A stretch of DNA of 36,576 nt from Adlercreutzia sp. ZJ141 (GTDB taxonomy: Bacteria > Actinomycetota > Coriobacteriia > Coriobacteriales > Eggerthellaceae), in assembly GCF_011038965.1 (NCBI RefSeq), contig NZ_JAAKEB010000022.1, positions 1-36,576 of the forward strand. Reading direction: 5' to 3'. A program made the translations under genes and the position numbers. Below the pieces are notes generated by a model, which had not been told where the DNA came from, did no database searches, and saw only the letters and a list, made by a program, of their open reading frames with translations. Below are positions 1 through 36,576 of the stretch, one piece after another; the first letter of the stretch is position 1, and each line of letters starts with the position of its first letter.

Positions 1-117
1 CGAGCGTGGCCATGGAGGCGGGGACACACCCGATACCGTTCCGAACTCGGTAGTTAAGCCCGCCATCGCCGAAAGTACTGCGGGGCAAGCCCGTGGGAGG
101 ATAGGGTGCCGCGCTCG
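1..117 (+). rRNA. rrf: 5S ribosomal RNA
   Basis: The sequence has the typical 5S core, with CCGATACCGTTCCGAACTCG followed by the GAAAGTACTG region. The terminal arms CGAGCG (1-6) and CGCTCG (112-117) pair to close helix I. It is the last gene of an rRNA operon whose 16S and 23S genes lie outside the window. One or two 5' bases could be missing at the window edge. Confidence 0.95.
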
Positions 118-182
118 CGGGGGGCACATGTGTGTTTTAGTGCCACCTGTGTGTTTGGCCCCTTTATCTCACAACAACAAAC

Positions 183-210
183 AAGGCCCCGTATCATGCG
201 GGGCCTTTTG
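183..210 (+). terminator. Rho-independent terminator of the rRNA operon
   Basis: A GC-rich stem AAGGCCCC / GGGGCCTT with a short loop is followed by TTTTG. It lies about 65 bases after the 5S gene. A weaker GGGGC/GCCCC pairing sits just before it, around 120-166. Confidence 0.88.
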
Positions 211-272
211 CTTGTTTGGACGTGCGTGGCGGGGTTTGGATGGGGAATTTATCGGTTGGCATAGATGACAAA

Positions 273-317
273 GCCCCTTGAGTGTTGCCACCCTTTTGGG
301 GTGGACGCTCAAGGGGC
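273..317 (-). terminator. Terminator of the minus-strand dehydrogenase gene
   Basis: The arms GCCCCTTGAG (273-282) and CTCAAGGGGC (308-317) pair perfectly, and an inner CCACCC/GGGTGG continues the hairpin. T-rich sequence flanks both sides, so it could act on both strands. Its position about 50 bases past the stop of the minus-strand gene makes that gene the main user. Confidence 0.82.
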
Positions 318-367
318 ATTTTCGGACTCTTTTGGGATCGATTATGCGGGATAGTTCGCCCTTTGCA

Positions 368-1291
368 TTAGTCCTTCATGTTCACGCAGTGCGTCTTCTT
401 GCCGGTTTCCAAGTATTCCATGATCTCGGTGACGGCCATCTTTGCGCAGTTGTCCTCGGCTTCTGCGGTGCTTGCGCCCAAGTGGGGGATAACCAGTGCG
501 TTGTCCATAGCCATGACGGCGGGGTTCGCGAAGTCGGTCACGTACCGGGCTACCTTGCCCTCTTTCAGGGCACATGCCATGTCGGCGTCATTCACCAACG
601 TGTCACGCGCGAAATTCAGGAACACCACACCATCTTTCATCTGAGCGATGGCATCGGCATTGATCATGCCTTTGGTGCTGGCAAGCGCCGGTACGTGAAT
701 GGTAATGTAGTCGCTCGCAGCGTAGATGTCGGCGAGATCGGCAGTAAAGGTCATTTCAGAAGATATGGCAGCAGCACGCTCCGCCGTGATGAAGGGGTCA
801 TATCCGATCGTTTTCATACCCAACGCTTCTGCAGCCTGAACGACCAGAGCGCCGATGGCTCCCAAGCCAATGACGCCTAAGGTCTTGCCGCTGATTTCGC
901 CGCCAGCGAACTGCTTTTTGGCTTTTTCGGCCGACTTGCCGATGTTTTCGTCATCAGCGTTTTCGCGACACCATGCGATACCACCAACTACGTCGCGAGC
1001 TGCCAGCAGCATGCCGCACACCACGAGTTCCTTCACGGCGTTGGCGTTTGCTCCGGGAGTGTTAAACACCGGGATACCGCGTTCAGCGAGCGCCTCAAGT
1101 GGGATGTTGTTCACGCCGGCACCGGCGCGTGCGACGGCCTTGCACGTTTCGGGAATGTCCATGTCGTGCATGTTGGCGCTGCGAACCAGAATGGCGTCCG
1201 CTTCGTCGATGGTGTCGGTCAGTTCGTAATCGCTGCTCAGTAGCGCAAGACCGACGTTCGAGATGTTGTTCAGGCAATGAACCTTATACAC
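368..1291 (-). CDS. serA: D-3-phosphoglycerate dehydrogenase family protein (short form, no ACT domain)
   Basis: A D-2-hydroxyacid dehydrogenase of 307 aa, probably oxidising 3-phosphoglycerate with NAD+ in the first step of serine synthesis. The Rossmann motif GLGAIGALV lies near residue 140. It is followed by the family blocks ITIHVPALASTKGMI and FLNFARDTLV, which carries the catalytic Arg. PHLGAST near the C-terminus carries the catalytic His. The protein stops right after this block, so the C-terminal ACT domain of serine-regulated enzymes is absent. The start is GTG at 1289-1291, with GGAGG seven bases upstream. It stands alone, convergent with the rRNA operon and divergent from tcdA. 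Substrate assignment within the hydroxyacid dehydrogenase family is inferred from overall similarity. Confidence 0.82.
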   Translation of the reverse strand: MYKVHCLNNISNVGLALLSSDYELTDTIDEADAILVRSANMHDMDIPETCKAVARAGAGVNNIPLEALAERGIPVFNTPGANANAVKELVVCGMLLAARDVVGGIAWCRENADDENIGKSAEKAKKQFAGGEISGKTLGVIGLGAIGALVVQAAEALGMKTIGYDPFITAERAAAISSEMTFTADLADIYAASDYITIHVPALASTKGMINADAIAQMKDGVVFLNFARDTLVNDADMACALKEGKVARYVTDFANPAVMAMDNALVIPHLGASTAEAEDNCAKMAVTEIMEYLETGKKTHCVNMKD

Positions 1292-1393
1292 GATTCCTCC
1301 TTCGCGTCATGCGAGTGCATGTTCTTACCATGGGCAAGTCTACCCCTTTGATTGCGCAAGCTGGAAAACGATGGCGGAAAAACGAGAAAACGA

Positions 1394-1421
1394 TTCGAAA
1401 TGAAGCGGAAGCGGATAGAAT
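1394..1421 (+). promoter_or_regulatory. Possible promoter of tcdA-tatD
   Basis: A TTCGAA (-35, weak) and TAGAAT (-10, good) are separated by 16 bases, about 28 bases before the tcdA start. The region is divergent from the minus-strand dehydrogenase. Confidence 0.4.
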
Positions 1422-1448
1422 TGCCACATGATTGGTTGAAGGGAAAGG

Positions 1449-2261
1449 GTGCACGGTCGGTTTATGGATATGCAGCATGCAAAACACTGTGGCGAGAGCT
1501 GCGAATGTCAGGGGGTTGCGAGCAATGATGAGCGCGAAACATCACGGCTCGAGCGCATCATGGGACATGAGGGCCTCCAGCGGCTTGCCAACTCAACGGT
1601 GATGGTGCTGGGCTTAGGGGGCGTAGGGTCGAACTGTGTTGAAGCGCTGGCGCGCGGGGGTGTAGGCCACCTAGTCCTTGTTGATCGCGATGTGGTGCAG
1701 CCAAGTAACATCAATCGTCAGGCTATTGCGTTTCAGAGCACGGTGGGACGTCGAAAGGTTGACGTGTGTAAGGCCATGGTGCGCGATATCAACCCAGACA
1801 TCGCTGTTGATACTCGTCATATGCTGGTGTTGTCTGACAATGTTAGTGCGCTGCTTGATTCCTTCGAAAGGGTTGACTACGTGGTAGACGCCCTTGATTC
1901 GGTTGCGGTGAAGCTTGCCCTTGCCGAGCTCGCTGACAATCAGGGCTTCCCTTTGGTGAGCGCCATGGGTATTGCGAACAAGCTGTATCCGGAATCGCTT
2001 CGCTTTGATGACGTGTTCAACACGATGAACTGTCCGCTTTGTCGCATTATGCGTAAAGAAGCGCGCAAGCGTGGCATTCGAAAGCTCGATGTGCTGTATT
2101 CGCGTGAACAGCCCGTTCCTGTTCCCGTAAGCGAAGGGGCGTCTCGTAGCGACCGATCGAATTTGGGTACGGTTTCCTACATGCCGCCGATCATGGGGCA
2201 GATGCTTGCGGGATGGGTGATCCGTCGGCTTGCCGGTATGGAAGAGGGAGGGCGCAGATGA
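1449..2261 (+). CDS. tcdA: tRNA threonylcarbamoyladenosine dehydratase (TcdA/CsdL-like)
   Basis: An E1-like (ThiF/MoeB/HesA fold) enzyme of 270 aa. By family knowledge TcdA uses ATP to convert t6A37 of tRNA to its cyclic form. The nucleotide-binding motif GLGGVGSNCVEALARGG is near residues 55-71, followed by LVDRDVVQPSNINRQ, the adenylation region. DALDSVAVK and the CPLCR segment (residues ~196-200) fit the TcdA subgroup better than MoeB/ThiF, because no paired CxxC zinc site is seen at the C-terminus. The GTG start at 1449 follows GAAGGGAAAGG; an ATG at 1464 is an alternative. Its stop overlaps the tatD start (ATGA), so the two are translationally coupled. Confidence 0.85.
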   Translation: MHGRFMDMQHAKHCGESCECQGVASNDERETSRLERIMGHEGLQRLANSTVMVLGLGGVGSNCVEALARGGVGHLVLVDRDVVQPSNINRQAIAFQSTVGRRKVDVCKAMVRDINPDIAVDTRHMLVLSDNVSALLDSFERVDYVVDALDSVAVKLALAELADNQGFPLVSAMGIANKLYPESLRFDDVFNTMNCPLCRIMRKEARKRGIRKLDVLYSREQPVPVPVSEGASRSDRSNLGTVSYMPPIMGQMLAGWVIRRLAGMEEGGRR

Positions 2262-3121
2262 TACTCGATGCGCATTGTCATCTGGGGTTTGCGGTTGACG
2301 CCGTGAGAGCTGCTGACGATTTAGCAGCATGGGGTGTGCGCTGTTTTTCGAATACAGTTGAGCCGGCCGAGTACGAGCGGCTCATCGAAGAACTTGGCGC
2401 TCACTCGAACGTGCGGGTGGGCGTTGGTTTGCATCCGTGGTGGGTGCTTGACGGAACGTGCGGAGAAGACGACGTGACGCGGTTTGAGCACGTGGTGCAG
2501 CGAGCGAGGTTTGTAGGTGAAATCGGACTCGATTTTGGCAAGCGCTTCGATCAGGCAACGCCTGCACGCCAGCGCCTGATGACGTTCGCCTTCGATCGGG
2601 CGATTGCCGCATGTGCGAAGCCGTGCGCTGAGGGTGGTTGTCGGCGTGCTGTGTCGCTGCATTCGGTGCGGGCGGCAAGCCGTGTGCTCGACGTGCTTGA
2701 ACAGACCGGCTGTGCAAGCAGTCAGGTGTGCATTCTTCATTGGTTCAGTGGTACCTCTGACGAACTGCATCGCGCCAAGCAGATGGGGTGCTGGTTTTCG
2801 GTGAGCATGCGTATGCTCGAAACGCGTCGGGGTCGGGAGTACGTGAAGGCCATGCCGCTTGATCGCTTGTTGCTGGAAACCGATGAGCCGGCAGCGTCGG
2901 GTGCGATGGTTGACGCGCGCCGTCATGCCGATACCCTTGCGCACACTGCGAGTGAAATCGCCCGTGTGGGAGGCTGTAGCGAGCAGGCCGTGCTAGCTGC
3001 GACATTGGCATTTGAACGCGAATTCTTCGACAACTTCCCCATGACTACCCCATGGCTGCAAAAAAACTGCATTTCGGCAGATTCCCTCAAAGAAGTTCAT
3101 GGGTGCCTGTGCGATAATTGA
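2258..3121 (+). CDS. tatD: TatD family metal-dependent hydrolase
   Basis: A TIM-barrel amidohydrolase of 287 aa, of the type that acts as a metal-dependent deoxyribonuclease. The N-terminal HxH metal motif is in MILDAHCHLGF. A glutamate follows in VGEIGLDFGKRF (residues ~86-97), histidines are in SLHSVRA and LHWFSG, and the C-terminal LLLETDEPA supplies the last metal Asp. The start at 2258 is preferred over an upstream in-frame GTG because the family begins at this motif and because ATGA overlaps the tcdA stop. The C-terminus (after ~265) is a little longer than usual. The exact substrate is not evident. Confidence 0.85.
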   Translation: MILDAHCHLGFAVDAVRAADDLAAWGVRCFSNTVEPAEYERLIEELGAHSNVRVGVGLHPWWVLDGTCGEDDVTRFEHVVQRARFVGEIGLDFGKRFDQATPARQRLMTFAFDRAIAACAKPCAEGGCRRAVSLHSVRAASRVLDVLEQTGCASSQVCILHWFSGTSDELHRAKQMGCWFSVSMRMLETRRGREYVKAMPLDRLLLETDEPAASGAMVDARRHADTLAHTASEIARVGGCSEQAVLAATLAFEREFFDNFPMTTPWLQKNCISADSLKEVHGCLCDN

Positions 3122-3177
3122 TCGCGATAAGTCTTCGCGCGCTGCGAAGATAAGCAGACGAGATTGGGGGGTAAGCG

Positions 3178-5016
3178 ATGAGCAAATTATCTGTCGCGCC
3201 CGCGTCGAGGGCCGACGCAAAGATCGCTGGTTTCATGGAAAGGTATCAGCGCCGCATCGAAGCCACGCCTCCGGGCACGTGCCCGGTTGCCGTACAGCTG
3301 ACGTTGCTGGAAGCTGGTGCTTCGCAGACGTGCGGAAAGTGCGTGCCGTGTCGCGATGGGTTGCCGCAACTGGCAGCTATGATCAAGCGCGTGCTCGACT
3401 GCGACGCCGATAAGGCGGCGCTTGACGAAATTCGCTCGCTGGCAACCATGATCCGCGATTCCGCCGACTGCGCGATCGGCTACAATGCCGCTGCGGATGT
3501 GCTCGATGGCCTGGATGCATTCGCCGCCGAATACGAAAGCCATGTAATGGCACACACGTGCTGTGACGACATCGCCCAGAAGGTGCCGTGTGAGGCCATG
3601 TGTCCGGCGCACGTGAATGTGCCCGCCTACATTGCCTTGGTGGCTGAGGGCGACTATGCGGGTGCCGTGCAGATGGTTCGCAAGGACAACCCGTTCCCCA
3701 CGGCATGCGCTTTGGTATGTGAGCATCCGTGCGAAGAGCGCTGCCGCCGTACGCTCATCGACGCTCCTATCAATATTCGCGGCATCAAGAAGTATGCGGT
3801 TGACAGCTGCGCTGCCGACAAGGCCCCCGTTCCTGCTCGCTTGCCGGAATCAGGCCGCAAGGTGGCCGTTGTGGGTGCGGGCCCCTCGGGTCTTACTTGC
3901 GCCTACTACCTGGCGCTGATGGGGCACGCCGTTGACGTGTTCGAGTCGCGCGACAAGCTGGGCGGCATGCTGCGCTACGGCATTCCCGCATACCGCTTCC
4001 CGCGTGAGCGCCTGGACGAAGACGTTAACGCCATTCTTTCCGTGGGCGGCATCACCGTTACCACGAACTGCTACGTTGACGCTGATAAGATGCGCGAACT
4101 GGCCGATTCTTACGATGCGGTGTACGTTGCTATCGGTGCACACACGGGCAAGAGCCTGCGCTTGGAAAACATCGACGCGCAGGGCGTGTCGTCGGCGGTT
4201 GATTTGCTGCGGGCCATCGGTGACGGCGATTATCCCGACTTCACCGGCAAGAAGGTTGCCATCATCGGCGGCGGCAATGTTGCCATGGATTGCTGTCGTA
4301 CGAGCGTGCGTGCGGGTGCCGAAGAGGTTACGTGCGTGTATCGCCGCCGTCTTGAGGACATGACGGCGCTTCCCGCCGAGGTTGAGGGTGCCATGGCTGA
4401 AGGCGTTGAGATGGTCACGCTTGAGGCACCAGTTGCTATCGAAGTTGACGGCGAAGGCAAGGTGTGCGGACTGCGCACGCAGCCGCAGATGATCGGCGAA
4501 GTGAAGCGCGGTCGTCCCGCGCCGGTGACAGCCGACAAACCCGAGAACCACATCGATGCTGACATCATCCTCATTGCGGTTGGCCAGGACATCGTGTCCG
4601 CGCCCTTCGAGGAATTCGGCATGCCGGCCGAGCGTGGCTGCTTCAGGGCCAGCGAAGGCCTAGAGGCCGAAGGTCTGGAAGGCGTGTTCGTTGGTGGCGA
4701 CTGCCAGACTGGCCCCGCATCTGCCATTATGGCAATTGGCGCCGGCAAAGTTGCCGCACGCAACATCGACGCATATCTGGGGTACAACCATACGCTTGAC
4801 TGCGGCGTAGAAGCGCCCGCCGCCAAGCCCAACAATCGCACTGCTTGTGGTCGCGTGAACATTACCGAGCGTCCCGCTCGCGAGCGTAAGCGCGATTTCG
4901 AGTATATCGAGAACCCGATGAGCCGCGAAGAGGCCGTGCAGGAGTGCGGCCGCTGCCTGCGCTGCGACCATTACGGCTGCGGCGTTCTGGAAGGGGGCAG
5001 GATCCAGTATGTTTAA
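3178..5016 (+). CDS. NuoF-type Fe-S / GltD-like NAD(P)H oxidoreductase subunit of an [FeFe] hydrogenase
   Basis: A 612-aa flavoprotein that should pass electrons between NAD(P)H and the hydrogenase encoded next. Residues ~30-110 match the NuoF 4Fe-4S end: C52-x2-C55-x2-C58 and C98. Residues ~120-215 form the Cys-rich N-terminal domain of glutamate synthase small subunit (CEAMCPAHVNVP, CEHPCEERC). A FAD Rossmann motif VAVVGAGPSGLTCAYYLA starts near 229, and a second dinucleotide motif VAIIGGGNVAMDCCR near 362. The C-terminus has ECGRCLRCDHYGC, a further Cys cluster. A G-rich RBS precedes ATG 3178. The gene overlaps the hydrogenase gene by 8 bases. The NuoF part lacks its FMN domain, so electrons probably enter through the GltD-like domain. 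No glutamate synthase large subunit is nearby. Confidence 0.85.
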   Translation: MSKLSVAPASRADAKIAGFMERYQRRIEATPPGTCPVAVQLTLLEAGASQTCGKCVPCRDGLPQLAAMIKRVLDCDADKAALDEIRSLATMIRDSADCAIGYNAAADVLDGLDAFAAEYESHVMAHTCCDDIAQKVPCEAMCPAHVNVPAYIALVAEGDYAGAVQMVRKDNPFPTACALVCEHPCEERCRRTLIDAPINIRGIKKYAVDSCAADKAPVPARLPESGRKVAVVGAGPSGLTCAYYLALMGHAVDVFESRDKLGGMLRYGIPAYRFPRERLDEDVNAILSVGGITVTTNCYVDADKMRELADSYDAVYVAIGAHTGKSLRLENIDAQGVSSAVDLLRAIGDGDYPDFTGKKVAIIGGGNVAMDCCRTSVRAGAEEVTCVYRRRLEDMTALPAEVEGAMAEGVEMVTLEAPVAIEVDGEGKVCGLRTQPQMIGEVKRGRPAPVTADKPENHIDADIILIAVGQDIVSAPFEEFGMPAERGCFRASEGLEAEGLEGVFVGGDCQTGPASAIMAIGAGKVAARNIDAYLGYNHTLDCGVEAPAAKPNNRTACGRVNITERPARERKRDFEYIENPMSREEAVQECGRCLRCDHYGCGVLEGGRIQYV

Positions 5017-6736
5017 GGTAACCATCAACGGCCGCGAGGTCGAAGTTTCCGAAGGAACAACGATTCTGGAGGCAGCCGGCCAGGCAGGCGTGTATATTCC
5101 CACGCTGTGTTACCTGAAGGACGTGAATGAAATCGCGTCGTGCCGCATCTGCGTGGTCGAAGTTGAGGGGCAAGACGAGCTGGTGGCTGCGTGCAACACG
5201 CCCGTGGTTGACGGCATGGTGGTGCGCGCCAACACATCTCGCGTGCGCACCGCTCGCAAGGAAAACCTCGCACTCATTCTGTCCACCCATAACGTCGAAT
5301 GCACCACGTGTATTCGCAGCGGCAACTGCAAGCTGCAAACGCTGTCGAATGACTTCAACATGGGTGCGTTTGCGGCACCTTCCTTTGAAGGCGTTCCCGC
5401 AGCTCAGGATTGGCCGCAGGACTTCCCGCTTATCCGCGATGCTAGCAAGTGTATCCGTTGCATGCGCTGCGTGAACATCTGCGAGCGCGTGCAGGCAAGC
5501 GGCGTGTGGAAGGCAACTCCGGCAGGCGGTGTCGACGTTGCTGCAGCAAGCATCGAAGAGTCGCCGTGCACGCTGTGCGGCCAGTGCATCACTCATTGCC
5601 CGGTTGGTGCGCTCACGGCGCGTGACGACACGGCCCGCGTGTTCGCCGCCATCAATGATCCCGACACCATTACGGTAGTTCAGGTTGCTCCGGCTGTTCG
5701 TGCCGCATGGGCTGAATCGTGGGGCATTCCGCGCGAAGAGGCCACGCCGGGTCGCATGGCATCCGCGCTTCGTCGCATTGGCTTCGACTACGTGTTCGAC
5801 ACCGACTGGTCTGCCGACCTGACCATCATGGAAGAGGGAAGCGAGTTCGTCGCGCGTGTGAAGAATGCCGAGAACGAGACGTTCCCCATGTTCACGTCGT
5901 GCTGCCCGGGTTGGGTTCGTTATATCAAGGCCCAGTGGCCGCAGTACGTTGATCAGCTGTCCACGGCAAAAAGCCCGCAGCAGATGTTTGGCGCTGCTGC
6001 CAAAACGTGGTTTGCCGAGAAGGAAGGTATCGACCCGAACAAGATCTTCTGCATGTCGGTTATGCCCTGCGTTGCCAAGAAGCACGAGTGCGCGCTGGAG
6101 AATATGAACGATGCAGGCGCTGGTCAGGACGTCGATCTGTCGGTTACCACGCGCGAGATGGCTCGTATGCTGCGCGAGTGTGGCATCGATCCGCGTGAGC
6201 TTGAGGAAGAAGAGTTCGACAATCCGCTCGGTAACGCAACGGGTGCTGGTGTGATCTTCGGCGCAACGGGCGGTGTTATGGAAGCTGCGCTGCGTAGCGC
6301 GTACTTCCTGGTAACGGGCGAGAATCCCGACCCGGACGCATTCCGTGACGTGCGTGGCTTGGACGGCTGGAAGGAAGCCACCTTCGATTTGGCTGGCATT
6401 CCGCTGCGCGTTGCCGTGGCTTCTGGTCTGGCGAACACCAATCGCCTGCTTGCCGCACTGGATGCGGGCGAAGTGCAGTACGACTTCGTCGAGATTATGG
6501 CGTGCCCGGGCGGCTGCGCTGGTGGCGGCGGGCAGCCCATCCATGACGGGCAGGAGCTTGCTGGTGTTCGCGGCGACATCCTGTACGGCTTAGACAAGCA
6601 TGCCGACCTGCGCTTCTCGCATGAGAACCCCACGGTGTTGCAGGCTTACGAAGAGTACTTTGGAGCGCCGTGTGGCGAGCGTCCGCATCACTTGCTGCAC
6701 AGCGATCATCACGATTGGAGCATGCCGCACAAGTAA
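5009..6736 (+). CDS. hydA: [FeFe] hydrogenase catalytic subunit, multi-cluster
   Basis: A soluble [FeFe] hydrogenase of 575 aa (H2 to and from protons). Domains in order: [2Fe-2S] ferredoxin (C34, C45, C48, C62); His-Cys [4Fe-4S] site (H94, C98, C101, C107); two [4Fe-4S] clusters (C148/151/154/158 and C187/190/193/197); and the H-cluster domain with TSCCPGW (295-301), MPCVAKKHE (352-360) and MACPGGCAGGGGQP (497-510). All key cysteines are present. The C-terminal small-subunit-like segment ends in a His-rich tail. The ATG overlaps the upstream flavoprotein gene, and AGGGGGCAGG gives the RBS. The pairing with a GltD-like partner recalls the group called glutamate-synthase-linked (A2) in hydrogenase classification; this class call is recalled knowledge. 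Maturases HydEFG are not in the window. Confidence 0.93.
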   Translation: MFKVTINGREVEVSEGTTILEAAGQAGVYIPTLCYLKDVNEIASCRICVVEVEGQDELVAACNTPVVDGMVVRANTSRVRTARKENLALILSTHNVECTTCIRSGNCKLQTLSNDFNMGAFAAPSFEGVPAAQDWPQDFPLIRDASKCIRCMRCVNICERVQASGVWKATPAGGVDVAAASIEESPCTLCGQCITHCPVGALTARDDTARVFAAINDPDTITVVQVAPAVRAAWAESWGIPREEATPGRMASALRRIGFDYVFDTDWSADLTIMEEGSEFVARVKNAENETFPMFTSCCPGWVRYIKAQWPQYVDQLSTAKSPQQMFGAAAKTWFAEKEGIDPNKIFCMSVMPCVAKKHECALENMNDAGAGQDVDLSVTTREMARMLRECGIDPRELEEEEFDNPLGNATGAGVIFGATGGVMEAALRSAYFLVTGENPDPDAFRDVRGLDGWKEATFDLAGIPLRVAVASGLANTNRLLAALDAGEVQYDFVEIMACPGGCAGGGGQPIHDGQELAGVRGDILYGLDKHADLRFSHENPTVLQAYEEYFGAPCGERPHHLLHSDHHDWSMPHK

Positions 6737-6783
6737 GGGTTTGCTTGGAACAAAACACCTGCTCTTAACGCTTACTAAGGCAC

Positions 6784-6823
6784 AAAGGAGTCGCAACGGG
6801 TTTGCTGTTGCGGCTCCTTTTTT
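6784..6823 (+). terminator. Terminator of the hydrogenase operon
   Basis: AAAGGAGTCGCAAC pairs with GTTGCGGCTCCTTT (one G.U-type mismatch), followed by six T. It is 48 bases after the hydA stop. Confidence 0.9.
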
Positions 6824-6905
6824 AAGTGTGCCGAGCATACGCACGTTTCTCACGGGTGAAAGCCCCGAGCGCGCCCGATAGCGGGAAGTGTGGAGCCACA
6901 GCCTC

Positions 6906-6928
6906 TTATTGATATATAATCCTAATAA
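6906..6928 (+). promoter_or_regulatory. perR promoter with possible Fur/PerR operator
   Basis: TTATT (6906-6910) and AATAA (6924-6928) form an imperfect dyad around a perfect TATAAT -10 box (6915-6920). An AT-rich dyad over the -10 is the usual place for autoregulation by Fur/PerR proteins. The match to the canonical 7-1-7 box is only partial, and no good -35 is seen. Confidence 0.4.
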
Positions 6929-6945
6929 CGAAGAAAGGAACAAAG

Positions 6946-7350
6946 ATGACCGAGCATGCTGCAACGCGCAACACTATTCAGCGCACGTTGGTGCTTGATG
7001 CGGTGCGCTCGCTTCGCAGTCATCCCACGTCGGCTGACGTGTACGACGTGGTGAGCAGAAAACACCCCGGCATTTCGCGCGCTACGGTGTATCGCAACCT
7101 GGGTGTGTTGGCGGCACGTGGTGACGTACTGCGTGTGGAAGTACCCGGAGGCGCTGATCGCTACGATTTTCGCAACGATGTGCATTATCATGCTCGCTGT
7201 CGGGTGTGCGGAGCGGTGGTCGACGTTGAGGTGCCCGAAGTGCAGCAGTTGTCCGGCTGTGCGCAGGTGCCCGATGGATTCATTGTCGAGGGGCATCAGG
7301 TAATGTTTAACGGCGTGTGTGCCAAGTGTGCCCAGGGTTCCAACGCATAA
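6946..7350 (+). CDS. perR: Fur family transcriptional regulator, PerR-like
   Basis: A DNA-binding metalloregulator of 134 aa. The winged helix is at ~10-75, with recognition helix ISRATVYRNLGVL. The regulatory metal region follows (RYDFRNDVHYHARCRVCG), with two CxxC zinc pairs, CRVC (~83-86) and CAKC near the C-terminus. The single-domain size, the paired CxxC and the Asp/His arrangement point to PerR (peroxide sensing by Fe-catalysed His oxidation) rather than Fur or Zur; this subtype is inference. It lies right after the oxygen-sensitive hydrogenase operon but behind a terminator, so it is its own transcription unit. No peroxide-defence gene is adjacent. Confidence 0.8.
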   Translation: MTEHAATRNTIQRTLVLDAVRSLRSHPTSADVYDVVSRKHPGISRATVYRNLGVLAARGDVLRVEVPGGADRYDFRNDVHYHARCRVCGAVVDVEVPEVQQLSGCAQVPDGFIVEGHQVMFNGVCAKCAQGSNA

Positions 7351-7485
7351 GAAGCGTGACTTCGGCCCTCTCTCGCGTGGTAAAGAGTGTCGAAGTGTGT
7401 TGAAGTGCGTCATTTGGTGTGACCCTTCGACACGTTTCTCGCGCGGCTCTTCGACACGCTTTTCAACCTGCATTTCACCATGTAG

Positions 7486-7513
7486 GCGTGACAATATCTG
7501 CAAGATGTCACGC
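7486..7513. repeat. Inverted repeat in the perR-rpsA gap
   Basis: GCGTGACA and TGTCACGC form a perfect 8-bp dyad with a 12-base spacer. No T tract follows, so it looks more like a protein-binding site or a structured transcript than a terminator. The 408-base gap also has scattered CTTCGACACG copies (around 7425 and 7449) with a complementary GTGTCGAAG near 7388. No gene is seen in the gap. Confidence 0.4.
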
Positions 7514-7604
7514 TTGGTAACAAAGGCGTGTCGCATCGGCAACATATCCGCGAAAAAACTGTGCGAGCGATCAAATTCGCCGTCAGTCGCTCGCGCGCGC
7601 GTGG

Positions 7605-7639
7605 TAAACTAGTCGGGCCTGCGGGAAAGGTCCGCAGGC
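7605..7639 (+). promoter_or_regulatory. rpsA promoter -10 and 5'-leader hairpin
   Basis: TAAACT (7605-7610) is a plausible -10. A transcript starting about 7616 would begin with a perfect hairpin, GCCTGCGG / CCGCAGGC (7617-7624 and 7632-7639), leaving a leader of about 140 bases. An 8-bp dyad GCGAGCGA/TCGCTCGC (7563-7570, 7587-7594) lies just upstream, over the spacer and -35 region. Autoregulation by S1 is known in other bacteria; here it is only possible. Confidence 0.4.
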
Positions 7640-7758
7640 GCAGTAATGTTGGCCCCCGAGACATGTTTTCTGCAGAGCGCCGAGCCGTATGTAGGCGAAC
7701 ATGGTAACTGTAAGCAATCATGACGAAGGGTTCCCCGTTTTTCCGAAAGGGGTCCGTT

Positions 7759-8970
7759 TTGACCGAAATCAAGAACACGTCCGTCATCGACTTCGAGGAC
7801 GTCACCGACGAGCAGATGAACGCCATGATCGATGGCACGCTGACCGAGTTTGACGAGGGTGATCTCGTTGACGGCACCGTGGTGAAGATCGAGCATGACG
7901 AGGTTCTGGTCGACATCGGGTTCAAGAGCGAGGGCGTTATTCCCTCCCGCGAGCTGTCCATCCGCAAGGACGCCGATCCGTCCGACATCGTCGAGCTGGG
8001 CGAGAAGATTGAGGCGCTGGTTCTGCAGAAGGAAGACAAGGACGGTCGTCTGATCCTTTCCAAGAAGCGCGCCGAGTACGAGCGCGCATGGATTCGTGTC
8101 GAAGAGAAGTTCAAGGCTGGCGAAGTTGTTACCGGCGAGGTTATCGAGGTCGTCAAGGGCGGCCTGATTCTCGACATCGGCCTGCGTGGCTTCCTGCCGG
8201 CGTCGCTGGTTGACCTGCGCCGCGTGAAGGATCTCGACATGTACCTGAACACCGAGATCGAAGCTCGCGTCATCGAGATGGATCGCAACCGCAACAACGT
8301 CGTGCTGTCCCGCCGTGTGCTGCTTGAGGAAGGCCGCAAGAACGAGCGCGCCGAAATTCTGGCCAAGCTGTCCAAGGGCATGCGCCTGAAGGGTACCGTT
8401 TCCTCCATCGTTGACTTCGGTGCCTTCGTCGACCTGGGCGGCATTGACGGTCTGGTTCATATTTCCGAGCTGTCGTGGAACCATGTGAACCATCCGAGCG
8501 AGGTTGTGAAGGTTGGCGACGAGGTTGAGGTCGAGGTTCTCGACGTCGATCTGCAGCGTGAGCGCATCTCGCTGGGCCTGAAGCAGACCACCGAGGATCC
8601 GTGGGTGAAGCTCGTCGAGTCTTATCCGGTAGGCTCCATCGTCGACGGCAAGGTGACCAAGGTCGTTCCGTTCGGCGCGTTTATCGAGCTGGGTCAGTCC
8701 ATCGAGGGCCTGGTGCACATTTCCGAGATGGCTATGCGCCACATCGACACTCCCGCTCAGGTTGTGAAGGCTGGCCAGGAGGTGAAGGTGAAGGTCATGG
8801 AGATCAACCCCGACCGTCGCCGCATTTCTCTGTCCATGAAGGCTGCCGCTGCTGAGCTGGGCTTTGAGATTGAAGTTGACGAGAGCATTCAGGTTGAAGA
8901 GCGCCCGGCTAAGAAGAAGGCCGAAAAGAAGGTCGAAGCTCCCGCCGAGGAAGCTCCTGCTGCTGAATAG
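7759..8970 (+). CDS. rpsA: 30S ribosomal protein S1
   Basis: A protein of 403 aa with four S1 (OB-fold) RNA-binding repeats. They begin near DEGDLVDGTVVKI, AGEVVTGEVIEV, KGMRLKGTVSSI and VGSIVDGKVTKV. The last two carry the classical FGAFVDLGG..GLVHISEL signature. The tail is Lys/Ala/Glu-rich and disordered. It is the four-repeat form usual in Gram-positive lineages, shorter than the six-repeat enterobacterial S1. S1 binds mRNA leaders and helps initiation. The start is taken as TTG 7759 because GAAAGGGG lies at the right distance and the protein then begins MTEIKNTS. An in-frame ATG at 7720 would add 13 residues but has no clear RBS. It is monocistronic, with a terminator after it. Confidence 0.93.
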   Translation: MTEIKNTSVIDFEDVTDEQMNAMIDGTLTEFDEGDLVDGTVVKIEHDEVLVDIGFKSEGVIPSRELSIRKDADPSDIVELGEKIEALVLQKEDKDGRLILSKKRAEYERAWIRVEEKFKAGEVVTGEVIEVVKGGLILDIGLRGFLPASLVDLRRVKDLDMYLNTEIEARVIEMDRNRNNVVLSRRVLLEEGRKNERAEILAKLSKGMRLKGTVSSIVDFGAFVDLGGIDGLVHISELSWNHVNHPSEVVKVGDEVEVEVLDVDLQRERISLGLKQTTEDPWVKLVESYPVGSIVDGKVTKVVPFGAFIELGQSIEGLVHISEMAMRHIDTPAQVVKAGQEVKVKVMEINPDRRRISLSMKAAAAELGFEIEVDESIQVEERPAKKKAEKKVEAPAEEAPAAE

Positions 8971-9006
8971 CACACACGCTCTATCGCGTCATATCGCATA
9001 AAGGCT

Positions 9007-9043
9007 GAGGGCCGGGACGATCAAAAGTCCTGGCCCTCGTTTT
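9007..9043 (+). terminator. rpsA terminator
   Basis: GAGGGCCGGGAC pairs with GTCCTGGCCCTC, followed by GTTTT, 37 bases after the rpsA stop. Confidence 0.9.
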
Positions 9044-9119
9044 GCGTAAGGCACACATGATGTGGTCGAAGGGCGACAAAGGTGGGCTGCGCAGATGGAG
9101 TCTTTCAGGAGATGCTTTC

Positions 9120-9187
9120 AGGAGGTCGGCGTGCTCAGAAGGTCGGCATGATCAGGAGGGCGGCGTGCTCAGAAGGTCGGCATGCTT
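9120..9187. repeat. Four tandem 17-bp repeats
   Basis: Copies at 9120-9136, 9137-9153, 9154-9170 and 9171-9187 follow the consensus AGRAGGTCGGCRTGCTC. Copies 1 and 3 resemble each other, as do copies 2 and 4, so the real duplication unit may be 34 bp. It lies between the convergent rpsA and capA genes. There are no spacers, so it is not a CRISPR array. Confidence 0.75.
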
Positions 9188-9223
9188 ACATTCGCATCAA
9201 CTTCGCGACACCTTCGCGCCGTT

Positions 9224-10675
9224 CTACATGTCGATCGTAAAGCCATCTCCGATAACGCTGGTGGTGGTGGAGCGCAGCTGGTCAATAGGGTTGTCCAGCG
9301 CGCTAAGCACAACATGCGAGCCGGCAAGTTCGGGGGTGTAGTCCCGAAGCGCGAATACGCGGTAATCGTTCTCGGCGGTGTGGTTCACCAAGGGGCGCCA
9401 CACCACATTCTCGATACTCACAGCGCCATCGTCGTTGCGCACGAAGTCACAGCAGAGCATGCCTTCCAGCTCGTTTTCAAGACCAGGTGTTTCGTGACAC
9501 GACAGGAAGTTGCCCAAAGAATACGCCACGAGCGTCTTGTGTCCTGTTGATCCTTCGACCCAGCCAAGCGGCCCGATAACGTGTGGATGCGACCCCAAAA
9601 CCACGTCAACTTCCAAGTCGGCCAAAAGCTGCGCATAGTGCAGCTGGTCTTCGTCGGCTTCCATCAGGTTTTCGGTTCCCCAGTGCATAGCCACGAGCAC
9701 CACGTCGGCAGCTTCCTTCGCGCGCGCCACATCGGTGCGGATGCGTTCTTCGTCGATGAAGTTCACAGCGTACGGGGGCAGATCGGCTTGCGTAAATCCG
9801 TTCACGCCGTAGGTGTAGTCCAGCAGCGCGAACGTAATGCCATTTCGTTCGACGGTTGCCAATTCGGCTGCCTGCTGCTCGTTGGCGGCCGTGCCGGTGA
9901 ATGCGACGGGTTTGGTGTCCCATACGCTGCGCGAATGCTCGATAGCCCCGAAGGTGCCCCAGTCGTAGGAGTGGTTCGTCGCCGAAGCTACCAGGTCAAA
10001 ACCGGTTGACACCACTGCATCGGCCATGGCGTCAGTGGTGTTAAACGACGGCCAGCCGCGCGGCCCAATATCGTCGCCTCCTAAATGCGTTTCCTGTTTG
10101 ATGTAGGCGAGGTCGGCCGATTCCACATAGGGTTTAAGAGGTTCGTAAATGGGTGCGTAATCGTAGGTGCCGTCGCCTGCTTCTCCGGCAAGGGAATCGG
10201 CGTATTGGCCGATGGTTTCGTTGGGCAGGTTGTCGCCCACGGCAACGAAGCTCACGCGGTTGCCCGCTTCTGCCGTACTGGCAGCAGCAGCGTCGTTGTC
10301 GGCCGGCGCGTCTTCTTTCGAGCAGGTGGAAAACGCGAATGCGAGTGCAACAACAAGCACAACGGCTGCCACGGCTAAACCGACAAGGCGTGGGTTAAAC
10401 GGAAGGGAAGGGTGCGTGGCAGTGCTGTAGCCCCCACGTATAGTGTAGTTTCCGAGCGAGTTGTGGTCCCCGAGCGTGCCGTAGCTCCCACGTGAGTTGC
10501 GGCCCTCGCGTGCGGTATGGCCCTCGCGTGAAGAACGGCCACCACGCGCAGTGTAGTTCCCGTGGGCAGCGTGACTCCTGCGTGCAGCGCGGTCCTCGTG
10601 TATGTTGTAGTCTCCGTGCGCAGCGCGATCCCTCCGGACGGACGGGCGTTTTGTTGGCGTGTTTCGCGAGTTCAT
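9224..10675 (-). CDS. CapA family protein (PGA_cap metallophosphoesterase-like), membrane-anchored
   Basis: A 483-aa protein with a PGA_cap/CapA domain from about residue 135 to 400. Its blocks include FVAVGDNLPNETI, NTTDAMADAVVSTGFD, ATNHSYDWGTFG, VLVAMHWGTE and VVLGSHPHVIGPL, matching the His/Asp/Asn metal ligands of this calcineurin-like family. CapA is a component of poly-gamma-glutamate capsule synthesis in Bacillus, but many homologues are outside such loci; no capB or capC is here. A TM helix (97-116) follows an unusual cytoplasmic N-tail: an Arg/Gly/His/Ser-rich stretch of degenerate repeats (residues ~18-85). The domain is therefore extracytoplasmic. The RBS AGAAAGGTG precedes the ATG. 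Confidence 0.82.
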   Translation of the reverse strand: MNSRNTPTKRPSVRRDRAAHGDYNIHEDRAARRSHAAHGNYTARGGRSSREGHTAREGRNSRGSYGTLGDHNSLGNYTIRGGYSTATHPSLPFNPRLVGLAVAAVVLVVALAFAFSTCSKEDAPADNDAAAASTAEAGNRVSFVAVGDNLPNETIGQYADSLAGEAGDGTYDYAPIYEPLKPYVESADLAYIKQETHLGGDDIGPRGWPSFNTTDAMADAVVSTGFDLVASATNHSYDWGTFGAIEHSRSVWDTKPVAFTGTAANEQQAAELATVERNGITFALLDYTYGVNGFTQADLPPYAVNFIDEERIRTDVARAKEAADVVLVAMHWGTENLMEADEDQLHYAQLLADLEVDVVLGSHPHVIGPLGWVEGSTGHKTLVAYSLGNFLSCHETPGLENELEGMLCCDFVRNDDGAVSIENVVWRPLVNHTAENDYRVFALRDYTPELAGSHVVLSALDNPIDQLRSTTTSVIGDGFTIDM

Positions 10676-10795
10676 GGGCGCACCTTTCTGTAGCTCCCCA
10701 CAGCTATTGTACGCCTACATGCTTCACTTACGGCACAGAATCGCAGTGTGGGAGAATGGGGAGGGGAGCGCCGACAAAAAATTGGACCGAATTAG

Positions 10796-10906
10796 GTTCG
10801 GTTAGGAGTTCGCGAAGGTGCGTCGACTGCCGTCAAGCACGCCGGCGACGAAGTGCTCGTTGCCGAAAACAACGGCATTGAATCCGGTTGCGCTTCCGCG
10901 ATGTAA
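10796..10906 (+). pseudogene. Possible vestige of an alanine dehydrogenase/transhydrogenase N-terminus
   Basis: A 36-codon open stretch reads LGVREGASTAVKHAGDEVLV and then an AENNGIESGC-like tail before TAA. It resembles the N-terminus of alanine dehydrogenase/PntA (a GVP-E block, then VK..AGHEVLV..GAG..SG) with an internal deletion. It has no start codon or RBS. It sits in the 300-base gap between capA and the MBOAT gene. The resemblance is by eye only. Confidence 0.3.
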
Positions 10907-10974
10907 TGCGAGGAAAAGGTGCTAGAATCGAGCTACAGACAAGCAGATTTTTCCTTCGAAGTAAGGTCGTAGCG

Positions 10975-12396
10975 GTGGTTTTCTCGAGCCTACTTTTCAT
11001 CTTTGCGTTTTTGGCGCTGAACCTGTTCGTGTACGCGCGCGTGAGCGCCCAGTACCGCAATCCGGTGCTTTTGGGCTTCTCGCTGGTGTTCTACGCATGG
11101 GGTGGGCCGAAATTCTTGTTTTTGCTGGTAGGCGAAACGTTTGTGAGCTGGCTGATAGCGCTGCTGATTAGCCGCGCGTCAACCGATAAGGCTCGCAAGG
11201 TGCTGCTTGTTACCCACTTGGTTATTTTGCTGGGACTGCTGGGCGTGTTTAAGTACGCAGGATTTTTGCTGGGTAACGTGCAGGCTGTGTTTGGGGTGCC
11301 CGAGGTTATTCCAGATTTCGTGTTACCTATCGGCATTTCATTCTACACGTTCCAGCTGATCAGCTACGTGGTTGACGTGTACCGTGGGCAGGTTCAGCCG
11401 CAACCGCGCTTTTGGAAGCTGCTGCTGTATTCGAGCTTGTTCCATCAGTGCATCGCTGGTCCTATTGTTCGCTACGAAACTATTGCCGACGAAATAGACA
11501 ACCGCCGTTTCACCCGCATGGGCATGTACGTTGGCATTCGGCGCTTCAGCATCGGCTTGGCGAAGAAGGCCATTCTGGCAAATTCGTGCGCGGCGGCGGT
11601 GGCCACGCTTCTGCCTGCGGGCGTTGACGAGTTGTCGCTTCAATCGACTGCGGGGCTGTGGCTGGGCATGCTGTTCTACATGCTGCAAATCTACCTGGAC
11701 TTCTCGGCGTATTCCGACATGGCTATTGGTATGGGGCGCATGGTGGGATTCCATTATCTGGAGAACTTCAACTACCCCTACACGGCGCGCTCTATTAAGG
11801 ATTTCTGGTCGCGTTGGCACATTTCGCTGTCCACGTTCTTCCGCGATTACGTGTACATTCCGCTCGGCGGTAGCCGCTGTTCAACGCCAAAGATCGTGCG
11901 GAACTACGCGGTGGTGTGGTCGCTTACGGGCTTTTGGCACGGAGCCAGCTGGAACTTCGTGCTGTGGGGCTTGTACTATTTCGTGTTTTTGATGTTGGAG
12001 CGGTTTGTTATTAAAGACCGCATGCCGAAGCCAATTGGGCATGTGTACGCTTTGCTGGTGGTGTTCTTCGGGTGGGTTCTGTTCTACTACACCGACCCTG
12101 CCCAGCTAAGTTGTGCGCTCGCGGGCATGTTTGGATTCGCGGGCGGCGGCCTGTACACCATGCAGGTGGGCACGGTGTTTCTGTCGAATATGTTCCTGCT
12201 GACGTTTTCCATTGTGGCGTGTTTCCCGTTTGGTAAGTGGCTGCGCGGCAAAATGTTCGAGTTTGCGGCCGAGAAGCCCGCGGCGTTGCTGGCGCTCAAC
12301 ATAATTGAGGTTGCCACGCCCATTGTGCTGTTGCTGCTGTCGGTGGTGGCGCTGGTGGGCGACAGCTACAATCCGTTCCTCTATTTCAGGTTCTAG
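10975..12396 (+). CDS. MBOAT family O-acyltransferase (AlgI/PatA/DltB-like)
   Basis: A polytopic membrane protein of 473 aa, expected to move acetyl or acyl groups across the membrane to a surface polymer. The start is taken as GTG 10975, giving the family N-terminus MVFSSLLFIFAFLALNLFVY; the in-frame ATG at 10888 would add 29 residues. Conserved blocks include LPIGISFYTFQLISYVVDVY, QCIAGPIVRY, LQIYLDFSAYSDMAIG, SRWHISLSTFFRDYVYIPLG and SLTGFWHGASWNF, where H322 is the likely catalytic His. TAGAAT (10923-10928) may be its -10. The next gene starts 15 bases later and encodes the usual SGNH/DHHW partner, so the pair probably acetylates a cell-surface glycan. Polymer identity is unknown. Confidence 0.88.
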   Translation: MVFSSLLFIFAFLALNLFVYARVSAQYRNPVLLGFSLVFYAWGGPKFLFLLVGETFVSWLIALLISRASTDKARKVLLVTHLVILLGLLGVFKYAGFLLGNVQAVFGVPEVIPDFVLPIGISFYTFQLISYVVDVYRGQVQPQPRFWKLLLYSSLFHQCIAGPIVRYETIADEIDNRRFTRMGMYVGIRRFSIGLAKKAILANSCAAAVATLLPAGVDELSLQSTAGLWLGMLFYMLQIYLDFSAYSDMAIGMGRMVGFHYLENFNYPYTARSIKDFWSRWHISLSTFFRDYVYIPLGGSRCSTPKIVRNYAVVWSLTGFWHGASWNFVLWGLYYFVFLMLERFVIKDRMPKPIGHVYALLVVFFGWVLFYYTDPAQLSCALAGMFGFAGGGLYTMQVGTVFLSNMFLLTFSIVACFPFGKWLRGKMFEFAAEKPAALLALNIIEVATPIVLLLLSVVALVGDSYNPFLYFRF

Positions 12397-12411
12397 CGGC
12401 GGGTGGTGACT

Positions 12412-14112
12412 ATGAGTAACTTGGAACAACAGCGCAAAATCGGCCAAGATCAGGCAGAACAGAGCGCATATATGGAACAGACGCCGCAGGTAGAACAGAA
12501 CTCGTATGCGGAACAGGAAGCGTTTGCGCAGCGGGAAGTGTACACGGAACGAGTGCAGCAAGCAGAACAGAATGCGTACGTGGAACAGGTGCCACAGGAA
12601 GAACAGACGCCGCAAGCGGAGCTTGTGTCGCAGGTAGAACAAGTTTCGCAGGAAGAACCGACGCCGCAAGCACCGCAGCCCACGCAGCCAGCACAGCCCA
12701 CGCAAGCACAGCGTCCCTCGCAACCGCCGCGACCGCCGCGCGCCCGTAAGCGCCGCGCGACCGACGTCGATCTGCTGCCCCGTCAAGCCATGCTGCTCTC
12801 GAAAGCCGACCGGCGCACCATGGGCACCTGGTGGACGCTTGCCATCAAGCTATTCAACGGAGTAATGTGCGTGGGCTTCGTACTGGGGCTGTGCTTGTTC
12901 TTGCGCCCGCAGGTATCCGAGGCGGAAAACCGCAAGCTAACGGAATTCCCGCAAATCACCTGGGAAACATTTTGGGATGGCTCGTTTACGGCGGACGTGT
13001 CCACGTGGTATGCCGACACGTTCCCGTTTCGCGATCAGCTGATGGCTGTAAACCATTGGATGCGCGGCTTCTACGGCATCGAGCCGAACGAGCAGGTTAT
13101 TGGCGGTGAGCGTCAGGCCGACGACATTCCCGACCAAGCGAGTGCGCCCACCACGCCGCCGCCTGCACCCGAAGCGAAGCCGCCTGAGGACTACGACAGC
13201 TCCGAACTTGAGACCAACATTCAAGGCGAAATCATGAACGGAACGTACGTGAAGGATGGGGCGTGCTACAGCCGCTACTACTTCACGCAGGAAGCGGCGA
13301 ACGCGTATTCTGCGGCTGTGAACAAGGCAGTGCAGGACTTAGGCGATGCGGGCATGGTGTATTCCATCGTTATTCCCAACAATTCGGGGGCGCTTCTGTC
13401 CGATGACGAGCTTGCGGCGCTTGGCGGGTCGAACCAAGCTGACGCCATTTCGTACTACTACAGCCTCTATGACGAGCGCGTGCGCACGGTGCCTACCACC
13501 GACACGCTGCGCGAGCATAATTCCGAGTACTTGTACTTCCGCACCGACCATCACTGGACGGCGCTTGGGGCTTACTACATTTACCGTAACTTCTGCGAGC
13601 AGAAGGGCATTGAGCCACATAACATTGCGGATTATGAGGAAGTTGACTTCGATGGGTTCTTGGGAACGTATTACGGGTCGCTGAAGCTGGATTCGATGGC
13701 CAAAAACCCCGATGTGGTGCAAACGTGGGCACCGAAGGGCACCAACGACATGACGTTTACGGACACCGAGGGCAACGTGGTTGATTGGAACGTTATCGAG
13801 GACGTGTCGGCGTGGAATCAGGGATCGAAGTACAACTGCTTCATTGGCGGCGATCAGCCGTGGGCCGAAATTCACAACCCAAACATTACGGACGGTTCGG
13901 CATGCGTGGTGGTGAAGGAATCGTACGGCAACGCCTTCGTGCCATGGCTGGTTGATCATTATCAGCATGTGTATATTGCCGACTTCCGCTACACGTCTAC
14001 CAACGTGGTCGACTTTATGAAGGAACACGGGGTGGGCGATTTGATCATCATCAACAACATCGGTATTGCGGGCAACGTTGACGTGGCGGGAAAGATTGCC
14101 AGTATCGTGTAG
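12412..14112 (+). CDS. DHHW/AlgX-like SGNH-type protein with repetitive cytoplasmic tail
   Basis: A 566-aa single-pass protein that probably completes O-acetylation with the MBOAT protein. Residues 1-105 are a low-complexity Gln/Glu tail built from EQ-containing short repeats (VEQ, AEQ, EEQTPQ) ending in Pro/Gln-rich sequence and a basic RARKRR stop-transfer. The TM helix is 142-165. The outside domain carries the DHHW motif (D379-H380-H381-W382) of the AlgJ/AlgX/DHHW family and SYGNAFVPWLVDHY, which supplies the likely catalytic Ser. A Pro-rich linker lies near 245-262. ATG 12412 is preferred over the GTG at 12403 because of the GGGTGG upstream. The N-tail is unrelated in sequence to that of the CapA-like protein but equally repetitive. 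Confidence 0.83.
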   Translation: MSNLEQQRKIGQDQAEQSAYMEQTPQVEQNSYAEQEAFAQREVYTERVQQAEQNAYVEQVPQEEQTPQAELVSQVEQVSQEEPTPQAPQPTQPAQPTQAQRPSQPPRPPRARKRRATDVDLLPRQAMLLSKADRRTMGTWWTLAIKLFNGVMCVGFVLGLCLFLRPQVSEAENRKLTEFPQITWETFWDGSFTADVSTWYADTFPFRDQLMAVNHWMRGFYGIEPNEQVIGGERQADDIPDQASAPTTPPPAPEAKPPEDYDSSELETNIQGEIMNGTYVKDGACYSRYYFTQEAANAYSAAVNKAVQDLGDAGMVYSIVIPNNSGALLSDDELAALGGSNQADAISYYYSLYDERVRTVPTTDTLREHNSEYLYFRTDHHWTALGAYYIYRNFCEQKGIEPHNIADYEEVDFDGFLGTYYGSLKLDSMAKNPDVVQTWAPKGTNDMTFTDTEGNVVDWNVIEDVSAWNQGSKYNCFIGGDQPWAEIHNPNITDGSACVVVKESYGNAFVPWLVDHYQHVYIADFRYTSTNVVDFMKEHGVGDLIIINNIGIAGNVDVAGKIASIV

Positions 14113-14140
14113 CGCTACGGGCGAGGAAGGATGCGGGCGC

Positions 14141-14758
14141 ATGAAACGGATTGTTGTTGTGGGCGGCATGGGTGCAGGTAAGTCCACCGTGTGTGCCGCG
14201 CTGGCCGATGCAGGGGCGCAGCGCATCGATTTGGATGAGCTGGGTCACGAGGTGCTTGAATATGCGGATGTGAAGCGAGAGCTTGCGGATGCGTTTGGCC
14301 GCAGCGTTATTGATGACCAGGGAGAAGTTGATCGCGCCGTGTTGGCGGCAAAAGCGTTTGCAACCGATGAAGCAACCGAAACACTGAACCGCATTACCCG
14401 CCCGCGTATTGAAGCGGCGTGTGTAAGCCGACTGCGTGAGCTTGAAGCAGCGGGATGCGCGGCTGCAGCGGTTGAGTTTTCGGCATTTCAAAGCCGCGAT
14501 GACGCCATAGCGCGCGATGCCGATGTGGTGGTTGCCGTTGTTGCCCCTGTTCAGTTGCGTGTAGTGCGTGCAGTTGCGCATGGGTGGGGCAAAGCCGACG
14601 TGCAACGACGCATCGCGCGGCAAATATCTGATGAAGAACGCATTGCGCAAGCAGATGTGGTGTTCGATAACAGCGGCGCGTCGGACGACCTACAAAGGCG
14701 CGTGCGAAATTGGTGGCAAACTTACGAAAAAGAAACACTAAAACCCCAGGCAGAATAG
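14141..14758 (+). CDS. coaE: Dephospho-CoA kinase
   Basis: A P-loop kinase of 205 aa that phosphorylates dephospho-CoA in the last step of CoA synthesis. The Walker A motif is GGMGAGKST (residues 8-16). DLDELGHEVLE is the conserved Asp-containing segment, and RIARQISDEERIAQADVVFDN the C-terminal family signature. The start ATG 14141 is chosen because MKRIVVVGG is the normal N-terminus; the open frame extends upstream without purpose. It is the last gene of the MBOAT operon and is followed by a terminator. Confidence 0.9.
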   Translation: MKRIVVVGGMGAGKSTVCAALADAGAQRIDLDELGHEVLEYADVKRELADAFGRSVIDDQGEVDRAVLAAKAFATDEATETLNRITRPRIEAACVSRLRELEAAGCAAAAVEFSAFQSRDDAIARDADVVVAVVAPVQLRVVRAVAHGWGKADVQRRIARQISDEERIAQADVVFDNSGASDDLQRRVRNWWQTYEKETLKPQAE

Positions 14759-14766
14759 CCTTTTTG

Positions 14767-14934
14767 TGTCGTCAAAAGGTACACGTTTTCAACTCGCAAA
14801 AGCTTGACCATTATACATATTCCCCCTCTTGTAAAAGCCCAGAATAGGGCTTTTTTCACACGTAAAGTCGGACAGCGGCAGCGCTTTGTCATCCCTCTTT
14901 CACCCGTTTTCTAAACGTGTACGTTTTGACGACG
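14767..14934. repeat. 22-bp inverted repeat flanking the coaE terminator
   Basis: The left arm (14767-14788) and the reverse complement of the right arm (14913-14934) agree at 20 of 22 positions. Both contain GTCGTCAAAA, one intervening base, then GTACACGTTT. They are separated by 124 bases. The right arm overlaps the -35 box of the polysaccharide-locus promoter. It could be a two-site operator or the footprint of an inserted element. Confidence 0.7.
14833..14856 (+). terminator. Terminator between coaE and the polysaccharide locus
   Basis: AAAAGCCC pairs with GGGCTTTT, followed by more T. It is 75 bases after the coaE stop and inside the 22-bp inverted repeat pair. Confidence 0.82.
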
Positions 14935-14954
14935 TCGGTTAAAGGGGCTTATCT
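14926..14954 (+). promoter_or_regulatory. Promoter of the polysaccharide locus
   Basis: TTGACG (14926-14931) and TTATCT (14949-14954) with a 17-base spacer, 40 bases before the first NusG-like gene. The -35 is part of the right arm of the 22-bp inverted repeat. Confidence 0.55.
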
Positions 14955-14993
14955 CACACAGGCGTTTCCGATACGGGACGGAGGTGTATCGGG

Positions 14994-15581
14994 TTGAGTG
15001 CGAACGCAGCTGTTGCTGCCGAAAGGCTTGCTGGTAACTTCGGTGCAGCTGAGGTACCGCACACTCGCGCACGGTGGTTTCTTGTGCGCGTGCCCGAAGG
15101 GCGCGAGGCGGCCACGTGCGAGCGCGTGCGTTCGTGCGTGCCAAACGGCCTGGTGGAAGATGCTTTCGTCGCTCGCAAGGAACGCTGGTTCAAGCGTGGT
15201 GGCACCTGGCGGCTCGAACCCGTGCGTATGCACGAAGGCTACATTGTTGCCGCATCACGCGATGGGCGAGCGCTGGCACGCGAGCTCTCGCGGCTGAGCT
15301 TTCCCGTTGAAATGGCGGGGGCGCCGGGCACGGATCCTGCTCCGATGCCAGCTGAAGCACAGTCGTGGCTTGAGGCTGCGATGGATGCTAACCGCGTGCT
15401 GCGCAACAGCACGGCGGTGATAGAGGGCGGCCAGCTGCACGTACAAAGCGGCCCCTTGGTGGGCCAAGAGCCGCGCGTGCTTAAGGTCGACCGGCACCAC
15501 CGCTGCTGCACGGTGCGCGTAGGCGGGCCGAACAGTGGCTTTTGTGAGCTTCTGCCCATGGAGGTGCCGAATAAAAGCTAA
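14994..15581 (+). CDS. NusG-like (LoaP/RfaH-type) transcription antiterminator, copy 1
   Basis: A 195-aa NusG paralogue at the head of the polysaccharide locus. The N-terminal NGN domain starts with RWFLVRVPEGREAATCERVR (residues ~27-46) and includes MHEGYIVAASRD, corresponding to the NGN segment PGYI/LF. A linker follows, then a KOW-like segment (VQSGPLVGQEPRVLKVDRHH...). Such specialised NusG proteins bind RNA polymerase and let it read through terminators in long capsule or secondary-metabolite operons. TTG 14994 is used, with GGAGGTG eight bases upstream. The KOW glycine pattern is weaker than in copy 2, so copy 1 is more divergent. It is not housekeeping NusG, which sits next to secE/rplK. 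Confidence 0.78.
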   Translation: MSANAAVAAERLAGNFGAAEVPHTRARWFLVRVPEGREAATCERVRSCVPNGLVEDAFVARKERWFKRGGTWRLEPVRMHEGYIVAASRDGRALARELSRLSFPVEMAGAPGTDPAPMPAEAQSWLEAAMDANRVLRNSTAVIEGGQLHVQSGPLVGQEPRVLKVDRHHRCCTVRVGGPNSGFCELLPMEVPNKS

Positions 15582-15586
15582 CGGTG

Positions 15587-15862
15587 GCTGGCGTGTAGGT
15601 GCCAGCTTCTCTTGGCGGGGCCGCTTGCGAGCGATCTCACCAAGGGAAGCCGCCTTGATGGTGGCGGCCCGAACATGAACATACTCCCAGCGCGACTGCT
15701 GGCAGCTCCTGTCATAGAGTGCCAGTGGACGTGGGAACAATACGTCTGACAAAGGGCCTTGCGCGGCAATGGCGAAGCTGTGCCCACAAATGGCCCAGCT
15801 CCCGGCGAAGAGGGTGGCGAAGCCGCGCTCGCGGGAGGTTCTGTGATTTCCTGAAGGAAGGA
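15587..15862 (+). promoter_or_regulatory. Structured leader between the two NusG-like genes
   Basis: This 292-base gap has no gene but several hairpins: GCTGGC/GCCAGC (15587-15592, 15601-15606), CTGGCA/TGCCAG (15699-15704, 15720-15725), and GC-rich pairings around 15615-15680 and 15800-15840. A 15-base motif GGCGAAGCTRTGCCC occurs twice, near 15772 and 15866; the second copy covers the start codon of copy 2. LoaP-type proteins need a hairpin RNA element in their leaders, so this is a candidate site. It matched no riboswitch I know. Confidence 0.4.
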
Positions 15863-15873
15863 GCGGCGAAGCT

Positions 15874-16569
15874 ATGCCCCGACTCGACTGGTATCCGGTA
15901 CAGGTGATGTCTGGTCAGGAACGCAAAATGGTGAAGCTGATAACAGCCGCATGTGCCGAAGCAGGCGAGCTACCTGGGAAAACCGGGGAATCCGGTGTCG
16001 GTGAGCATAATGGCGCGGGGGAAGCGGGCGGCGCATTCGACAAGGCCGCTGAATCCAGCGATATTATCAGGGACAACGGATTGCGTGACACCTGCGAGTC
16101 TGATGGCGATGGCGAACCCGACGATCCGAGTGAACCGCTCAAACTCGACGAGTGTTTCGCGCCCCGCTACCGAACCCAAAAGAAGATGCGTGGCGAGTGG
16201 CGCAATGTGGAGCGCCCTCTTATGCCGGGCTACCTTATAGCGGTGGTAAACGACCCTTCCCAGTTGGCGCGGGTACTGCGCTATGTGAATGGCTTTTGCC
16301 GGGTGGTCAAGGTCGGTCAGACGTACGTTCCCCTAAGCGACTACGAGCGCGAATGGCTGGAAGCCAGCACAAGCCGAGGTAACCGCGTGGTGCCCATGAG
16401 CTTCGGTCACAAGGTAGGCGGCGTGCTCGAAGTAACACAAGGGCCCCTGAAAGGCTACGAAGGTCGCATCGTAGGAGTAAAGCGCGCTGATAGCCTGGCA
16501 ATGCTCGAATTCCACGTAGGCAACATGAGAATAAAAACAACCGTCGGCCTGGGAATACTCCCAGAATGA
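15874..16569 (+). CDS. NusG-like (LoaP-type) transcription antiterminator with acidic insert, copy 2
   Basis: A 231-aa NusG paralogue. The NGN domain begins at once (RLDWYPVQVMSGQERKMVKL) and resumes at CFAPRYRTQKKMRGEWRNVE and LMPGYLIAVV. Between them lies an unusual insert of about 60 residues (~35-92), rich in Gly, Ala, Glu and Asp and probably disordered. The C-terminal KOW domain is clear (VTQGPLKGYEGRIVGVKR, ~187-204, then MRIKTTVGLGIL). This order fits LoaP, which regulates distal polysaccharide genes by antitermination. The RBS AGGAAGGAG is 11 bases upstream. It follows copy 1 after the structured leader and precedes the priming transferase. Confidence 0.85.
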   Translation: MPRLDWYPVQVMSGQERKMVKLITAACAEAGELPGKTGESGVGEHNGAGEAGGAFDKAAESSDIIRDNGLRDTCESDGDGEPDDPSEPLKLDECFAPRYRTQKKMRGEWRNVERPLMPGYLIAVVNDPSQLARVLRYVNGFCRVVKVGQTYVPLSDYEREWLEASTSRGNRVVPMSFGHKVGGVLEVTQGPLKGYEGRIVGVKRADSLAMLEFHVGNMRIKTTVGLGILPE

Positions 16570-16587
16570 CGCAGAAGAAAGCAAGGA

Positions 16588-16983
16588 TTGAAGCAAACGT
16601 TTGACAATTCCATACAGGATGCAGCACTTCTTAGCAACGATGTTCCTGCGAGCGTGAACTTGGAGATAGCGAAGGCTACGCATGATCCAGACATCGCTCG
16701 GGGGGGGGCTCTCATTGAGAGCGGGGAGTGCACGATAGTGATAGAGCCTACGGAAGAAACACGGCACGTTGTACCGTGTTTCTTGCACTTTGAAGAAGCA
16801 GCTGTTTCGTTGGATGCTCGCAAGATTGCACCTCCCTATACGAATGACAGTGGTCATATGACCCCCAAAACGACTTGGCGTGCGGGTCTGTCCTGCAATG
16901 AGTTCGACACCGATTTCGGGGTCATGTATGCAGGTTTGCCAATCAATCAGCTGGCCTGGCAAGGCAGAAGGGTTTACGCGTGA
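16588..16983 (+). CDS. Unrecognised 131-aa protein with a G9 tract
   Basis: I do not recognise a family. The protein is soluble, mildly acidic, with no TM or signal. The TTG start follows AGAAAGCAAGG; the gene lies 18 bases after the second NusG-like gene. Its stop overlaps the start of the priming transferase (GTGA), so translation of the transferase is probably coupled to it. A run of nine G (codons ~38-40) makes the frame prone to slippage. Adding one G brings TGA at 16716, and losing one brings TAG at 16736, both cutting the protein to about 45 residues. It could be a small regulator or a leader ORF for the transferase. Confidence 0.6.
   Translation: MKQTFDNSIQDAALLSNDVPASVNLEIAKATHDPDIARGGALIESGECTIVIEPTEETRHVVPCFLHFEEAAVSLDARKIAPPYTNDSGHMTPKTTWRAGLSCNEFDTDFGVMYAGLPINQLAWQGRRVYA
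16700..16708 (+). repeat. Homopolymer tract G9 in a coding region
   Basis: Nine consecutive G inside the 131-aa ORF, preceded by CGCTC. The same CGCTC precedes the G10 tract at 28751. A candidate for slipped-strand phase variation. Confidence 0.85.
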
Positions 16984-17738
16984 GTCTCGCGCTAGAGATC
17001 GAGGAAACCTGCGTCACGCCCGAAGAGTGGGAAGAACTTGGCGAGAGCTTCGATAGTGGCGTTTCTGAACGGATTGAGGGGCGTCCCCACGAGGTCTGCC
17101 AAGAGGTCGCGAATAAACCTCTCGGCTACCGCATCGCCAAGCGTTTCTTTGATGTGGTGTTTAGCCTGGCAGCAATAATGGTCGGCCTTGTCCCTGGTCT
17201 CATATTAAGCATTCTTATAGCGATTGACACCAAGGGAAGCCCGATCTACTCCCAAGACCGCGTAGGGCAGAAGGGTGTGTTTCGTATCTATAAGTTCAGG
17301 ACGATGGTGGCTGACTCCGACGATGTGGAGAAATACCTCAGTGCAGAACAGCTCTTCCAGTGGCACCGTGAACGCAAGGTTGATGGCGACCCGCGCATCA
17401 CGTCTCTCGGGCGTTTCCTAAGGAAGACTAGCCTTGATGAGACAGCGAACTTTATCAATGTGCTCAAGGGTGACATGTCGGTCGTGGGTCCTCGCGCCAT
17501 TACCCAAGACGAGCTAGAGCAACACTTCTCGCCAGAGGAGCAGAGAGAGCTTCTGAGCGTTCCCTGCGGCATCACCGGATGGTGGCAGGTGAATGAACGA
17601 AACGGTGCTGACTTCGAGAGCGGCCGGCGCCAGGCGATTGAGATGGAGTACGTCCGCAATGCGAGTCTTGCTACGGATGCCTGGGTGTTCGCCAAGACTT
17701 TCGTCGTGATGTTTGGAAAGGAGCGGTCGGGGAAATGA
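16980..17738 (+). CDS. Undecaprenyl-phosphate sugar-1-phosphate transferase (priming transferase)
   Basis: A 252-aa bacterial sugar transferase (PglC/WcaJ catalytic domain) that should load the first sugar phosphate onto undecaprenyl phosphate at the inner face of the membrane. Residues ~1-45 are an acidic N-extension. A membrane helix follows KRFFDVVFSLAAIMVG (~54-80). The catalytic blocks are KFRTMVADSDD, DPRITSLGRFLRKTSLDE with the conserved Asp-Glu, DMSVVGPRAI and GITGWWQVNERNGADFE. The short form lacks the four-TM CoA-binding-like domain of WbaP. GTG 16980 overlaps the upstream stop. It is the last GC-rich gene before the AT-richer block. Confidence 0.9.
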   Translation: MSLALEIEETCVTPEEWEELGESFDSGVSERIEGRPHEVCQEVANKPLGYRIAKRFFDVVFSLAAIMVGLVPGLILSILIAIDTKGSPIYSQDRVGQKGVFRIYKFRTMVADSDDVEKYLSAEQLFQWHRERKVDGDPRITSLGRFLRKTSLDETANFINVLKGDMSVVGPRAITQDELEQHFSPEEQRELLSVPCGITGWWQVNERNGADFESGRRQAIEMEYVRNASLATDAWVFAKTFVVMFGKERSGK

Positions 17739-17766
17739 TCCGCTTGATTGAGATAACTGGACATTA

Positions 17767-18831
17767 ATGTCAGATATTTCGCCAAATCTGGGATGCAAAA
17801 TGGATAAACAAGGAAAACTCAATGCTTTGTATGCGACAGATGAGGGCTTTGTTGAAGTCCTTATTGTGTCTTTGACCTCGTTGTTTGAAAATAGTTGCAG
17901 GCCTATTCGAGTGTTTGTCATAGAAGACGGGCTTTCTCAAAAGTCTATAAACATGCTTGAAGATCTAGCAACTCATTATTGCCAGGAAATAGAGTTTATT
18001 AAAATACCTGATTATTCCTCAATGTTTGGTCGAGTGATTGATGCAAAAAGATATGCATTGAGTGCGTTCTCTAGGTTGTTTGTATCTTCAATGTTGCCAC
18101 CTGAAATCACAAGGGTTTTATATTTAGACTGTGACACAATTATCTGCGAGGATCTTGGTGATTTGTGGAATACGGATTTGCAGGGTGCTGTTATGGGCGC
18201 TGTGAATGATTGTCGGAGCTACAGATACTCAACAAATCTTGGTTTATCTAGAAACGACGTTTATTTCAATTCGGGAGTTCTAATAATAGATCTCGATTTA
18301 TATCGTAAAGAAGGTATTGAAGAGAGATTTGCGGCGGCCATATTTGAATTTGATGGATTGCTCGAGTTTCCTGATAATGATTTAATTTGCAGGGAATTGG
18401 CCGGTAAAATAAAAGAACTGCATCCTAGGTACAATTTGATTTCAGTCGTTCGTGCGCTGAGTGTTTCCGAGCTTCTTGTGTTTAGGAATCCAGACAACTA
18501 TTACAGCAGCGATCTTGTTGAAGAGGCTAAGAATAACCCCGCTATTGTTCACTACACATCATTCTTCGCGTTTAATGGGAGACCTTGGAACAAAGGGTAT
18601 GACGAATTTGATGGTCGCTTTTTTTCTTGTTATAGGGCGATAAGTTTAGTTCGCGATGTTCCGTTAAGAGTTAATTGGTCTAACTGGGGAAGCAGATCAA
18701 GAATATTGTTTTCGGCCATGCCGAGAGCCGTTTCCCTTCGCTTGTTTGGCTTCGTGCACTCTGTCCTCAAACCAACCGTTCAGTATTTTGCTTTAAAGCG
18801 GTACAAGAAAGCATTTCGTAATGAATTCTGA
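17767..18831 (+). CDS. Glycosyltransferase family 8 protein
   Basis: A 354-aa GT-A retaining glycosyltransferase (LgtC/GspA type, usually using UDP-Glc or UDP-Gal). NALYATDEGFVEVLIVSLTS is the family N-terminus, and the metal-binding DxD is D121-C-D123 in LYLDCDTI. DVYFNSGVLIIDLDLYRKEG and DNDLICRELAGK follow, and VHYTSFFAFNGRPW near 260 is the C-terminal GT8 His block. ATG 17767 is used; ATG 17800 is a possible shorter start. From this gene on, the sequence is clearly AT-richer than the core, with codons unlike its neighbours, pointing to transfer. It overlaps the next gene by 11 bases. Confidence 0.88.
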   Translation: MSDISPNLGCKMDKQGKLNALYATDEGFVEVLIVSLTSLFENSCRPIRVFVIEDGLSQKSINMLEDLATHYCQEIEFIKIPDYSSMFGRVIDAKRYALSAFSRLFVSSMLPPEITRVLYLDCDTIICEDLGDLWNTDLQGAVMGAVNDCRSYRYSTNLGLSRNDVYFNSGVLIIDLDLYRKEGIEERFAAAIFEFDGLLEFPDNDLICRELAGKIKELHPRYNLISVVRALSVSELLVFRNPDNYYSSDLVEEAKNNPAIVHYTSFFAFNGRPWNKGYDEFDGRFFSCYRAISLVRDVPLRVNWSNWGSRSRILFSAMPRAVSLRLFGFVHSVLKPTVQYFALKRYKKAFRNEF

Positions 18832-19927
18832 AAAGATATATTTTGTTATTAACCAGCTTGGCGGTGTTGGCTGCGGTGGATCGGATCGTGTTTTGTCAAT
18901 TTTGGCTAATGAGTTTTCCGAAAACGGATTTGATGTCGAAATACTGTGTTTGCATGATAATGCTAAAATCGACAGGCCGTTAAATGATTCGATTAAAGTG
19001 ACTTTTTTGGATCCAATTAAATGGGGTCGAAAGTCATTGCGTAATATTTCTCGAATTGCTCAGTCCATCAGGCTGGTTTCTCGGGTGGCAAGAGGCTCGA
19101 GTGAAGCGACGTTTATCTCTTTTATTGATTGGGTGAATTTTTGCACGGTAGTTGGTTGCCGAAATACACATAATACTGTCATCGTCTCGGAGCGTACTGA
19201 CCCTAGCAAAGAGCCTGGGAATCGGCTAGCAAAGTGTTTGAGGGACAAGGCATACGCAAAATCTGATGGAATTGTCTTTCAGACTCCTGATGCGCGCGAC
19301 TATTTCAAGGATTCGATTCGATCCAAGAGCACGATTATCTGTAACCCTATAACTGCAAACCTTCCTTCTTGGGGTTTTAATCGAGGCAGCAAAGAAGTTG
19401 TTGCTTTGTGCAGATTAGAGCAGCAGAAGAACATACCTTTGCTTCTCGAAGCATTCGGGCTGTTTCACGAGCACCACTCAGATTACAGACTTGCTATATA
19501 TGGCCAAGGTTCGCTGGAGGCTGAGTTGGCTCAGTTGATAGAAGATATGCGATTATCTCATTCGGTATCTCTGATGGGTTTCACAAAGGATGCACATGAA
19601 GCGATGGTGAATTGTTCCATGTTTGTTAATTCTTCGGATTACGAGGGAATGTCAAATTCTCTTTTGGAGGCTTTAGCGATGGGGGTTCCTGTTGTTTCAA
19701 CTGACTGCCCTGTAGGAGCTGCCAGAATGCTGATTCGAGATGGAGAGAACGGAATACTTGTTCCTGTGGGCTCACCCGAGGATTTGTCCGCTGCGATGGC
19801 AACAATTGCGGATGACGCTAGTTTGGCTTGTCAAATGTCAGAAAGGGCTAAAACGATATACAGGCGGTTGAGCCCGGAATCGATATATAGGCAGTGGGTG
19901 CAATATGTTACTTGGGTGAAAAGCTAG
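18821..19927 (+). CDS. Glycosyltransferase family 4 protein, copy 1
   Basis: A 368-aa GT-B retaining glycosyltransferase (GT4, Glycos_transf_1). The N-terminal domain has INQLGGVGCGGSDRVLSILA, a phosphate-binding-like Gly loop. The C-terminal domain has VALCRLEQQKNIPLLLEAF (nucleotide-binding start), YGQGSLEAELAQLIE and the EX7E region SSDYEGMSNSLLEALAMG with PVVSTDCPVGAARMLI. It starts inside the GT8 gene. It closely resembles the next gene, so the two probably arose by duplication but add different sugars. Donor and acceptor are unknown. Confidence 0.88.
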   Translation: MNSEKIYFVINQLGGVGCGGSDRVLSILANEFSENGFDVEILCLHDNAKIDRPLNDSIKVTFLDPIKWGRKSLRNISRIAQSIRLVSRVARGSSEATFISFIDWVNFCTVVGCRNTHNTVIVSERTDPSKEPGNRLAKCLRDKAYAKSDGIVFQTPDARDYFKDSIRSKSTIICNPITANLPSWGFNRGSKEVVALCRLEQQKNIPLLLEAFGLFHEHHSDYRLAIYGQGSLEAELAQLIEDMRLSHSVSLMGFTKDAHEAMVNCSMFVNSSDYEGMSNSLLEALAMGVPVVSTDCPVGAARMLIRDGENGILVPVGSPEDLSAAMATIADDASLACQMSERAKTIYRRLSPESIYRQWVQYVTWVKS

Positions 19928-19938
19928 GAGACCTGTTG

Positions 19939-21015
19939 ATGAGAATACTGTTTTTGACACATTCTCTATCTAACGGGGGCGCAGAGCGGGTGTCAGCGAA
20001 CATTGCGAACGAGCTTCATCGGCGTGGTGAGATTGTCTCTGTTGTTTCGCTTCAAGATCGCTCGGCGGATTACTCCTTGGATGCGGGGATTAATCATGAA
20101 TGTATCGATACAAGTGGCTCTTTTACTGCTCGAGCAATCTCTAAGCTTATTTCTGTAAATAGTATTGTTGGTGACTTTCGTCCGAATGTGATAGTTAGTT
20201 TGGGCGCAGGCTATCAGTACATTCTGTTTTCGCGTTTGTTTAACAAGTTTTCATTAATAACTTCGTTGAGAAACGATCCGTCCTTTCTATTTGAAGGTCA
20301 TCTAGGTCGATTATTTGTATATAAAGCTGCGTTTAGCGCATCTGATGCAGTTGTGTTTCAGACACAGGAGGCCAAACAGTATTTTTCGCGTAGAGTTCAA
20401 TCAAAGAGCTTCATCATTAGGAATCCTTTGATGGACAATTTGCCGCAGAATCTGAATCCACTTTTTCTTCGCGATAAAGAGTTTGTAAGCTTCGGGAGGC
20501 TTGAACCTCAGAAAAATATAATGATGCTTCTCGAGGCTTTTTCGTTGTTTTGCATTGAAGACAGCGAATACAACTTGACTATTTATGGGCGAGGTTCGCA
20601 AAAGGAAGCTCTAGAAGCAAAAGCGAAATCTCTCGGTTTGGGCGAAAGGGTTCATTTTCTAGATTTCTCAAAGAGCGTTCATTCGAAGATTTTGAATGCT
20701 GTTGCTTTTGTCTCTTCGTCAAACTTTGAGGGGCTTTCGAACTCTATGATTGAAGCAATGGCAATTGGTCTCCCTGTGATTTGTACTGACTGTCCCTGTG
20801 GTGGTGCTAGAGATGTGGTTGGAGAATATAAAAATGGCCTGTTGGCAGAGGTTGGTAATCCCGCGGATTTGTGCAATAAAATGCAACAGCTGATTTACTC
20901 AGGGACTGAATATGAATCATATCTATCGAAGATAGATGATTTGCGTAGGGATTTGTCCTCTTCTGCAATTGTGGAACAATGGCTGAAATTGATAGATGAA
21001 GTCGCCCATGATTAG
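19939..21015 (+). CDS. Glycosyltransferase family 4 protein, copy 2
   Basis: A 358-aa GT4 enzyme. The start ATG 19939 has AGGAG upstream and gives MRILFLTHSLSNGGAERVSA, the usual GT4 beginning. The C-terminal domain has SFGRLEPQKNIMMLLEAFSL, YGRGSQKEALEAKAKSLGL and SSNFEGLSNSMIEAMAIG followed by PVICTDCPCGGARDVV. It is 11 bases after copy 1 and shares its motif spacing, including the EGxSNSxxEA block. It probably adds the next sugar in the same repeat unit. Confidence 0.88.
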   Translation: MRILFLTHSLSNGGAERVSANIANELHRRGEIVSVVSLQDRSADYSLDAGINHECIDTSGSFTARAISKLISVNSIVGDFRPNVIVSLGAGYQYILFSRLFNKFSLITSLRNDPSFLFEGHLGRLFVYKAAFSASDAVVFQTQEAKQYFSRRVQSKSFIIRNPLMDNLPQNLNPLFLRDKEFVSFGRLEPQKNIMMLLEAFSLFCIEDSEYNLTIYGRGSQKEALEAKAKSLGLGERVHFLDFSKSVHSKILNAVAFVSSSNFEGLSNSMIEAMAIGLPVICTDCPCGGARDVVGEYKNGLLAEVGNPADLCNKMQQLIYSGTEYESYLSKIDDLRRDLSSSAIVEQWLKLIDEVAHD

Positions 21016-21601
21016 TAGTAGGCGCGAATACCGTAACTATCTGGAATGCGACGAGTACGCCCGCTTTGGTCATAAGGGTTCAGTATTTGAAAAGCTAAAG
21101 GCTGGAAAATGTTGGAATTATAACGTTTGGTTAAGAAAATGCGAGTATTGGTATAACTGCGGTAAAACACCAATTGCTTCAATTCTGTATTTATTTTGTC
21201 GGATTCGTCTTCGTCAATTGGGTGAAGACATTGGGTGGGAGATTCCGCCTAATGTCTTCGGGCCTGGGCTCTGTGTGGTTCATCGTGGAACCGTTGTTGT
21301 GAGCCCTCACACAAAGGTGGGCGAGAACTGCCGAATGCACGTATGCGTAAATATTGGTGCATGGGGCGGTGAAAAGGCTGCCCCCGTTATGGGAGACAAT
21401 ATTTATATCGGACCGGGTGCGAAGGTTTTTGGGGCTATTTCCATTCCATCTGGTGTTGCGATTGGCGCAAATGCAGTTGTGAATAAAACAATTTGCGAGA
21501 AAAATGTCAGCGTGGGCGGTGTTCCTGCCAAAGTGCTTTCTCGAAAAGGATCAGTGCATATAAACTACTGCGATGAGGTTTGGCCTGATAGGTTGAGATA
21601 G
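21008..21601 (+). CDS. Serine acetyltransferase-like hexapeptide (LbH) acyltransferase
   Basis: A 197-aa protein with a left-handed beta-helix of hexapeptide repeats at ~95-180 (VVHRGTVVVSPHTKVGENC, PVMGDNIYIGPGAKVFG, IPSGVAIGANAVVNKTI). It has the CysE/SAT-like N-helical part MISSRREYRNYLECDEYARF and a catalytic His in CVVHRG. In polysaccharide loci this subgroup O-acetylates sugars with acetyl-CoA, rather than making O-acetylserine. ATG 21008 is preferred because the family begins with MI(S/K)S; ATG 20996 is possible. It overlaps the GT4 stop and shares one base with the next start. Confidence 0.83.
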   Translation: MISSRREYRNYLECDEYARFGHKGSVFEKLKAGKCWNYNVWLRKCEYWYNCGKTPIASILYLFCRIRLRQLGEDIGWEIPPNVFGPGLCVVHRGTVVVSPHTKVGENCRMHVCVNIGAWGGEKAAPVMGDNIYIGPGAKVFGAISIPSGVAIGANAVVNKTICEKNVSVGGVPAKVLSRKGSVHINYCDEVWPDRLR

Positions 21602-22716
21602 TGCTACAAGGGTATTCCACAGAAGGTATTGGCGTCTTAATTTCTGCATTTGGTGTCGCTCTGATTTTTATTGCTGCAGCTTCCAGATCGAAAAAAAAAT
21701 GCAATCAGAGAATCATGCTTTCGATCGCGTTTGTCGTCCTCGTTGGATTCGCGGCCTTAAGGAAGGTGACTATAGCTTATGGTGGTGGAGATGCTTGGGG
21801 GTATGTGAGAGAGTTCCAGTCCTCGTCCGTACTTGGTTCCGGATCGGCGTTTGCTCAGTTATGTGATCTTTCGAGAGAGCCTCTGTACCAATTGATAATG
21901 ATTGTTGTGAGGACGTTTACGGAGAATTACCACCTGTACTTTGTTGTGACCTACGGCATTATCATATGGGGTATCCTATACTTCGTTTCGAACCACTTTC
22001 GCAAAGGCTATCCGTTGTGGCCTCTAATCGTCATGTTCCCTGCGTATATACATTGTTTTAACGCTATGCGTAGCTGGATGGCGATTGCTGTTATCTTGGT
22101 TGCGCTAACCAAGTATGAGAAGCAAGGACCTTTCAAATATGAGCTATATACAACAGCTGCAACTCTAATTCATTACTCGGCTGCAGTGATGCTGCTGCTT
22201 CCTCTGTTCGCTAAGTTCTTTCGAAGATGCGGCGGGATTAAGGGAAAAGTCACAATAGTACTTTTGGCGAATGGCGTGCTGGCGTCAGCAAGCTCTATAT
22301 TGTTGTTCCTACTTCAGAATACAAAATATGTCTACTATTTCTCACTAGATCCATTGAGCTTCTCGACAGTCGTGCCGCTTGTTAGCATTGTATTTCTTGC
22401 TTCGACTGTGTTCCAATCTGCAAACTCTGCTAAACAAGTTGACCGATCAACTATACAAGATTATACGTCTTTTGGATGTTGCCTAGTCTTCGCAATCGTG
22501 TATTTGGGTGGCTACAGGTATCTGAATTATATGATGCTTCCTGAAGCCGTTCTCGTCGCCATGACGTTTCATGATATGCGCATTTGTTGGAGACCGGATC
22601 ATATTAAAAGAATAGGCGTGTCTTTGGTGTTGATTGCACTAGTACTTTTGCTGGCGGTTCAAAATACGGTGTCAGTCATTAAGCTTTCATCTGTTTTTCC
22701 ATATATTATTGGATGA
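21601..22716 (+). CDS. EpsG family polysaccharide polymerase (Wzy-like)
   Basis: A polytopic membrane protein of 371 aa with about ten TM helices, likely polymerising the lipid-linked repeat units outside the membrane. EpsG features include an Arg/Gly/Asp cluster after TM2 (RKVTIAYGGGDAWGYVREF), CFNAMRSWMAIAVILVALTKY, and LIHYSAAVMLLLPLF with the family His. GTG 21601 shares its G with the preceding TAG. No gene follows directly; IS remnants separate it from the second half of the locus. Confidence 0.8.
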   Translation: MLQGYSTEGIGVLISAFGVALIFIAAASRSKKKCNQRIMLSIAFVVLVGFAALRKVTIAYGGGDAWGYVREFQSSSVLGSGSAFAQLCDLSREPLYQLIMIVVRTFTENYHLYFVVTYGIIIWGILYFVSNHFRKGYPLWPLIVMFPAYIHCFNAMRSWMAIAVILVALTKYEKQGPFKYELYTTAATLIHYSAAVMLLLPLFAKFFRRCGGIKGKVTIVLLANGVLASASSILLFLLQNTKYVYYFSLDPLSFSTVVPLVSIVFLASTVFQSANSAKQVDRSTIQDYTSFGCCLVFAIVYLGGYRYLNYMMLPEAVLVAMTFHDMRICWRPDHIKRIGVSLVLIALVLLLAVQNTVSVIKLSSVFPYIIG

Positions 22717-23008
22717 CAAGGTTGAGGATCGATATATGGCCATATTCTCCTGGATTGACCCTCTGGTTCTGTGTACCCGTTGTATTTCTCGACAGGCCTG
22801 GGGCTAGTTATACTTCTAGTGAATAGTCCCTGAAGTGTGATGCTTCGAACCCATGAGCTTTTTAGATCTGCTTTCGAGAGAGGATGAAAGTGATAAACTG
22901 GCTTTGGGGGTATCCAGGATTTAGTGTGGACGATTTGAACAAAAGCTTAGTCTGATCTGCGATGATGAAAGCAAAACACATAAAAGTCGATAGAGAGTCA
23001 CCTAAATT
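22717..23008. other. Gap with no recognisable gene
   Basis: 292 bases after the EpsG gene. No ORF with an RBS, no clear terminator and no repeat are seen. The composition is AT-rich like the gene before it. It ends at an IS-end-like repeat, so it is probably decayed sequence. Confidence 0.5.
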
Positions 23009-23096
23009 AGCCCGCTATTAGGGCGCACCTACCTAAGCCCCTTGCAGGGGAATTTCAAAATAGTGGTGTTAAACCTTAAAAATCTAGACCAAATGC
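23009..23096. repeat. IS-end-like repeat, copy A
   Basis: An 88-base sequence beginning AGCCCGCTATT and containing TTGCAGGGGAATT, AGTGGTGTTAAACCT and AAAAATCT, with about 12 differences from copy B (35793-35879) in the same orientation. It lies 39 bases past the stop of the transposase remnant, the position expected for the right end of that element. Confidence 0.75.
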
Positions 23097-23134
23097 CTCA
23101 CCTCCAACAGGTTGGAGGGTTCGCAATTTGCGGC

Positions 23135-23515
23135 CTACTTGTTGTGGTTGGGCAGTGCCACTCCTCCCTTATCGAGTGCGGGATAGCCATATGCAAGCAA
23201 AAGGCGACGTCTCATGTTCTTGTAGTTTGTAAACCCGCAAGCTCGGCGTTTCATGTCCTTGATCTTGCGGTTGACGTTTTCGGCATAAGCGTTGGTCTTT
23301 CCCGTCATATAAGCGTTTACGATGTATTCCTTTACGCCCTTGATACTGTTTGCAGCAGTAGCAAACTCTTTGATTCCGCAGTTTTGAGCCTGGCTTATCC
23401 AGTTACCAAGGGCTCTTAATGTTGACGGTTCCCTTGCGTCCCATATTGGGCTCCTTTTCCGGGATGCAGGGTGCCAGCCCGCGGCGGCGGGTGCTGTCCG
23501 CTGCCGCGGAATCAA
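23135..23515 (-). pseudogene. ISL3-type transposase, C-terminal remnant
   Basis: Only the last ~95 residues read as an ISL3-family DDE transposase: LGNWISQAQNCGIKEFATAA, then TNAYAENVNRKIKDMKRRAC, where AENVN corresponds to the family's final catalytic Glu region, and the Arg-rich GFTNYKNMRRRLLLAYG. The first ~30 residues of the open frame are GC-rich non-family sequence containing a CCGCGGC/GCCGCGG hairpin (about 23479-23511), so the true 5' part is gone. Downstream lies the IS-end-like repeat copy A. It splits the polysaccharide locus in two. Confidence 0.75.
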
Positions 23516-23696
23516 TTATAGGATGCAGGTTTATGGCGCCTTACATCCCTTGTTCTCAAATGGTGATATTAAGCCTGCATCCTGTGTCTTATGCTAGGTC
23601 GCATGATGAGGATTTCGCACACACTCAATCCAGAAGGGTTGGGTGTACACACAAAACCTTATGGGAAAGCTGTGTATGGCTTGTGAAAGGTCAGAA

Positions 23697-23829
23697 ATGA
23701 GAACTGAACCACATGAAATCCAGAACACCCAAAAACCCCGCTTTGATAGTGGTCAACCGCTAGACCACCTCTCTGAGTGTCGATGAGATGGAAAAGGTCT
23801 ACATGCGGGATTTGTTCAAGTGGGAGTAA
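23697..23829 (+). pseudogene. Short broken ORF upstream of the ATP-grasp gene
   Basis: ATG 23697 is preceded by GAAAGGTCAGAA, nearly identical to the RBS and start region of the glycosyltransferase at 25387 (GAAAGGCCAGAAATGAGAA). The frame runs 29 codons to TGA 23784. The next frame then continues with SVDEMEKVYMRDLFKWE to TAA 23827. This looks like a small gene broken by a frameshift. No function can be given. Confidence 0.3.
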
Positions 23830-23888
23830 CTCCAAAAGCCATAATCGACTTCTTGGAGGAGCCTGAAATCGAAGAAAGGATACCTGCA

Positions 23889-24833
23889 ATGAAAAGAACC
23901 CTGTTCGAAAGGGTGAAGTACCGATTACGCAAGTCTTGTTATGACGCTTGTCATCCGGATTATGCCAAGAAATATGCAAATCGCTTTTTGCCCTCCTTCA
24001 GTCAGAGCGATTTGGAATGTTGCGTCAGGCACTTGTATGAGTTCAGAATGCGGAAGAAATTGGACTTAGACAATGTGAGTACTTTCAACGAAAAGCTCAA
24101 CTGGCTCAAATGCTTCTATCACGATGATAGGATGACCGAATGCGCAGACAAGGTGACGGCCCCAAAGTACTTTGAGGAGCAAACTGGTCTTGGCGATTCC
24201 TATATCGTGCGTAATATTGGTGTATTTCGTTCGGCATCCGAAATCAACTTCTCTTTGCTGCCCGATGAATATGTTTTAAAGTCAAACTGGGGATCAGGAA
24301 GGCAACTGATTGTAAGAAGCGGTGATAACGTTGACGTTGAGGGGATCAGGGAAGAAATCGCCTCATGGGTTGATCTTTCTACGAACCATTACTACCACGG
24401 TTTCGAGTATGGGTATAAAAACATCGAGCCGCGAATCGTTTGCGAAGAATTCATTGATTTTGAATACAAACTAGAGTTCTTTTGTTTTAACGGTAAACCA
24501 TGCTATTTCTGGACAGTGTTTAATGATAAGACCGATGACGTTTGTGCAAATTTCTTTGATGCTAATACACTTGAACAGATTGACTTGAGACACGGATATC
24601 CAAATTCGTCAAAGACCATTGATATCCCTGCCTATTACGGTGATATGTTTAATATTGCTGAGAAGTTGGCGTCTGATTTTCCGTTTGTGAGGATAGATTT
24701 CTATAAGACCTCAGACAGTTTTAAATTCTCTGAGATGACCTTCTATCATTGGTGTGGGTTAATGCCTTTTGATCCAGAGTCTTTTGATCTGGAATTTGGT
24801 AAAAGAATCCAGTTGCCCGCTAAAATGCTATAG
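23889..24833 (+). CDS. TupA-like ATP-grasp protein
   Basis: A 314-aa protein of the ATP-grasp TupA type, common in capsule and teichuronopeptide loci, where it is thought to ligate an amino acid or other carboxylate to the glycan. STFNEKLNWLKCFYHDDRM and CADKVTAPKYFEEQTG form the family N-part. YVLKSNWGSGRQLIV is the ATP-binding loop, IVCEEFIDFEYKLEFFCFNG the central strand, and FPFVRIDFYKTSDSFKFSEMTF carries the Mg-binding Asp and Glu. ATG 23889 with AAAGGA upstream is preferred to the GTG at 23820, because MKRTLFERV looks like a true start. The substrate is unknown. Confidence 0.82.
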   Translation: MKRTLFERVKYRLRKSCYDACHPDYAKKYANRFLPSFSQSDLECCVRHLYEFRMRKKLDLDNVSTFNEKLNWLKCFYHDDRMTECADKVTAPKYFEEQTGLGDSYIVRNIGVFRSASEINFSLLPDEYVLKSNWGSGRQLIVRSGDNVDVEGIREEIASWVDLSTNHYYHGFEYGYKNIEPRIVCEEFIDFEYKLEFFCFNGKPCYFWTVFNDKTDDVCANFFDANTLEQIDLRHGYPNSSKTIDIPAYYGDMFNIAEKLASDFPFVRIDFYKTSDSFKFSEMTFYHWCGLMPFDPESFDLEFGKRIQLPAKML

Positions 24834-24845
24834 CGTGCATGGTGG

Positions 24846-25106
24846 TCATCTAAGAACTGGTAGACATTCAGATTTCGGGACGGAGCAAAAATAGAGATAG
24901 TAATGAGGACCCGAAAGCGTCTTGGCGCACAGTGCGTACCATTCGCTATGCTCATTTTGTTTGATCCTTCCAAGTGCAGAAAGCTCGACTTCGTGTGCGG
25001 TAAGCACTCTTCCATCGGGCTTTGTACACTCACTTGCGTATGTGTCAGGAAGTAAGCCTTGTGTGTACGCAAGTCTCCTTTTCTTATTGGCCTCTCTGCC
25101 GTTCAT
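24846..25106 (-). CDS. Possible small protein of unknown function (86 aa)
   Basis: An open frame within the 550-base gap, opposite in strand to the locus. The sequence (MNGREANKKRRLAYTQGLLP, then LTAHEVELSALGRIKQNEHS) has a protein-like composition and an AAAGGA about 20 bases upstream. It matches no family I know. It could be a passenger of a mobile element, since IS-end-like sequence lies nearby. The rest of the gap holds a G7 run (25145-25151) and a long palindrome. Confidence 0.3.
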   Translation of the reverse strand: MNGREANKKRRLAYTQGLLPDTYASECTKPDGRVLTAHEVELSALGRIKQNEHSEWYALCAKTLSGPHYYLYFCSVPKSECLPVLR

Positions 25107-25297
25107 AGGAGTTCTCTAATCCTTTGATGACGCAGATGCCGCAAGGGGGGGTGTGGGGTGGTGCTAGCACCTTACACCTCTCGTATATTCGCTTCCGATA
25201 CGCTATCGGAAATCGTTGTTAATAGATGCAATCGGAAGCTTGACACAATCATGAAAGTGACCACATGAAATCGCAATACCCCAGTTCAGGTCATGTG

Positions 25298-25330
25298 AGC
25301 AACACTACTCTCCACGAGAGTAGTGTTGCT
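25298..25330. repeat. Perfect 15-bp palindrome with 3-base loop
   Basis: AGCAACACTACTCTC (25298-25312) and GAGAGTAGTGTTGCT (25316-25330) are exact complements around CAC. No T tract follows, so it is not a canonical terminator, though it could stall or protect a transcript. It is 30 bases from an IS-end-like motif and 57 bases before the next gene. Confidence 0.8.
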
Positions 25331-25360
25331 GAACCAAAAATGGAGCAGAAATTGGCAAAA

Positions 25361-25380
25361 CAACACCAGATTCAGAAAGG
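25361..25380. repeat. IS-terminus-like motif (also at 35999-36018)
   Basis: CAACACCAGATTCAGAAAGG here and CAACACCAGTTTCAGAAAAA at 35999-36018 agree at 17 of 20 positions. The reverse complements of repeats A and B contain a similar AACACCAC..TTTTG, so all four may be ISL3-type terminal sequences. A shorter match, GATTCAGAAAAGCC, occurs near 31289. Confidence 0.4.
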
Positions 25381-25386
25381 CCAGAA

Positions 25387-26475
25387 ATGAGAATTCTGCT
25401 ACTTGGAGAATTTAGTGGCCTATACAAGAACTTGAAACATGGCCTTATTGAATTGGGGCACGAGGTAACTCTACTTGCTGATGGCGACGGCTGGAAGCAA
25501 ATACCGGGTGCCGACGGGCCTTTGAAGGTGGGTGACAGATCTCGACTCATCGACAAAGTCGGTCGTAATCTCTCCCTTCTGAAAGATGAGCGTTTAATAG
25601 GCTACGATGCTGTGTTTCTTGTGGCGTATAGGATATTCAACCCGTTTGTGGCAGAGCACATGGTGCGGTTCTTGAGAAAGAACAACGGGTCTGTTTTATT
25701 AAGTGCAGCGGGAGGTGGACTTGCGTACGATCAGGCGTACCTCAGTGGAAGATTTGATTACTCACCATATGATGGAAATCCTTGCGATTGCTCTTATGTA
25801 GCATGTGGATCCAGCCTTAGAAGTAAGCTAATTGAACGAGAACGTCGAGTTGTTGAAAAATACTTTTGTGAGGTTATACCTGTCATGTGGGAGTACCAGA
25901 TTGGCTTCGATGACTGGGCTGTCCCCCACGATAGTTGCATCCCTCTTCCAGTCGATGTTTCTGAATGCGATTACGTTCCAAATATCCCCCAGGACAAGAT
26001 TGTCATCTTCCATGGTATTAACAGAGAAGAAGAAAAAGGTACACCAATTATTCGTGAAGCCTTGGCTCGTATCGAAAGAGATTACTCCAACGATGTGGAG
26101 GTCATAATCGATGGGCGAATGCCCTATGAGAAGTACCTCTCGGTGATTCAACGAGCCAATGTTGTCATCGATCAGTGTCGTGCGTACGGATATGGCCTTA
26201 ACGCCTGCGTCTCTATGGCGCAGGGGAAGGCCGTTCTGAGTGGGGCAAGGGACGAGACTCTCGAAGCATTCGGAATAAAACGGAAGGATTGTCCTATTCT
26301 GCCCATAGAGCCCGATTCCGATCAAATATGCAGACAGCTCAAGTGGGTTATCGAGCATAGGAACCAGATACCAGGGATCGGCATTAGAAGCCGCGCGTAC
26401 ATCGAAAAATACCATGACTCTATCAAGATTGCGGGGCAATACGTTGACGTAATCAAGAAACATACGAAAGGCTGA
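25387..26475 (+). CDS. Glycosyltransferase (GT-B fold)
   Basis: A 362-aa protein with a GT-B look. The N-terminus MRILLLGEFSGLYKNLKHGL and ELGHEVTLLADGDGWKQIPG form the acceptor domain. The C-terminal half has IVIFHGINREEEKGTPIIRE and ALARIERDYSNDVEVIIDG, YGYGLNACVSMAQGKAVLSG in place of the usual EX7E block, and a final helix IEKYHDSIKIAGQYVDVI. It belongs to a divergent GT4-like group of capsule loci. The RBS is AAAGG, seven bases upstream. GC content is back to intermediate, unlike the 17.8-22.7 kb block. It starts a tight run of genes to 31,197. Confidence 0.75.
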   Translation: MRILLLGEFSGLYKNLKHGLIELGHEVTLLADGDGWKQIPGADGPLKVGDRSRLIDKVGRNLSLLKDERLIGYDAVFLVAYRIFNPFVAEHMVRFLRKNNGSVLLSAAGGGLAYDQAYLSGRFDYSPYDGNPCDCSYVACGSSLRSKLIERERRVVEKYFCEVIPVMWEYQIGFDDWAVPHDSCIPLPVDVSECDYVPNIPQDKIVIFHGINREEEKGTPIIREALARIERDYSNDVEVIIDGRMPYEKYLSVIQRANVVIDQCRAYGYGLNACVSMAQGKAVLSGARDETLEAFGIKRKDCPILPIEPDSDQICRQLKWVIEHRNQIPGIGIRSRAYIEKYHDSIKIAGQYVDVIKKHTKG

Positions 26476-26479
26476 GCCG

Positions 26480-27592
26480 ATGAAGTCAATGCAAATAATG
26501 TCGAACAACCTGAAGCGCCAGTACAACCTCCATGCGGAAGAGTATAGAAAGAAAGCTTGTGAGGTTCTCGATTCGGGCTGGTACGTGCTTGGGCGTGAGG
26601 TTGAGTCCTTTGAGTCCGAATGGGCTGGCTATGTGGGGACCGCGCACTGCGCGGGTGTGGCTTCCGGTCTTGATGCACTTGTTATAGCCTTTCGTATCCT
26701 CGGTATTCACGAAGGTGACGAGGTGATCGTTGCGGCTAACGCCTACATCGCCTGTGTCATGGGTATCACCATAAACGGAGGCACGCCGGTATTTGTCGAG
26801 CCAGACGAGTACGACAACATCGATGTGTCCCGCATAGAGGACGCGGTGTCCCCGCGAACTAAGGCGATCCTTGCCGTCCACCTCTTTGGGCAGTGCTGTG
26901 ACATGGATGCCATTAGAGAAGTGGCTGACCGGCATGGTCTGTACGTGGTAGAGGATTGCGCCCAGTCACACGGTAATCATTGGCATGGAAAGCGTGCGGG
27001 CTCACTCGGTGATATATCGTGCTTCAGTTTTTACCCCTCGAAGGGTTGTGGTGCGTTTGGGGATGGCGGGGCTCTGTGTACTAACAGCCCCGAGTGGGAT
27101 GCTCAAGCGCGTGTTATACGCAACTATGGTTCAGAGAGGCGCTACCACAATTCGGTCGTGGGTATGAATAGTCGACTTGATGAGATTCAGGCGGGATTGC
27201 TCCGAGTAAAGATGCGCTACTTGGGTGAAATGAATGAGGAGCGGTGTGCGATAGCTGCAGCCTACGATTCTGGTATATCGAACCCGCTGGTGATAAAGCC
27301 CAAGGTGCGCCCTGGTGCGGACTCGTCTTGGCATCAGTACGTTATCCATGTGAGAGGTGGTAAGCGCGATGCTCTCAAGGAGTTCCTTGCTGATAGGGGT
27401 GTGGGAACCATCATCCACTATCCGATACCCCCGCACCTTTCGGAAGCGTACCGCTACCTCGGGTTCGGCCTCGGCTCGTTTCCGTTAGCAGAACGCGCGG
27501 CCGGAGAGGTGCTGAGTCTACCTATGTATAACGGTATGGCCTCAGAGGAACAAAGCTGGGTCATCGAGTCGGTTAATGCGTTTGAAGGCTAG
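26480..27592 (+). CDS. fdtB: DegT/DnrJ/EryC1 sugar aminotransferase (FdtB/QdtB-like)
   Basis: A PLP-dependent aminotransferase of 370 aa, likely converting a dTDP-3-keto-6-deoxyhexose to the 3-amino sugar with glutamate. AHCAGVASGLDALVIAFRIL binds PLP phosphate, and VIVAANAYIACVMGITINGG, VVEDCAQSHGNHW (Asp to the pyridine N) and SFYPSKGCGAFGDGGALC (Schiff-base Lys) follow. GMNSRLDEIQAGLLRVKMRY is the family signature. It starts 5 bases after the glycosyltransferase stop. The next gene is an FdtA/QdtA-type isomerase, which supports the 3-amino-3,6-dideoxyhexose assignment. Fuc3N versus Qui3N cannot be told from the sequence alone. Confidence 0.88.
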   Translation: MKSMQIMSNNLKRQYNLHAEEYRKKACEVLDSGWYVLGREVESFESEWAGYVGTAHCAGVASGLDALVIAFRILGIHEGDEVIVAANAYIACVMGITINGGTPVFVEPDEYDNIDVSRIEDAVSPRTKAILAVHLFGQCCDMDAIREVADRHGLYVVEDCAQSHGNHWHGKRAGSLGDISCFSFYPSKGCGAFGDGGALCTNSPEWDAQARVIRNYGSERRYHNSVVGMNSRLDEIQAGLLRVKMRYLGEMNEERCAIAAAYDSGISNPLVIKPKVRPGADSSWHQYVIHVRGGKRDALKEFLADRGVGTIIHYPIPPHLSEAYRYLGFGLGSFPLAERAAGEVLSLPMYNGMASEEQSWVIESVNAFEG

Positions 27593-27645
27593 ATCAACCA
27601 GATAGTTTGAAGCAGTACTTTGAAAAAGGAATAGGAGAAAGATCA

Positions 27646-28056
27646 ATGAGCGAGAGGCCAAGGTTTCTCGAGTTCCCGCAGCACGGGGATAAGCGCGGGC
27701 ATCTTGTGGTGGTAGAGGGTGGATTCGATGTGCCCTTCGAGATCAAGAGGGCGTTTTACATGTACGGATCTGACCCAGATGTGGTACGCGGGGAGCACGC
27801 CAACCGGCTGACCGAATTTGTTCTTGTGAATGTGTCAGGGACGAGCAAGGTGAAGACGGTAGAACCTGATGGTGTGGAGACAGTGTTTGACCTTGACCGG
27901 CCCCACGTGGGAGTTTACGTGCCTCGTATGACATGGAAAGACATGTATGCCTTCTCAGAGGACTCGGTGTTACTCGTACTTGCGAGCGAGCACTACGACG
28001 GTACGGAGTACATCCGGGATTTCGCAGAGTTCCAGCGAGAGGTTGGCCTTGCCTAG
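27646..28056 (+). CDS. fdtA: dTDP-4-keto-6-deoxyhexose 3,4-ketoisomerase (FdtA/QdtA/WxcM-like)
   Basis: A cupin-fold sugar isomerase of 136 aa that shifts the keto group from C4 to C3. FPQHGDKRGHLVVVEGG and VPFEIKRAFYMYGSDPDVVR, then GEHANRLTEFVLVNVSGTSK with the conserved His, match the family; FDLDRPHVGVYVPRMTWKDM and SEDSVLLVLASEHYD close it. ATG 27646 with AGGAGAAAG is used; the upstream ATG-like start at 27607 would add 13 residues without need. It works with the aminotransferase just before it. The dTDP-glucose synthesis genes (rmlA, rmlB) are not in the window. It overlaps the next start by 8 bases. Confidence 0.87.
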   Translation: MSERPRFLEFPQHGDKRGHLVVVEGGFDVPFEIKRAFYMYGSDPDVVRGEHANRLTEFVLVNVSGTSKVKTVEPDGVETVFDLDRPHVGVYVPRMTWKDMYAFSEDSVLLVLASEHYDGTEYIRDFAEFQREVGLA

Positions 28057-29134
28057 AAAGCGCATACAGGCGTTGCAAGCACTCCGTGCCCTTGCTTTCC
28101 TTATGGTCTTCGTGAGCCATTGTTCTTTCATAAAGGGAGTCTCAGGAGGTGCGCTTTTAGACTATGCGGGCGCTGCTGGAGTTTCCATCTTTCTTGTACT
28201 GACAGGGTTTCTATGGTACGTGAACGGGCATGACAGGTCTTTGCCGATAGGTGGTAAGGGTTCTTTCGAGCGCGTCCTGTCGAAGGCGCGACGCTTCTAT
28301 CCGTTACACCTTGCAACGCTTCTCGCAGCTCTGCCATTTCTTGCTCTGTTTGTCATAAAGGGCGGAAGTGTCCTTACGGCCTTCGTGGAACTCGCTTTCA
28401 ATGTCACGCTGCTTCAGAGTTGGGTTCCGGTAAAGGAGATCTATTTCTCCCTCAATGGTGTTTCATGGTACCTCTCAACCTACCTATTCCTTGCGCTAGT
28501 TGCCCCTTATGTCGTCACGGCGGTCGGCAGATCTCGCTGGCTTGAGACTCCTTTGTCTGCTGTGATGGCTTGCGTTGTCCTTTTTGCTGCCGAGTGCATG
28601 TGGAGTCTGCTGGCTTTTGCTGTGCCTGCCTCGCACTGGCTTGTCTATGTATTTCCTCCGGCTCGCGTATTCGAGCTTATCGCTGGGGCTGTGGTCGGCC
28701 GTCTCTACGTGGAGCATCACAATGAACCCGTATTTTGCAAGATTTCGCTCGGGGGGGGGGTGCTCGCTGCTATGGTTGAGATCGTGCTGATCTGGTATAC
28801 GACATTCCTTCCTGAAGGCACACATACCTTCTTCTTGTCGGCGGCATGGCTCATACCGTCCTGTCTTTTGGTCTGCTCTTTCGCAGTCTTGGAAGAGTCA
28901 CCGATCGGAGCACTGTTTCGACTTACCCCCGTTATCACCTTCGGTGGACTTGGACTTGAGCTTTTCATGGTTCATCAACTCGTCATTCGCTACTGGACGG
29001 CGCTGGATCTTAGTGTGCTACTTCCAGCACTAGTCTCCTTTGTCTGCTGTCTTGCTCTATCTGTAGTGGCAGCACTTGCTGCCAAGCGTGTTCTTCCGTC
29101 AATAGCTAGCTCCAAGAAAGCGCCCGCTGCATGA
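28049..29134 (+). CDS. OafA-type acyltransferase (Acyl_transf_3) with a G10 tract
   Basis: A polytopic acyltransferase of 361 aa with about ten TM helices, likely adding acetyl groups to the glycan. RALAFLMVFVSHCSF carries the family His, and SKARRFYPLHLATLLAALPF the conserved Arg/His. TTG 28049 with GAGAGG upstream is chosen; the longer in-frame start gives non-family sequence that overlaps fdtA. Ten G at codons ~235-238 (28751-28760) lie in a TM segment (ISLGGGVLAAMVE). The frame is now open. One extra G gives TGA at 28777, and one lost gives TGA at 28788, removing the last third. Its stop overlaps the flippase start (ATGA). Confidence 0.85.
   Translation: MPRKRIQALQALRALAFLMVFVSHCSFIKGVSGGALLDYAGAAGVSIFLVLTGFLWYVNGHDRSLPIGGKGSFERVLSKARRFYPLHLATLLAALPFLALFVIKGGSVLTAFVELAFNVTLLQSWVPVKEIYFSLNGVSWYLSTYLFLALVAPYVVTAVGRSRWLETPLSAVMACVVLFAAECMWSLLAFAVPASHWLVYVFPPARVFELIAGAVVGRLYVEHHNEPVFCKISLGGGVLAAMVEIVLIWYTTFLPEGTHTFFLSAAWLIPSCLLVCSFAVLEESPIGALFRLTPVITFGGLGLELFMVHQLVIRYWTALDLSVLLPALVSFVCCLALSVVAALAAKRVLPSIASSKKAPAA
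28751..28760 (+). repeat. Homopolymer tract G10 in a coding region
   Basis: Ten consecutive G within the acyltransferase gene, preceded by CGCTC as at the G9 tract. Slippage by one base in either direction meets a stop within 30 bases. Confidence 0.9.
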
Positions 29135-30570
29135 GTCGTGCTCGTCTGTTTATAGAGAACTTCGTCGTTTATGGCCTAGGCTCGATGGTAGCTAAGGTTA
29201 TCCCGCTCGTCATGCTGCCGGTGGTTACGCGTCTTATGCCGGATGCGAGCTACTTCGGCTATTCGGATCTCGCGAATACGCTCGTCTCTCTCATGCAGCC
29301 TGTGGCCATCATGGGAATGTATGACGCGATGTTTCGGATGTTTTTTGACCGTGATGATGAAGGCTTCAAAAAGAGTGTCTGCTCCACTGCGCTGTTTTTC
29401 GTCATGGGTATGACCGTTCTTGTTGCGGCATGCATGCTGTTGTTGGAAGATCCCATAGCGAGGTTATTCTTCGGCGGCGCTGAGTTCACCAATCTTGTGG
29501 TTGTAAGCGCTTTGACTGTTCTTATGTCGGGGGGTGGTTCGATTGTTCAGGCACCCACGCGCATGATGAATAAAAGACTCCTTTTCATTGTCCTGAACCT
29601 CACAACCTCAGTTCTCTCCTATGTGGTATCTATTCCGCTGCTTCTTGTTGGAGAGTATCTTATGGCGCTTCCTGTTGCGGCGTTAATTGCAGCGGCTTCC
29701 TCGCTTGTGATCTTCGGCCTTATTAACCGCAAGTGGTTTTCCTTCAAGGGATTTGATTCAAAGCTGCTCAAGACAATGCTTGCTATCGGTGTGCCCCTTA
29801 TGCCGAGTTTTCTGTTCTACTGGGCTTTTAACTCCGCAAGCAGGCTTGTGATTGTTTCTGCCTTGGGGGTCTCTGCTGCAGGTGTTTTCGCAGTGGCCGC
29901 TAAGGTCGGTCAGGTTAGTCAGCTCATCTACACCGCCTTCGCACAGGGCTGGCAGTACTTTGCCTTTTCTACCATGAGAGATAAAGATCAGGTGGAACTT
30001 AACTCCCGAGTCTACGAATACCTCGGAGTTATCTCGCTGTTGGCTACGGCGTTGGTGATTGCCGTTATGGATCCAGTTTACCGTCTACTGTTCTCGGATG
30101 AATACGCTGGCGGCATTGTGTGTGTTCCGTATTTGTTCTTGGCACCGCTTCTACTCATGCTTTACCAAGTGGCAGCCAATCAGCTCATCGTTGTAAAGAG
30201 AACCTGGCCATCGCTTCTCATGCTTGTCTGTGGCGCTGCTACTTGCATTGCCTTACAGGTTGCGCTCGTGCCCTTGCTTGGTATCGAAGGTGCGGCCATT
30301 GGTACCATCGCGGGCTACTTCGTGACGGTCGTTATAGCTCTCGCTGTCCTTACTCGTATGAAGCTTATGGCTGTTCGCAGTCGATTTCACATGTTGTTCG
30401 TGGTCTTCGTCGTCTACCTGTTGGCATGGCGGTTTCTCCTTATGGGTAGTACCGCAGCACTCTGTGTTCTGTTCATGTGTTTCGCGCTCTTCTGCGCGTG
30501 GCTGTATCGCGAGGAACTGCACGGACTGCGCCGAAGGTTTGCAAAAGCTAGAAAGAAGGAGTCCGTCTAG
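29131..30570 (+). CDS. Polysaccharide flippase (Wzx/MATE-like)
   Basis: A 479-aa membrane protein with about 12-14 TM helices of the MOP superfamily, which would flip the lipid-linked repeat unit outward for the EpsG-type polymerase. FIENFVVYGLGSMVAKVIPL is the usual N-terminus, and VMLPVVTRLMPDASYFGYSD and SVLSYVVSIPLLLVGEYLMA follow. IGVPLMPSFLFYWAFNSASR is the conserved middle block. The C-tail is short and basic. It starts within the stop of the acyltransferase gene (ATGA) and abuts the GNAT gene, so all three are coupled. Confidence 0.87.
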   Translation: MSRARLFIENFVVYGLGSMVAKVIPLVMLPVVTRLMPDASYFGYSDLANTLVSLMQPVAIMGMYDAMFRMFFDRDDEGFKKSVCSTALFFVMGMTVLVAACMLLLEDPIARLFFGGAEFTNLVVVSALTVLMSGGGSIVQAPTRMMNKRLLFIVLNLTTSVLSYVVSIPLLLVGEYLMALPVAALIAAASSLVIFGLINRKWFSFKGFDSKLLKTMLAIGVPLMPSFLFYWAFNSASRLVIVSALGVSAAGVFAVAAKVGQVSQLIYTAFAQGWQYFAFSTMRDKDQVELNSRVYEYLGVISLLATALVIAVMDPVYRLLFSDEYAGGIVCVPYLFLAPLLLMLYQVAANQLIVVKRTWPSLLMLVCGAATCIALQVALVPLLGIEGAAIGTIAGYFVTVVIALAVLTRMKLMAVRSRFHMLFVVFVVYLLAWRFLLMGSTAALCVLFMCFALFCAWLYREELHGLRRRFAKARKKESV

Positions 30571-31197
30571 ATGACAGAGCAATTGAAAGAACCCGTATTG
30601 CCGACGGGCCGAAGTTTTCGCTGGGGTTGCTTGCGCTCGCTGCGAGAAGAAGACGCGCCCGGCATGCTGGAATGGATGCATGACCCCGACGTGGCTGATA
30701 AGTTTCGGTTCGACTTCATGTCCATGGATGAAGCAGATGCCTTGGCATTCATCCGCTCGTCTTGGGATGATAACGAATCTATTCACCTTGCTGTGGTTGG
30801 GGAGGATGACGGCTATCTAGGTACCGTGAGTCTCAAACACGTTGACGTTGCGCAGTCTTGCGCTGAGTATGCTATAGCTATGGTTGCACGCTCTCATGGG
30901 ACAGGAGTGGCCCTCAAAGCAACACGCGACATCCTCGCCTTGGCGTTCTATTCTCTCGACCTTCATCGAGTTTATCTGAACGTTCGCGCGGACAACGGGC
31001 GCGCCCTCGCCTTCTATAACAAGGCGGGCTTTGTTCGTGAGGGTGCCGCCCGATCTTCCCTTAGGGTCTCTTCGGGTGGTTTCGTCGACCTAGTGTGGCT
31101 CTCCATGCTGGTGGGAGAATTCGATTTCGGCACCACGCTCTTGCCTGCTGGTAGCTTGGTTGAGTGCGATCTGGGGGAATTCAAATGGAGGGGATAA
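30571..31197 (+). CDS. GNAT family N-acetyltransferase
   Basis: A 208-aa GNAT protein (RimJ/RimL type). LRSLREEDAPGMLEWMHDPD is the N-part. EYAIAMVARSHGTGVALKAT carries the acetyl-CoA loop, and LDLHRVYLNVRADNGRALAF and YNKAGFVREGAARSSL form the C-terminal half. It starts at the base after the flippase stop and is the last gene of the polysaccharide run. The placement suggests that it acetylates the 3-amino sugar made by the aminotransferase, a job done by LbH enzymes (FdtC/QdtC) elsewhere; this is inference. The last ~35 residues extend beyond the GNAT fold. Confidence 0.83.
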   Translation: MTEQLKEPVLPTGRSFRWGCLRSLREEDAPGMLEWMHDPDVADKFRFDFMSMDEADALAFIRSSWDDNESIHLAVVGEDDGYLGTVSLKHVDVAQSCAEYAIAMVARSHGTGVALKATRDILALAFYSLDLHRVYLNVRADNGRALAFYNKAGFVREGAARSSLRVSSGGFVDLVWLSMLVGEFDFGTTLLPAGSLVECDLGEFKWRG

Positions 31198-31309
31198 TAC
31201 TAGCCAGTGGGTCGGACTCGCGCAAAAGTGCGAACGTGAACTGAGGAATGCAGGCTGGCTCAAATAGCATCACGTGTGAGCCGAATGCAAGATTCAGAAA
31301 AGCCACTCA

Positions 31310-32146
31310 TTGAGCACACTTCGGATGGTTCGTGTGGGAAAGAAGCAACAAAAGAGAATTCGAAATTCACTCGGAATTGAGGTTGAACAGCTCAATTTCC
31401 TCCGTACTAGCTTTAGGAGTGAGTTATGCGCGCTTATTCCTGAGGATGAAGCTGTCGAATCTATTCTTAAGGCGGTATTGGACGAAACAGGCTGGGAGGA
31501 TCATTCGGGAAAGGAAGTCGCTCCGCCTGATTTCGTCGATCATGAGCGGCGCGTTATGATCGAAGCCATGCGGGTAGATGACCATGAGAGACCGGGAGAC
31601 AAGAAAGGGCTCATCAATCCATCGAAGGCGCACGAGGGCGAGATAATCAAGCGGTATGAACGCGAATTTGGCAAGCTGTTGGATACGGCAGCCGGCAATG
31701 CTAGGTTGACCGTACTGGGCAATACCGACCTGCCGACGGAAGATGATCATAGTTACAGCATGTATCTCAACAGCTTCAAACGAATCGTCAAAAAGCATGC
31801 AAGTCACGCGAACGATTATCGGCGTAACTACCCTGGATACAAACTTGTCTTCTATGTTTTCGATGAATCGACAGGCTATTTCGAAAGTACCACCGCAGTT
31901 AAACACGGTGCACGTGCAGGGGACTGCATGCTTGGCCGACCGCATTCATTTTATGCCGATACAGCGTTTCTTAATACCATCAGAAACTCCAATGCAGATT
32001 ATTTTCTCTGGTACACGCCCTTCAAGCACGAGCATTTGTTTGCTAAGGGACTTGTTTTGCCCGAGCTTGTTGTGTATGACGTAAGAAGGATGGACGTACC
32101 AGAGTATTGCTATGATCCGAGGCGAATGGTGAGTACAGAGGTCTAA
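31310..32146 (+). CDS. Unrecognised 278-aa protein upstream of the SLATT-RT module
   Basis: I do not recognise a family. The protein is soluble and highly charged. Possible catalytic residues are scattered: HERRVMIEAMRVDDHE, EGEIIKRYEREFGKLLD, then a beta-rich KLVFYVFDESTGYFES and DYFLWYTPFKHEHLF. An E..D/E..K-like arrangement could hint at a nuclease, but no motif is convincing. TTG 31310 or ATG 31325 may start it; the RBS is poor. It is AT-richer than the polysaccharide genes before it and follows a junction-like gap. It ends 119 bases before the putative RNA, so membership in the defence module is only positional. Confidence 0.7.
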   Translation: MSTLRMVRVGKKQQKRIRNSLGIEVEQLNFLRTSFRSELCALIPEDEAVESILKAVLDETGWEDHSGKEVAPPDFVDHERRVMIEAMRVDDHERPGDKKGLINPSKAHEGEIIKRYEREFGKLLDTAAGNARLTVLGNTDLPTEDDHSYSMYLNSFKRIVKKHASHANDYRRNYPGYKLVFYVFDESTGYFESTTAVKHGARAGDCMLGRPHSFYADTAFLNTIRNSNADYFLWYTPFKHEHLFAKGLVLPELVVYDVRRMDVPEYCYDPRRMVSTEV

Positions 32147-32265
32147 CGAAATCGCAGTTTGCGACGGATGATGAAAACCGTGCAAAAGACCACACGAATT
32201 AGCGGTTACCCAAAACGACCTGCGTTCAGAGGGTGCACGAGATATGGGGCTGCTGGTATCATATC

Positions 32266-32403
32266 TTGAGAGGCAGCGCTGGCATCGTTGTGATGTCGGG
32301 CGTCAGGTTTGATTGGCGTCATTGGTTAGCTGTGGCCATTGGCTCATTGGACTCCTAGGATGTTCTAGGGGTATTGTTAGGTTCGTTTGGCGCTGCCTCT
32401 TGA
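32266..32403 (+). ncRNA. Candidate structured RNA of the SLATT-RT module
   Basis: AGAGGCAGCGC (32269-32279) pairs exactly with GCGCTGCCTCT (32390-32400). G.U and A-U pairs extend the helix to 32266-32282 with 32387-32403. Inside, GGCATC/GATGTC (32281-32286, 32292-32297) forms a 5-base-loop hairpin, and ACTCCTAGGA/TTCTAGGGGT (32351-32372) a second hairpin. Between them lie ATTGGCGTCATTGG (32312) and ATTGGCTCATTGG (32338). The structure ends 5 bases before the SLATT RBS. A TATCAT (32256-32261) could be its -10. Several antiviral RT groups carry a template RNA just upstream, so this is a candidate template or cofactor RNA. A leader controlling SLATT translation is the alternative. Confidence 0.5.
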
Positions 32404-32420
32404 ATTGTAGGGTGATGGGT

Positions 32421-32975
32421 ATGGTAGAGGCTGAGAATAAATTCAATTATCTTCCAGGGCTTATCAAAAATACTAGAAAATCTAGGATAGAGGCTGAGCG
32501 GCGGCTACTTCGGCTCGATGCACTTTCCAAACACGCAAGTGTTTACTACGCGTGTTTGACTGCCCTATTATCTCTTTCCTCCGTGTTTTTGGATTACAAA
32601 GGATTACCCTTCCTTTCTGTCGCTTCTGCTGTTGTGGTCGCTATATGTACTGTGTATGCATCGACGCAAAACTATGGTGTTAGAGCCGAACAAATGAAGG
32701 AGTGTTATATCGAGCTGCAGAAATTACTTCTAAAGCTTGATGATAAGCGCACCCTTGAAGATGGCGAGGCTCAGGAAGTTGCTAATCAGGTAGGCGAATG
32801 CTACGTCGAAATCATTCGTCGCACTGAGAATCATCTCCTTCGTGATTATTTATTAGCAACGGGGTCTAATAATGAGACGAAAGAGCAGTTACGCTGGTTC
32901 GCTCTAAGGGTATGTGTCTACGTAGTTCCCGTTTTAGTAGCTTTTGTTTTTTCGTGGGCAGTTTGGTCATTCTGA
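32421..32975 (+). CDS. SLATT domain membrane protein (putative defence effector)
   Basis: A 184-aa protein with the SLATT layout: an N-terminal basic helix (LIKNTRKSRIEAERRLLRLD), two close TM helices (~39-57 and 62-80), a long cytoplasmic helix with QNYGVRAEQMKECYIELQKL, and a further hydrophobic C-terminal helix (~163-183). SLATT proteins are predicted pore-forming effectors of nucleotide- or RT-linked immunity. ATG 32421 with TAGGGTG seven bases upstream is chosen; ATG 32415 lies within that RBS. The stop shares a base with the RT start (TGATG), so effector and RT are made together. The structured RNA sits right upstream. Confidence 0.78.
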   Translation: MVEAENKFNYLPGLIKNTRKSRIEAERRLLRLDALSKHASVYYACLTALLSLSSVFLDYKGLPFLSVASAVVVAICTVYASTQNYGVRAEQMKECYIELQKLLLKLDDKRTLEDGEAQEVANQVGECYVEIIRRTENHLLRDYLLATGSNNETKEQLRWFALRVCVYVVPVLVAFVFSWAVWSF

Positions 32976-34312
32976 TGCAGGCTGCGGAATCGTTTTCTAG
33001 GCGCTTCAAGCCCGCAGCACTCACCGCCACATTTGTGGCGGAAGTGGGGATTAGCTCCGCTGTGGGTATTGACAAAGTGACAGGAAAGAAGTTCAGAGAT
33101 AGCTTGACGTCCGAAATTGATTTGATTTCGGTCAAAGCACTTAATGGAAGCTATAACTTCACTAACTACCGGCAGCTTCTTATGACGAAAGGGCCCGCAG
33201 AGCCACCGCGAGAATTATGTATCCCAACCATACGTGATAAAGTTACACTAAAAGCTCTCTCCAATGTTCTGGATGATGTTTATGGCGAGGCTTGCAAGAC
33301 CCCTCAACCGCAACCTATCGTGCAGGCTCTGTTTGACAATCTTCGTAAGGGAGAGTTTGACAGTTACGTTAAGCTGGACATCAAGCGTTTCTATGCATCA
33401 GTAGATCACAATATGCTCTTTCGTGTACTGAGACGCAAGATAAGAAAGAAAGAGCTCCTGTCAATTATTGAGCGCGCTATCTCAACCCCGTCAACGCCAG
33501 TAGGTATGAGAGCCCGCAAGAGAAGGACTGAAGGCATACCCGAAGGGTTACCGATCTCAAATAAGCTTGCAAATATCTATGTTGAGAGTATAGATGCCGC
33601 TTTTGCAGCGGACAAAGCAGTCAAGTATTATCGGTATGTCGATGACATTATCGTTCTTTGCAATAGCTATGATATTGAGCGAGTAGAGCAAACAGCGGAA
33701 CGCTTAGTGAAAAGGCTGAGTTTAGAACTTCATCCTGAGAAAAAACGATCAGGTTTCATTGGTAAAAGTTCATACGAATATTTGGGCTATGTGTTTAGGG
33801 TTGGTGGAATTGCTCCTCGAAAGAAGTCTGTACTCAATCTGACAAGATGGCTCGAGTCGCATATGAGGGCGTATCGAAATACGAACAACAAACGCTATTG
33901 GCAATGGAAGCTTTGTTTGAGGATAACAGGATGTCGCATCACTGAGGACGGCGTCTCGTTTAATCGTTTTGGTTGGCTTTTCTACTTCTCTCAATCGACA
34001 GATGCAGCATTGCCTCATAAGCTGGATGCTCTAGTGGTAAAGTTCGCAAAGCGATATGGGGTTGATCTGCCAAACGATCTTCCAACATTTAGCAGGAGCT
34101 ACTATGAAATACACTATCGCAATGGCGAAGGATCCTATATTCAACTGATTGACTTTTCTATTGACTCTTCACGAAAAAGAGAGATTCTGTTCCAGCTCTA
34201 TGGCGGCGATTTTGTTCGGGAGCTTACGGAAGACAATATCGACGCAGTGTTCAAACGAAGGATGCTTCAAGAAGCTAAAACGTTAGAGCGTGATGTCGGA
34301 GCCACATCCTAA
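32975..34312 (+). CDS. Reverse transcriptase, antiviral UG/DRT type
   Basis: An RNA-directed DNA polymerase of 445 aa. The fingers block is RELCIPTIRDKVTLKALSNV (~79-98). Motif A is YVKLDIKRFYASVDH (131-145, metal Asp D135), motif B GIPEGLPISNKLANIYVES, and motif C YYRYVDDIIVL (YVDD 221-224). ELHPEKKR and YEYLGYVFRVGG follow. About 165 residues after the palm form an alpha-rich C-terminal domain. There is no maturase or HNH domain, so it is not a group II intron RT, and retron NAxxH is not seen. Coupling to SLATT recalls the UG17/DRT10 group; this is recalled knowledge. ATG 32975 overlaps the SLATT stop. Confidence 0.88.
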   Translation: MQAAESFSRRFKPAALTATFVAEVGISSAVGIDKVTGKKFRDSLTSEIDLISVKALNGSYNFTNYRQLLMTKGPAEPPRELCIPTIRDKVTLKALSNVLDDVYGEACKTPQPQPIVQALFDNLRKGEFDSYVKLDIKRFYASVDHNMLFRVLRRKIRKKELLSIIERAISTPSTPVGMRARKRRTEGIPEGLPISNKLANIYVESIDAAFAADKAVKYYRYVDDIIVLCNSYDIERVEQTAERLVKRLSLELHPEKKRSGFIGKSSYEYLGYVFRVGGIAPRKKSVLNLTRWLESHMRAYRNTNNKRYWQWKLCLRITGCRITEDGVSFNRFGWLFYFSQSTDAALPHKLDALVVKFAKRYGVDLPNDLPTFSRSYYEIHYRNGEGSYIQLIDFSIDSSRKREILFQLYGGDFVRELTEDNIDAVFKRRMLQEAKTLERDVGATS

Positions 34313-34408
34313 CACGGAAATTTAGGTCTGTCGCAGGCTATCTTTCACGGCAGCGATGCACCAGTAACCCACCGAGCTGATTCACTACTGGGGTAAAGAG
34401 CGCTGCAC

Positions 34409-34437
34409 TTGGAAAACTCCTGTTTGAGTGGTAACAT
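34409..34437 (+). promoter_or_regulatory. Promoter of the dCTP-deaminase-like module
   Basis: TTGGAA (34409-34414) and TAACAT (34432-34437) with a 17-base spacer, 68 bases before the GTG start. A CCAGTA/TACTGG pairing (34361-34366, 34386-34391) just upstream may mark the end of the RT transcript. This makes the three following genes a separate unit. Confidence 0.5.
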
Positions 34438-34504
34438 CTTCCTTCGGCAGATTATGAGTCGTAGATGATAAATGCTGCCACGTCGGTCGGAAAGGAGTAA
34501 TGCG

Positions 34505-35113
34505 GTGCTTTTAAGCGATAAGGGAATTCGATCCTTACTCGACGGTGGTCATGATCTTATAACTCCTTTTGATGAAAAGAAGCTCCAATCTGCCTCGTAC
34601 GACCTGACTTTAGGATCGCAGATCGCTGCGATAGAGTCGCGTGCTTCGACTGTATATCTATCCCAACAAGAAGTGCTAGATGAGTCGTATGTTCCTGTCG
34701 ATATTACTGAGGGCGTGATTGTTAAGCCTGGGCAGTACGTTCTCGCTTCTATTCGTGAGACAGTGAATCTTCCCGACAACCTTGCGGCAAGAGTTATTGC
34801 TCGTACGCGGTTTACACGTCTGGGACTTCTCGTTGCTGAGCAGTATTGTAATCCAAGCTATTCGGGGCGGTTGCAATTGGGGCTGTATAATGCGTCGCCA
34901 AATAATATAGCGCTTGTTGAGGGTCTTGAGATCGCGCAGATTGTTTTCATTACACTAGATCAGGATCCTACCGAAGAGAAGCTGTATCGTAATAGTGAAA
35001 CTGCGGTTTATCAGAATGAGTCGGTTTTTATGGGCGCGCAATTTGGTAATGACTCTCTTTCGGAGGGTGCCAGACGCGTATACGATGCCATGATGCAGGA
35101 TTTGATGGCCTAG
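34505..35113 (+). CDS. dCTP deaminase/dUTPase-fold protein lacking the catalytic Glu
   Basis: A 202-aa protein of the Dcd/dUTPase fold. LLSDKGIRSLL and SASYDLTLGSQI are Dcd-like N-terminal blocks. VKPGQYVLASIRETVNLPDN and LAARVIARTRFTRLGLLV give the strand and nucleotide-binding Arg. PSYSGRLQLGLYNASPNNIA and GLEIAQIVF follow. In active Dcd the segment after the SG reads LE(F/L)xN, with Glu as general base (E138 in E. coli); here it is G126. The dUTPase catalytic Asp is also absent (CNPSY). It may bind a deoxynucleotide without converting it. GTG 34505 with AAGGAG is used. The next gene starts 1 base after the stop. Confidence 0.8.
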   Translation: MLLSDKGIRSLLDGGHDLITPFDEKKLQSASYDLTLGSQIAAIESRASTVYLSQQEVLDESYVPVDITEGVIVKPGQYVLASIRETVNLPDNLAARVIARTRFTRLGLLVAEQYCNPSYSGRLQLGLYNASPNNIALVEGLEIAQIVFITLDQDPTEEKLYRNSETAVYQNESVFMGAQFGNDSLSEGARRVYDAMMQDLMA

Positions 35114-35114
35114 T

Positions 35115-35561
35115 ATGGGACAGAAGCTTGACCGGTTGATTTCGAGTTTTGCTGAAGGCTATAAGGATAGGTCTTCAGATGCGAATGTTTATGCAGCCGC
35201 GAAACGACTTGAGTCTGAAATAGTTCAAGAAATATGCGAGGAGCAGGCTGAGCGTATTGCGAACAATGCAGAACGAATCCGTGCGAATGAGTCCGCTCGA
35301 GCCGCTCTTCGGGAAGCGAAAACTGTAGTTCTGCAATGCGTTGGTTTTGCGTTGCTGGTCGGCTTGCTGAGTAATCATGTGTACAGTCTTCTTCAGGTCG
35401 TAATTTACCAGGGAGCAGAGGGGCTGAACGTTGGGAATATGCTCGGGGGCACCGCTGTTCTGCTGATTCTTTGTGTTGCATGTGTCGGTTGGTTTATGAT
35501 TTCACGGGTTTCTGAGGTTATTGATGTATTTAAGGCCGCTACGTCCAAGGGAAATGACTAG
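35115..35561 (+). CDS. Unrecognised two-TM membrane protein
   Basis: A 148-aa protein. Residues ~1-70 form a charged, Ala/Glu/Arg-rich helix, probably coiled coil (RLESEIVQEICEEQAERIAN). TM helices are at ~75-95 and ~107-130, with a short basic tail. This plan (cytoplasmic coiled coil plus two TMs) resembles small membrane effectors of defence modules, but no family signature is seen. ATG 35115 begins one base after the Dcd-like stop, so the two are coupled and probably act together. Confidence 0.7.
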   Translation: MGQKLDRLISSFAEGYKDRSSDANVYAAAKRLESEIVQEICEEQAERIANNAERIRANESARAALREAKTVVLQCVGFALLVGLLSNHVYSLLQVVIYQGAEGLNVGNMLGGTAVLLILCVACVGWFMISRVSEVIDVFKAATSKGND

Positions 35562-35564
35562 AAC

Positions 35565-35786
35565 ATGGACGAGCTCTTAGGACTGTATCGACATTTTAAA
35601 GGAAATTTATATCGTGTTGTGTCTATGGCAACTCACTCCGAATCGGGGGAGTTGTATGTCGTGTATGTTGCCTTAAACGATAAGAAGACCTATGTTAGGC
35701 CAGCGGAAATGTTTTTCAGTGATGTTGATAGATCCAAATACCCCAACTGTGCGCAAACGAAACGTTTTGAAAGAATTGGCGATTAG
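35565..35786 (+). CDS. DUF1653 domain protein
   Basis: A 73-aa protein that is essentially one DUF1653 domain: LLGLYRHFKGNLYRVVSMAT, HSESGELYVVYVALNDKKTY and VRPAEMFFSDVD. The domain folds as a small beta barrel and is widespread; its role is unknown. ATG 35565 comes 3 bases after the two-TM gene stop, as the last gene of the module. It is often found as a stand-alone small protein, so it may be a passenger. Confidence 0.8.
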   Translation: MDELLGLYRHFKGNLYRVVSMATHSESGELYVVYVALNDKKTYVRPAEMFFSDVDRSKYPNCAQTKRFERIGD

Positions 35787-35792
35787 ATACTC

Positions 35793-35879
35793 AGCCCGCT
35801 ATTGGGGCACACCTGTCCTAACCTTTTGCAGGGGAATTCCAAAAAAGTGGTGTTAAACCTCAAAAATCTTGACCAAATA
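35793..35879. repeat. IS-end-like repeat, copy B
   Basis: Same orientation and about 86% identical by eye to copy A at 23009-23096. The conserved cores are AGCCCGCTATT, TTGCAGGGGAATT, AGTGGTGTTAAACCT and GACCAAAT. It begins 7 bases after the DUF1653 stop. Confidence 0.75.
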
Positions 35880-36173
35880 CGTTCAGCTCGCGCATCTTCA
35901 CTCCTGCCGACGGTTTCTCAGGGCCTTTCCGAAATCTGTGTTGCCGATAGGCTTAAAACATTAACTTGACCAGGCGATATGCGTGAGTTTTAAGGCGGCA
36001 ACACCAGTTTCAGAAAAAACAGGATGGTTTTTGGGCGCACTGGCAGATACCCTTGAATTTTAGGGCTTTAAACACAAGCTATGAGATGCAGCTTTACAAC
36101 TAGAAATACAACATCATGTGACTCTAGGTCCAGGCGGGCTTCTGGGTACAGACAGGTGTGCCATGTCTATCCT
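35880..36173. other. Gap with IS-terminus-like sequence, no gene
   Basis: 294 bases between repeat B and the transposase stop. It contains GGCAACACCAGTTTCAGAAA (35997-36016), which resembles the motif at 25361 and may be the right end of the ISL3-type element that follows on the minus strand. No ORF with an RBS is seen. Confidence 0.5.
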
Positions 36174-36576
36174 TTAGTGCTTCTTCTTACTTCTCTTGGA
36201 AGGTTTGGAAGCATAAGCGCTTACACGCGCCTTCTTTCTTCTTTCATAGGCAGTAGCACCCTCAACAGCATCCAGCGCACCAAAGGCCAAAAGAAGTCGT
36301 CTTCTGGTTTCATCGAAGGTGCCAAACCCGCGGCTTTCGCGCTTGAGTTCTTTGATCTTGTCGTTGGTCGATTCTGCTCGAGCGGTGTTGATGTGGCTTA
36401 TCGTGGCAGTTACCAAGTACTGCTGGTACTTCGCGACCGTTTTGGCAAAGCGTCGCATCTCAGGTACCTCAAGCCCACTTGCCTTCATGATCCAGTTGTT
36501 GAGGGCCTTCTCGCATTCCTGTCTATCAGTCCAGGGATGGTCTTGCCATATGTAGTAGAGTTGAAGTACCAGATAG
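36174..36576 (-). CDS. ISL3-type transposase, C-terminal part (runs off the window)
   Basis: The frame stays open to the window edge, giving at least 133 residues. LYYIWQDHPWTDRQECEKAL and NNWIMKASGLEVPEMRRFAK are the alpha-helical insertion part of an ISL3 DDE transposase. INTARAESTNDKIKELKRES carries the final catalytic Glu, followed by the Arg-rich RGFGTFDETRRRLLLAFGA. The tail is very basic (SKRSKKKH). It is clearly related to, but distinct from, the remnant at 23135. Whether the element is intact depends on sequence outside the window. Confidence 0.82.
   Translation of the reverse strand, partial: YLVLQLYYIWQDHPWTDRQECEKALNNWIMKASGLEVPEMRRFAKTVAKYQQYLVTATISHINTARAESTNDKIKELKRESRGFGTFDETRRRLLLAFGALDAVEGATAYERRKKARVSAYASKPSKRSKKKH

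What the first reader, a model, noticed from the sequence alone, without database searches (positions are those of the whole stretch)
32266..32403. Compact structured RNA directly upstream of a SLATT-reverse transcriptase operon
Two 11-base arms 110 bases apart are exact complements, and the helix grows to 17 bp with G.U pairs. It encloses two further hairpins and ends just before the SLATT RBS. Several antiviral RT groups depend on an adjacent noncoding RNA as template. The location and fold fit that role, so the module may be RNA + SLATT + RT. I recall SLATT being linked to the UG17 (DRT10) group, but group membership here is inferred.
Basis: partly seen in the sequence, partly recalled or inferred. 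Interest (0 to 1): 0.87.

Follow-up and report, generated by a model that had tools for sequence, protein, structure and literature searches.

The report
DRT10 antiviral RNA, SLATT and RT
An Actinomycetota genome carries a three-part module (folded template RNA, membrane protein, reverse transcriptase) that fits the recently described telomerase-like anti-phage system DRT10, so it is a well-supported new member of a known kind rather than a new kind.

Summary
Bases 32269-32279 and 32390-32400 are exact 11-nt complements 110 nt apart, forming a 15-17 bp helix (32266-32403) around four small hairpins; no shuffle equalled helix (0 of 300) or fold (0 of 200). The helix is under selection: in five Coriobacteriales operons it pairs through changes on both sides. 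In 54 of 81 SLATT-RT operons the region ahead of SLATT holds a long helix beating all 20 own shuffles (4 of 81 in a coding control). In five operons with RT first, such a helix lies ahead of RT (clear in four).

The RT is UG17 (434 bits; next model 121) beside SLATT_5: DRT10, published October 2025 (PMC12632851). That work describes a 137-nt RNA ahead of SLATT, a template loop after SL5, and priming from a C-terminal Ser or Tyr. The window has a 138-nt RNA, a loop after its last hairpin, and an RT ending in Ser445.

Predicted product: protein-linked tandem-repeat ssDNA, perhaps (GAACCTAAC)n; the unit is uncertain. Transcription, RT binding, repeat synthesis and defence are inferred. New member of a known kind; modest interest.

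The parts
32254..32262 (+). extended -10-like element TG-G-TATCAT just before the RNA's 5' end (inferred promoter)
   Evidence: sequence; a -10-like hexamer starts 18 to 8 nt before the helix in 46 of 55 distinct loci tested, against 12, 13, 15 and 20 of 55 at four control offsets; no full sigma-70-type match there
32266..32403 (+). predicted DRT10 template RNA (138 nt)
   Evidence: fold z = -4.79; covariation; model R1 finds it as its only match in the own genome, but the window is one of the model's four seeds; no Rfam match
32266..32280 (+). closing helix P1, 5' arm
32389..32403 (+). closing helix P1, 3' arm
32281..32297 (+). hairpin SL2
   Evidence: 2 of 5 counted pairs change on both sides in five sequences
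32299..32320 (+). hairpin SL3
   Evidence: fold only
32323..32338 (+). hairpin SL4
   Evidence: fold only
32351..32372 (+). hairpin SL5, counterpart by position of the published template-boundary stem-loop
   Evidence: role from PMC12632851
32373..32388 (+). predicted template loop AUUGUUAGGUUCGUUU
   Evidence: position between SL5 and P1; the MFE pairs 32380-32383 with 32341-32344, the centroid does not
32376..32387 (+). predicted A-B-A' pattern GUU-AGGUUC-GUU (9-nt unit, cDNA 5'-GAACCTAAC-3'); a GUU at 32381-32383 allows 4- or 5-nt units instead
   Evidence: a 3-base repeat in this loop alone is expected by chance (0.80 of shuffles)
32409..32414 (+). Shine-Dalgarno-like AGGGTG of SLATT
   Evidence: sequence
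32421..32975 (+). SLATT_5 membrane protein (alternative start 32415)
   Evidence: PADLOC RTasSLATT 120 bits, Pfam SLATT_5 90 bits, NCBIfam SLATT_5 110 bits
32975..34312 (+). UG17 / DRT10 reverse transcriptase, 445 aa; its ATG overlaps the SLATT stop (TGATG)
   Evidence: PADLOC RT_UG17 434 bits over residues 1-444
33635..33646 (+). YVDD catalytic motif, residues 221-224
   Evidence: invariant in the 56-row alignment (the genome scan itself used a RYVDD pattern)
34307..34309 (+). C-terminal Ser445 codon, predicted priming residue
   Evidence: over all 87 operons 70 RTs end in Ser and 9 in Tyr

Best explanation
This is a DRT10 (UG17) anti-phage module. Shown here: a selected RNA fold, a SLATT_5 gene and a UG17 RT with YVDD and a C-terminal Ser, in the published order. 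Inferred from the published relatives: the 138-nt RNA is made from the -10 element at 32257, binds the RT, and presents the loop 32373-32388. The RT starts a DNA chain on Ser445, copies the short template up to the SL5 boundary, then slips: the new 3' end re-pairs with the downstream A' copy and is extended again. The product is a long protein-linked tandem-repeat ssDNA, perhaps (GAACCTAAC)n (about even odds for that exact unit). This DNA restrains or triggers the SLATT membrane protein, so that infection leads to membrane damage and stops phage spread; that last step is a proposal in the published work too. The confidence given is for DRT10 membership and templated repeat synthesis, not for the exact repeat or the SLATT step.
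For: RT: UG17 434 bits, next-best model 121. SLATT. Published DRT10 anatomy: PMC12632851; RNA 138 versus 137 nt, same position. Covariation in five sequence-aligned operons: 95.3% of cells paired versus 37-60% when slid; 8 of 17 pairs changed on both sides. Unselected survey: in 54 of 81 operons the upstream helix beats all 20 own shuffles, versus 4 of 81 for a same-length stretch of the RT gene measured against the same thresholds. RT-first operons: a helix lies ahead of RT, 0 of 200 shuffles as good in four of five. Repeats starting near SL5: 26 of 33 loops versus 17.8 expected. C-terminal Ser or Tyr in 79 of 87. RT model pLDDT 93 with an RT fold; [quoted passage not shown]
Against: No transcript, RT binding, cDNA or defence data. 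The A-B-A' pattern in the window alone is not above chance (0.80 of shuffled loops); across loops, 4-base repeats are not clearly enriched (12 of 33 versus 9.2, 74 of 500 shuffles). The MFE pairs four template-loop bases. In 27 of 81 operons the upstream helix does not beat all 20 shuffles. On the five-sequence alignment the number of further pair types is no higher than in shuffles (331 of 500), and L042's free fold over 291 nt does not close the helix. Model R1 reached E < 0.01 only in its four seeds and L042. The tail with Ser445 is poorly modelled (residues 443-445 pLDDT < 50). The nearest relatives are only 38-41% identical in the RT.
Confidence: 0.9

Rival explanations
1. The structure is a regulatory 5' leader of the SLATT-RT mRNA (attenuator or translation switch) and not a template.
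For: It ends 5 nt before the Shine-Dalgarno-like stretch, and the scan shows no forward promoter match between it and SLATT.
Against: In RT-first operons a similar RNA precedes RT instead (clear in four of five), so it is not tied to SLATT. Three published DRT10 RTs pull down an RNA at this position. Loops with repeats starting near SL5 fit a template.
Confidence: 0.05
2. It is a retron: the long helix would be the a1/a2 repeat pair of an msr-msd RNA (retron anatomy recalled).
For: Long inverted repeats flank a folded RNA ahead of an RT.
Against: The only retron model listed by NCBIfam at E 0.001, retron St85, gives 43.9 bits against a cut-off of 235; UG17 gives 434 bits (best 25 of 80 families shown).
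Confidence: 0.02
3. It is a DRT9-like system that makes homopolymer DNA.
For: DRT9 also has an upstream RNA, occasionally SLATT, and a similar RNA shape.
Against: PADLOC Drt9 52 bits versus UG17 434. No poly-U tract in the loop, whose longest run is UUU.
Confidence: 0.02

Closest known systems
DRT10 (UG17) anti-phage system, PMC12632851
   Same: RNA of about 137 nt ahead of SLATT-RT; large closing stem with four smaller stem-loops; template loop downstream of SL5; UG17 RT; YVDD; C-terminal Ser or Tyr
   Different: different host lineage; RT 38-41% identical to the nearest relatives fetched here (not aligned to the published RTs); own template sequence; nothing tested in cells
DRT9 (UG28), PMC12483538 (passages)
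   Same: upstream RNA of similar shape, protein priming, occasionally SLATT; related RT fold
   Different: template is a conserved poly-U tract and the product a homopolymer; RT profile scores far lower
DRT3a of DRT3, PMC13174585 (passages)
   Same: RNA-templated short-repeat DNA; related RT (104 bits)
   Different: works with a second RT that makes the other strand; the own genome gave no second match to this RT at E 0.001
Telomerase
   Same: by the published argument, a short template with an alignment copy and a template boundary
   Different: primes on chromosome ends; not compared directly here

Membership tests
DRT10 (UG17) | RT of the UG17 group | tested here: met
   RT_UG17 434.1 bits over 1-444; next 121.1; no tree built
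DRT10 (UG17) | YVDD catalytic motif | tested here: met
   residues 221-224
DRT10 (UG17) | SLATT gene beside the RT | tested here: met
   SLATT_5 directly upstream, stop and start overlap. A SLATT profile also hits the fetched DNA of 86 of 87 operons, six of which trained it
DRT10 (UG17) | about 137-nt RNA ahead of the operon with a closing stem and four smaller stem-loops | tested here: met
   138 nt, helix plus four hairpins; covariation of helix and first hairpin. Transcription itself not tested
DRT10 (UG17) | A-B-A' pattern just after SL5 | tested here: inconclusive
   GUU-AGGUUC-GUU is present but such a repeat is expected by chance in one loop; 3-base repeats enriched over 33 usable of 53 loops, 4-base repeats not
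DRT10 (UG17) | conserved C-terminal priming Ser (Tyr in some) | tested here: met
   Ser445 is the last residue; 70 of 87 operons end in Ser, 9 of 87 in Tyr. That it primes is not tested
DRT10 (UG17) | RT binds the RNA, makes tandem-repeat cDNA, protects from phage | not testable with these tools
   needs experiments
Retron | retron-type RT | tested here: not met
   the one retron model listed (St85) scores 43.9 bits against a cut-off of 235
DRT9 | poly-U template tract in the loop | tested here: not met
   loop AUUGUUAGGUUCGUUU, longest run UUU

The most novel reading that the evidence does not exclude
The template RNA is the 5' leader of the operon's own message, whichever gene comes first, and serves twice: as template, and as a switch that ties translation of the first gene (here the membrane protein) to RT binding or to cutting the RNA loose. 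Support: in the window the helix ends 5 nt before the Shine-Dalgarno-like stretch, with too little room for a separate promoter and no forward match found, and in RT-first operons the RNA lies ahead of RT (clear in four of five).
Probability: 0.15. Interest if true: 0.6.

Novelty: new member of a known kind. Interest (0 to 1): 0.33.

Why it matters
It places a complete DRT10 module in Coriobacteriales, where UG17 is rare (6 of 395 genomes of the order at E <= 1e-60), and gives a precise test: a named candidate repeat DNA and a named priming residue. The RNA adds independent evidence that the closing helix is kept by structure rather than sequence. The system is of wide interest because its discoverers link it to the origin of telomerase, and how its repeat DNA acts on SLATT is still open in that paper.

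Tried and rejected
A first complementarity test on 46 operons is not used as evidence, because I had picked those that looked well placed; only its test of the window is used. One search repeats it on 81 of 87 without choosing (six dropped for too little upstream sequence). Its coding control was measured against shuffles of the upstream stretch, not of itself.

A joint alignment of Coriobacteriales and Clostridia RNAs (A3) did not line up the helices and was dropped. A Clostridia alignment (A7) was made but not counted. Model R1 on four sequences gave 11 matches up to E 1 in 87 sources: four seeds, L042 at 2.7e-5, four Rhizobium loci (L036, L102, L104, L105) ahead of the RT but only at E 0.19, and two (L116, L119) outside the operon and probably chance. 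I did not build a wider model.

For the repeat count I took distinct RNAs with helix score 27 or more: one had no usable hairpin, and 20 of the other 53 had loops outside 10-32 nt and were left out. Several of the 33 kept are close relatives, so they are not independent. There P1 was forced to full length, so the window's loop counted as 14 nt and its repeat as the 5-nt one, not the 9-nt one I favour.

RT relatives: none in viral contigs (close relatives only) or phages (E 1e-20); seven plasmid records, all under 60% identity. In the phylum 18 of 396 genomes match UG17 at 1e-40, most at 140-190 bits; I did not work out what those are. Telomerase is not among the 50 rows shown; that is no evidence of difference. 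No forward sigma-70-type match lies before SLATT; only the -10 part is supported. Three neighbours (31310-32143, the dCTP deaminase-like gene, the 148-aa protein) have no tblastn match at 1e-3 in the other fetched loci (flanks at most 2.5 kb); the DUF1653 gene was given in a wrong frame there and so was not tested. A megablast of 32200-34400 found no plasmid.

Full report
What was checked. The stated arms are there: 32269-32279 and 32390-32400 are exact 11-nt complements with 110 nt between, and the helix grows to 17 pairs with G.U and A-U. The MFE fold of 32264-32405 uses 15 of them and adds four hairpins, plus a 4-bp pairing of 32341-32344 with 32380-32383 that the centroid lacks. It is beyond chance: 0 of 300 dinucleotide shuffles reached the helix score, and fold z = -4.79 with 0 of 200 shuffles as stable. 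Rfam has no matching family (at gathering scores, at E <= 1).

What the genes are. The protein at 32975-34312 scores 434 bits with PADLOC RT_UG17 over residues 1-444; the next model, a general RT, scores 121. It carries YVDD at 221-224 and ends in Ser445. The gene before it is SLATT_5; its TGA overlaps the RT's ATG (TGATG). UG17 and SLATT_5 go together in print: 82% of UG17 RTs in PMC8934634 (passages).

What it matches. PMC12632851 (bioRxiv, October 2025; seen: outline, text parts 1-4 of 8 and the first of two parts of the figure legends) renamed UG17 as DRT10. It found by RT pull-down a 137-nt RNA upstream of SLATT, modelled with a large central stem-loop carrying four smaller ones, a template loop after SL5 with an A-B-A' pattern, and protein priming from a C-terminal Ser (likely Tyr in Eco1). 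Defence was lost without the RNA, without SLATT or with a dead RT. The window has the elements that sequence can show: RNA length (138 nt), position, fold, UG17 RT, SLATT, and Ser at the very C-terminus. The A-B-A' pattern is the exception: present but not above chance by itself.

Is the RNA conserved? The closest are Olsenella, Thermophilibacter, Enorma, Collinsella and a Coriobacteriaceae MAG, with RTs 38-41% identical. The genomes behind these five loci (G547-G551) give the same places and scores as five genomes that one search lists as 'same order' as the window, and NCBI puts Collinsella, Olsenella and Enorma in Coriobacteriales; so the window is of that order. Its family is not named by the tools. 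In a sequence-based alignment of five RNAs (window, L040-L043; A4) the closing helix and first hairpin have 95.3% of cells paired, 8 of 17 pairs with changes on both sides and a covariation score of 0.682. Sliding the partner strand by 1-3 columns gives 37-60% paired and scores of 0.11-0.25. Of 500 shuffles 0 reach the percentage or the score and 1 the number of pairs changed on both sides, but 331 reach the number of further pair types. Five related sequences are few, and the structure was derived from them, which favours the true register. L042's free fold over 291 nt did not close the helix.

A wider test without choosing loci: of 87 operons (window + 86), 81 had enough upstream sequence. 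In 54 of 81 the best helix in the stretch 420-900 nt before the RT beats all 20 of its own shuffles; a same-length stretch of the RT gene exceeds the same thresholds in 4 of 81; the upstream score is the larger in 74 of 81. A SLATT profile hits 86 of 87 (the miss, L099, is cut by the contig end), and in five the hit lies after RT. Four of these five are among the 27 misses. In the five, the 280 nt directly ahead of RT hold a long helix: 0 of 200 shuffles as good in L064, L074, L114 and L118, 8 of 200 in L045. So the RNA appears to go with the operon's front end and not with SLATT.

Start and template. A -10-like hexamer starts 18 to 8 nt before the helix in 46 of 55 distinct loci, against 12, 13, 15 and 20 of 55 at four control offsets further upstream; in the window it is TG-G-TATCAT at 32254-32262. 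No full sigma-70-type match was found there. The template loop, 32373-32388, reads AUUGUUAGGUUCGUUU. GUU at 32376 and 32385 gives a 9-nt unit (cDNA GAACCTAAC), but another GUU at 32381 allows 5- or 4-nt steps, like the cryptic site that blurs Eco1 repeats. Such a repeat occurs in 0.80 of shuffles of this loop, so it is a prediction and not evidence. Over 33 usable of 53 loops, 3-base repeats starting within 5 nt of SL5 occur in 26 of 33 versus 17.8 +/- 2.5 in shuffles (0 of 500) and anywhere in 29 of 33 versus 23.2 (3 of 500); 4-base repeats are not clearly enriched (12 of 33 versus 9.2, 74 of 500; near SL5 9 of 33 versus 6.3, 75 of 500); 5-base repeats near SL5 4 of 33 versus 1.5 (23 of 500). 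In that count the window's loop was 14 nt and held only the 5-nt-spaced repeat.

Priming residue and fold. Over all 87 operons 70 RTs end in Ser and 9 in Tyr, the other 8 in G, V, Q or R (45 and 5 of the 56 aligned). A model from 49 sequences has mean pLDDT 93.3, but residues 443-445 are under 50, so the place of Ser445 cannot be read from it. Solved-structure matches are led by a group II intron RT (Z 28.5), then a DGR RT (27.3), with DRT9 (Z 22.7, 364 aligned, rmsd 3.5) and DRT2 (Z 21.3, 326 aligned, rmsd 3.1) lower: the general RT fold, no more.

Rarity. UG17 at E <= 1e-60 occurs in 1 of 138 genomes of the family, the window's own, and 6 of 395 of the order. GC is 0.45-0.47 across 32001-36000 versus 0.55-0.63 in the first 17 kb of the window; it is also low, 0.40-0.48, across 18001-26000, so this fits acquired DNA but is not special to the module.

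Mechanism and limits. The most likely working is as published for DRT10; the steps from RNA to defence are inferred from relatives. How the DNA acts on SLATT is open in print: the authors propose that it modulates a membrane effector and note that cDNA falls on infection. PMC12483538 (passages) cites a study in which sbcB (ExoI) is essential in E. coli strains with UG17, in line with harmful ssDNA. Searches of the held library: DRT10, SLATT with RT, UG17, and a four-term search from 2025; I saw no study of this operon in the rows listed (8, 20 of 820, 8, and 15 of 365). The paper's supplementary tables, which may list relatives of this operon, were not open to me.

Noticed in passing
L045, L064, L074, L114, L118: DRT10 operons with reversed gene order (RT first, SLATT after); a folded RNA then lies ahead of RT, clear in four of five.
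   Followed up: partly
34370-34501: This stretch between the RT and the dCTP deaminase-like gene has a copy (122 of 133 columns identical) on another contig of the same genome (C48:161931-162063, minus strand), with no obvious gene attached there.
   Followed up: partly
34505-35783: A dCTP deaminase-like gene (Pfam DCD 109 bits), a 148-aa protein with membrane-like stretches by eye, and a DUF1653 gene lie directly downstream. dCTP deaminases can be anti-phage (recalled). The first two gave no PADLOC hit and no match in the other fetched loci; DUF1653 was not tested so.
   Followed up: partly
31310-32143: 278-aa protein just upstream with no match in PADLOC, Pfam, NCBIfam or PHROGs.
   Followed up: partly
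23138-23515 (-) and 36177-36575 (-): Two partial ISL3-type transposase reading frames flank the region with the DRT10 module and, by eye, glycosyltransferase genes. The window's frame at the right end runs off the window.
   Followed up: no
35793-35878 and 35922-36000: The first has an 87% copy at 23009-23094 and one on contig C10; the second has copies on contig C53 and in two genomes of the family (G022, G016), suggesting spread repeats or IS ends.
   Followed up: no
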